NCBI RefSeq assembly: GCF_000877395.1
Contig: NZ_JYFE01000006.1
Span: 1-41,048, forward strand
Length of the DNA: 41,048 bases
Direction of reading: 5' to 3'
Source of the DNA: Jannaschia aquimarina
GTDB lineage: Bacteria > Pseudomonadota > Alphaproteobacteria > Rhodobacterales > Rhodobacteraceae
Position numbers and translations under genes: made by a program. Positions 1 to 41,048 of the stretch are shown one piece after another. The first letter of the stretch is position 1; every line of letters begins with the position of its first letter. A model generated the notes under the pieces. It was given only the letters and a program-made list of their open reading frames with translations. It made no database searches and was not told where the DNA came from.

Positions 1-52
1 TCGTGCCAATGTTCACATGCGGCTTCGTCCGCTCGAATTTCGCCTTCGCCAT
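1..52 (-). CDS. tuf: Elongation factor Tu, N-terminal fragment (gene runs off the window)
   Basis: Read on the minus strand from the ATG at 52, the first 17 codons give MAKAKFERTKPHVNIGT, the invariant N-terminus of bacterial EF-Tu, just before the G1 GTP-binding loop. EF-Tu carries aminoacyl-tRNA to the ribosome as a GTP complex in the cytoplasm. The rest of the gene lies left of position 1. A GGGACC stretch sits 5-10 nt before the ATG as a modest ribosome-binding site. The upstream minus-strand neighbour is a lipoprotein gene ending at 148. The identification is secure despite the short fragment, because this start sequence is nearly unique to EF-Tu. Confidence 0.93.
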   Translation of the reverse strand, partial: MAKAKFERTKPHVNIGT

Positions 53-72
53 GTCAGGGTCCCATCGCTAAA

Positions 73-91
73 GGGGCCCGCCTGGGGCCCC
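73..91 (-). terminator. GC-rich hairpin between the lipoprotein operon and tuf
   Basis: On the minus strand GGGGCCC, a CAGGC loop and GGGCCCC form a perfect 7-bp stem followed by TTT. It fits a weak Rho-independent terminator of the lipoprotein/M48/DUF898 operon. It could equally be a structured tuf leader, since only about 20 nt separate it from the tuf start. A poor promoter match for tuf lies upstream of it: TTGCGC (133-138 on the complement), 17 nt, TAGACG (110-115). If that promoter is real, the hairpin is in the tuf leader. Confidence 0.5.
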
Positions 92-147
92 GGATTCCAT
101 ATCGCGCGCCGTCTATCGAGGGCGCGGAGGAAGCGCAAGTGGAAGGC

Positions 148-684
148 TCAGCCGCGGGTCTGGAAATAGTCGCGGATCATCCAAGCCTGGATCCGGCCGG
201 CCATGTTGCGGACAAGAGTTGCCTGCTGTTCTTCGGCGCTCTTGATGAGGCCCGAGCCGACAATCAGACCCTCGGCCCCCTCGAACGTCGTGAGTTGGGT
301 GGGCCCGGCCACCTTCTCCTGCGGATCGGCCGTCCAGAGGTTCGCGGTCACCACGAGGATAGACTTCGGTGTCAATACGACAGGCACCCCGGGAGGCGCC
401 AGCGCATAGCCATCGAGCGAGATCGCGATGTAGTAACCCCGATCCCCCTGATACCGATCGAAACGGCGCGACAGCTCCGTCTTCATCGCCGCCTCCCAAG
501 AGGCGGCGGTGGCATCGCGCGACGGCGGGATCTTCTGGAGGTTGTCGCTGACGACGATCGGCGCGACCAGCCGGAAATCTCCCAGGTCGACAAGGTCCTC
601 GGTCAGCGGATCGGCGGTCGTTCCGCAAGCCGCGAGCCCCGTCAGTCCGAGCGCACAGAAGCCGCGCCGATTCAGTCTCATCAT
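148..684 (-). CDS. Small lipoprotein of unknown function
   Basis: A 178-residue protein with an Arg-containing N-terminus, a short hydrophobic stretch and a lipobox LAAC (Cys at residue 20), so it should be lipidated and anchored to the outer or inner membrane facing the periplasm. The mature part (DPLTEDLVDLGDF...) contains no motif I recognise. Proteins of this look are common in Rhodobacterales next to M48/DUF898 genes, but that is memory rather than a search. The frame opens with GTG at 687, then ATG at 684 and ATG at 681. ATG 684 is chosen because it overlaps the upstream TGA by one base (TGATG) and has AAGGA about 11 nt ahead. It is the last gene of a three-gene operon. Confidence 0.8.
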   Translation of the reverse strand: MMRLNRRGFCALGLTGLAACGTTADPLTEDLVDLGDFRLVAPIVVSDNLQKIPPSRDATAASWEAAMKTELSRRFDRYQGDRGYYIAISLDGYALAPPGVPVVLTPKSILVVTANLWTADPQEKVAGPTQLTTFEGAEGLIVGSGLIKSAEEQQATLVRNMAGRIQAWMIRDYFQTRG

Positions 685-1811
685 CACACAGGTCCTTGAT
701 CACATATCGCGCGCAGATCGGCCCACTCTCCCGGCGAGAGCACGGGGACGAGGGCCGCCGCTTCGGCCCCCCTATCCGCGGCAAGGATCCGGGAGGCGAG
801 GTCCGGATGGGTCGAGAAATGCGCCATCACGCCGCCTACATCGCCATAGCGGTCGCGTAGACGCTGGAACATCACGGCCAGCGCGCTCGGCGGCAGGCCC
901 GCCTCTTCGAGCAGGGCGTGGGCGAAGCGGTCGGCCTCTTCCTCGGCGCCGCGCGAATAGCCGGATGTCACTGCACCGGCGCCCACCCAGCCCAGAACGC
1001 CGCCGCCGGTCATGTCTCCGGCCAGAAGGGCCATGATCGCCGTCGCGCCCGCGCCCTCGAGCATGCCGCGGACCGGGTCGCGATTGACCACATGCCCAAG
1101 CTCGTGCGCAAGGACCGCGGCGATCTCCTCTGGGGTCTCGGCCGCCTGGATCATCGTGTCGAAGAACGCGATGCGCCCGCCCGCGACCGCGTATGCGTTC
1201 AGGATGTCGCTGTCGCCGTCGTCCAGCACCGCGACCTCCAACGGATAGAGCAGTTCCAGATCGCCGAGGACGCGGTCCACGATCTTGTCCATGGCCGCGA
1301 GACCCGCCGGGCGCTTGCAGACCCGCAAGGGCTTATCCCCTCCAAACGCGGACCGGGCCTGTTCGGAATGGATCTCTCCCAGCGCGATCTCGGCTTCGAC
1401 GGGGAGAAGTCGCGCCAGAACCGATGCGCCGCCTGGGATCACTACCAGAAGGAGGACGGCCAGCAGCGCCCCGCCAAATGCCAGTGCGATCGCCGCCCGG
1501 CCCAATGGCGTCGGCGTCGGCGCCACGGGAATCGGCGGCCCAGCCCAGATGACGTCCAGGGCGTCAGGATCGCTGACGACCAGGCGCTCTGGCCCGCCAT
1601 CGGAAGGCGCAAAGGTGACGGGTCCGGGGCTGGCTTGGTCGGGCAGCCGCCGCAGCCCGTCCCGCCGCCAGCGCAGCACCGTCTCGTCGGGCAAGCGCAG
1701 GATCAGGTCGGCGCCGTCACCGGTCATGGCCACGCGCCGCGGACGGGCGGTGTCGCCGTCGAAGAAGTCGGCGAAGACCGTTCGCTGCATACCGTCGACT
1801 CGGCCGGTCAT
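684..1811 (-). CDS. M48-family membrane zinc metallopeptidase
   Basis: A 375-residue protein. Residues 1-105 form a cytoplasmic-type beta-rich region, about 107-128 is a transmembrane segment, and the C-terminal half is an M48 peptidase domain with HELGH at 236-240 (zinc-binding histidines and catalytic Glu) and a downstream GAEEEADRFA stretch that supplies the third zinc ligand. M48 enzymes (HtpX/BepA type) degrade or mature envelope proteins. Here the catalytic domain probably faces the periplasm. The start at 1811 overlaps the stop of the DUF898 gene as ATGA, which marks translational coupling. The longer open frame upstream of this ATG lies inside the DUF898 gene and was rejected. It is the middle gene of the operon. 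Substrate unknown. Confidence 0.85.
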   Translation of the reverse strand: MTGRVDGMQRTVFADFFDGDTARPRRVAMTGDGADLILRLPDETVLRWRRDGLRRLPDQASPGPVTFAPSDGGPERLVVSDPDALDVIWAGPPIPVAPTPTPLGRAAIALAFGGALLAVLLLVVIPGGASVLARLLPVEAEIALGEIHSEQARSAFGGDKPLRVCKRPAGLAAMDKIVDRVLGDLELLYPLEVAVLDDGDSDILNAYAVAGGRIAFFDTMIQAAETPEEIAAVLAHELGHVVNRDPVRGMLEGAGATAIMALLAGDMTGGGVLGWVGAGAVTSGYSRGAEEEADRFAHALLEEAGLPPSALAVMFQRLRDRYGDVGGVMAHFSTHPDLASRILAADRGAEAAALVPVLSPGEWADLRAICDQGPV

Positions 1812-2992
1812 ATCCCCGCCCCCATGTCGAAGAGGTTCGAGAAGCCGTCCGCATCCGCCATGCGCGCGCCCTGCCCCGCGCCGACGCCGTACAGGTCGTG
1901 GCCGCGCCGGATCGTGGCGGTTTCGGCGACATGGCGCAGGAGCGGATAGGTCACGAAGACCAGCCGCAGGGCCCCGCGCAGGATGAAGACGAGAAGGTAG
2001 AACAGGATCACTCCGACACCGTAGACCCAGGGGGACACGTCGTCCCACCCCTCGAACAGGTCCTCAAGATCGGCAATCACCGCACCGACCGAGGCCATGG
2101 CGAAGGCGACGATGATCGCCCCAAGGATGAAGCCGATGAACAGAAGACCCAGCAGGTAGATGCCTAAGACCGTGCCGACATTCGGCGACGCCTCGATACG
2201 GACCTCGCCGAGACGCACCCCCGAGACGAAGATCCCGAAGCTGCGGACGCGCCACCAGATCCAGGCGAAGGCCAACCCCGGCAAGGTCAGCAGAAGCCAC
2301 AGGAGATGCCCCATTGCCCTTTCGCCGACGATCGACACATAGGCGATGATGGCGACGCTCGACAGGACCAACCCGATCACGGGCAGAAAGGCGCGGTAGA
2401 GGCCACCCAGCCCCGCCTCGAAGGTGAACGTGGCATCGCCCCAGCGCATCCTCCGGATCCGATAGGCCCAGCGGGCGCGCGCGGCGGCCGGAATGGCGAG
2501 ACCGGCGCTCAGCACGATTGCCAGCGACCAGACGAGCGACAGGCCGATATAGCCGAGGGCGCCGGGCACCATCCAGAACCGGATACCCCGCCACGTCGTG
2601 TGCCCCATGAGATAGCGCATCCCGCGATACTGGGCGAACCAGTAGATCGGCAGGACCAGCGCCAGCGCGGCGAAGAACCCGGGCGCGGGCTGCAGAAAAA
2701 CGACCAGCGACAGCCAGACCAGCCCCATCATTACGAGACCCAGCCAGACCGACACGATCACCGCCGCCATCACGAAGCCGATCAGCTTCTCGACCGGGCG
2801 GCCGTCATACTCGAAAGGCGACCCGCCCATCTTGAGCGACGACCAGAGCCACCGCCGGGTCCGCGTGCGCATCCAGAAGGAATAGAGGCCCAACGTCCCC
2901 ACCGTCAGCAATCCCGTCCGCATCACCAGCGAGAAGAGCGCACTTTGCGGGGCATCGACTTCGGCCGTCAGGTATCCGTGGCTCGTCTGCAC
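1808..2992 (-). CDS. YjgN/DUF898-family multipass membrane protein
   Basis: A 394-residue polytopic membrane protein with repeated segments of the form GLYSFWMRTRTRRWLW and YRIRRMRWGDATF, the tandem pattern of the DUF898 (YjgN) family, and about eight to ten hydrophobic helices. Family function is unknown. Its coupling by an ATGA overlap to an M48 protease and then to a lipoprotein suggests an envelope quality-control or transport unit, but that is inference from gene order. It starts four bases after the parC stop, so it may be co-transcribed with parC. Confidence 0.82.
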   Translation of the reverse strand: MQTSHGYLTAEVDAPQSALFSLVMRTGLLTVGTLGLYSFWMRTRTRRWLWSSLKMGGSPFEYDGRPVEKLIGFVMAAVIVSVWLGLVMMGLVWLSLVVFLQPAPGFFAALALVLPIYWFAQYRGMRYLMGHTTWRGIRFWMVPGALGYIGLSLVWSLAIVLSAGLAIPAAARARWAYRIRRMRWGDATFTFEAGLGGLYRAFLPVIGLVLSSVAIIAYVSIVGERAMGHLLWLLLTLPGLAFAWIWWRVRSFGIFVSGVRLGEVRIEASPNVGTVLGIYLLGLLFIGFILGAIIVAFAMASVGAVIADLEDLFEGWDDVSPWVYGVGVILFYLLVFILRGALRLVFVTYPLLRHVAETATIRRGHDLYGVGAGQGARMADADGFSNLFDMGAGI

Positions 2993-2995
2993 CGA

Positions 2996-5314
2996 TCAGC
3001 CGAACCGGTTGTCCCGCGGGAAGCCACGCGGCGCCATGCGACCCGCCTGCGCGCGGGTGCCGAGCCATTCCGTCAGGTCGGCCTCGTGCCGGATCCGGCC
3101 CGCCGGGTCGGACCATTTCAGCCCCTCGGACAGCGTGATCACGGTCAGATCCGACAACCCGCCATCCTTGAAGCGTTGCAGGCGCACGCCCTTGCCCTTG
3201 GGCATCTCCGGCAGCTCGGACAGCGGGAAGACCAGCATCTTCCGGTTCTCGCCCACGCAAGCCAGGTGGTCGCCATGGGCCGGGACCGGCGCCAGCGCGG
3301 TCACGCCGTCACGAACGTTCAGCACCTGCTTGCCCGCGCGCCGCCCGCTCAGCAACTCGTCGGACGGCAGAACGAAGCCGTCTCCCGCGCTGGAGGCCAC
3401 CACCAGCCGCCGCTCGGGGACGTGGACGAAGAGGTCCACGATGGCCGCCTCCTGCGGCAGGTCCACCATCAGGCGCACCGGCTCTCCCATGCCGCGCCCG
3501 CCCGGCAGAGCACTGGCCTGCAGGGTATAGGCCCGTCCGTTCGAGCCCCAGACGATCAGCTTGTCCGTCGTTTCGGCATGCAGCACGAAGCCCGGTCCGT
3601 CGCCGTCCTTGTACTTGAGATCCTTGTCCAGCGGTTGATGTCCCGACAAGGCCCGGATCCACCCCATGGCCGAGCAGACCACGGTGATCGGCTCCCGCTC
3701 GATCATCGCCTCGATGGGCACGTCCGCCACCTCGACCGCTTCGGAGAAGCTGGTGCGACGCGCACCCAGCGCAGTGCCCTTGCCGAAAGCCTTGCGGACC
3801 TCGCGCAACTCGTCGGCGATGGCGGACCACTGAACCTCCTCTCGGTCGAGCAGGTCTTCAAGGCCGGCCCGCTCCTCCATCAGGGCGTCGCGCTCCTTCA
3901 GAAGCGCAAGCTCTTCGAGGCGCCGCAATGCCCGCAGGCGCATGTTCAGGATCGCCTCGGCCTGCACGTCGGTCAGGTCGGGTGCGCGTTCGGTCGGCAG
4001 CGGCGATACGTAGTCGGCCTCCGACGTGGCACGGACGAAGTCCCTGCCCCATTCCTCATGCATCAGCGCCGCCTTGGGCGCGTCGTCATAGCGGATGATG
4101 TCGATCACGCGGTCGAGGTTCAGATAGGCGACGATGAAGCCTTCGAGCACCTCGAGCCGGTGGTCGATCTTCTCCATCCGGTGCCTCGACCGACGGACCA
4201 GTACGTCGCGCCGGTGATCGAGGAAGGCGCGCAGCACCTCCTTGAGGGAACAGACCTTCGGCGTCACGCCGTCGATCAACACGTTCATGTTCAAGCTGAA
4301 CCGTGTCTCCAGATCCGACTGACGGAACAGCGTGCCCATCAGCACGTCCGCATCGACGTTGCGCGATTTGGGCTCCAGCACAATGCGGATGTCGTCGGCA
4401 CTTTCGTCGCGAACATCGGCCAGGATCGGGACCTTCTTGGTCTGGATCAGCTCGGCCAGCTTCTCGATGAGCTTGGACTTCTGGACCTGATAGGGGATCT
4501 CCGTGACGATGATTTGCCACTGCCCCTTGCCCAACTCCTCGATCTCCCAACGAGCACGGAGGCGGAAGGCGCCGCGCCCGGTGCGGTAGGCCTCAAGGAT
4601 ATTTGCCGGAGGCTCCACGATGACGCCGCCCGTCGGGAAATCGGGTCCCGGGATCAGGTCGACCAGCGTCTCGTCGCGCGCGTTCGGCGACTTGATCAGA
4701 TGCAAGCACCCCGCGATCAGCTCGTCGAGATTGTGGGGCGGAATATTTGTCGCCATCCCCACGGCGATCCCGGCCGAGCCGTTGGCCAGCAGGTTCGGGA
4801 AGGCGGCCGGCAGCACGACGGGTTCGCGCAGTGTGCCGTCGTAATTGTCACGGAAGTCGACCGCGTCGGCATCCAGCCCTTCCAGCAGGGCTTCGGCCGC
4901 TTCGGTCATGCGTGCCTCGGTGTACCGGCTGGCAGCAGGATTGTCCCCGTCGATGTTGCCGAAGTTCCCCTGACCGTCGACCAGCGGATAGCGGACGCTG
5001 AAATCCTGTGCGAGCCGCGCCATGGCGTCGTAGATCGCGGCGTCACCATGGGGATGGTAGTTCCCCATCACGTCGCCCGAGATCTTGGCGGACTTGCGAA
5101 AGCCGCCATCGGACGACAGCCGAAGCTCCCTCATCGCGTAGAGGATCCGTCGATGGACGGGCTTTAGGCCGTCCCGCGCATCCGGCAGCGCGCGGTGCAT
5201 GATCGTGGACAGCGCGTAGGTCAGATACCGGTCGCCGATTGCCCGGCTCAATGGCTCCACGACGATCAGGGGATCGCCTTCGCCTTCCGGTTGCGTGTCA
5301 TTTTCGTCACTCAT
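2996..5314 (-). CDS. parC: DNA topoisomerase IV subunit A
   Basis: A 772-residue type IIA topoisomerase A subunit. It carries the winged-helix region ([18 protein letters not shown]), the quinolone-pocket helix after HPHGD (91), the active tyrosine Y131 in [10 protein letters not shown], the coiled-coil and tower region, and a C-terminal beta-pinwheel. The length and the pinwheel without a clear GyrA box fit ParC rather than GyrA. With ParE it decatenates daughter chromosomes. At the E. coli ParC S80 position the residue is Ala (A92), and at E84 it is Asp (D96). The start at 5314 ([10 protein letters not shown]) is divergent from the SH3-protein gene. Confidence 0.95.
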
Positions 5315-5434
5315 GCCTCACCCTGTATCGGCGGCGACTCTGGCCCTCAAGAACTATGGGCTAAGCGATAGGGCGAAAGTGTGTTATCGTGTGGTGTCTG
5401 GGAACCGCTGCCACGGTCCAGGCATTGAAAAGGC

Positions 5435-5455
5435 AGTGATCTTTTCCAGATCACT
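5435..5455. promoter_or_regulatory. Perfect 8-bp inverted repeat upstream of the SH3-domain gene
   Basis: AGTGATCT, a five-base spacer and AGATCACT form a perfect dyad 26 nt before the SH3-protein ATG and about 120 nt before parC. A TTGAAA (5425-5430) lies 17 nt before AGATCA (5448-5453), so the dyad would cover the spacer and -10 region of a weak promoter. It could be an operator or an mRNA leader hairpin. No T-run follows, so it is not a typical terminator. Confidence 0.5.
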
Positions 5456-5480
5456 AAGACTGCCGCCTTGGGGAACGACC

Positions 5481-6026
5481 ATGTTCAGACTGACTTTTAC
5501 GCTCGCAGCCGCATTGTACGCCGGCTTCGTGATTTGGGGGACCCCCGTCGAAAGCGAGGCCAGCGCCACCGAGGCCGGGACGCAGCAGGTCGCGCGCATC
5601 GGGGCCGAAAGGCCGATGGTCCTGCAGACCAACGCATCCAGCCGGGCCGAGGTGACCCGCACCGCGACGGTTGATCCGTCTCTGATCGTCGCCGCTACCC
5701 CTGCCCCTGCGAACAGCTTCGACCAACCGGCCCTGGTCGGAGAGCCGATCCGCATCTCGTTGATCGAACCAACCGACGAGGGTGCTGCCGAGGCCGCTGA
5801 AGAAGGGGCCGCGGCGGCCGACCCGGCTATCCAGCTCTTTCGCGTGACCGGCAGTCGCGTGAACCTGCGGTCCGGGCCCTCGACGGCAAATGGCGTGGTC
5901 GACAGCCTGGTTCGCGGAACGGTGGTGGAGCCGGTCGGCGAGCCCGTTAACGGCTGGCAAGAGTTGCGCGACGTCTCGACCGGCGTGACGGGCTTCATGG
6001 CCGCCCGCTTCCTGGAGCCGGCCTGA
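5481..6026 (+). CDS. Secreted or anchored SH3b-domain protein
   Basis: A 181-residue protein with an N-terminal signal or anchor (FRLTFTLAAALYAGFVIWG), an acidic, Ala-rich linker (residues 25-115), and a C-terminal bacterial SH3 domain beginning at VTGSRVNLRSGPSTANGVV, with the family's NLRSGPS motif and a closing GFMAARFLEPA. Such domains bind cell-wall peptides or mediate protein contacts in the periplasm. ATG 5481 was chosen over the upstream in-frame ATG at 5295 because the intervening codons would read through the promoter region and the inverted repeat. A GGGAACGACC leader gives only a weak ribosome-binding site. It is followed by a UUCG-capped terminator hairpin. Confidence 0.82.
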   Translation: MFRLTFTLAAALYAGFVIWGTPVESEASATEAGTQQVARIGAERPMVLQTNASSRAEVTRTATVDPSLIVAATPAPANSFDQPALVGEPIRISLIEPTDEGAAEAAEEGAAAADPAIQLFRVTGSRVNLRSGPSTANGVVDSLVRGTVVEPVGEPVNGWQELRDVSTGVTGFMAARFLEPA

Positions 6027-6057
6027 CGGGAACACTTCGCCGATCTGGCCGTCATTC

Positions 6058-6077
6058 GGGCGCCTTCGGGCGCCCGC
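6058..6077 (+). terminator. UUCG-tetraloop hairpin after the SH3-domain gene
   Basis: C-GGGCGCC, loop TTCG, GGCGCCC-G: an 8-bp perfect stem closed by the very stable C(UUCG)G tetraloop, 31 nt after the SH3-protein stop. CTTGCGTC follows, not a clean T-run, so termination may be partial. The short-chain dehydrogenase starts 35 nt later. Confidence 0.65.
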
Positions 6078-6112
6078 TTGCGTCTCGGGCCCCAGTGCGG
6101 CACCCCCACCCC

Positions 6113-6931
6113 ATGCGAACGATCCTGATCACCGGATGCTCCAGCGGCATCGGCTACCACGCCGCCCACGCGCTTCGCGACCGGGGCTGGCGCATCTTCG
6201 CCTCATGCCGGAGGAAAGAGGATTGCGTCCGGCTCCGTGGCGAAGGCCTCGACTCGGTTCTCATCGACTATGAGGATGCCGATACGATCGAGGCCGGTCT
6301 GGCCGAGTTGCTGGCCGCCACCGACGGACGGATCGACGCGCTTTTCAACAATGGGGCCTATGCCATACCCGGCCTGGTCGAGGACCTGCCGACAAATGCG
6401 TTGCGGACGATCTTCGAGGCGAATTTCTTCGGCTGGCACGACCTCACGGTTCGGACGATCCGCGAGTTTCGCCGACAGGGCTCTGGACGGATCGTACAGA
6501 ATTCCTCTGTGCTCGGCTTCGCCGCGATGCCGTGGCGCGGCGCCTACAACGCGACCAAGTTCGCCGTGGAGGGCCTGACCGACACACTCCGACTGGAGAT
6601 GGCGGGGACGGATATCCACGTCTCGCTGATCGAACCCGGCCCGATCACGTCCCGGTTCCGCGCCAATGCCCGCGCCCAGTTCGAACGCTGGATCGACTGG
6701 AAGGCCAGTCCCCGTGCCGACGATTACCAGTCACAGCTTCACCGCCTCGCGTCCGAGGACAAAGGAAAATTCGAGCTGGGCCCCGCAGCGGTTACGGACA
6801 AGCTGATCCATGCCGTCGAGAGCCCGCGCCCGCGGGCACGGTACTACGTGACGACCCCCACGCATCTGGCCGGCGCGATGAAACGTATCCTCTCTACTCG
6901 TGCCTTCGACGCAATCGCGGCACGCAACTGA
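6113..6931 (+). CDS. Classical short-chain dehydrogenase/reductase
   Basis: A 272-residue NAD(P)-dependent oxidoreductase. The Rossmann glycine motif is TGCSSGIG (7-14), the stabilising NNAG motif appears as the variant NNGA (79-82), and the catalytic set is S132, Y145 and K149 in YNATK. The IEPGPITSRF stretch is the usual cofactor and substrate loop. The substrate cannot be named. The family covers sugar, lipid and steroid alcohols, and this subfamily is often annotated simply as SDR. ATG 6113 (MRTILITG) is preferred to the upstream ATG at 6095, which would add a proline/histidine tail before the first beta strand. The next gene begins 11 nt downstream. Confidence 0.85.
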   Translation: MRTILITGCSSGIGYHAAHALRDRGWRIFASCRRKEDCVRLRGEGLDSVLIDYEDADTIEAGLAELLAATDGRIDALFNNGAYAIPGLVEDLPTNALRTIFEANFFGWHDLTVRTIREFRRQGSGRIVQNSSVLGFAAMPWRGAYNATKFAVEGLTDTLRLEMAGTDIHVSLIEPGPITSRFRANARAQFERWIDWKASPRADDYQSQLHRLASEDKGKFELGPAAVTDKLIHAVESPRPRARYYVTTPTHLAGAMKRILSTRAFDAIAARN

Positions 6932-6941
6932 AAGGCCTCCC

Positions 6942-7151
6942 ATGATCGACGATCCTCTTTTCCTCGTCGTGGCCGCCGCCTGTCTCGGCGTCCTCGTCAT
7001 CCTGATGTTCGGCATCGGCGGTTTCGCCAAGGGCGGCGAATTCAACAAGAAGTACGCGAACAAGATCATGCGTTTGCGGGTCGGTGCCCAGCTTTTGGCT
7101 GTGCTGCTGCTGGTCGGCTACGTCTGGATCCGGCGCGAGAGTGGCAACTGA
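6942..7151 (+). CDS. Small HIG1-type twin-transmembrane protein
   Basis: A 69-residue protein with two hydrophobic helices (about 6-28 and 48-63) joined by a Gly/Lys loop containing KGGEFNKKYANKIMRLRVGAQ. This matches the HIG1 (hypoxia-induced) domain, whose members associate with respiratory oxidases in mitochondria and alphaproteobacteria. The role here is unproven. The stop overlaps the start of the adenosyltransferase gene by one base (TGATG), so the two are translated together. The HIG1 reading rests on the loop motif and topology. Confidence 0.78.
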   Translation: MIDDPLFLVVAAACLGVLVILMFGIGGFAKGGEFNKKYANKIMRLRVGAQLLAVLLLVGYVWIRRESGN

Positions 7152-7723
7152 TGGTCGTCCTGTCAAAGATCTACACCCGCACCGGCGACAAGGGCACGAC
7201 CGCCCTCGGGGACGGCAGCCGCGTCAAGAAGACAGATCTTCGGGTCGAGGCCTACGGGACGGTGGACGAGGCTAACTCCGTCATCGGCTTGGCGCGCCTG
7301 CATGCCGACGGTGATATGGATGCCGCCTTGTCGAGGATCCAGAATGACATGTTCGACCTGGGCGCCGATCTCTGCCGCCCCGATCCCGCCAAGGATTCGG
7401 AGGCGGAGTATCCTCCGCTTCGGATGGCCGAAGCCCAGGTGGAGCGTCTCGAAGCCGAGATCGACGCGATGAACGATGCGCTGGAGCCGCTCCGAAGCTT
7501 CGTGCTGCCAGGCGGATCGCCCTTGTCTGCCCATCTCCACCAATGCCGCACTGTCACCCGCCGGGCGGAGCGGTTGACCGTCGCACTCGCGGTCGAGACC
7601 GACGTCACCGAACCGGCGGTCCGCTATCTCAACCGTCTGTCGGACTGGTTCTTCGTCGCGTCGCGGATCGCCAATGACGATGGCCGGGGCGACGTCCTGT
7701 GGGTGCCGGGCGCGAACCGGTAG
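7151..7723 (+). CDS. pduO: PduO-type ATP:cob(I)alamin adenosyltransferase
   Basis: A 190-residue enzyme that transfers the adenosyl group of ATP to cob(I)alamin, making coenzyme B12 for radical mutases such as methylmalonyl- and ethylmalonyl-CoA mutase. The N-terminal ATP motif TRTGDKGTTALGDG (9-22), the VDEANS stretch, the RRAER helix and the C-terminal YLNRLSDWFFVASR motif are all diagnostic of the PduO/MMAB trimeric family. It overlaps the HIG1-type gene by one base. Adenosylcobalamin demand fits the acyl-CoA metabolism elsewhere in the window (Mcd, EtfAB). Confidence 0.92.
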   Translation: MVVLSKIYTRTGDKGTTALGDGSRVKKTDLRVEAYGTVDEANSVIGLARLHADGDMDAALSRIQNDMFDLGADLCRPDPAKDSEAEYPPLRMAEAQVERLEAEIDAMNDALEPLRSFVLPGGSPLSAHLHQCRTVTRRAERLTVALAVETDVTEPAVRYLNRLSDWFFVASRIANDDGRGDVLWVPGANR

Positions 7724-7748
7724 CATCCTGATCGGCCCGCCAGGCAGT

Positions 7749-7762
7749 TGACGTGCACGTCA
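7749..7762. promoter_or_regulatory. 14-bp perfect palindrome upstream of etfBA
   Basis: TGACGTGCACGTCA is identical on both strands and lies 94 nt before the etfB ATG. TTGACG (7748-7753), a consensus-like -35, overlaps its left half, so a bound protein would compete with RNA polymerase there. No convincing -10 follows at 16-18 nt (TCGGAT is the best). The shape resembles operators of MerR-type regulators of acyl-CoA breakdown such as LiuR (recalled, not checked). Confidence 0.6.
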
Positions 7763-7856
7763 CGTTGCGTCGGATCGCCGGACTGCGTCGTTTTTCGCCT
7801 GTAACGCGGCGCGCCCCTCCGCTATCCCGGCCCAGACCGATAGAGGAGGAGCGACG

Positions 7857-8615
7857 ATGAAAGTCCTCGTACCCGTCAAGCGGGTGATCGACTACAACGT
7901 CAAAGTGCGCGTGAAGGCCGATGGATCCGGCGTGGATCTGGCCAACGTGAAGATGTCCATGAACCCGTTCGACGAGATCGCCGTTGAAGAGGCGATCCGC
8001 CTGAAAGAGAAGGGAGCCGCCGAAGAGGTCGTCGCCGTCTCGATCGGGACGTCCAAGAATCAGGAGACGCTCCGCACCGCCCTGGCCATGGGCGCGGACC
8101 GCGCTATCCTGATCGAAGCCGCCGATGACGTGCATACCGACATCGAGCCCCTGGCCGTCGCCAAGCTGCTGAAAGCCGTCGTCGACGAGGAAAAGCCGCA
8201 GATGGTGCTGGCCGGAAAGCAGGCCATCGACAACGACATGAATGCGACCGGGCAGATGCTGGCCGCGCTTTTGGGTTGGAGCCAGGCCACCTTCGCCTCC
8301 GAGGTGAATATCGACGGCGACGCGGCGGTGGTTACCCGGGAAGTCGATGGCGGGCTCCAGACGATCAAGGTCCAATTGCCCGCCATCGTGACCGTCGATC
8401 TGCGTCTGAACGAGCCGCGCTATGCGTCGCTGCCGAACATCATGAAGGCGAAGAAGAAGCCGCTCGATACCAAGACGGCGGCCGATCTGGGCGTCGATGT
8501 CGCGCCGAGGCTCGAGATCGTGAAGACCTCCGAACCCGAAGCACGCAAGGCCGGCGAGATGGTGGGCTCGGTCGATGAGCTTGTGTCGAAACTCAAGGAA
8601 GCGGGAGCTGTGTGA
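7857..8615 (+). CDS. etfB: Electron transfer flavoprotein, beta subunit
   Basis: A 252-residue ETF small subunit. It shows [14 protein letters not shown] at the start, the dehydrogenase-recognition region [17 protein letters not shown], and the ETF-beta signature [20 protein letters not shown] with its following lysines. With EtfA it takes electrons from acyl-CoA dehydrogenases (probably including Mcd at 19561) and passes them to ETF-ubiquinone oxidoreductase. A strong GAGGAG ribosome-binding site lies 8 nt ahead. The stop overlaps the etfA start by one base. The 14-bp palindrome upstream is the likely control point. Confidence 0.96.
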
Positions 8616-9541
8616 TGGCCGTTCTGCTGATTGCCGAAGTCACGAATGGGGAATTGCAGGTCGATGCCACGGCCAAGGCCCTCACGGCCGCCGCGCAATT
8701 GGGCGACGTCACCGTCCTGTGCGCCGGTGCGTCCGCATCGTCCGCCGCAGAGGCGGCGTCGAAGCTGACTGGTGTCTCGAAAGTGCTGGTCGCCGAAGAT
8801 GCCTCGCTTGGTCATCGTCTGGCAGAGCCGACGGCTGCGCTCATCGCAGGTATGGCAAGCGACTATAGCCACATCGTTGCCCCCGCGACGACGGACGCCA
8901 AGAACGTCATGCCGCGGGTCGCCGCACTTCTGGACGTGATGGTTCTGTCGGACGTCACCGGGATCGTCGATGCGGACACCTTCGAGCGGCCGATCTATGC
9001 GGGCAACGCGATCCAGACGGTGAAATCGTCGGATGCGACGAAGGTGATGACCATCCGGACGTCGACTTTCGACGCCGCCGGCGAAGGCGGGTCCGCGCCC
9101 GTGGAGACGGTTTCGGCCGCCGACAATCCGGGGCTGAGCGAATGGGTCGAGGACAAGGTCGCCGAGAGCGACAGGCCCGAACTTACTTCCGCCGGGATCG
9201 TCGTCTCGGGCGGTCGCGGCCTCGGCTCGGAAGAGGACTTCGCGCTGATCGAGAAGCTGGCGGACAAACTGGGTGCGGCCGTCGGCGCATCGCGAGCGGC
9301 GGTCGACTCGGGCTACGCGCCGAACGACTGGCAGGTTGGCCAGACTGGCAAGGTCGTCGCGCCCGAACTCTACATCGCCGTCGGCATATCGGGTGCGATT
9401 CAACACCTCGCGGGCATGAAGGACTCGAAGGTCATCGTCGCGATCAACAAGGACGAGGAAGCGCCGATCTTCCAGGTCGCCGATTACGGTTTGGTGGCCG
9501 ACCTTTTCACCGCCGTTCCGGAACTGACCGAAAAGCTCTGA
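8615..9541 (+). CDS. etfA: Electron transfer flavoprotein, alpha subunit
   Basis: A 308-residue ETF large subunit. The N-terminal domain ([15 protein letters not shown]) is followed by the FAD-binding C-terminal domain, with GGRGLGSEEDF, SRAAVDSGYAPNDWQVGQTGK, the signature block LYIAVGISGAIQHLAGMKDS and NKDEEAPIFQVADYG. It binds the redox-active FAD of the EtfAB heterodimer. ATG 8615 overlaps the etfB TGA (TGATG). A GTG one codon earlier (8612) is in frame but adds only one residue. A terminator hairpin shared with the convergent gene follows. Confidence 0.96.
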   Translation: MAVLLIAEVTNGELQVDATAKALTAAAQLGDVTVLCAGASASSAAEAASKLTGVSKVLVAEDASLGHRLAEPTAALIAGMASDYSHIVAPATTDAKNVMPRVAALLDVMVLSDVTGIVDADTFERPIYAGNAIQTVKSSDATKVMTIRTSTFDAAGEGGSAPVETVSAADNPGLSEWVEDKVAESDRPELTSAGIVVSGGRGLGSEEDFALIEKLADKLGAAVGASRAAVDSGYAPNDWQVGQTGKVVAPELYIAVGISGAIQHLAGMKDSKVIVAINKDEEAPIFQVADYGLVADLFTAVPELTEKL

Positions 9542-9548
9542 CCCTTGC

Positions 9549-9577
9549 GGACAGGCCCGCAGCTTGCGGGCCTATCC
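9549..9577. terminator. Bidirectional terminator hairpin between etfA and the DUF6473 gene
   Basis: GGACAGGCCCGC, loop AGCTT, GCGGGCCTATCC: 11 of 12 arm positions pair (one C/A mismatch). The right arm covers the stop codon of the convergent DUF6473 gene. No clear T-run on either side, so it is probably a stem-dominated terminator serving both genes. Confidence 0.65.
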
Positions 9578-10432
9578 GTTGCGCGCGATCGGGAGATCGC
9601 CCCCGACATCCTGACGAACGTAGCGGGCGACCAGGGGCCGCAGACGCACGACCAGCCTCTTGGCGACCTCTTCATGCGCCAGTGGGGGGAGAAGGTTCTG
9701 GGCTGCAGCGATTTCCTCGTCTGAGAAGATCATCTCTTCGAGCCGGTTTTCGTCGAGAAACGACGTGACCTCACACTGCTCGTGCCCCTCCACGAGTGGG
9801 GAGAGGTTATCGACCATCTCCTCATCTATCAGCAGCGGCTCGGCCTCTCCGCTCAAGCCGCGCCTGTTGGCGACGGTCACCAGAAAGACGGGCCGGCCGA
9901 TTGCCTCGACTAGTTCGGTCATTCTTGCGATCCAGTTTCTTCGGAGTTCCCGGGCGACATACTGAAATCCCTTGGGGGACCGGGTGCGCAAGACTTGGAG
10001 AAGGTGCCGCGTGAACGCGAAATCGGTAAAATCGACCTGCGGGTAAAGCCGGCGCAGATCATGGGTCGGACGCACAAAGCGGTCGTTGCGGCGCGGATGG
10101 ACGACATAATACCGGTTGGAGAGGTTGGCCGCCCCCATCACCTGCAGGACGACCAGATCAGCCCTGGCAACAAGATCCATGAGCGCAGGATCGCGGAGAT
10201 ACGCGTCCGGTCCTGCATTGTGGAGCGCGACATTCGCAACCTGAACGCCAAGGGCCCCAGCCAGGAGATCCGGGACCGGCTGACGGACATGCCTGCCCAC
10301 CATTTCGGAGCCACCGAGAACAGCAACGAAGGGGCGGCGATGATCTACCGAAGGCCCGCGGAAAACCTGTTGGGAGCCATGATACTCCCACGGCATGTAA
10401 TCCAGGTCGTGGCGGATGAGGTGAAAGGTCAT
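9572..10432 (-). CDS. DUF6473-family protein
   Basis: A 286-residue soluble protein with the features I associate with DUF6473 of Rhodobacterales: VAVLGGSEMVGRHV near residue 40, NAGPDAYL, VVLQVMGAANLSNRYYVVHPRRNDRF and DFAFTRHLL. The GGSE and later ANRRG stretches loosely recall SGNH-type esterase folds, but no full catalytic triad can be assigned by eye. Relatives are often found among polysaccharide or sulfotransferase genes, which is not the case here. ATG 10432 (MTFHLIRHDLDYMPWEYHG) was chosen because the upstream in-frame extension to 10486 lacks conservation-like sequence. It ends in the terminator shared with etfA. Confidence 0.75.
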   Translation of the reverse strand: MTFHLIRHDLDYMPWEYHGSQQVFRGPSVDHRRPFVAVLGGSEMVGRHVRQPVPDLLAGALGVQVANVALHNAGPDAYLRDPALMDLVARADLVVLQVMGAANLSNRYYVVHPRRNDRFVRPTHDLRRLYPQVDFTDFAFTRHLLQVLRTRSPKGFQYVARELRRNWIARMTELVEAIGRPVFLVTVANRRGLSGEAEPLLIDEEMVDNLSPLVEGHEQCEVTSFLDENRLEEMIFSDEEIAAAQNLLPPLAHEEVAKRLVVRLRPLVARYVRQDVGGDLPIARNG

Positions 10433-10523
10433 GGGTCTCGAACGATTCGCGGGTCCTGTCGACCGTGCGGCTTCGCGCGTTACCAATCCCTCAATCGGCG
10501 CATTCGAGCCAAATCGCGGCCGC

Positions 10524-10551
10524 TTGCGCCGGACCGCCCGCTCGCTATGGT
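10524..10551 (+). promoter_or_regulatory. Predicted sigma-70 promoter of the 3-hydroxybutyryl-CoA dehydrogenase gene
   Basis: TTGCGC (10524-10529), a 16-nt spacer and TATGGT (10546-10551). The start point would be near 10558, leaving an 18-nt leader that contains only the GAAGGAG ribosome-binding site (10564-10570) before the ATG at 10576. Confidence 0.5.
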
Positions 10552-10575
10552 CCGCGCGTCATCGAAGGAGCGAAC

Positions 10576-11454
10576 ATGGCCATCCAGACCATCGGAATCG
10601 TCGGCGCGGGCCAGATGGGCAACGGGATCGCGCATGTCTGCGCCCTGGCAGGCTACGAGGTGACATTGACCGATGTCAGCCAGGACGCGCTGGATCGGGC
10701 ACGGGCCACGATTTCTCGGAACATCGACAGACAGGTCGAGCGTGGGAAGGTCGAGCCGGCGGATCGTGACGCGGCGATGTCACGGGTCGGATCCACACTC
10801 ACGCTGACCGACCTCGGGCAGTCGGACCTGATTATCGAAGCCGCGACCGAGCGGGAGAGCGTGAAGCAGGCGATCTTCGAGGACCTGGTGCCGCACCTCA
10901 AGCGCGAGACGATCCTGACCTCGAACACCTCGTCGATCTCGATTACGCGACTGGCGAGCCGAACCGACCGTCCTGAGAAGTTCATGGGTTTTCACTTCAT
11001 GAACCCCGTCCCGGTGATGCAGCTCGTGGAACTGATCCGCGGAATAGCCACCGATGACGAGACATTCGACGCCTGCAAGAGCGTGGTCGATCGGCTCGGC
11101 AAGCAGGCGGCCACGGCAGAGGACTTCCCCGCCTTCATCGTCAACCGGATCCTCATGCCGATGATCAACGAGGCCGTCTACACGCTCTATGAAGGCGTCG
11201 GCACCGTCCGGTCGATCGACATGTCGATGAAACTGGGGGCGAACCATCCGATGGGACCGCTCGCCCTGGCGGACTTCATCGGGCTCGACACCTGCCTCGC
11301 CATCATGAACGTCCTTCATGATGGGTTGGCGGACACGAAGTATCGCCCCTGTCCGCTGCTGACGAAATATGTCGAAGCCGGATGGTTGGGTCGCAAGACG
11401 AAGCGCGGTTTCTACGACTACCGAGGTGAGGGCGACCCTGTTCCCACTCGCTAA
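10576..11454 (+). CDS. hbd: 3-hydroxybutyryl-CoA dehydrogenase
   Basis: A 292-residue single-domain L-3-hydroxyacyl-CoA dehydrogenase (PaaH/Hbd type). The NAD-binding motif is GAGQMGNGIAHV (10-21), the catalytic pair is H140 in MGFHFMNPVPVM and E152, and the C-terminal dimer domain has NHPMGPLALADFIGLDT and GRKTKRGFYDY. It interconverts 3-hydroxybutyryl-CoA and acetoacetyl-CoA in beta-oxidation or butyrate-type metabolism. The short length excludes the fused FadB/FadJ form. It has its own promoter and a good ribosome-binding site. In this genus these genes often neighbour etfBA, as here, and the product of acyl-CoA dehydrogenation would feed it. Confidence 0.93.
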   Translation: MAIQTIGIVGAGQMGNGIAHVCALAGYEVTLTDVSQDALDRARATISRNIDRQVERGKVEPADRDAAMSRVGSTLTLTDLGQSDLIIEAATERESVKQAIFEDLVPHLKRETILTSNTSSISITRLASRTDRPEKFMGFHFMNPVPVMQLVELIRGIATDDETFDACKSVVDRLGKQAATAEDFPAFIVNRILMPMINEAVYTLYEGVGTVRSIDMSMKLGANHPMGPLALADFIGLDTCLAIMNVLHDGLADTKYRPCPLLTKYVEAGWLGRKTKRGFYDYRGEGDPVPTR

Positions 11455-11630
11455 GTCGATCAGGGGGTCGGTTCCGACCGGGATCGGATTGGAAATCGGA
11501 CGTCGGAACGGAATGACAGGTTCGCAATGCATCAATGCAGCACCCGGACCGGGTTTCATTCACCGGGTTAGCGATTCTCCGTCGGTCCGCTAATCGGCTT
11601 TCGCGATATCGATCCCCCTACGGGCGGCGC

Positions 11631-11900
11631 CTACATCTCTTCGCCGAACCGCCCCGCCACGAGGGTACGCAAGGCGTCGAGCAGATCGTCGGCCTGCCGT
11701 CCCGCGGTCTCTACGTCGATGGACGTCCCCTTTGCCGCGCCGAGCATCAAAAGGCCCATGATCGAGTCTCCCGCCGCCGCGATCCCATCCCGGCTGACGG
11801 TGGCCTCCGCATCGAATCTCTCGACCGTCTCGACAAAGCGGGCCGAGGCACGGGCGTGAAGCCCCTTTTCGTTGACGATTTCCAGGCTGTCGCGCGCCAT
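11631..11900 (-). CDS. ptsH: HPr-family phosphocarrier protein
   Basis: An 89-residue HPr. The phosphorylated histidine is H15 in EKGLHARAS, and S46 in AGDSIMGLLML is the serine that HPr kinase would modify. It shuttles phosphate from enzyme I to the EIIA encoded just upstream. In alphaproteobacteria such incomplete PTS chains regulate carbon, nitrogen and virulence functions rather than import sugar. It is last of the minus-strand series chvI-chvG-hprK-rapZ-EIIA-HPr, with a 24-nt gap after EIIA. No enzyme I gene is in the window. Confidence 0.94.
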   Translation of the reverse strand: MARDSLEIVNEKGLHARASARFVETVERFDAEATVSRDGIAAAGDSIMGLLMLGAAKGTSIDVETAGRQADDLLDALRTLVAGRFGEEM

Positions 11901-11924
11901 GCTCCCCCCGTCTCGGTCCAGGCC

Positions 11925-12317
11925 TCAGGCGGCCGGACCCTGGGCGACATCCATGTACCGCGTACCGGCGGACTTCGCCAAGGCCACCGCCTCGGCGACC
12001 GGAAGGTGCCGAGATCGCGCAAGCTGGATCAGACTGGGCAGGTTGGCACCGTAGAAGATGACGCGATCCCTGGCCGCGCAGGCCGGAAGAGACAGGTTCG
12101 AGGGTGATCCACCGTAGATGTCCGTCACGACGACGACCCCGTCGCCTGTGTCAACTTCGTCGGTCGCCCGGCGGATCTCGGACTTCTTCTCGTCACGGTC
12201 ACACCTCGCCCCGACCGATATGGCGCGGAGGCCGTCCTGCGGCCCGATCACGTGCTCCACGGCGCGGCGGTATTCTTCGGCCAATCCCCCATGGGCCACG
12301 ATAACGATACCGATCAT
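11925..12317 (-). CDS. PTS EIIA component, mannose/fructose family
   Basis: A 130-residue EIIA of the mannose class, with MIGIVIVAHGGLAEEY at the start (phospho-acceptor H9) and TDIYGGSPSN, the conserved loop near the active site. It accepts phosphate from HPr. No EIIB, EIIC or EIID permease gene is nearby, so a regulatory role is likely: in Rhizobiales the equivalent protein interacts with ChvG-type sensors or regulators (family knowledge, not shown here). ATG 12317 overlaps the rapZ stop as ATGA. An upstream in-frame ATG at 12389 lies inside rapZ and was rejected. Confidence 0.92.
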   Translation of the reverse strand: MIGIVIVAHGGLAEEYRRAVEHVIGPQDGLRAISVGARCDRDEKKSEIRRATDEVDTGDGVVVVTDIYGGSPSNLSLPACAARDRVIFYGANLPSLIQLARSRHLPVAEAVALAKSAGTRYMDVAQGPAA

Positions 12318-13210
12318 ACTTGTCCCCTTGCCGGTGCGCCCGTCTGCGTGACGCGGTCCAGCTCCCGGTGGCGAGTAGACACCCGCCATCCGGCCTCCGC
12401 AAGATCCGCCGACATTCTTTCCGCCACGACAACGGATCGGTGGCGCCCGCCAGTACAGCCCACGCCGATGGTAAGATGCGCCCGCCCCTCATCCTTGTAG
12501 GCCGGCAAAAGGAAGGTGATCATATCCCTGAGCCTGCCGTAGAACTCGTCGAAGCGCGGATCGGAGGTGACATGGTTGGCGACAGCCTCCTCCCGTCCTG
12601 TGAGGTCTCGCAGATCGGAAACCCAGTGCGGGTTGTTCAGAAATCTGACGTCGAAGACCAGATCGAGGCCTCGCGGAAGCCCGCGCTTGTAGCTGAACGA
12701 CTGGACGGAGAGCGACAGCATCCCCCGCCCGCCAGTCATCTGCCGCTGAACCTGAGCCTTGAGGTCATGCACCGTCAGCCCCGTCGTGTCGATCACGTCG
12801 TCCGCGGCGTCCCGCAATGGCGACAAGAGATCGATCTCCCTGGCGATGCCCGTCTCGACGTCCCCAACGTTCGAGAGCGGATGGCGTCTCCGCGTCTCGG
12901 AATAGCGGGCGACCAGCGTCTGGGCGCCGCAGTCGAGAAAGAGCAGGCGCGGCGTCCGGCGCGGATCGGCGCGCAACCTGTCGGCGAGGGAGAGGACCGC
13001 ATCGGTCGAGAAGTCCCGGTTCCTCACGTCGATCCCCAGCGCGAGGGGGCGACCCGTCTCACCCGCCAAGAGCGGTCCCACAAGCGACATCGGCAAGTTG
13101 TCGATCACCTCGAAGCCGACGTCTTCCAGCGCACGGATCGCCGTCGTCCGACCGGCGCCGGATGGGCCGGTGACAAGAACAAGATCGGGTGTCGCGGCTT
13201 CGACCGCCAT
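12314..13210 (-). CDS. rapZ: RNase adapter protein RapZ (P-loop, YvcJ family)
   Basis: A 298-residue RapZ/YvcJ protein. The N-terminal P-loop is GPSGAGRTT, where the Walker A lysine is arginine, followed by the family motif ALEDVGFEVIDNLP. The C-terminal domain has SFSYKRGLPRGLDLVFDVRFLNNPHW and the CTGGRHRSV anion loop. In E. coli RapZ senses glucosamine-6-phosphate and delivers sRNA GlmZ to RNase E. Target RNAs in alphaproteobacteria are not established. ATG 13210 has GGAGGT 6 nt ahead. A longer start at 13252 lacks that spacing. The stop overlaps the EIIA start. Confidence 0.93.
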   Translation of the reverse strand: MAVEAATPDLVLVTGPSGAGRTTAIRALEDVGFEVIDNLPMSLVGPLLAGETGRPLALGIDVRNRDFSTDAVLSLADRLRADPRRTPRLLFLDCGAQTLVARYSETRRRHPLSNVGDVETGIAREIDLLSPLRDAADDVIDTTGLTVHDLKAQVQRQMTGGRGMLSLSVQSFSYKRGLPRGLDLVFDVRFLNNPHWVSDLRDLTGREEAVANHVTSDPRFDEFYGRLRDMITFLLPAYKDEGRAHLTIGVGCTGGRHRSVVVAERMSADLAEAGWRVSTRHRELDRVTQTGAPARGQV

Positions 13211-13288
13211 GGGAACCTCCGTTCCGACGGAGTTAGTGCTGCGCCGCGGCATTTGTAAGACCGCGCCGGATTTCGTGATGTTCGCCCT

Positions 13289-13750
13289 TCATCCCGCCCC
13301 GCCCCGCATCCAGAGAAACGCTTTCGCAGCCACATCGAAGGTCGACGGATGGCGCAGGATCGGGACCGGGCATCCCAGAATATCGATCGTCTCGGGGACC
13401 GGATAGCGCGCGCTCGACGGTCCGAGCCACAGCAGACCCGCCAGCGACATCGGCCCTGAAAGAGGCACCGCAACAATCCCAAACCCACGCAACTCGATCC
13501 CCTGGATTGCCTCAGGCGGAGCCGCGGCGATCAGTCGATCGCCATCGCGCCGGATGATCGTCAGGTCGTCGCAAACCAAACCCGCATCCATCGCGATGAT
13601 CTGGGCCGCAACGCCACTCTTGCCAGAGCCGGACGGCCCGCAGATCGCCAGGGCCTTGTCTCCGATCACAACGGTCGTCGCGTGGAGCGAGGCTGAAACG
13701 TCGTCGATCCGCCGCGGCCGTGGCTCATTCTCTTGCGGCGTGAGACCCAT
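13289..13750 (-). CDS. hprK: Short-form HPr kinase/phosphorylase
   Basis: A 153-residue protein, about half the length of Firmicute HprK, matching the alphaproteobacterial short form that lacks the N-terminal domain. The Walker A motif is GPSGSGKSG (38-46, K44), followed by CDDL and the HprK signature IELRGFGI. It should phosphorylate and dephosphorylate S46 of HPr (gene at 11631), setting how much HPr is free for histidine phosphorylation. It lies 15 nt after chvG on the same strand, the usual alphaproteobacterial order. Confidence 0.92.
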   Translation of the reverse strand: MGLTPQENEPRPRRIDDVSASLHATTVVIGDKALAICGPSGSGKSGVAAQIIAMDAGLVCDDLTIIRRDGDRLIAAAPPEAIQGIELRGFGIVAVPLSGPMSLAGLLWLGPSSARYPVPETIDILGCPVPILRHPSTFDVAAKAFLWMRGGAG

Positions 13751-13765
13751 CGCCGCGCCGCCCGT

Positions 13766-15499
13766 TCAGACGGGAAGACCGACGACGAAGCGGGCGCCGA
13801 GCGGATCGGATGTGATGTCAGCCTCTGTCGGGCGGATATTCTCGGCCCAGATCACCCCGCCATGGGCTTCGATGATCTGCTTTGAGATCGCGAGGCCGAG
13901 GCCGGAGTGATTTCCGAACTGCTGCTCCGGACGTTCCGAATAGAAACGGTTGAACACCTTGTGCAGCGCCGCCTCGGGGATGCCCGGGCCCGTATCCTCC
14001 ACCACGACCAGCACCCGGTTGTCGCGTCGCCGCATCCAGATGCGAACGGCGTCGCCCTCTTCGCAGAACGAAAGGGCATTCGTGATCAGGTTGACGAAGA
14101 CCTGCGCGAGGCGTCCCTCAAGGCCAAGGATAGTAATCGGCTCGCGGGGAAGATCGGTGATGAAGTCGATGCCGTCTGCCGCCGCCTCCTCCTTGTGATA
14201 GACGGCTAGGTTGCGCACCATCCGAACGAGATCGAACGGCTCTTCCTCTTCCTTCACGAGTTCGCTGTCGAGACGGGAAGCGTTGGAGATGTCGCTGACC
14301 AGCCGGTCCAGACGGCGGACGTCATGTTCGATCACTTCCAGGAGGCGGGACCGCTGCTCATCCGTTTTCGCAAGCCGCATCGTGCCGACCGCCGAGCGGA
14401 GCGAGGCGAGCGGGTTCTTGATCTCATGTGCCACGTCGGCGGCGAATTGTTCGTTGAGGTCGATCCGATCGTAGAGCGCCGCCACCATACCGCGCAGCGC
14501 GCCGGACAGGCGCCCGATCTCATCGGGTCGGGCCGTCAGGTCCGGGATCCGGACCCGCTGCGGAGACATCTTGCGAGCGTTGCGATCACGACCGAGTTCG
14601 GCGGCCGCCGCGAGGTCCGAGAGCGGGTTGGCGATCGTCGATGCCAGGACCAGGCTGAGGCCGATGGACACCAGAAGTGCCACGACGAACATCTGGAGCA
14701 ACTGCTCGCGCTCGGCTCTGACAAGGCGGTCGATCTCGCCGGCCCCCGTAGTGACGGCCAATGTTCCGAGGCGTGTACCCTGCGCCTCGACCGGTGTGAC
14801 GACGGTGAAGACGGGGCCGTCGGTTCCCGCGTGGCCCTGAATGACCGTCTCGCGGGGACCTGCGCCCGCGACAAGCGAGCGAGCGACCGTTTCAGGCCCA
14901 ATGATTTCCGAAGGAGTGCCGGAGAAGAGGCCTGCGATGCCGTCCCATACGCCATTCAACAGGGATGTGATGACCGGAGTCTGGTTGCCTTCGTCCTCCA
15001 GGCCCCGAACCGGATCGAGTTCCGGCGCACCTTGCGCCTGGGCGACAAGGGTTCCGCCCGCATCGAACAGCCGGACCTCCACACCCTCGGGCAGATCGAT
15101 GCGCGACAGGACCGCGCCGGCATCCAGCCCGTCGCCCGCCCCGAGACTGACCGGCACACCGACCGGCAGCGCCCCTTCGAACACTGCTGCGATCAACCTC
15201 GCTTCGGTCACCAGACCCTTCTCGCGCTGGTTCGACAGGCTGTCCCTGGACGGGTTCAGGAAGAGCGCCCCGGTCACGAGGATCAGGATGGCGAGCAGGT
15301 TGAAGAGAATGATCTTCCGGGCAAGCGGGGATCGGTCGAGTGAGATCAGGCCGCGGCGCTTGCGCGCGGAGGCCAATTCTTCATCGACGCCCCCGGGCGT
15401 TTCCCAGTCCTCGCCAAGGACGACATCCGCCGCACGTTTCCGCCAGCCCTTTTGGTCATTCGCGCCGCGAGGCGCATCGATCTCGCTGGCGGAAGCCAT
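13766..15499 (-). CDS. chvG: Sensor histidine kinase ChvG
   Basis: A 577-residue membrane sensor kinase. A cytoplasmic N-tail is followed by TM1 (about 60-80), a periplasmic sensor region of roughly 200 residues, TM2 (about 265-290), a HAMP linker, the H-box DVAHEIKNPLASLRSA with phospho-acceptor H358, an N-box (VNLITNALSF), G1 (DTGPGIP) and G2 (GLGLAISKQI). ChvG/ExoS sensors respond to acid or envelope stress and phosphorylate ChvI, controlling exopolysaccharide and carbon genes. It lies 15 nt after chvI. Its adjacency to hprK and the PTS genes suggests that the two phosphorelays are linked. Confidence 0.95.
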   Translation of the reverse strand: MASASEIDAPRGANDQKGWRKRAADVVLGEDWETPGGVDEELASARKRRGLISLDRSPLARKIILFNLLAILILVTGALFLNPSRDSLSNQREKGLVTEARLIAAVFEGALPVGVPVSLGAGDGLDAGAVLSRIDLPEGVEVRLFDAGGTLVAQAQGAPELDPVRGLEDEGNQTPVITSLLNGVWDGIAGLFSGTPSEIIGPETVARSLVAGAGPRETVIQGHAGTDGPVFTVVTPVEAQGTRLGTLAVTTGAGEIDRLVRAEREQLLQMFVVALLVSIGLSLVLASTIANPLSDLAAAAELGRDRNARKMSPQRVRIPDLTARPDEIGRLSGALRGMVAALYDRIDLNEQFAADVAHEIKNPLASLRSAVGTMRLAKTDEQRSRLLEVIEHDVRRLDRLVSDISNASRLDSELVKEEEEPFDLVRMVRNLAVYHKEEAAADGIDFITDLPREPITILGLEGRLAQVFVNLITNALSFCEEGDAVRIWMRRRDNRVLVVVEDTGPGIPEAALHKVFNRFYSERPEQQFGNHSGLGLAISKQIIEAHGGVIWAENIRPTEADITSDPLGARFVVGLPV

Positions 15500-15514
15500 C
15501 CCCCGGCCCTCCCG

Positions 15515-16216
15515 TCACTCTTCGTTGTAACGATACCCGATGCCGTACAGGGTTTCGATCGCCGAGAATTCCGGATCGACCGACCGCATCTTCTTGCGCA
15601 AGCGCTTGATGTGACTGTCGATCGTCCGGTCGTCGACGTAGACCTGATCGTCGTAGGCGACGTCCATCAGCTGATCGCGCGACTTCACGAAGCCCGGACG
15701 CTGCGCGAGCGCCTGAAGCAGCAGGAATTCCGTCACCGTCAGGGTGACGTCCTTGCCCTTCCACTTCACGGCATGGCGCAGCGGGTCCATCGTGAGCTCG
15801 CCACGCTGCATGATCTGGTTTTCTTCCGGAGCCTCGACTTCATCGGCGGCGATGGCTTCCTGACGACGGAGAATGGCGCGGATACGCTCGACCAGGAGAC
15901 GCTGGGAGAACGGCTTGCGCACGTAGTCGTCGGCGCCCATCCGAAGACCGAGCACCTCGTCGATCTCGTCATCCTTGGAGGTCAGGAAGATGACCGGAAG
16001 GCTGGATTTCTGACGCAGCCGCTGAAGCAGATCCATCCCATCCATCCGCGGCATCTTGATGTCGAACACGCCCAGATCCGGAAGCTGCCGATTGAACGCG
16101 TCCAGCGCGGATTGTCCGTCATTGTAAGTTTCGACTTCGAAGCCTTCCGCCTCGAGAGTCATCGCGACGGACGTCAGGATATTCCTGTCGTCGTCGACGA
16201 GCGCGATCCTCGACAT
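15515..16216 (-). CDS. chvI: Response regulator ChvI (OmpR/PhoB family)
   Basis: A 233-residue response regulator. The receiver domain has the acidic pair D8-D9, phospho-acceptor D52 in [10 protein letters not shown], and K104-type switch residues near YVRKPF. The C-terminal winged helix contains [20 protein letters not shown] and [10 protein letters not shown], the DNA-recognition helix. It is phosphorylated by ChvG. It is first in the minus-strand signalling series and divergent from pckA across a 324-nt control region, so it may be regulated together with pckA. Confidence 0.95.
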
Positions 16217-16384
16217 TGTGTGGTTTCCTTAGGTTGCCTGTTACTGCCTTGTTTTTTCCCCAATGTGGCGGAGAGGCCTCGGCGGAATCAACTGAAAACG
16301 CGAATCACCTCGCGTGTGTCGCTGACTGTGGCCGCCGTGCACTTAACGCACAGTAAATAAGCAGACCCCGCTGGCCGCAATATC

Positions 16385-16414
16385 AGCCGGGGTGGTTGCG
16401 CTATCACCCCGGCT
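16385..16414. promoter_or_regulatory. Perfect 10-bp inverted repeat enclosing an operator-like core
   Basis: AGCCGGGGTG and CACCCCGGCT flank a 10-bp core GTTGCGCTAT in the chvI-pckA intergenic region. The centre of the dyad coincides with the first LacI-type box described next. The remaining part of the 324-nt gap toward chvI (16217-16384) shows only A+T-rich patches (CAGTAAATAAGC around 16351-16362) and nothing I can assign. Confidence 0.6.
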
Positions 16415-16427
16415 GGTGGCGCTAACT
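16393..16427. promoter_or_regulatory. Two tandem LacI-family-type boxes upstream of pckA
   Basis: TGGTTGCGCTATCA (16393-16406) and TGGTGGCGCTAACT (16414-16427) share TGGT.GCGCTA and start exactly 21 bp apart, two helical turns, so both would face the same side of the DNA. A GCGC centre with TG...CA ends is the LacI-family operator pattern. In Rhodobacter sphaeroides the LacI-family regulator CceR controls central carbon genes, including gluconeogenesis (recalled). The boxes end 3 nt before a candidate -35, a position fitting activation. Confidence 0.55.
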
Positions 16428-16430
16428 GCC

Positions 16431-16459
16431 TTGCCGGGCATGAGCTTTCAAGTGTTAAG
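16431..16459 (+). promoter_or_regulatory. Candidate pckA promoter
   Basis: TTGCCG (16431-16436), a 17-nt spacer and GTTAAG (16454-16459). The -35 is good for alphaproteobacteria but the -10 is weak (3 of 6), as expected for an activator-dependent promoter. The start would fall near 16466, giving a leader of about 75 nt with the hairpin at 16475-16513. Confidence 0.4.
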
Positions 16460-16474
16460 GCTCCGGCACACGGG

Positions 16475-16513
16475 GGGAGTCGAGGACGCGACAACGATGT
16501 CGCGTCCACTCCC
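16475..16513 (+). promoter_or_regulatory. Long hairpin in the pckA leader
   Basis: GGGAGT (16475-16480), a CGA bulge, GGACGCGACA (16484-16493), loop ACGA, TGTCGCGTCC (16498-16507), ACTCCC (16508-16513): 16 perfect base pairs interrupted by one 3-nt bulge. It ends 27 nt before the pckA ATG. The GGAGG ribosome-binding site (16530-16534) lies outside it. There is no T-run, so it is a stable leader structure or an operator rather than a terminator. Confidence 0.6.
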
Positions 16514-16540
16514 GCTCCCGTTTGGAGACCGGAGGATCCG

Positions 16541-18139
16541 ATGAGCCAGCCGCGCGTCAACCCCAAGCAAACCTTGCAGGAACTGGGATACGAGGGACTG
16601 GGCCGGGTCTATTACAACCTCCCCGAACCGGCGATCATCCAGGAAGCGCTCGCCCGTGACGAAGGGACGCTGGGACTGGGCGGTTCGTTCTACGTCTCGA
16701 CCGGCAAGTTCACGGGTCGTTCGCCGAAGGACAAGCACGTCGTCCGCACCCCCGGGGTCGAAAATGACATCTGGTGGGAATGCAACGCGCCGATGGCACC
16801 GGACGCCTTTGACCGCCTGCGTTCGGACATGCGCGCCCACATGGCCGGGCGCGACTACTTCGTGCAGGATCTCTATGGAGGAGCCGACCCGGCGCATCGC
16901 CTCGACGTGCGGGTCATCACGGAGCTTGCCTGGCACAGCCTTTTCATCCGGCACATGCTGCGCCGCCCGGACGCGAGCGAGCTCGAAACCTTCGAGCCGG
17001 AATTCACCATCCTCAACTGCCCGTCCTTCAGTGCGGACCCCGAACGGCACGGCTGCCGGAGCGACGTGGTCATCGCGCTCAACCTGGAAGCCAAGGAAAT
17101 CCTGATCGCCGGAACGGAATATGCCGGTGAGAACAAGAAATCGGTCTTCACGCTTCTCAACTACCTGCTCCCCGAGAAGGGCGTCATGCCGATGCATTGC
17201 TCGGCCAATCACGCGATCGGAAAGCCGACCGACTCCGCGGTGTTCTTCGGGCTCTCGGGGACGGGAAAGACGACGCTGTCCGCCGCTCCCGACCGTGTCC
17301 TGATCGGCGATGACGAGCATGGCTGGTCCGACACCGGCATCTTCAACTTCGAGGGTGGATGCTATGCGAAGACGATCAACCTGAGCCGGGACGCCGAGCC
17401 TGAGATCTACGACACGACCACGAAGTTCGGCACCGTCATCGAAAACATGGTGTTCGATCCCGACTCGCTGGAACTCGACTTCGAAGACGACAGCATCACC
17501 GCCAATATGCGATGCGCCTACCCGCTGGAATACATCTCGAATGCCAGCGCGACGGCACTTGGCGGCCATCCGAAGAACGTCATCATGCTGACCTGCGATG
17601 CATTCGGCGTCCTGCCCCCGATCGCGCGCCTGACATCGGCGCAGGCCATGTATCACTTCCTGTCCGGCTTCACCTCCAAGGTCGCAGGCACCGAGCGGGG
17701 CGTCACCGAACCGGAGCCGACCTTCTCCACCTGTTTCGGAGCGCCGTTCATGCCGCGTCGGCCTGAAGTCTACGGCAAGTTGTTGCAGAAGAAGATCGCA
17801 CAATACGGGTCCGATTGCTGGCTCGTGAACACGGGCTGGACCGGAGGCGCCTACGGGACAGGGTCTCGGATGCCGATCAAGGCGACGCGCGCGTTACTCA
17901 CCGCTGCGCTGAGCGGAACCCTGGCCAAGGGCGCGTTCCGGACCGATCCGAATTTCGGCTTCGAAGTTCCCGTCTCTTGCGAAGGAGTGGCCGATGTCCT
18001 GCTGGATCCGAGGCGGACTTGGGCCGACAAGGAAGCTTACGATGCGCAGGCCGCGAAGCTGGTGGACATGTTCTCCAAAAACTTCGAACAATACGTCGAA
18101 CATATCGACGACGACGTGAAAGCATGCGCCATCGGCTGA
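16541..18139 (+). CDS. pckA: ATP-dependent phosphoenolpyruvate carboxykinase
   Basis: A 532-residue PckA converting oxaloacetate and ATP to phosphoenolpyruvate, CO2 and ADP, the entry step of gluconeogenesis. Seen are the [11 protein letters not shown] substrate arginine region, the PCK-specific block NCPSF, P-loop GLSGTGKTT (237-245, K243), the metal-binding [18 protein letters not shown] and NTGWTGG near the C-terminus. Length is standard. ATG 16541 follows a GGAGG 6 nt upstream. It is divergent from chvI, the arrangement conserved in alphaproteobacteria, where ChvI-type regulators influence pckA. The last codons overlap the start of the DUF3859 gene. Confidence 0.97.
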
Positions 18140-18648
18140 TCCTCGCAACTTTGCTCGCCTGCGCCGCATCCCTTCCGGCGCAGGCGAAAGTGCGCCTTGT
18201 CGAGGCGGGCATTGTCTGCCCCAATGATCGCGAATCCGCCGGCTATCGCGACGCGCCGGATACCGAGGCGGGCCGCATCGACCTGATAGCAGAGCAGATC
18301 GAGTTCGATCTCTACGACCGGACCGTTCCGGCCATGGAGCATCTTTCGTTCGGCTTTCGCGTTCAGCTGAAGGCCGATCAGCCCGAGACCGAAGTCACGA
18401 TCGTGGTGGAACACCCACCGTTCGGGGAAAGACAGGTCGCGCTGGAGCAGTGGACCCAGACTCTTGTCGGCGGAGAGAGCTCTTTGAACCTCTTCACCTT
18501 CGACTACCCCTACGAAATGGTACCGGGCCGCTGGACGTTCTCCATCGAGATCGCGGGGCAGCGTCAGGTCGAAGTGCCATTCGTGGTAGGCGATCGCTTC
18601 GCCAACGCCAATGTGGATCAGACCTGCCTGGGCAATCTTTCGTCCTGA
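18124..18648 (+). CDS. Secreted DUF3859-family protein
   Basis: A 174-residue protein with a clear signal peptide ([21 protein letters not shown], cleavage after AQA) and a beta-rich body. The segments [45 protein letters not shown] and VEHPPFG match what I recall of DUF3859. Two or more Cys (VCP, QTC) could form a periplasmic disulfide. Function is unknown. ATG 18124 lies inside the last pckA codons (16-nt overlap), so it is co-transcribed with pckA and depends on its translation. It is convergent with the exporter gene. Confidence 0.78.
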
Positions 18649-18666
18649 GGAGCGGTCGGCCTCCGG

Positions 18667-19425
18667 TTATCCGACGACCCCCTTCCGCAGCAGGTTCAAC
18701 CCGGCAACGACCAGCAGGATCAGCGTCACCTTTCTGAAGAGCGCCTGATCCATCCTGTCCTGCAGCCGCATCCCGAGCCAGAGCCCCGCCAGAGCGGGAA
18801 TGAGGAGAGCGGCGGAGAACGGCGCGGTCCCCGCATTCAGGATGCCCGACCGCAGATGCGCGACGAACAGGACGACGGACCCGACACCGTAGATGACGCC
18901 CTGAACGACCATCTGCCGGTCCTTGGGCGTGCCGATGGCGAGCAGGTAGAGCACGGTAGTCGGCCCCCAGGTTCCCGCGAGCCCGCCCAGCACGCCTGAT
19001 ACCAGGCCGACGATCCACTCGGCCGCTGTCTCCCGCCCCTTCGGAATCGACAGCCGGAAGCCCACAAGCTGGACCGTCGCCAAGGCGACGACCGGAACCC
19101 CCAGCACGAAGTAAAAGGTCTCTCGCGGGATTGAGCTGACGAACTGAGCAGTCACGAAGATCGCGACCACAACCATGAGCAGGTAGCGCCAGTGCAAGCG
19201 AGCCGCATCGAAGGCCGGCCCGATGCCCGCCCGGAACGTCTGGATCCCATTCGTCGCGACGACGGGCACGAGGATCCCGGCCAGGGCAAGTCGCGGATCC
19301 AGGAAACTGGACAAGCCGGAGATCATGACGAGAGGAAGGGCGAACCCGACCATGCCCTTGACCAGTCCGGCAAAGGCGGCAATGGCGAAGGCGAGCAGCC
19401 AGGCACCGGTCGAGAGCAATTCCAT
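18667..19425 (-). CDS. TauE/SafE-family anion exporter
   Basis: A 252-residue membrane protein with about eight transmembrane helices and the family's two repeats, each with a Gly-rich turn: AFAGLVKGMVGFALPLVM near the N-terminus and GLVSGVLGGLAGTWGPTTVLYLLAIG in the middle. TauE/SafE proteins export sulfite, sulfoacetate or similar anions, but the exact substrate here is unknown. ATG 19425 (MELLSTGAWLLAF) was chosen because the first helix starts right after it. The longer upstream frame runs through the mcd promoter. A second, divergent member lies at 25929. Confidence 0.83.
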   Translation of the reverse strand: MELLSTGAWLLAFAIAAFAGLVKGMVGFALPLVMISGLSSFLDPRLALAGILVPVVATNGIQTFRAGIGPAFDAARLHWRYLLMVVVAIFVTAQFVSSIPRETFYFVLGVPVVALATVQLVGFRLSIPKGRETAAEWIVGLVSGVLGGLAGTWGPTTVLYLLAIGTPKDRQMVVQGVIYGVGSVVLFVAHLRSGILNAGTAPFSAALLIPALAGLWLGMRLQDRMDQALFRKVTLILLVVAGLNLLRKGVVG

Positions 19426-19489
19426 CCGAACGCTGCTACGCCGCTTCGCGATGCCGCACCAGCATATCCATGCGGACATGATATTCCGC

Positions 19490-19521
19490 TTGCATGGATT
19501 TCCTGCGCAATTATGTTGCGC
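19490..19521 (+). promoter_or_regulatory. Candidate mcd promoter overlapped by a dyad
   Basis: TTGCAT (19490-19495), 16 nt, TATGTT (19512-19517). The -10 region is covered by the dyad GCGCAA-TTATG-TTGCGC (19505-19521), followed by two TGCAA/TGCAAAG copies (19522-19534). Repeated TTGC/GCAA half sites recall the TTTGCAAA-type operators of ScfR/RamB-family acyl-CoA regulators (recalled, unverified), which control ethylmalonyl-CoA or propionyl-CoA genes in Rhodobacter. Confidence 0.42.
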
Positions 19522-19560
19522 TGCAACTGCAAAGAGGCAACCGGATACAGGAGCGCCAAA

Positions 19561-21255
19561 ATGCCCCATGATGGCCAGGACATGAACGTCGCCCGATCGA
19601 TCGCATCCCCGCTCCTGCCGGATCTGCTGTCCCTGACCGCAGATGCAGTCCCCGCAGCGGAGGCCTATCTTGAGCGGGCGAAAGCAGCCGTTGCGGCCCG
19701 GATCGTTTCGGATGGTCGCGTCAGCGGCGCTCTCCTGGAAGAGAATCAGACCGCCGCTCATGCCCTTGCCTGGACGGCGACCTATGTCGAGGCTCTACGC
19801 CAGATGCAGGACTGGGCGGAACGGCTTCAATCCGAGGGCAGGCTCGGCGAAATGGAGAGCCTGATCCTTCAGATTTCCTTCGGCGAGTATCTCTGGCAGC
19901 TCTACGGCGGCCTTCCGATGAGTCAGGGGGAGATGGTCCGCCCGCAGGACCTGTTCCTGAGCCAGGACGATGCCCGCGCACTGGCGACCGATGCCGTCAT
20001 GCGCCTGACGACCGAGGGCAACACTCCGGCTGCCCGCACCCGCCTCGTGGACCTGATGCGCGACGCCAAAGCGGACGCGACATTCGGGACCACGGGTCTC
20101 GACGAAGAGATGGAGATGATCCGGGACCAGTTCCGCCGCTGGTCCAACGATCGCATCGCCCCCCATGCCCATGAGTGGCATCTGAAAGACGAACTGATCC
20201 CGATGGAGATCATCGAAGAGATGGCCGAGTTGGGCGTCTTCGGCCTGACTATTCCAGAGGAATTCGGCGGGCTCGGAATGCCCAAGGCGGCAATGTGCGT
20301 CGTCTCGGAAGAGCTGTCGCGCGGATATATCGGCGTCGGCTCCTTGGGGACCCGCTCGGAAATCGCGGCGGAACTGGTTCTGGCCGGCGGCACCGATGAC
20401 CAGAAGGCCAAGTGGCTGCCCGGCCTCGCATCCGGCGAAGTCCTGCCCACTGCTGTCTTCACCGAACCGAATACGGGGTCCGATCTCGGGTCGCTCAGGA
20501 CGAAGGCAACGAAGACGGAAGACGGCTGGTCGATCACGGGCAACAAAACCTGGATCACTCACGCCGCCCGCACCCATGTCATGACCGTCCTGGCCCGCAC
20601 GGTTCCCGGCACGGACGATTACCGCGGCCTGAGCATGTTCCTCGCCGAGAAGACCCCGGGCACCGACGACCAGCCCTGGCAGGATGACGGCATCTCCGGC
20701 GGCGAGATCGAGGTGCTCGGCTATCGCGGCATGAAGGAATACACCGTCAATTTCGACGGCTTCCATGTGGACGGCGAGAACCTTCTGGGCATGGAGGAAG
20801 GCCAGGGCTTCAAGCAGTTGATGCAGACCTTCGAAAGCGCCCGGATTCAGACGGCAGCGCGGGCGATTGGCGTAGCGCAGGCCGCGCTGGACGAAGGCAT
20901 GGCCTATGCGGAAGACCGCAAGCAATTCGGCAAGCCGCTGATTGCGTTCCCCCGCGTCGCGGACAAGCTCGCGATGATGGCGACCGAGATCATGGTGACG
21001 CGGCAGCTCACCTATTACTCCGCCCATCGGAAGGACGAGGATCGCCGCTGCGACCTAGAGGCCGGAATGGCGAAGCTGCTGGGCGCGCGTGTCGCTTGGG
21101 CGTGCGCCGACAATGCCCTGCAGATCCATGGCGGCAACGGGTTCGCGCTGGAATACAAGATCAGCCGCATTCTGTGCGACGCCCGCATCCTGAACATCTT
21201 CGAGGGCGCCGCCGAGATCCAGGCTCAGGTGATCGCCCGCAGGCTGCTCGCCTGA
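19561..21255 (+). CDS. mcd: Long-form acyl-CoA dehydrogenase, probably (2S)-methylsuccinyl-CoA dehydrogenase
   Basis: A 564-residue flavoprotein. An N-terminal extension of about 160 residues (helical, LSLTADAVPAAEAYLERAK...) precedes a complete acyl-CoA dehydrogenase: the FAD region TAVFTEPNTGSDLGSL, the WITHAART stretch, the FESARIQTAARAIG helix, GGNGFALEYKISRILCDARI and IFEGAAEIQAQVIARRLL, whose Glu is in the catalytic-base region. That extension and length distinguish Mcd of the ethylmalonyl-CoA pathway from ordinary 380-residue enzymes. Mcd oxidises methylsuccinyl-CoA to mesaconyl-CoA and passes electrons to ETF (etfBA in this window). ATG 19561 has GGAG 7 nt ahead; ATG 19582 is an alternative. 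Confidence 0.85.
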   Translation: MPHDGQDMNVARSIASPLLPDLLSLTADAVPAAEAYLERAKAAVAARIVSDGRVSGALLEENQTAAHALAWTATYVEALRQMQDWAERLQSEGRLGEMESLILQISFGEYLWQLYGGLPMSQGEMVRPQDLFLSQDDARALATDAVMRLTTEGNTPAARTRLVDLMRDAKADATFGTTGLDEEMEMIRDQFRRWSNDRIAPHAHEWHLKDELIPMEIIEEMAELGVFGLTIPEEFGGLGMPKAAMCVVSEELSRGYIGVGSLGTRSEIAAELVLAGGTDDQKAKWLPGLASGEVLPTAVFTEPNTGSDLGSLRTKATKTEDGWSITGNKTWITHAARTHVMTVLARTVPGTDDYRGLSMFLAEKTPGTDDQPWQDDGISGGEIEVLGYRGMKEYTVNFDGFHVDGENLLGMEEGQGFKQLMQTFESARIQTAARAIGVAQAALDEGMAYAEDRKQFGKPLIAFPRVADKLAMMATEIMVTRQLTYYSAHRKDEDRRCDLEAGMAKLLGARVAWACADNALQIHGGNGFALEYKISRILCDARILNIFEGAAEIQAQVIARRLLA

Positions 21256-21329
21256 CGCAGATGAAGAGGGTGGGCGAGGAGCTCACCATCGTCATTCAAT
21301 GAGATCCTGTATCGCGGTTATGACTTGAC

Positions 21330-21351
21330 GTGGCGCCAATGGCGGCGCCAC
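21330..21351 (+). terminator. 8-bp perfect inverted repeat between mcd and thpR
   Basis: GTGGCGCC, loop AATGGC, GGCGCCAC, followed by TCGGGTTCT. It probably ends mcd transcripts. It stops only 10 nt before the thpR ATG and occupies the space where a ribosome-binding site would be, and TTGACG (21325-21330) touches its left arm. It could therefore also be an operator for a thpR promoter. Confidence 0.5.
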
Positions 21352-21361
21352 TCGGGTTCTG

Positions 21362-21895
21362 ATGCGCTCCTTTCTCGCCTTGCCCGTGCCCGAAGAGGCT
21401 GCCGACGACCTCGCCGCATTGTCCGCCGAAGCACCTGGGGGCGGTCGCGCCGTTCCTGTCGACGATCTGCACCTAACCCTCGCATTCCTTGGAGACGCAA
21501 CCGAAGGGACGTTGGAGGAGATCCACGAAGCCCTGTCGTCGCGTGTTCCGCCCCCGCCGCCGATCAGCGTGACGGGGATCGCGCCGATGGATGCCGGGCA
21601 CGGCGTCCTGCTCGTCGCCGATGTCGCCAGGGATATCGGGCTCCTGACCCTTCAGGCCGATGTGGAACGCGCCGCGAGGCGCGCAGGCGCTGATCTGCCG
21701 CGCCGCCGATTTCGCCCCCACGTGACTCTCGCACGGGGGCTCACCTCAGGCCCGGGCTTGCGTGCCTGGATGCGGGGGCTCATCGGTCCGTGGCCCCGAT
21801 GGACCCCGACAGAGATCCGACTGGTACGGTCCGACCTCCGGCCAACGGGTGCCCGCTACGAGACCCTTGCAGCCTACCCGCTGGCGCTCCGATGA
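21362..21895 (+). CDS. thpR: RNA 2',3'-cyclic phosphodiesterase (2'-5' RNA ligase family)
   Basis: A 177-residue 2H phosphoesterase. It has MRSFLALPVPEE at the start and the paired HxTx motifs H37-L-T39 and H120-V-T122 that form the active site. ThpR/LigT opens 2',3'-cyclic phosphates on RNA, with weak ligase activity in vitro; its cellular substrate is unclear. No Shine-Dalgarno is visible, because the 21330-21351 hairpin sits immediately upstream. Its stop overlaps the next gene as ATGA. Slightly short for the family but complete. Confidence 0.88.
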   Translation: MRSFLALPVPEEAADDLAALSAEAPGGGRAVPVDDLHLTLAFLGDATEGTLEEIHEALSSRVPPPPPISVTGIAPMDAGHGVLLVADVARDIGLLTLQADVERAARRAGADLPRRRFRPHVTLARGLTSGPGLRAWMRGLIGPWPRWTPTEIRLVRSDLRPTGARYETLAAYPLALR

Positions 21896-22278
21896 GGGCC
21901 GTGAGTCTTCTGCCCCTCGCCCTCGCATTCTGCCAGCCGGACGAGACGATCTCGGGACATTCCGATCCCACACTCGTCTGGCAGCTGGCGGAACTGAACA
22001 GAGAGCGGATCGACGTGACCGCGACGCTCCGCTTTCCAGAAAAGGGACGGGTGATCGGCGAAGGGCCGTGCAACGCCTTCACCGCGACGCAGACCGCGCC
22101 CTATCCCTGGATCGAGATCGTGCAGCTTGTGTCGACCCGGCGCGCCTGTCCCGATCTGCCGCTGGAGACGGCGTTCTTCGCGGCCCTGCAATCGGCAACT
22201 CTGGTGGAAGCGTCAGACGAGATCCTGATCCTCACCGACGAGGCCGGACGGGAAACGGTTTTCCGCGCGTCCCCCTAG
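21892..22278 (+). CDS. META-domain (HslJ-like) secreted protein
   Basis: A 128-residue protein. The N-terminus is a short hydrophobic signal with a possible imperfect lipobox (LAFC, Cys14). The body has the META pattern: WQLAELN, then GEGPCNAFTATQTA (equivalent of the family's GCNxxxG turn), TRRACPDLPLETAFFAAL, and a closing LILTDEAGRETVF. META-domain proteins are implicated in envelope stress and novobiocin tolerance in E. coli (HslJ). Function here is unknown. It starts within the thpR stop (ATGA) and its own stop shares CTAG (22275-22278) with the convergent decarboxylase stop. Confidence 0.75.
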   Translation: MRAVSLLPLALAFCQPDETISGHSDPTLVWQLAELNRERIDVTATLRFPEKGRVIGEGPCNAFTATQTAPYPWIEIVQLVSTRRACPDLPLETAFFAALQSATLVEASDEILILTDEAGRETVFRASP

Positions 22279-23672
22279 GCTGATCTGATCACCTGCTCGA
22301 CGGCACGAACAGCACGTTCGACATCGGCACGTGTGGTCCGGTGGTTCACGATGGCCGCGCGCAGGCAGGAGACGCCGTCGACGAGGGTCGTGGAGAAGAC
22401 GGCGTCTCCGGAAAGCTGAAGCTCTGCCGCGATCGCTGCCGCCTCTCCCCGGCGGGGTCTGATGACGCAGAGGTTCGATACGACGGGGGCCGCGAGGTCC
22501 AGCACGTCCGATGCCTCCGCCAGCTCGCCCATGTAGGCGGCCTGGCGGCAATTGTCGGTGATCTGTGCGCCCAGCGCATCGGTCCCCAGCCCCCGGATCG
22601 TCGCCCAGACCTTCAACGCGCGAAAGCCGCGACTGAGATCGAACCCGTAATCCGTGGCCCACCATTCGCCGCCCGCCAGCGCCTGCCCCTCGGACAAGTA
22701 GGCCGGCCGCTCGCGGAACGTCGAAAGGTGCAAGTCGTGATCGCGAATGAGGACCGCACCGCAATCGTAGGGAACCGACATCCACTTGTGGAAGTCGGTC
22801 GCCAGGCTGTCCGCCCTCTCGATCCCCACAGAGAGATCGCGCCATGGCAGATCGGCGAGGCGCGTCCAGAACCCGAAGGCGGCATCCGCGTGGAGCCACA
22901 GATCTTCCGCGGCACAAAGATCGGCGAGCGCGGACAGGTCATCGAACGTTCCGAGGTTGACCGAGCCAACCGTCCCGACCACCGCGAGAGGACTCCATCC
23001 TTCCGCCCGATCCTCCGCGATGGCTTGGCTCAGCGCATCGACATCCATGCGTCCGCCCGGTGCAGAGATGCCGCGCAGGGCAACGGAGCCATGGCCCATC
23101 ACCTCCAGCGCTTTCTTGACGCAGCTATGGGCACCCTCGGCGGCATAGACGCGCAGTGGGGGCAAGGCCCCGATCCCCTGTTCCCGCACCTTCGGAAACG
23201 CCCGCATCCGCGCGCAGGACAGCGCGAGGATCGTGGCCTGCGACGTCCCCGTGGTCAGCAGTCCAGAGGCATCCGGCGGCCATCCGGCCACGCGGTGAAG
23301 CCAGGACAAGACCGCTCGCTCGACATGCGCGCCTCCCTGATCCCGACCGCCCATATTGGCGTTCATCGCCGCCGCGATCATCTCGGCTGCCACGCCGAGC
23401 GGCGTGCCGGTTCCGTGCACCCAGCCGAAAAAGCGCGGGTGCGTGTTGCCTGTGGAATAGGGGACAATGTCGCGAAGGATGGCGTCGATTACGCCGGGAT
23501 CTCCGGCGGCGACCTCATCGAGCGCGACGCGATCCGCCATATCCGGCGGTGGGGGCTGCCATGGAAGGTCGCGGGCGTGCCGCAGACGATCCGCGCAGGC
23601 GCGAGCGGCGTCCTCCAGAGCCTCGGAGAACGCATCCCAATCCGCAGGATCGAGCCGGTGACCTTCCATCAT
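22275..23672 (-). CDS. PLP-dependent group II amino-acid decarboxylase
   Basis: A 465-residue decarboxylase of the aromatic-L-amino-acid/glutamate family. Seen are the substrate loop STGNTHPRFFGWVHGTGTP (73-91), LTTGTSQATILA, H182 that stacks on the cofactor, D263 in LHADAAFG, and the Schiff-base lysine K296 in DFHKWMSVPYDCG. The exact substrate (tyrosine, tryptophan, cysteate or another amino acid) cannot be read from the sequence. Start 23672 overlaps the TPP-enzyme stop as ATGA, with a GGAG 6 nt ahead. ATG 23669 is the next codon and equally possible. The two enzymes therefore form an operon, in which the TPP enzyme would act on a related keto acid or the decarboxylase on an amino acid. 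Confidence 0.88.
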   Translation of the reverse strand: MMEGHRLDPADWDAFSEALEDAARACADRLRHARDLPWQPPPPDMADRVALDEVAAGDPGVIDAILRDIVPYSTGNTHPRFFGWVHGTGTPLGVAAEMIAAAMNANMGGRDQGGAHVERAVLSWLHRVAGWPPDASGLLTTGTSQATILALSCARMRAFPKVREQGIGALPPLRVYAAEGAHSCVKKALEVMGHGSVALRGISAPGGRMDVDALSQAIAEDRAEGWSPLAVVGTVGSVNLGTFDDLSALADLCAAEDLWLHADAAFGFWTRLADLPWRDLSVGIERADSLATDFHKWMSVPYDCGAVLIRDHDLHLSTFRERPAYLSEGQALAGGEWWATDYGFDLSRGFRALKVWATIRGLGTDALGAQITDNCRQAAYMGELAEASDVLDLAAPVVSNLCVIRPRRGEAAAIAAELQLSGDAVFSTTLVDGVSCLRAAIVNHRTTRADVERAVRAVEQVIRSA

Positions 23673-25294
23673 GCCGTCTCCAAATCGGTACCCGTCGAGA
23701 GCATGCGCGGGTCGAGCTTCAGATGAATGATCGCAAGCGTGCCACACGCACGTGCCTCGGCCAACGCGGGGGCGAAGGAAGCCTGCTCGGTCACCGTCCA
23801 GCCCTTCCCGCCATAGCTGCGCGCCAAGACCGCGAAGTCAGGGTTGACCAACTCGGTTCCGGACACCCGGCCGGGATAATGGCGTTCCTGGTGCATGCGG
23901 ATCGTCCCGTATCTGCCATTGTCGCAGACAATGACCACGGGTCGAGCCCCACACTGAATCGCGGTCGAGCATTCGTTCAGCGTCATCTGGAAACACCCGT
24001 CTCCGGCAAGGCAGACGACGTCGCGGTCCGGATGCTCGATCGAAGCGGCAATTGCGGCCGGAAAGCCGTATCCCATGGACCCGCTGGTCGGCGCGAGCTG
24101 CGTTCCATACTGACGCCAGCGGTAGTAGCGATGAAGGAACGCGGCATAGTTGCCCGCTCCGTTGGTCAGGATCGCGTCGTCCGGCAGAACGTCGTCGAGG
24201 TGGGCGATGACCTCTTCCAACTTTACCTCCCCCGGCGTGGAACGCGGGCGGATCCAGGCTTCATAGTTGGCTCGGGCAGCGGCCTGATGGGAATGCCAGC
24301 CGGGCAGGTCGTCGTCGCGGGCCGCAAGGGCTGCAACGACATCGGCCGCCCTGGCCTGAACCGCGATCTCTGCCGACCAGACCCGGTTGAGCTCCGAAGC
24401 GGACGGATGGACATGGACCAGTGCGGGGGTTTCGGTCGCAGGGTCGAGGGTTTCGTAGCCACCCGTCGCGATATCGCCCAGCCGCGTGCCGAGGGCGACG
24501 ATCAGGTCTGCACCCTGCAACCGCGCCATTAGTTTGGGATTCGGGCCGACATTCAGATCTCCGGCATAGGCGGCGGAGCGGTTGTCGATGTAATCCTGAC
24601 GCCGGAAAGAGACGGCGACCGGCAGCCCGTGGCGCTCCGCCCAACGCGTCAGATCGGCGGCAGCATCGGCAGACCAGCCGGATCCACCGACGACGACAAG
24701 GGGCCGCTCTGCCCCTCTCAGCCTCTCGACGACCGGGTCCAGATCGGGAACCGCGGGCTGCGGGCTTTCGACGGGCGGCCGGCCCACGGTGTCGGCATGC
24801 GCCGAAAGCATGTCCTCCGGCAGGGCGAGGACGACGGGGCCAGGGCGCCCCGACTGCGCGACCGAGAAAGCCCGCGCGACATATTCCGGCAGGCGTTCGG
24901 TCTGATCGACCTCGGCCACCCATTTCACCAGCGACCCGAACAGCGCGCGGTAGTCCACTTCCTGGAACGCTTCCCTGTCGCGATGGCCGCGCGCGATCTG
25001 GCCGACGAACAGGATTAGAGGCGTCGAATCCTGCATCGCGACGTGCAGCCCACTCGACGCGTTGGTCGCTCCGGGCCCCCTCGTGACAAAGGCGACGCCC
25101 GGCCGGCCAGTCAGCTTGGCGGTCGCCTCCGCCATCATGGCCGCCCCGCCTTCATGGCGGCAGACGACATTCTGGATACCGCTGTCGAAGAGGCCGTCCA
25201 AAGCCGCCAGAAAGCTCTCTCCGGGAACCGAGAAGACCCGCCGGACGCCGTGCGTCGCCAACTCGTCCGCCAGTATCTGTCCGCCGTGCCGCAT
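23669..25294 (-). CDS. TPP-dependent enzyme, acetolactate-synthase-like
   Basis: A 541-residue thiamine-diphosphate enzyme. The N-terminal PYR domain has the catalytic glutamate E26 in FSVPGESFLAALDGL and RHEGGAAMMAEATAKLTGRPG. A central FAD/ADP-like domain lies at about 185-330, and the C-terminal PP domain has the GDGCFQMTLNE...CDN diphosphate-Mg motif and GSMGYGFPAAIAAS. It is not a canonical IlvB, because the regulatory-subunit gene is absent and it sits with a decarboxylase. Candidate activities include decarboxylation or condensation of a 2-oxo acid. Start 25294 has GGGAGG 5-6 nt ahead. The pair is divergent from an FMN reductase. Confidence 0.85.
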   Translation of the reverse strand: MRHGGQILADELATHGVRRVFSVPGESFLAALDGLFDSGIQNVVCRHEGGAAMMAEATAKLTGRPGVAFVTRGPGATNASSGLHVAMQDSTPLILFVGQIARGHRDREAFQEVDYRALFGSLVKWVAEVDQTERLPEYVARAFSVAQSGRPGPVVLALPEDMLSAHADTVGRPPVESPQPAVPDLDPVVERLRGAERPLVVVGGSGWSADAAADLTRWAERHGLPVAVSFRRQDYIDNRSAAYAGDLNVGPNPKLMARLQGADLIVALGTRLGDIATGGYETLDPATETPALVHVHPSASELNRVWSAEIAVQARAADVVAALAARDDDLPGWHSHQAAARANYEAWIRPRSTPGEVKLEEVIAHLDDVLPDDAILTNGAGNYAAFLHRYYRWRQYGTQLAPTSGSMGYGFPAAIAASIEHPDRDVVCLAGDGCFQMTLNECSTAIQCGARPVVIVCDNGRYGTIRMHQERHYPGRVSGTELVNPDFAVLARSYGGKGWTVTEQASFAPALAEARACGTLAIIHLKLDPRMLSTGTDLETA

Positions 25295-25409
25295 CGCACC
25301 TCCCCCGCTCTCGCGGACCCAACCGGAAAGCCGCGGGACTGTCCACCACGGAGCCTTGCGGCCCGGGCCCATTCGTGGATGCTGCGCCCCGACCAGATCG
25401 GAGATCACG

Positions 25410-25928
25410 ATGCTTCTCGGCCTCTGCGGCTCGCTTCGTCGCGCCTCTCTCAACCGCAAACTGATGCTCGAGGCGTTCCGGCTTCATGGTGGTTCGTTCA
25501 CCGAGGGGGATCTGCGTCTGCCGCTCTACGACGGCGACCTCGAGGAAGCCCATGGCATCCCCAATGAGGTTCAGACCTTGGCGGACCAGATCTCCGCGGT
25601 CGAGGCGGTCGTGATCGCGACGCCCGAATACAACAAGGGACCATCCGGCGTCCTGAAGAACGCGCTCGACTGGGTCAGCCGGGTCGATGGCAATCCATGG
25701 CGGGACAAGCCGGTGGCCGTGATGTCGGCAACTGCCGGGCGCGCCGGCGGAGAGAGGGCGCAATACGCGCTCCGCCTCTTCCTCCTTCCGTTCCGGCCCC
25801 GTGTCCTGCCGGGTCCGGAGGTCCTTGTCGGACAGGCCGCGTCCCAGTTCGATGCGAACGGCCGTCTGACGAACCAGCGCAGTATCGATGCACTTGACGA
25901 ATTGATGACCGATCTCAAGACGCAGTGA
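25410..25928 (+). CDS. NAD(P)H-dependent FMN reductase
   Basis: A 172-residue flavodoxin-fold reductase. It has MLLGLCGSLRRASLNRKL (the family's GSxRxxSxN phosphate loop) and ATPEYNKGPSGVLKNALDWVSR (flavin-ring loop). Such enzymes (ArsH/SsuE/azoreductase-like, NADPH_dep_FMN_red) supply reduced FMN or reduce quinones and azo compounds. No monooxygenase partner is adjacent. It is divergent from the TPP-enzyme gene. The stop at 25928 abuts the convergent exporter stop with no gap. Confidence 0.87.
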   Translation: MLLGLCGSLRRASLNRKLMLEAFRLHGGSFTEGDLRLPLYDGDLEEAHGIPNEVQTLADQISAVEAVVIATPEYNKGPSGVLKNALDWVSRVDGNPWRDKPVAVMSATAGRAGGERAQYALRLFLLPFRPRVLPGPEVLVGQAASQFDANGRLTNQRSIDALDELMTDLKTQ

Positions 25929-26663
25929 TCAGCCGGCTAGGCTGCGACCGATCAGGACCAGCGACGCCACCGTCGCAAGACCCAGAGCCCAGGGCCGGAT
26001 CGACCCCGCATGCAGCCGGGCCGCAAAGGGTCTCACGAGGTGGAACGTCAGCGGCACGAGCGGGATCAAGGTTGCCGCAAAGGCCAGATGCCTCAGCCCG
26101 ACCAACCCGGCGAAGGCCAGGGCACCTATCGAGACGACCATTCCAAAGCCGAAGAACACGTTCTGGGTCGCCGCGGACCGCCGAGCCTCGACGTTGGAAT
26201 AGAGGATCGCCATGGGTGGCGCGCCGATCCCCGTCAGCGTTCCCATGATTCCGGCCACGCTTCCGGCGGCGAAGAGCGTCCGCCTTCGGATCGGCACGCT
26301 GAACCCTGCAAGAGATAAAGCGACAGCAAGCAGAACCAGCAGCCCGACGACCATCGGAAGGGCGGGTGTGCCGACGACGTTCGTCGCGATCCATGCTGCA
26401 AGCACCGCGCCGATAACGCGCCCCGCCATACCCGGAGGCAGGTCCCGCGCATCGACCGCCCGCCAATCGGCTGCCGCCGCCCCGACACCGACGACCACCC
26501 CGACCAGCAAGACCGTGGCCGGAAGCCAGTCCGGCGCCACGAGGGCCAGGATGGGCGCCGCAACCATCCCGAACCCCGCGCCCGTCAGGCGCTGGACCGC
26601 GGCCCCCGTGACCACTGCCAAAGCGCAGATCAGCCAAGCCGCCAATTCCGGCAACAGGGTCAC
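25929..26663 (-). CDS. TauE/SafE-family anion exporter (second copy)
   Basis: A 244-residue membrane protein with roughly eight helices and two Gly-rich repeats: VTGAAVQRLTGAGFGMVAAPILALVAP near the N-terminus and SVAGIMGTLTGIGAPPMAILYSN in the centre, the TauE/SafE hallmark. The second repeat matches the first in the 18667-19425 exporter only loosely, so this is not a recent duplicate. Likely exports sulfite or organosulfonate-derived anions, but the substrate is unknown. It is convergent with the FMN reductase. Confidence 0.82.
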   Translation of the reverse strand: MTLLPELAAWLICALAVVTGAAVQRLTGAGFGMVAAPILALVAPDWLPATVLLVGVVVGVGAAAADWRAVDARDLPPGMAGRVIGAVLAAWIATNVVGTPALPMVVGLLVLLAVALSLAGFSVPIRRRTLFAAGSVAGIMGTLTGIGAPPMAILYSNVEARRSAATQNVFFGFGMVVSIGALAFAGLVGLRHLAFAATLIPLVPLTFHLVRPFAARLHAGSIRPWALGLATVASLVLIGRSLAG

Positions 26664-26805
26664 CGGCCCGCCTTGCGCGCCCGTCCGGCACAGTCAGTGT
26701 CGCATCCCGCCGCCGCCGATCGAGTCACGGCGTCCCCGCCGCTAGGCCCATCGGGCAATCGTCTCATGCCTCGACTTCTCCGACTTCCGGCAGCAGAACA
26801 GTGTC

Positions 26806-27582
26806 ATGGAGCCTACGCCGACCATCGTCGTCAAGGACAGTATGGATCCGGCGCGAGCCATGGCGCTCGCAGCCACTTTGGGCAGGCCTACACCGTCCGT
26901 CCTGCCTCGCTTCTGGCACCATCTTCACTTCTGGGAAGCGAGACCGAGCTCCGAGCTTGGCCGGGATGGGCATCCCCGGCAGGGATTGGGTGTGATCCCG
27001 CAAACGGAGTTCCCGCGCAGGATGTGGGCGGGCGGCGCGTTGGAATGGCACCGTGATCTGGTCTTCGGAGAACCGGCCGAGCGCCGAAGCCGACTGGTCG
27101 CCCACGATCGCAAGCATGGCCGCACGGGCCCGTTCGACCTCGTCCGGCTGGAGCACGAGGTGCATCAGCGCGGCGACCTCTGCGTGGTGGAGCGCCAGGA
27201 TCTCGTCTACCGGCCCAATGTCGGCGACAAGCCCGAGGATAGCGGAAAACCCGCGCCTCCCGCTCCGGAAGGAGACGTCGTCGGCACCGTTCCCACCGAT
27301 CCCGTCACGCTGTTTCGCTTCTCGGCCCTTACCCTCAACAGCCATCGGATCCACTACGACGCCGCCTATGCGCGCGATGTCGAAGGGCATCGCGGGATCG
27401 TGGTCCACGGCCCCTTGCTGGCCGAGGCCTTGATCCATGCCGCCGGAGCGCCGCACCGTTTCAGCTATCGGGCGACCTCTCCACTCTTCGCGGCGGAGAC
27501 GGGCGAAGTGATGAGATACGAGGCGGACTTCTGGATCCGGGGACCCGATGGGCGTCTCTGCATGGAGGGGCGGATCGGGTGA
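26806..27582 (+). CDS. FAS1-like/MaoC-family acyl-CoA hydratase, possibly mesaconyl-C4-CoA type
   Basis: A 258-residue double-hotdog protein. The first half, DPARAMALAATLGRPTP, HHLHFWEA, MWAGGALEWHRDLVFGEP, is of the HTD2/Meh type. The second half has VTLFRFSALTLNSHRIHYDAAYARDVEGHRGIVVHGPL, the hotdog hydratase catalytic loop (NSHRIHYD with H and D). Family members hydrate mesaconyl-C4-CoA or related unsaturated acyl-CoA. ATG 26806 is the first possible start after a TAG at 26743, yet the codons just before it (LDFSDFRQQNSV) look coding and no ribosome-binding site is seen. The N-terminus is therefore uncertain, possibly longer or frameshifted. Confidence 0.75.
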   Translation: MEPTPTIVVKDSMDPARAMALAATLGRPTPSVLPRFWHHLHFWEARPSSELGRDGHPRQGLGVIPQTEFPRRMWAGGALEWHRDLVFGEPAERRSRLVAHDRKHGRTGPFDLVRLEHEVHQRGDLCVVERQDLVYRPNVGDKPEDSGKPAPPAPEGDVVGTVPTDPVTLFRFSALTLNSHRIHYDAAYARDVEGHRGIVVHGPLLAEALIHAAGAPHRFSYRATSPLFAAETGEVMRYEADFWIRGPDGRLCMEGRIG

Positions 27583-27643
27583 TACGCCGGGGGCTTTCCC
27601 CTGCGTCCACGCCGGACTAACCCTGACTCGAAGGAGATCCCGG

Positions 27644-29413
27644 ATGTTCCAGCGCTTCGACGTGACCACCCGCCCCGACGCGGCAGCGCCCCGCGTGGCA
27701 CGATTGCGAGAGTGGATGGAGCGCGAGGGACTCGACGCCTTTCTCGTGCCCCGTGCGGATCGCTTTCAGGGTGAATACGTCGCGCCCTCCGATGAACGTC
27801 TGGCCTGGATCAGCGGTTTTACCGGATCGGCTGGCTTCGCTGCGATCCTTCGCGAACGCGCGGCCATCTTCACCGACGGCCGCTACACCCTGCAGGTCGC
27901 CGCGCAGACAGATCCGGCAACCTTCGAGACCGTCTCCTGGCCCGCCACCAAATTGGCGGACTGGCTGACCGAAGCGATGCCGAATGGTGGCCGCGTGGGG
28001 TTCGATCCGTGGTTGCACACGGTCACGGAGATCGAGGGCCTCTCCAAGACGGATGGCCTCGAAGCCGTAGAATGCGACAACGGCGTGGATGCGATCTGGA
28101 CCGATCGCCCCCCCGCCCCGGCAGAGCCGATGGTTGTCTACCCGCGAGAGCTTGCCGGCCGGGCCCATTCCGAGAAGCGGGCGGAGATCGCCGAGAAACT
28201 GGACGGTGCGGATGCCTTTCTGACGACGCAGCCGGATGCCGTATGCTGGCTTCTGAATATCCGGGGCGCGGACATTCCCCGGACGCCGGTCGCCCATGCG
28301 ATGGCACTTCTCCATTCCGATGCGACAGTCGATCTGATCTGCCATCCGGGTCAGGCCGAGACGGTCGCAGACCACCTCGGTCCGGACGTGAGGGTCGTCG
28401 CACCCGACAGGTTGGCGGACCTTCTCTCGGACCTCGGCCCGACCGGGATCGACCCGGCAACATGTCCGCAAGCGATCCACACCCTTCTGCAGGATCCCGT
28501 CAGGATGGACGACCCGATCGCATTACCGAAGGCGCGGAAATCGCCCGCCGAGATCGCGGCCACGCGCGAAGCCCATCTACGCGACGCAACGGCCATGGTC
28601 CGCTTTCTGCGATGGATCGACGAGGAACGGCCGCATGACGCAACCGAGATCGATGTCGTCACGGCGCTAGAGGGCTTTAGGCGGGCGACGAACATGCTCC
28701 GGGATATCTCGTTCGAGACCATCGCGGGCGCCGGTCCGAATGGCGCGATCGTGCATTACCGCGTCACCACAGAGACGAACCGGCCGCTCGGTCAGGACAC
28801 CCTGTTGCTCATCGACTCGGGCGGCCAGTACGAGGACGGCACCACCGACATCACGCGCACCATCCCGATCGGGGCACCGCCTGAAGGTGCGGTCGCGGAT
28901 TTCACGCGCGTGCTTCAGGGCATGATCGCCATTTCCCACACCCGCTTCCCCAAGGGGGTCGCTGGCGCGCATCTCGATGCTCTCGCGAGGGCGCCGCTCT
29001 GGGCCGAGCACAAGGACTACGACCATGGCACCGGCCACGGGGTCGGCGTCTATCTGGGCGTCCATGAGGGACCGGCGCGCATCAGCCGGCTGTCGAACAT
29101 ACCGCTGGAGCCCGGCATGATCCTGTCGAACGAGCCGGGCTATTACCGGACCGGCGCATACGGCATCCGGATCGAGAACCTCATCGTGGTGGAGCAGGCG
29201 GAGCCTCTTCCAGGCGGCGATGCGCGGGAGATGTTCGCCTTCTCGACCCTCACCTGGGTCCCCATTGACCGGCGCCTCATCGACACCTCGATCCTGTCGC
29301 CGGCCGAGCGGACATGGCTCGACGACTACCACGCCACCGTTCTAGAGCGTGTCGGCCCGCGCCTCGACGGTGAGGATCTGCGCTGGCTGAAGGCCGCCTG
29401 CGCCCCGCTTTGA
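27644..29413 (+). CDS. M24 aminopeptidase P family metallopeptidase
   Basis: A 589-residue Xaa-Pro aminopeptidase of the long form. Two creatinase-like N-terminal domains (WISGFTGSAGFAAILRERAAIFTDGRYTLQ) precede the pita-bread peptidase. Metal ligands are D391 and D402 in DSGGQYEDGTTDIT, then His in GTGHGVGVYLGVHEGP, Glu in SNEPGYY and Glu in RIENLIVVE. It should remove N-terminal residues before proline. AAGGAG stands 7 nt before ATG 27644. The stop overlaps the next gene's TTG start. Confidence 0.93.
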   Translation: MFQRFDVTTRPDAAAPRVARLREWMEREGLDAFLVPRADRFQGEYVAPSDERLAWISGFTGSAGFAAILRERAAIFTDGRYTLQVAAQTDPATFETVSWPATKLADWLTEAMPNGGRVGFDPWLHTVTEIEGLSKTDGLEAVECDNGVDAIWTDRPPAPAEPMVVYPRELAGRAHSEKRAEIAEKLDGADAFLTTQPDAVCWLLNIRGADIPRTPVAHAMALLHSDATVDLICHPGQAETVADHLGPDVRVVAPDRLADLLSDLGPTGIDPATCPQAIHTLLQDPVRMDDPIALPKARKSPAEIAATREAHLRDATAMVRFLRWIDEERPHDATEIDVVTALEGFRRATNMLRDISFETIAGAGPNGAIVHYRVTTETNRPLGQDTLLLIDSGGQYEDGTTDITRTIPIGAPPEGAVADFTRVLQGMIAISHTRFPKGVAGAHLDALARAPLWAEHKDYDHGTGHGVGVYLGVHEGPARISRLSNIPLEPGMILSNEPGYYRTGAYGIRIENLIVVEQAEPLPGGDAREMFAFSTLTWVPIDRRLIDTSILSPAERTWLDDYHATVLERVGPRLDGEDLRWLKAACAPL

Positions 29414-30387
29414 AGCGCGGAGTCGCCCTTGCCGCGCTTTGTGCCGTCCTTGCGGTCACAGCGTCGTTCCTCTGGCTCCGAAGCGAGCTTGATGGTCTGA
29501 GGTATGTCCCCGTCGACAAGGAAAACGGGATCGACGCCGCGAATATCCTCGACAGCTACTGGGACGGTCAGTTCATGGAATGGCAGAATCGGGTGATGCC
29601 GGGCGCGTCGCCGGACAAGATGGAGGTTCTGCGCGCCATTTATTTCCCCGGCCTCGACATTCCGCAAAAGGCGTTGGGTCGGCTTGAGAAGGCCGAGATC
29701 AACGCCTGCGGCGCCGATCTCACCGCCCCCGATCAGGGGTGCCACACGCTCTTGCGACTTGCCATCGAACGGTTCCGTTTCGATATGTCGACGGCCCTGC
29801 TCGATGCGGGTGCGGACCCATTGTTCAATGACGGCGTCGAAATGGCCCGCCTGCTCGCCGTTCAGTCTCATGGGGACTGCGCCGCGGAACCCTGCTTCCG
29901 GCTGGTCAACGATCTGCTTCTGCGGTGGCTGGAGGCGGGTGGCCGCGACTTGCTTCGAAGCGATGCCGGCCCCACGAGCGATCTCAGGCCGCTGATGCTC
30001 TATCTCCGGCCCGAGAACGCGAACGCCGCACGTCTGTTGCTGGAGGCCGGCGCGGACCCATGGGCGGTCCGAAGCGGCGCTGGAGACAAGCCGCGGACCT
30101 ATGTGTCCGTCGGCACCGGATGGGACGGACGCGTTCTGCACGATCTGCTGGATGACGGATTGATCGGCCCCGCCCCACCCGCACGGGTGCACGACGCCTA
30201 TGCGAGGCTCGACGATCATCTCGCCAAGCTGCTTGCCGAGCCGATCGGTGAAACGACAGGCTGCCGCATCTGGCAGATCCTGGCGCTCTACGACCGGATG
30301 GAGCGCGCGACGGGTGTCGCGCCGCCCGCGTCTCCGCCCGATCTCGACGCGGCCATACCTGCAGACCAGCGCCGTTTTTGCGACTGA
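29410..30387 (+). CDS. Ankyrin-repeat-like secreted or membrane-anchored protein
   Basis: A 325-residue protein. An N-terminal hydrophobic helix (residues 4-23) suggests export or anchoring. Two ankyrin-like segments, LLRLAIERFRFDMSTALLDAGADP and ENANAARLLLEAGADPW, show the LLxAGADP consensus, separated by a less regular stretch with several Cys pairs (NACGAD, QGCH, GDCAAEPC). The start is TTG (29410) overlapping the M24 stop as TTGA. No nearer ATG is available. It is probably translated by coupling to the peptidase. Binding partner unknown. Confidence 0.72.
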   Translation: MKRGVALAALCAVLAVTASFLWLRSELDGLRYVPVDKENGIDAANILDSYWDGQFMEWQNRVMPGASPDKMEVLRAIYFPGLDIPQKALGRLEKAEINACGADLTAPDQGCHTLLRLAIERFRFDMSTALLDAGADPLFNDGVEMARLLAVQSHGDCAAEPCFRLVNDLLLRWLEAGGRDLLRSDAGPTSDLRPLMLYLRPENANAARLLLEAGADPWAVRSGAGDKPRTYVSVGTGWDGRVLHDLLDDGLIGPAPPARVHDAYARLDDHLAKLLAEPIGETTGCRIWQILALYDRMERATGVAPPASPPDLDAAIPADQRRFCD

Positions 30388-30393
30388 CACGCG

Positions 30394-30422
30394 TTGCCCC
30401 GTGGCTGCGTCCGCCCTATCGT
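30394..30422 (+). promoter_or_regulatory. Predicted promoter of the DUF427 gene
   Basis: TTGCCC (30394-30399), a 17-nt spacer, TATCGT (30417-30422). The start near 30429 leaves a short leader with the purine-rich GAGGGAGA before the ATG at 30446. Confidence 0.52.
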
Positions 30423-30445
30423 CCCGACGAGAGGGAGACCCATAG

Positions 30446-30787
30446 ATGCCGAATATTGAAATCACGCCCGCCAAGGGCGTCTGGACGGTTCGCACTGCCG
30501 ACGGTGTGCTGGTCGAGAGCCGCGCCGCTTTGGAACTGCACGAGGACGGCTTGCCGCCCGTCATCTACTTTCCCCGCTCCGACGTCGCGATGGCGCTTCT
30601 TGAGAAGTCGGACACGACGTCCCGATGCCCCCACAAGGGTGACGCCGGCTACTTCCACTATATCGGCCAGTCCGAGCGGATCGACGACGTCGCCTGGAGC
30701 TACGAGGCGCCCGACAAGGAAGCGGCGAAACCCATTGCCGGGTATCTCGCCTTCTATGGATCCAAGGTGACGGTCGAGCAGCTCTGA
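30446..30787 (+). CDS. DUF427-family protein
   Basis: A 113-residue small beta protein. VWTVRTADGVLVESRAALELHEDGLPPVIYFPRSDV and TSRCPHKGDAGYFHY are the DUF427 hallmarks, including the CPHKG loop. Function is unknown; structures of relatives show a barrel-like fold. It has its own predicted promoter and is convergent with yqeY across 16 nt. Confidence 0.9.
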   Translation: MPNIEITPAKGVWTVRTADGVLVESRAALELHEDGLPPVIYFPRSDVAMALLEKSDTTSRCPHKGDAGYFHYIGQSERIDDVAWSYEAPDKEAAKPIAGYLAFYGSKVTVEQL

Positions 30788-30803
30788 CCGTACCGAAACC
30801 GGA

Positions 30804-31256
30804 TCAGGCGAGGCGCGCCTTCACGGCCGCGCCCGCCGCGCCGAAATCCATCTGACCGGAGTGGCGAGACTTCAGGATCCCCATGACGGCGCCCATGTCC
30901 CGCAAGCTCGATGCGTTCGTCTCGGCGATTGCGGCATCGATGGCTGCTTTCGCCTCTTCTTCGCTCAGTTGCCGAGGAAGGAATTCCTCGATGACCGCGA
31001 TCTCTTCGCGCTCCTTGTCGGCGAGCTCCAGGCGGCCGCCTTCCTCGTAGGCGCGCGCCGATTCCTGACGCTGCTTGACCATCTTGGCCAGGATCGCGGT
31101 CGCCTCCGCATCGCCGACCTCACGGCCTTCGGCGCGGAGCGCGATGTCCTGATCCTTGAGCGCCGCGTTGATCAGCCGGAGCGTGCCCAGACGCGTCGCG
31201 TCCTTGTCGCGCATGGCCTGTTTCAGGCCGGTGTTCAGACGGTCTCTCAGCTGCAT
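30804..31256 (-). CDS. GatB/YqeY-domain protein
   Basis: A 150-residue helical protein. MQLRDRLNTGLKQAMRDKDATRLGTLRLINAALKD and EEFLPRQLSEEEAKAAIDAAIAE, and a final GQMDFGAAGAAVKARL, match YqeY, whose C-terminal region resembles the tail domain of the amidotransferase GatB. It is proposed to bind tRNA but the role is not settled. ATG 31256 opens the conserved domain; the longer upstream frame lies in the carA control region and was rejected. Divergent from carA. Confidence 0.92.
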   Translation of the reverse strand: MQLRDRLNTGLKQAMRDKDATRLGTLRLINAALKDQDIALRAEGREVGDAEATAILAKMVKQRQESARAYEEGGRLELADKEREEIAVIEEFLPRQLSEEEAKAAIDAAIAETNASSLRDMGAVMGILKSRHSGQMDFGAAGAAVKARLA

Positions 31257-31320
31257 TGCGTCTTCCCCCGCGTTGGCTGCGAACGGGGCAGATAGCCCGG
31301 CCAGGCTACCGGGGCAACGC

Positions 31321-31349
31321 TTGACGCGGCATCCGCCGGGGGCTACCCG
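31321..31349 (+). promoter_or_regulatory. Candidate carA promoter
   Basis: TTGACG (31321-31326), 17 nt, TACCCG (31344-31349). The -35 is consensus-like, the -10 is poor. The start near 31356 would give a 30-nt leader with CGGAG before the ATG at 31386. No Trp-type attenuator or terminator is visible in it. Confidence 0.38.
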
Positions 31350-31385
31350 CAGGCCGTTTGCCGCGACCCGCCCCGGAGCCCTGCC

Positions 31386-32540
31386 ATGACCGATCGCCCG
31401 ACTGCCTGTCTCGCCCTCGCTGACGGAACGATCTTTCTCGGGCGCGGGTTCGGCGCCACCGGAGAGGCCGTGGCCGAGTTGTGCTTCAACACCGCGATGA
31501 CGGGCTATCAGGAGATCATGACCGATCCGTCCTATGCCGGACAGGTCGTGACCTTCACGTTCCCCCATGTCGGCAATGTCGGCGTGACCCCCGAAGACGA
31601 CGAGGCAGCCGAACCGGTCGCGGCCGGGATCGTCGTGAAATGGGACCCGACCGAGCCTTCGAACTGGCGCGCGACACGGGATCTGGACGGCTGGCTCGCC
31701 TCACGCGGACGGATCGGGATCGGCGGTGTCGATACGCGGCGCCTGACCCGCGCGATCCGCCAGCAGGGCGCGCCCCATGTCGCGCTCGCTCATGATCCCC
31801 ACGGCGATTTCGACATCGAGGCGCTCGTAGCCAAGGCCCGCGCATTCGAAGGTCTTGTCGGTATGGATCTCGCGCGCGACGTCACGACGGCGCAGTCCTA
31901 CCGCTGGTCCGAAACGAAGTGGGCCTGGCCGGACGGCTACGGCAGCCAGGATACCCACAAATACAAGGTCGTCGCGCTCGATTACGGGGCCAAGCGCAAT
32001 ATCCTGCGCAGCCTGGCCCATGTGGGATGCGACGTCACCGTGCTGCCGGCCACCGCGACCGCCGATGACATCCGCGCATTGGGTCCGGATGGCGTCTTCC
32101 TGTCCAACGGTCCGGGCGACCCCGCTGCGACCGGCGAATACGCCGTGCCCGTGATCCGTGAAATGGTCGAGGACGGCCTTCCGGTCTTCGGGATCTGCCT
32201 CGGGCATCAGATGCTGGCGATGGCCTTGGGCGCACAGACGATCAAGATGAACCACGGCCATCACGGCGCGAACCACCCGGTCAAGCGCAGCCGCGACGGC
32301 AAGGTCGAGATCACCTCGATGAACCATGGCTTCACCGTCGATAGCCAGACGCTGCCGGACGGTGTCGAGGAGACCCATATCTCTCTGTTCGATGGCTCGA
32401 ATTGCGGAATACGGTTGTCCGGCAAACCGGTCTTCAGCGTCCAGTACCACCCCGAGGCGAGCCCGGGGCCTCACGACAGCGCCTACCTCTTCGATGACTT
32501 TGCGGCCGCAATGGACGAACGGAAGCGCGACGCTCCGTAA
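31386..32540 (+). CDS. carA: Carbamoyl-phosphate synthase small (glutaminase) subunit
   Basis: A 384-residue CarA. The N-terminal domain (LALADGTIFLGRGFGATGEAVAELCFNTAMTGYQEIMTDPSYAGQ) is followed by a class I glutamine amidotransferase with nucleophile C271 in FGICLGHQ and the His-Pro-Glu in VQYHPEASPGPHDS. It hydrolyses glutamine and channels ammonia to CarB for pyrimidine and arginine synthesis. carB is not in the window. Its end (KRDAP) lies 3 nt before the CtrA box of the next gene. Confidence 0.97.
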   Translation: MTDRPTACLALADGTIFLGRGFGATGEAVAELCFNTAMTGYQEIMTDPSYAGQVVTFTFPHVGNVGVTPEDDEAAEPVAAGIVVKWDPTEPSNWRATRDLDGWLASRGRIGIGGVDTRRLTRAIRQQGAPHVALAHDPHGDFDIEALVAKARAFEGLVGMDLARDVTTAQSYRWSETKWAWPDGYGSQDTHKYKVVALDYGAKRNILRSLAHVGCDVTVLPATATADDIRALGPDGVFLSNGPGDPAATGEYAVPVIREMVEDGLPVFGICLGHQMLAMALGAQTIKMNHGHHGANHPVKRSRDGKVEITSMNHGFTVDSQTLPDGVEETHISLFDGSNCGIRLSGKPVFSVQYHPEASPGPHDSAYLFDDFAAAMDERKRDAP

Positions 32541-32543
32541 CGT

Positions 32544-32559
32544 TTAACCAACTGTTAAC
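32544..32559 (+). promoter_or_regulatory. Canonical CtrA-binding box upstream of the glycosyltransferase
   Basis: TTAA (32544-32547), seven bases (CCAACTG), TTAAC (32555-32559): the full CtrA consensus TTAA-N7-TTAAC, 44 nt before the GTG start. CtrA is the cell-cycle and motility regulator of alphaproteobacteria; in Rhodobacterales it controls motility, gene-transfer-agent and c-di-GMP genes. The position fits binding at a -35 element. Confidence 0.68.
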
Positions 32560-32576
32560 TCTCGGGAGCGAAAAAG

Positions 32577-32592
32577 CGGCAAGATTTTGCCG
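32577..32592. promoter_or_regulatory. Small dyad in the glycosyltransferase leader
   Basis: CGGCAA, loop GATT, TTGCCG: a perfect 6-bp stem 11 nt before the GTG start. It could be the end of carA transcripts (no T-run follows), an operator, or a structure controlling translation of the GTG-started gene. Confidence 0.45.
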
Positions 32593-32603
32593 ATAGGTCT
32601 CCC

Positions 32604-34616
32604 GTGCCGCCACCGCAAACCAGCCAAGCCGTCCCGCTAGACGCTTATGCCGTCCCGCCCCCGCAGCCGGCGGCGCCGGAACCGTCGGGCCGCGGCCGGG
32701 TCGTCCGGTTTCCGGACCGGGTTCGTGTCCCAAGCACTGCGCCACTCTTCCAAAGGGCCAAGCGCATCAGGCGCAGGCTTCGCCTTGGCGACCTGCTGCT
32801 CGATGCCGGTCACATAGATCAGGCGGCACTGACGCGCGCTCTCATGCTTGCGCGGGAACAGGGCGCGCGATTGGGCGAGATCCTTCGCTCGGAGGGGATG
32901 GTCGAGGGACGCGATCTGGATCGCGCGCTGGCCAGACAGGCCGGTCTCGGCCATATCGACCGCCTCCCGCCGCCCGATGCCGCCTCGCTTGCCGTCGCCA
33001 GAAAGCTGCCGCTCGAAATCGCCCTTCGACATCGCGCGGTGCCGATCCGATCGGCGGCCTGCACCCCGGTCATTGCGACCCCCTTTCCAGAGCGCGCGCA
33101 GATCCTGCGCACGGAGCTTCCGCGCGATCTGTCCGATGCACCGATCGTCGCTGCTTCGGCACAGCTGGTCGATGCCCGGATCAGCGAAGCGCACGGGGCC
33201 GCGCTGGCACGGCAAGCCGAATGCCGTGCGCCGAGGCGCGAAAGCTGCCGGGACTGGCGCGGGCAATCCGTCGGTATCTGGATCTCCGCCGCTCTCATCG
33301 CCCTCCTGTCCTGTGCGTTGACTTGGCCGCGCGCAACGCTGGCCGCGCTCATGGGTGTCGCCCTTCTGGCGATGCTCGGCAATCTTGGGCTTCGCGCCGC
33401 GGCGATCAGAGCTTTGCGTTCCGGGCGGCATCCCGGTTTTCGATCCGTCCGGTCGGACCGTTTGCCGGATGAGCGACTGCCGAGGATTTCCATCCTGATC
33501 CCCCTGCACGACGAGCCAGAAATCGCCCCCGCCCTGATCCGGCGGATGGAGCGGCTCGACTATCCCCGCAGCCGCCTTGAGATCCTCCTCGTCGTGGAAG
33601 AGAACGACGAGGCGACCCGCACGGCGCTCGCGGATGCCACGCTTCCGGCATGGATGAGGGTGATCCCGGTCCCGGAGGGTCAGCCGCACACCAAGCCGCG
33701 TGCCATGAACTATGCCCTGAACTTTGCCACCGGCGACGTGATCGGGGTCTACGATGCGGAGGACGCGCCAAGCACGGACCAGTTGAGAAAGGTCGCGACC
33801 CGCTTCGTGCATGGCGGCGAGCGGCTGGCCTGCCTCCAGGGCCGCCTCGACTACTACAACGCGACGCGCAACTGGATGGCACGCGGTTTCACCATCGAAT
33901 ATGCCGCCTGGTTCCGACTGCTCCTTCCGGGGATTGCCCGGATGGGCCTGGTTGTCCCCCTTGGCGGAACCACCGTCTTCTTCCGCCGGAACGCCCTCGA
34001 AGAAGTCGGCGCCTGGGATGCCCACAACGTCACAGAAGACGCAGATCTCGGCGTGCGCCTGACGCGGCGCGGCTGGCGGACCGAGGTGATCGACGTGACA
34101 ACGCTGGAGGAGGCGAATGCCGCCCCCCTGCCCTGGATCAATCAGCGCTCCCGCTGGATGAAGGGGTATCTCATGACCTGGGCCGTCCATTCCGCCCGCC
34201 CCCTCCATCTCTGGAGGGATCTCGGCCCACGGCGTTTCTGGTTCTTCCACCTCCACTTCCTGTCCGCCGTGCTGAACGCCCTTCTGATGCCGTTGGCCTG
34301 GACCTTGGTCGTCATCCCCTTCGGCCTGCCGCATCCGGCCGTCGACGGCATGCCGGTCTGGGTGTCCTATGGCCTGGGCGTGGGGCTTCCTCTGCTGACG
34401 GTCGCGAATTGGGGGATGGCGGCCTATGCCTGCCGTGCGCCCCATCATCGCCATCTCAGACGGTCCATCCCGCTCCTTGAACCCTATTTCGCACTAGCCT
34501 CTCTGGCCGTCCTGAAGGCCGTGGCCGAACTGGTTCTGAAGCCGTTTCACTGGGACAAGACGGCGCACGGGGTGTTCGGTGGCGCGGGGCTGGACGAGGC
34601 GGCCCCGGAGCGGTAG
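32604..34616 (+). CDS. Family 2 glycosyltransferase with N-terminal c-di-GMP-type MshEN domain
   Basis: A 670-residue membrane enzyme started by GTG. Residues 60-112 contain two 24-residue MshEN motifs: RLGDLLLDAGHIDQAALTRA... and RLGEILRSEGMVEGRDLDRA..., separated by exactly five residues, the layout of c-di-GMP-binding MshEN domains. Then come two helices (about 224-265) and a GT2 domain: ISILIPLHDEP, EENDEAT, DAED (384-387), TED (478-480) and QRSRW (514-518), as in processive beta-glycan synthases, with C-terminal helices. The order recalls E. coli NfrB, in which MshEN lies at the other end. Predicted product: a surface polysaccharide made on a c-di-GMP signal. The nearest upstream signal is the CtrA box. 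Confidence 0.85.
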   Translation: MPPPQTSQAVPLDAYAVPPPQPAAPEPSGRGRVVRFPDRVRVPSTAPLFQRAKRIRRRLRLGDLLLDAGHIDQAALTRALMLAREQGARLGEILRSEGMVEGRDLDRALARQAGLGHIDRLPPPDAASLAVARKLPLEIALRHRAVPIRSAACTPVIATPFPERAQILRTELPRDLSDAPIVAASAQLVDARISEAHGAALARQAECRAPRRESCRDWRGQSVGIWISAALIALLSCALTWPRATLAALMGVALLAMLGNLGLRAAAIRALRSGRHPGFRSVRSDRLPDERLPRISILIPLHDEPEIAPALIRRMERLDYPRSRLEILLVVEENDEATRTALADATLPAWMRVIPVPEGQPHTKPRAMNYALNFATGDVIGVYDAEDAPSTDQLRKVATRFVHGGERLACLQGRLDYYNATRNWMARGFTIEYAAWFRLLLPGIARMGLVVPLGGTTVFFRRNALEEVGAWDAHNVTEDADLGVRLTRRGWRTEVIDVTTLEEANAAPLPWINQRSRWMKGYLMTWAVHSARPLHLWRDLGPRRFWFFHLHFLSAVLNALLMPLAWTLVVIPFGLPHPAVDGMPVWVSYGLGVGLPLLTVANWGMAAYACRAPHHRHLRRSIPLLEPYFALASLAVLKAVAELVLKPFHWDKTAHGVFGGAGLDEAAPER

Positions 34617-34623
34617 GAGGCGC

Positions 34624-34642
34624 GGCCCCGTTTGGCGGGGCC
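34624..34642 (+). terminator. Hairpin after the glycosyltransferase gene
   Basis: GGCCCCG, loop TTTGG, CGGGGCC: a perfect 7-bp GC stem 8 nt after the stop, followed by ATGTCTCC with no strong T-run. It probably ends the glycosyltransferase transcript, or forms the leader of the transporter gene that starts 38 nt later. No preQ1-type riboswitch was recognised here. Confidence 0.55.
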
Positions 34643-34679
34643 ATGTCTCCGACCACCATGCCAAAACGGGTGCAAACCA

Positions 34680-35282
34680 ATGAAATCTCTCGCCTTTCCG
34701 GTGGTCTGCATGGCCGCTATCGTCGTGGCTTCGAACGTGGGGGTGCAGTTCCTGCTCGCCGACGGGTACTTGACATGGGGGGCGTTCTGCTACCCGCTCG
34801 CCTTTCTGGTCACCGACGTGACCAACCGGCTCTACGGGCCGGAGAAGGCGCGGAAGGTGGTGCTCTTCGGGTTCGCGACGGGGCTGGCCTGCTCTCTGGT
34901 CGGCACGCAGATCATGGGCGAGTTCGGGCCGCTGGTGACGTGGCGCATCGCGGTCGCTTCGGGGCTGGCGTTCCTGGTCGCGCAGCTCACGGATGTCGCT
35001 GTCTTCAGGGCCTTTTCAGAGCGGCCCTGGTGGAAGGCGCCGCTCACCTCGACGCTGGTGGGCTCCACCCTCGACACGGCGCTCTTCTTCACCATCGCCT
35101 TCGCGGGTTTCCTCGCGATTCCAGCGGCTTGGGGCGACGTCTCCTGGGCGCAGGAGGCGACGGCCGTGGGCCCGCTCTGGGTCGGGATGGCGCTGGCGGA
35201 CTGGGCGGTGAAGCTGTCGGTGGCGCTGGCGGCGCTGGTGCCGTTCCGCCTCATCACGCGACGGGCACAAGCTGTGGTGTGA
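34680..35282 (+). CDS. yhhQ: VUT/YhhQ-family queuosine-precursor transporter
   Basis: A 200-residue polytopic membrane protein with about six helices. YLTWGAFCYPLAFLVTDVTNRLYGPEKARKVV is the family signature (the DxxNRxYG motif), followed by the conserved LVAQLTDVAVF helix. YhhQ imports 7-cyano- or 7-aminomethyl-7-deazaguanine for tRNA queuosine modification. ATG 34680 is preferred over the in-frame ATG at 34632 because the longer start would overlap the hairpin and the first helix begins at SLAFPVVC. No queuosine synthesis gene is nearby. Confidence 0.88.
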   Translation: MKSLAFPVVCMAAIVVASNVGVQFLLADGYLTWGAFCYPLAFLVTDVTNRLYGPEKARKVVLFGFATGLACSLVGTQIMGEFGPLVTWRIAVASGLAFLVAQLTDVAVFRAFSERPWWKAPLTSTLVGSTLDTALFFTIAFAGFLAIPAAWGDVSWAQEATAVGPLWVGMALADWAVKLSVALAALVPFRLITRRAQAVV

Positions 35283-35337
35283 TTTGGGCTTGACGGATAC
35301 CGGATGTGTGCCAACCTCCCCCCTATCGGCAACCCAC

Positions 35338-35355
35338 AGAAAGGAGGTGATCCAG
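35338..35355 (+). promoter_or_regulatory. 18-nt perfect complement of the 16S rRNA 3' end (extended Shine-Dalgarno)
   Basis: AGAAAGGAGGTGATCCAG is the exact reverse complement of the conserved alphaproteobacterial 16S 3' tail CTGGATCACCTCCTTTCT. A normal Shine-Dalgarno uses 4-8 of these bases. The core GGAGG (35343-35347) stands 7 nt before a GTG at 35355. Whether it acts as an initiation signal or as a ribosome-binding decoy cannot be told from the sequence. Confidence 0.7.
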
Positions 35356-35411
35356 TGTCTAGAAAGGTATTGGAGAATGGCGTCGGGACAACTGCGGAGG
35401 TGCGTGCGTAG
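35355..35411 (+). CDS. GTG-started 18-residue peptide after the extended Shine-Dalgarno
   Basis: The frame reads MSRKVLENGVGTTAEVRA, then TAG. Spacing from GGAGG is 7 nt, ideal for initiation at GTG. Codons include AGA, GTA and TTG, rare in the surrounding high-GC genes, which argues either for stalling on purpose or for RNA-level rather than protein-level selection. No homologue is known to me. It is not certain that the peptide exists. Confidence 0.38.
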   Translation: MSRKVLENGVGTTAEVRA

Positions 35412-35479
35412 GGCAGCCCTTGCGCTCTCACAGACGTAGGTGAGGTCACTCTAACCGACCCCGCCTCCTGGACTTTCGG

Positions 35480-35515
35480 AAGGCCGCTTCTCGCCGAGGA
35501 GCGGCCTTCTTCTTG
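35480..35515 (+). terminator. Rho-independent terminator of the small transcription unit
   Basis: AAGGCCGCT (35480-35488), an 11-nt loop with an inner CTC/GAG pair, AGCGGCCTT (35500-35508), then CTTCTTG. A 9-bp perfect stem followed by a U-rich stretch is the best classical terminator in the window, and supports a transcribed unit just upstream. Confidence 0.75.
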
Positions 35516-35594
35516 CCGTCGCACCCGTGCCACAGGAATCCCGATTCGGCCGGACCGAAGGCGGAGCGTGCGGTGCGGTTTGGGCGGAAATCCG

Positions 35595-35639
35595 CTGTGC
35601 ACCCCCTGTGCACCCCCCGTGCACCCCCCGTCTGCACAG
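35595..35639. repeat. GTGCAC iteron-like array upstream of the BrnA-like gene
   Basis: The palindrome GTGCAC followed by a run of C occurs at 35597, 35608 and 35619, a period of exactly 11 bp, plus a fourth degenerate TGCACAG at 35633. CTGTGCA at the left edge and TGCACAG at the right edge are inverted copies. Regular one-turn spacing of palindromic units upstream of a ribbon-helix-helix gene fits an autoregulatory operator. It lies 78-120 nt before the ATG at 35717. Confidence 0.58.
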
Positions 35640-35656
35640 ATGGCAGACCGATTTCC

Positions 35657-35672
35657 TTAACCCTCCGGTAAC
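35657..35672 (+). promoter_or_regulatory. Near-match CtrA box
   Basis: TTAA, seven bases, GTAAC (35668-35672): one mismatch to TTAA-N7-TTAAC, 45 nt before the start of the BrnA-like gene, the same spacing as the canonical box of the glycosyltransferase gene (44 nt). Weak evidence alone. Confidence 0.3.
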
Positions 35673-35716
35673 CGTTCGGACGGAAGGTCGCCCCCCGACA
35701 CGCGATGGAGGGGTCG

Positions 35717-36133
35717 ATGGCGACGACGGATGTGAAGGGACGCAAGCGCGAATGGCTCAGCGAACTGATGACGCTGATGCGTCAGTTCGAATGGGACATG
35801 ATGTATCAGGTCACGACGCGCGGCCGCATCCCCGGGGAATGGACGACGATCTGGAAGGAGCGGTCCTGCAAACGCACGCGGGTGACGCTGCGTGTGGATG
35901 ACGACGTGCTGCGCTTCTTCAAGGTCATGGGAGCGGGCCACGGGCCGCGCATGAACGCCGTGCTGCGGGCTTTCATGCTGAGCAAGCTGTCGGGGATGAT
36001 CCAGGACGAGATCCTGCCCGAGACCTACCGGGAAGACTGGATGGGCAAACCCCGCCCCACCTACCGCTCCGACCTGGCCCAGGCCTGGCAATTGATGGGC
36101 AAGGACCCGGACAAGGAGATCAAGGGGTTGTGA
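35717..36133 (+). CDS. BrnA-like ribbon-helix-helix DNA-binding protein
   Basis: A 138-residue protein. The centre (about 54-95), CKRTRVTLRVDDDVLRFFKVMG followed by MNAVLRAFMLSKLSG, matches the BrnA antitoxin/CopG-type ribbon-helix-helix pattern (beta strand VTLRV, then helices). Residues 1-50 form an extra helical segment (REWLSELMTLMRQFEWDMMYQ). BrnA normally pairs with the toxin BrnT, but no BrnT-like gene lies next to it. It may be a solitary regulator. ATG 35717 has GGAGG 5 nt ahead; ATG 35705 is an alternative. The 11-bp GTGCAC array upstream is a plausible own operator. Confidence 0.72.
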   Translation: MATTDVKGRKREWLSELMTLMRQFEWDMMYQVTTRGRIPGEWTTIWKERSCKRTRVTLRVDDDVLRFFKVMGAGHGPRMNAVLRAFMLSKLSGMIQDEILPETYREDWMGKPRPTYRSDLAQAWQLMGKDPDKEIKGL

Positions 36134-36136
36134 GGG

Positions 36137-36247
36137 ATGCCGGGCACAGGCAGCGAGAGATGGATGGGCAAACGTCGCCCCAATGGCATGGCGGAACTCG
36201 CGAGCCTGGCCCACGAGGACGGGGAGGACCCGGACGAGGTGTTGTGA
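36137..36247 (+). pseudogene. Duplicated C-terminal remnant of the BrnA-like gene
   Basis: An intact 36-codon frame starting 3 nt after the previous stop. Its WMGKRRP, LA and EDPDEVL pattern matches the last third of the BrnA-like protein (DWMGKPRP, DLAQAWQ, GKDPDKEIKGL). The DNA also matches (TGGATGGGCAAAC identical in both). This is the trace of a partial tandem duplication that has lost the DNA-binding part. It could still be translated by coupling, so a small functional protein cannot be excluded. Confidence 0.55.
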
Positions 36248-36263
36248 GGCGGGTGGGCGGCAT

Positions 36264-37484
36264 TAAGCTAACCGTCTGTGGAGCAGGCGGAAGCCTATAG
36301 TCCCACTTCGCATAGCGAAAGCAGATCTAACCTCCTACTGGACTTCCCTTCACTTCCTACCGGGCGGAGTTCTTCGCTTCCAGAAGATAAGCGTTGAAAT
36401 ACTGTCTAGCCTGAGGCGTAAGCATAGTTCGAAATTTTTTATCATCATGGTAAAAGAGGCAATGCCTCATAATCGTAAAGGGCTTCATGTTCACATGTGC
36501 CTTGGTTAGACGTTCCTCAGCATAACGTTTAACAAGAGAGATTGACGTTCGAAGATAGTAGTTGAATTTCCCTCTTGTCGTTTCGGGCCGCATCTGCAGT
36601 ATCTCCTCGACGAAATCGTCCGCGGCGTCTGGCGGAAACTCATATCCTTCAAAAAAATGATTCGCTATCCGAAGAAATGAAAACGCATCCAAAATCGGAG
36701 CCGGCTTTCCCTTTTCTCCAGACTCCCCTGATCCTTCTTCCAACTTCGTTTCCGCATTCAGCCCTTCTGTTTCCGAGATGTCAACCTCGTAGTCCTCTGC
36801 GCGTTCTTCATATTCGCCTGTAAGGTCTCGAATGGCAGAGAACTCTCTATCTGCAATTTCAAAGAGGGCGGCTAACGCATTAACTCTTCTCTTCAAGTCA
36901 TTTGGAATAGACTTCTTATACTTTAGCTTATGGTCAAGAACACTCCACGCGTCTTGAATAAGAGTACGTATCTGAACTTCGAACCGCAATCCCTTATATC
37001 GATAATATTCTGGAAACTTCGCCCGCTCCTCAGAAATACATAGATCCATGTGTAGACCTTTATACCCAAAACGGCCTTCGTCTGCGACAAGCTCAGCGGT
37101 CTTATCAGTTGTTTCCAAGACAAAGAAATTCTGATCTATTAAATTCTGGACCTTCGCAATATCTTCTTCATATTGGCATGTAATTCTTAGGCCGAGAATG
37201 TCGCTTACGTGATTCTTTATTGAATAGCCCTTCTTCTCTTTTTCCAATTTACCCCGATAGTTTCTTATGAACTTCCCAACACATTCGTCTCGCACCTTTA
37301 GCCTATATTCGATTTTCTCGATACCCAGTCGACTATCAGAGAGGGCGAGAGATTCTAGAAGTGAGTGCATTGATCGCAGTGCGTCGTAGTGATACTGATA
37401 ATTTTCGTCATAGAATTTTTTAAACTCTTCCAGTTCATGCGAAAAGTCTAATGAAGCCAAAGTCTCCTCCTTCATTGTAAGCTA
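36264..37484. repeat. 7-bp direct repeat flanking the A+T-rich RelA/SpoT gene
   Basis: TAAGCTA occurs at 36264-36270 and again at 37478-37484, just outside the two ends of the composition break. The first copy follows the BrnA-type remnant, the second lies between the start of the RelA/SpoT gene and the pncB stop. It could be a target-site duplication or attachment-site remnant, but seven bases may match by chance. No transposase or integrase is present. Confidence 0.3.
36357..37475 (-). CDS. RelA/SpoT-domain nucleotide pyrophosphotransferase, foreign composition
   Basis: A 372-residue protein with one RelA/SpoT synthetase domain in the first half: RLKVRDECVGKF, D92 in SDILGLRI (metal-binding Asp), FGYKGLH (136-142; Tyr stacks on guanine), E166 in FEVQIRT and the AWSVLDHKLKYK helix. 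These catalytic positions look intact. No HD hydrolase, TGS or ACT domain is present, so it is not the housekeeping Rel. A second half of about 190 residues (DAFSFLRIANHFFEG, KFNYYLRTSISLVKRYAEERL) is unknown. Such stand-alone enzymes make (p)ppGpp or (p)ppApp, or modify tRNA ends as toxSAS toxins, several acting in phage defence. It is visibly A+T-rich against its neighbours. No antitoxin gene is recognised. Confidence 0.8.
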   Translation of the reverse strand: MKEETLASLDFSHELEEFKKFYDENYQYHYDALRSMHSLLESLALSDSRLGIEKIEYRLKVRDECVGKFIRNYRGKLEKEKKGYSIKNHVSDILGLRITCQYEEDIAKVQNLIDQNFFVLETTDKTAELVADEGRFGYKGLHMDLCISEERAKFPEYYRYKGLRFEVQIRTLIQDAWSVLDHKLKYKKSIPNDLKRRVNALAALFEIADREFSAIRDLTGEYEERAEDYEVDISETEGLNAETKLEEGSGESGEKGKPAPILDAFSFLRIANHFFEGYEFPPDAADDFVEEILQMRPETTRGKFNYYLRTSISLVKRYAEERLTKAHVNMKPFTIMRHCLFYHDDKKFRTMLTPQARQYFNAYLLEAKNSAR

Positions 37485-37487
37485 CTC

Positions 37488-38780
37488 TTAAACCACCACC
37501 TCTTCCGCCACCTGCTCCCCCACCCCGAAGACCCGCTTGTAGCGCTCCACTTCCGCCTCCGGTCCCATCGCCTTGCGGGGGTTATCGCTCAGCTTCACGG
37601 TCGGCCGCCCGTCCGCCGCCACTGCCTTGCAGACCAGCGAGAACGGGGCGAGGCGGTCTTCGGGGACGAGGCCCCGGAAGTCGTTCGTCAGGAGCGTCCC
37701 CCAGCCGAAGGACACGCGTACGCGGCCCTGGAAGCGGGCGTGGAGGTGCTCGATCTTCTCGACGTCGAGCCCGTCGGAGAAGATGACGAGCTTCCCGGTC
37801 GGGTCCTCCCCCCGCTCCCGCCACCAGCGGATGGCGGTCTCGGCCCCCTCCTCCGGGTCGCCGGAATCCACCCGGATCCCCGTCCACCCCGCCAGCCAGT
37901 CGGGCGCGCGATCGAGGAACCCCTTCGTCCCGTACGTGTCGGGCAGGATGATGCGCAGGTTGCCCGAATGCTCCTCGTGCCAATCGGCGAGCACGTCGTA
38001 GGGGGCGGCGGCCAGCGCCTCGTCGCTGCGGGCGAGCGCGGAATAGACCATGGGCAGTTCGTGGGCGTTGGTGCCGATGGCCTCCAGGTCGCGGTTCTTG
38101 GCGATCAGGCAGTTGGACGTGCCCGTGAAGCTGTCGCCCAGCCCCTCGCGCATGGCCTGCACGCACCAGTCCTGCCACAGGAAGGAATGCCGCCGGCGGG
38201 TGCCGAAATCCGCGATGCGCAGGTCGGAGAGGTCGCGCAGGCGCTGGATCTTCTCCCAGACGCGGGTCATGGCGCGGGCGTAGAGGACCTGAAGCTCGAA
38301 CCGCGCGAGATCGTGGAGCACGGCGCGGGAGCGGAGTTCCATGATGATGGCGAGCGCCGGGATCTCCCAGAGCATGACCTGGGGCCAGGGGCCCTCGAAG
38401 GTGAGCTCGTATTGGTCGCCCACCCGCTCCAGGTGATAGGGCGGCAGGCGGAGCTGCTCGAACCAGTCCATGAAGGCGGGCGTGAACATCTGGCGCTTGC
38501 CGTAGAAGGTGTTGCCGCGCATCCAGGTGGATTCGCCCCGGGTCAGCGACAGGGTGCGGACATGGTCGAGCTGCTCGCGCAGTTCGCCCTCGTCGATCAG
38601 GTCGGCGAGGGGGACGCGGGTGGTGCGGTTGATCAGGCTGAAGGTGACGTCGGTGTCGGGGCGGTTGCGGAAGACCGACTGGCACATCAGCAGCTTGTAG
38701 AAATCGGTGTCGATCAGCGAGCGGACGATCGGGTCGATCTTCCACTTGTGGTTCCAGACGCGGGTGGCGATGTCGGTCAT
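37488..38780 (-). CDS. pncB: Nicotinate phosphoribosyltransferase
   Basis: A 430-residue PncB making nicotinate mononucleotide in NAD salvage. Seen are the [12 protein letters not shown] start, [13 protein letters not shown] (the phospho-histidine region), [58 protein letters not shown] and [12 protein letters not shown], the phosphoribose-binding end. ATG 38780 has GGAGG 7 nt ahead; the in-frame ATG at 38810 was rejected for lack of it. Its stop is 12 nt before the start of the RelA/SpoT gene, so the latter reads through from pncB or from its own hidden promoter. Confidence 0.95.
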
Positions 38781-38834
38781 GGGCGTCCTCCGTCGCGGGA
38801 GGATGCGCATGGGGTGCCGGGCCTGTCCAGACGC

Positions 38835-39227
38835 TCAGGCGGCGGTGTTCCAGTGCAGGCGCCAGTGGTGGCCGTCCCGAAGGTAGTGGATGTCGATGTC
38901 GTTCCAGTCCTCGGCGAGGGTATGCCCCTCGGGCGGCGGCGGCGGCGTCAGGCCGAAGATGCGGGTGAATTCGGGAATGTAGGCGCGGGTCGTGTCGCCC
39001 CAGGGTCCGAACGGGGGATCGGCGGGGCGCTCATCGGGGTCGTATTCGAAGAGGCAGGACGTGTCGTGCAGGAAAGTGGCGAGGTCCGGGACATCGTCCT
39101 GGCTGGCCACGGCGCAGGCGAAGGTGGCCTCGCCGCTGCCGAAATAGATCATCCGCCAGCGGATCGGCTGGTCGCTGCGGCCGTGCTCCCAATAGGGGCT
39201 GCCCCATTTGAGATCGGGGCCGGTCAT
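38835..39227 (-). CDS. Hypothetical small soluble protein
   Basis: A 130-residue protein of unknown function, with no signal peptide or helix-turn-helix. Aromatic- and Pro-rich (WRMIYFGSGEATFACA, FLHDTSCLFEYDPDERP, LTPPPPPEGHTL, WHRLHW-like ending). I do not recognise a family. The start overlaps the stop of the YkgJ-type gene as ATGA, so the two are co-translated. It ends 54 nt before pncB on the same strand. Confidence 0.68.
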   Translation of the reverse strand: MTGPDLKWGSPYWEHGRSDQPIRWRMIYFGSGEATFACAVASQDDVPDLATFLHDTSCLFEYDPDERPADPPFGPWGDTTRAYIPEFTRIFGLTPPPPPEGHTLAEDWNDIDIHYLRDGHHWRLHWNTAA

Positions 39228-39943
39228 CTCGAGGCCGCGCGGGCAAGCCGGCGCCGTTCGGCGTCGAGCGCCTTGGGCACGTGCCGCGCGGCGGCGAGCG
39301 CGTCCTCGTCACGGGCGGCGGCGGTGGCACGCAGCGAATAGGTCGGTGCCCCGCCCCCCAACGCGGCCCGGACGAGGGCGTGGGCCGTCAGATAGGCGAG
39401 TTGCGCGGGGTGGGTCAAAGGGCCGGGCGCAGCGCGGCCTTGCGCGATCTCTTGGCAGGCGGACGCGTCGGGGGACACATAGCTGCGGCAGATCATCGGG
39501 CGCGCCTCGTAGGCGCGACAGGTGCGGGTTTCGGGGTCGAGCGCCGGACAGGCCTTCGGGTGCCACGCATCGCCGTCCGGGCCGGAGCGGTCGGCCAGCG
39601 CCTCGTGCAGCGCGCGCGCCTCGTGAGCGGTGATCGTGCCGCCGTCTGCGCCCGTCAGGATACAGCAGAACGCGCAGCCCGAAGCACAGGCGAGGCCCGG
39701 CGGCATGGGGATCTGCGCGAGCATGGTGCGCCCGATGGCCAGCGCCGCGAGGCCGCGCGACAGATCGCGGGTCAGATCGGCGACGGGCCGGTCGGGCTGC
39801 GCGTCCAGCCAGGCCAGAAGGCCCGCCCGCGCCCGCTGCGTCGTCTCGGCCGGACTGCCCGGCAGGCGCGCGGCGGCCAGCGCGGCACGCAGGGCAGCGC
39901 GGTCGGCAACGGGCTTGCGGGCGGATCGTGTCGTCTTTCCCAT
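39224..39943 (-). CDS. YkgJ-type cysteine-cluster protein
   Basis: A 239-residue protein with the CxxxCxxCC arrangement ACASGCAFCC (near residue 85), then CPALDPETRTCRAYEARPMICRSYVSPDASAC, the pattern of YkgJ family proteins, which bind zinc or an iron-sulfur cluster. The N-terminal third is Ala-rich helix. Function unknown. First gene of a two-gene overlapping pair. The 185-nt gap upstream (39944-40128) holds no strong promoter or structure that I can name. Confidence 0.82.
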   Translation of the reverse strand: MGKTTRSARKPVADRAALRAALAAARLPGSPAETTQRARAGLLAWLDAQPDRPVADLTRDLSRGLAALAIGRTMLAQIPMPPGLACASGCAFCCILTGADGGTITAHEARALHEALADRSGPDGDAWHPKACPALDPETRTCRAYEARPMICRSYVSPDASACQEIAQGRAAPGPLTHPAQLAYLTAHALVRAALGGGAPTYSLRATAAARDEDALAAARHVPKALDAERRRLARAASR

Positions 39944-40128
39944 GGGCCACCGGTAGCCTTTGGGGCCGGCAAGGGAAAGCGGACCGATGATCCCCTATCT
40001 CGCGGTTCGGCCTTGGGACGGGGCAGTCCGCGGTACGCACAAGCCCCGATCCCGGGCGCCGCCCCGGATCGCGACGATAAGCCGGATCTCGCCCGATTTT
40101 CGCCAGATCCGCACGCTATCCCGCGCGC

Positions 40129-41013
40129 ATGGAACTGCTCGATTACAGATATCACATCGTGCGTCCCGCTCAGGGTGGCGCGCCGGTCGCCTTCTTCCGC
40201 TCGCAAGCGACATGGGAGGCCGCCAAGGAGGCGCCGCCCGGCGCGCGGGCCTTGCTGGCCGGGGCCGGCTTTGTGAAACCACCACCGGGCGGCAAGGTGC
40301 CAGAAGGCTGGTGGCCCGCCGAACGGCAGGCCTATTTCGACATGATGACCGGCATGCAGGCCGCGCTGGAGAAGATCGAGTTGCCGCCCCCCGGCCTGGA
40401 CGGCTTTCGGCTGGAGCAGTTTTTGGCTCAGTTCCGCCAGTCCATCCCGGAGAAGATCACCAAGCTGGACGTGAATGCAGGCAAGGTGCCCGGCAAGGGC
40501 GAACGCCTGAAATGGGGTGTCGGCATGGTTGCCGTCTGCGGCGCCTTGGGTATCGCCATCTTCATGGGTGGCCCGGCCATGCTGACCAAGGTGGTGTCGA
40601 TGGAGCCGATGAACCTTGCGGGGACGAATCCGGCGGATCGGGACGGCATCCGCGTGCCGGTCGAAGAGATCGAGAGCATCGCCGCGCGGACCGATCTGAC
40701 GGCCGAAGAGAAGCGGGCCATGCTTCAGGAGGTGATGCGGCGCTCTGCGGCAGAACGGGCCGGGACTGCCCCCGCGCCCCGCACACAAAGCGGCGCGGTC
40801 GTGCGTGGCAGCGGCGACAGCAATGGCGGCTTCGTCAATGCGGGCGACAATGGCGGCTTCGTCGGCTCCGGCAGCGACAGCGGCGGCTTCGTCAATGCGG
40901 GCGACGGCGGCGGATTCGTTTCGACCGGACAGCGTCCGCAGATCGAGGTCGAAGGCCGGGTCCAGGGCTCTTCGGACATGCGCGCGGCGCTGGAGCGGCT
41001 GCGCAACCGCTAA
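40129..41013 (+). CDS. Single-pass membrane protein with GGFV repeats
   Basis: A 294-residue protein. Residues 1-120 form a soluble N-terminal domain (YHIVRPAQGGAPVAFFRS, FVKPPPGGKVPEGWWPAERQAYF) with no recognised motif. A transmembrane helix lies at about 129-152 (GVGMVAVCGALGIAIFMGG). Beyond it comes a charged helix (TDLTAEEKRAMLQEVMRRSA) and a Gly-rich tail with GGFV at 233, 242, 252 and 261. The final SDMRAALERLRNR is a short amphipathic helix. I cannot name a function. No ribosome-binding site is obvious. Confidence 0.7.
   Translation: MELLDYRYHIVRPAQGGAPVAFFRSQATWEAAKEAPPGARALLAGAGFVKPPPGGKVPEGWWPAERQAYFDMMTGMQAALEKIELPPPGLDGFRLEQFLAQFRQSIPEKITKLDVNAGKVPGKGERLKWGVGMVAVCGALGIAIFMGGPAMLTKVVSMEPMNLAGTNPADRDGIRVPVEEIESIAARTDLTAEEKRAMLQEVMRRSAAERAGTAPAPRTQSGAVVRGSGDSNGGFVNAGDNGGFVGSGSDSGGFVNAGDGGGFVSTGQRPQIEVEGRVQGSSDMRAALERLRNR
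40825..40905 (+). repeat. 24-bp direct repeats inside the GGFV protein gene
   Basis: A 24-nt stretch encoding GGFVNAGD occurs at 40825-40848 and 40882-40905, a period of 57 nt (19 codons), with two more diverged GGFV units between and after. The repeated unit has probably expanded by slippage or recombination and may vary in copy number between strains. Confidence 0.7.
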
Positions 41014-41048
41014 GCCCCTACCCCGCCAGCGTGACCCCCGCCCCCCCC

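Follow-up and report, generated by a model that had tools for sequence, protein, structure and literature searches.

Why does a predicted RNA of Jannaschia aquimarina carry an 18-nt complement to the 3' end of 16S rRNA directly before a frame of only 18 codons, and what might such an RNA do? We addressed this in a window of 41,048 nt, the whole stretch of DNA that was analysed. A sequence-only reading of the window had proposed a dedicated regulatory RNA or leader peptide that captures or senses 30S subunits; the observation was confirmed, and the interpretation is partly supported. The unit and its upstream neighbour are laid out as follows.

34680-35282, + strand: yhhQ/VUT_1, upstream neighbour outside the unit (Pfam PF02592, E 2e-28)
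35290-35295, + strand: TTGACG, a -35-like sequence and probable promoter, with TTGAC 48-50 nt ahead of the SD block in same-genus loci
35338-35355, + strand: extended Shine-Dalgarno (SD) AGAAAGGAGGTGATCCAG, the 18-nt complement of the 16S tail
35355-35411, + strand: short ORF VSRKVLENGVGTTAEVRA of 18 codons, rreR-type, with GTG start at 35355-35357 and TAG stop at 35409-35411
35464-35469, + strand: CCTCCT box 3' of the short ORF, containing part of the putative masking box CGCCTCC
about 35479-35514, + strand: intrinsic terminator, a hairpin of -25.2 kcal/mol followed by a T-rich tail (row L064)

The 18-mer is the single match in the window when three mismatches are allowed (0.02 expected) and has one exact match in the 4.1-Mb assembly. 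Nine other AGGAGGTGATC sites of the assembly were inspected and none had a 17-nt complement (0/9). The 16S tail was taken from a relative of the same class, G037, because the assembly of J. aquimarina itself gave no match to a 16S gene; the G037 tail (...CTGGATCACCTCCTTTCTAAGG) is complementary to the 18-mer over the full 18 bases. The 16S-end pattern had no match in seven other genomes searched, and the complement is therefore judged against G037 and not against the genus itself. The predicted duplex of SD and 16S tail is worth -32.2 kcal/mol. The first G of the GTG is the final base of the 18-mer and lies 7 nt past GGAGG.

The TTGAC sequence was present 48-50 nt 5' of the SD block in 18/18 same-genus loci with the exact SD. 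No clear -10 was found for the putative promoter at 35290; the -10 is weak. Of the 152 loci numbered L036 onward, 133 had a terminator-like hairpin, a count that includes repeated loci and some hairpins that are weak or lie far away, and the strong terminator of the sequence-only reading was borne out by the hairpin and tail listed above. The positions of the -35-like site and the terminator predict a transcript of about 170-190 nt.

Conservation, the check suggested for the original proposal, reaches across the class instead of stopping at close strains, although the complement is substituted in 2/20 congeners and shorter in some distant relatives. The element was present in 19/19 same-genus genomes searched. 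When loci were found by DNA similarity, GAAAGGAGGTGATCCAG was kept in 18/20 same-genus genomes, the own genome included; the two that deviate do so at GATCC (GACCC in L017, GCTCT in L015), and the leading A of the 18-mer is not conserved. A search of 40 genomes gave a match at E <= 0.001 in 25, the own genome included, of which the five outside the genus were short matches. The exact string AAAGGAGGTGATCCARTGTC was found in 29/385 alphaproteobacterial genomes; across the genome collection at least 118 stretches carry it, with record titles for 80 of the 118 listed. An ORF of 14-26 codons was present in 113 of these 118 listed stretches and in 27/29 loci from the 385-genome set. Two of the stretches, L121 and L153, lacked the layout of the element; among MAGs titled gammaproteobacteria the string was found in L121 (SAR92) and L144, the layout in L144 only. 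The SD block AAAGGAGGTGATCCAATGTC also stands before Azospirillum-type genes of 56-59 codons with a signal-peptide-like start, judged by eye (L043, L114, L142 and L154), and the long SD thus serves another gene as well.

Among loci fetched by the SD string, conservation of the SD holds by construction. The unbiased sample consists of 20 of the 33 genomes found through the Rfam model RF01867 (CC2171) instead of the string. At least 16 of the 17 bases were kept in 9 of these 20 and a run of at least 14 in 16, and an ATG or GTG stood at the expected place in 19/20, with ORFs of 14-27 codons. Because only 6 of the 20 keep all 17 bases, and L235 has a complement of just 11 with no RTG at the expected place, the SD block is strongly conserved but not invariant; invariance is not borne out in relatives found without the string.

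A small mRNA with such a Shine-Dalgarno is already known in kind. The gene rreR reportedly corresponds to rreB of Bradyrhizobium, whose small mRNA binds 30S subunits and has a Shine-Dalgarno of 17 nt, and rreB is said to co-sediment with 30S. Its translation is reportedly weak, hindered by the long SD and the GTG, and changing the start codon to a stop is said to have given a more stable RNA. Members are reportedly recognized by a complement of 16 nt or more to the 3' end of 16S ahead of a short ORF; an ORF of 18 amino acids is said to be conserved in the Rhodobacter/Roseobacter lineage, and the rreB transcript to be about 165 nt long.

The element shares with rreB and rreR a 17-nt extended SD, a GTG start and the form of a short stand-alone gene, and its complement to the tail of the class relative is 18 nt long. 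Its 18 codons are those of rreR in the Rhodobacter/Roseobacter lineage, whereas the ORF of the Bradyrhizobiaceae has 14; exactly 18 codons were found in each of the 63 fetched loci that have yhhQ upstream, a count in which a genome may appear more than once. No feature that excludes membership was found. Table 1 of PMC7217052 lists a 14-aa protein of B. japonicum and an 18-aa protein of Dinoroseobacter shibae, both as unstructured, and the masses in that table agree with the 14- and 18-codon ORFs here, the second taken from the Dinoroseobacter MAG L083, in a comparison by mass only. Because of this agreement, alongside what Hahn et al. 2017 (RNA Biol 14:1353) reportedly describe, the element is filed as rreR, which it fits. 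The sequence-only reading knew of no described family of this kind; this is not supported, since the element fits rreR/rreB and also has a diverged relative in Rfam. The analysis of helices and stop codon given below may be additional to Hahn et al. 2017.

That relative is RF01867 (CC2171), which matched the element with 45.1 bits (E 1.6e-8 in a 311-nt search) over the full-length model (1-159), below the gathering cut-off of 75 bits. The two share the SD block, a 5'-3' closing stem (CAUUGUC:GACAAUG in CC2171, GAAAG:CTTTC in the element) and a terminator after that stem, and the stem covaries class-wide. CC2171 is filed by Rfam as an sRNA, its Rfam output stating no ORF, whereas the element has one of 18 codons. 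Judged from sequence, the element is a diverged relative of RF01867 and is not filed as a member. On the element, RF01867 scored at or above the cut-off in 5/20 loci tested; in G384 a match below the cut-off (E 1.4e-7) coincides with a 14-codon CHLAGIAR ORF. In a 200-genome sample of the phylum 33 genomes matched, 7 of them over the cut-off and all alphaproteobacteria (33/51 of that class and 0/149 others, classes being taken from the order of listing). Among 14 named controls Caulobacter vibrioides alone gave a match. Three genomes (G035, G267 and G301) had two matches each, the second ones weak (E 1.6e-5, 8.2e-4 and 4.9e-5), and the family may thus not always be single-copy.

A link between rreB/rreR and CC2171 was not found in those parts of the literature reached by full-text search, a scope that did not extend to the text of Hahn et al. 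2017. The portions of PMC5082802, PMC10117765, PMC9373788 and PMC4842269 that the search returned hold no description of the element. A full-text search with the SD string gave, among the matches listed, primer or genome papers by title, and an anti-SD query gave no matching paper. Queries on rreB/rreR brought up papers that cite Hahn et al. 2017 among unrelated ones. Two other systems invite comparison. In the extracts of PMC10117765, rnTrpL/peTrpL of Sinorhizobium is, like the element, a small RNA with an ORF (14 codons in rnTrpL), but it is leaderless and a trp attenuator, whereas the SD of the element is very long and no particular gene consistently follows the unit. The extended-SD mRNAs of Staphylococcus aureus, as excerpted from PMC13009471, also pair past the core SD; however, aur, rarA and proP are ordinary mRNAs and the element is a dedicated tiny one.

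The short ORF keeps its length and its stop. Loci with 18 codons include records titled Ruegeria, Dinoroseobacter and Defluviimonas, and also the Roseobacter record L137. Among same-family genomes found through RF01867 and not through the SD string, 18 codons were found in 4/5, with stops TAG, TAA, TGA and TAG. The codon-position analysis used loci with exact SD and an 18-codon ORF (n = 58), of which 52 were aligned; the six outside the alignment are the divergent L124 and L164 and the near-duplicates L008, L116, L143 and L156. In the 52 aligned sequences the stop codon was TAG in 23, TGA in 18, TAA in 11 and TGG in none, with 13 and 14 parsimony changes at the two purine positions. Neutral simulations on the tree lacked TGG in 0-1.6% of runs, and the stop codon thus appears to be under selection to remain a stop. 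Stops were present in the other two frames in 18/52 and 23/52 sequences and in frame 0 in 0/52, the rows having been chosen for an 18-codon ORF.

The peptide behaves otherwise. Over Rhodobacterales-type rows, variation was equal at the three codon positions (0.334/0.343/0.336), which argues against an ordinary protein constraint on the peptide and suggests that translation and its end point, rather than the peptide, are selected. Peptides are also group-specific across relatives in the Alphaproteobacteria: VSRxxLERGVGT.. in Rhodobacterales records, VSHCH..TW.. in Bosea, Methylobacterium, Microvirga and others, ..KRCHLAGIAR in Bradyrhizobium, and MSSE.. in further groups. The peptide is probably not the functional product. 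We consider it improbable that this is an ordinary very small protein gene in which the long SD merely boosts translation of a functional peptide. Such a gene would explain the strong SD, the selected stop, the fixed length and the slight third-position excess seen within the genus (0.189/0.206/0.257), but not peptides that vary between groups or the lack of that excess over Rhodobacterales-type rows. In addition, the fitting 14- and 18-aa peptides are listed as unstructured in Table 1 of PMC7217052, and several conserved codons fall in RNA helices, which are the following.

35362-35366, + strand: P1 5' strand GAAAG in codons 3-4, pairing with CTTTC
35473-35477, + strand: P1 3' strand CTTTC, the box before the terminator
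35382-35386, + strand: P3 5' strand GTCGG in codons 10-11, pairing with CCGAC
35455-35459, + strand: P3 3' strand CCGAC, a five-pair helix with GTCGG
35408-35423, + strand: P4, hairpin GTAGGG-CAGC-CCTTGC with the stop codon inside
35462-35468, + strand: CGCCTCC box (P0), which can pair with SD GGAGGTG at 35343-35349

Helix P1 was assessed in 132 sequences, after removal of repeats, of loci without a clear in-range terminator and of Azospirillum-type 56-59-codon genes. In a permutation test with 58 unique 5' strands, cognate pairing scored -6.52 against -4.53 (sd 0.26), and 0/1000 permutations were as good. Within the 20 Rhodobacterales-type strands the same test was negative (700/1000 permutations equal or better). 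At the first base of codon 4, A was paired with T in 28/28 and G with C in 24/24 of 52 related sequences, independent changes being uncounted. Five pairs of P3 were present in 46/53 sequences and four in 5, with no recognisable box in 2; the compensatory forms ATCGG:CCGAT and AACGG:CCGTT were seen, in a script that picks the best-pairing register and so is biased toward pairing. P4 had 5-7 bp in 38/53 sequences and failed or was short in 15/53.

The possible masking CCTCCT had been placed correctly, and predicted folds agree with its role: the SD is masked by P0 in the MFE of the window RNA and likewise in 47/52 Rhodobacterales-type MFEs. The P0 mean z was -2.4 in this type and near 0 in other large groups. 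Since there is little variation in the SD strand of P0, P0 comes without a covariation test. With the SD forced open, P1 was predicted in 44/52 and P3 in 49/52, the opening costing 10.2 kcal/mol on average; because P0 and P1 cross, they would be alternatives (or form a pseudoknot). The fold of the window RNA had z -3.35 against 200 shuffles, much of which the terminator may supply.

The same box might instead belong to a trans-acting sRNA, its CCTCC pairing with the SDs of other mRNAs once translation of the short ORF has freed it. CTCC is indeed present in 49/50 Rhodobacterales-type rows and is paired with the RNA's own SD in predicted folds. We hold this explanation to be quite unlikely, the box being seldom found in the other large groups (4/38 VSH rows, 2/17 MSS and 0/11 CHLAGIAR). 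General masking of the SD was not seen outside the Rhodobacterales type, the exceptions being three Devosia-like rows (VSY/MSY) and two MSK rows, of which one carries the box. The masking box thus seems largely limited to Rhodobacterales-type elements, and cannot account for the long SD kept elsewhere.

The genes around the element were considered next to the possibility of a leader. The upstream gene yhhQ/VUT_1, presumably a queuosine-precursor transporter, was found in 52/54 judgeable Rhodobacterales-type loci. An attenuator or leader peptide that controls arfB (ribosome rescue) by switching at the terminator would suit the 43/56 Rhodobacterales-type loci in which arfB lies <400 nt downstream with a terminator in between; of the remainder, 4 had arfB farther away, in 8 it was not found and 1 was not judgeable. 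This explanation has very little probability. In the four farther cases arfB is 742-1137 nt from the element, and the arfB-like gene, a third RF-1 match, was remote or on another contig in 4/6 genomes checked (own, G005, G008 and G014) though the element stays beside yhhQ. In J. aquimarina that third, weaker match, which we take to be arfB, lies at G000:C3:35121-35498 and the element on C6, so a cis leader of arfB was rejected for this genome, the regulated gene not being directly downstream. In groups other than Rhodobacterales, ORF calls from a simple script often show an unrelated, convergently oriented gene as the next one. With neighbours that differ between groups and arfB on another contig here, the element appears to be a stand-alone unit with no fixed downstream gene, and a cis leader peptide is unlikely. 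The dedicated small unit of the sequence-only reading is supported, with a full complement to the 16S tail, a selected short ORF and a box able to mask the SD.

Several observations concern the surroundings. In L099 and L146 (titled Hyphomonadaceae) arfB is 176 and 1022 nt from the element on the opposite strand. An ORF resembling a BrnA-type antitoxin (35705-36133, + strand; PF14384, E 1.1e-9) lies directly 3' of the element, and a MshEN-like stretch, just under the Pfam cut-off, is joined to a glycosyltransferase family 2 domain at 32604-34616 (+ strand). Between the rreR/arfB spot and the NAPRTase gene, which lies at 37488-38810 in the window and was identified by eye from ORF starts in L027, L030, L031, L032 and L034, gene content differs among congeners L027, L028, L030, L031, L032, L034 and L040. 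This region holds a RelA_SpoT-domain protein in the window (36357-37475, - strand), defence-like family matches in L028 (HEC-07, E 1.4e-163), L030 (Fic) and L034 (Schlafen AlbA_2), and a NACHT-like match in L040 just under the Pfam cut-off; it is a probable variable-gene hotspot.

That the match arose by chance, or is what remains of an opposite-strand 16S gene, has negligible probability: the 18-mer is indeed exactly the reverse complement of the end of 16S, but the bases past it do not continue 16S, and conservation of the element in every congener searched, with an ORF and a terminator of its own in those that were aligned, refutes both.

The reading we favour, and think rather probable, is that of a stand-alone rreR mRNA whose SD is either masked by the RNA itself or captured by the 16S tail, and whose decay is coupled to translation. 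In the free RNA the SD would be masked by the CTCC box (P0). A 30S subunit with a free 16S tail would open P0 at a price of about 10 kcal/mol, which the 17-nt duplex, at about -32, would more than repay. Once the SD is bound to the 30S, P1 would re-form on P3. Initiation would be slow, and translation of the 18 codons would break P1, P3 and P4 and expose the RNA to decay, so that RNA levels would track 30S occupancy.

More speculatively, and with considerable doubt, rreB, rreR and CC2171 could form one translated, structured RNA family found across the alphaproteobacteria that reports or buffers free 30S subunits, with the 16S tail acting as a ligand to switch the RNA, and with translation of a throw-away ORF resetting or destroying it. 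Uniting rreB/rreR with Rfam CC2171 would bring together, as one family, what is now filed separately, and the two-state fold is simple to test at the bench. A kind of gene that is spread over much of one bacterial class and carries a near-maximal SD would offer an unusual natural means of probing ribosome availability.
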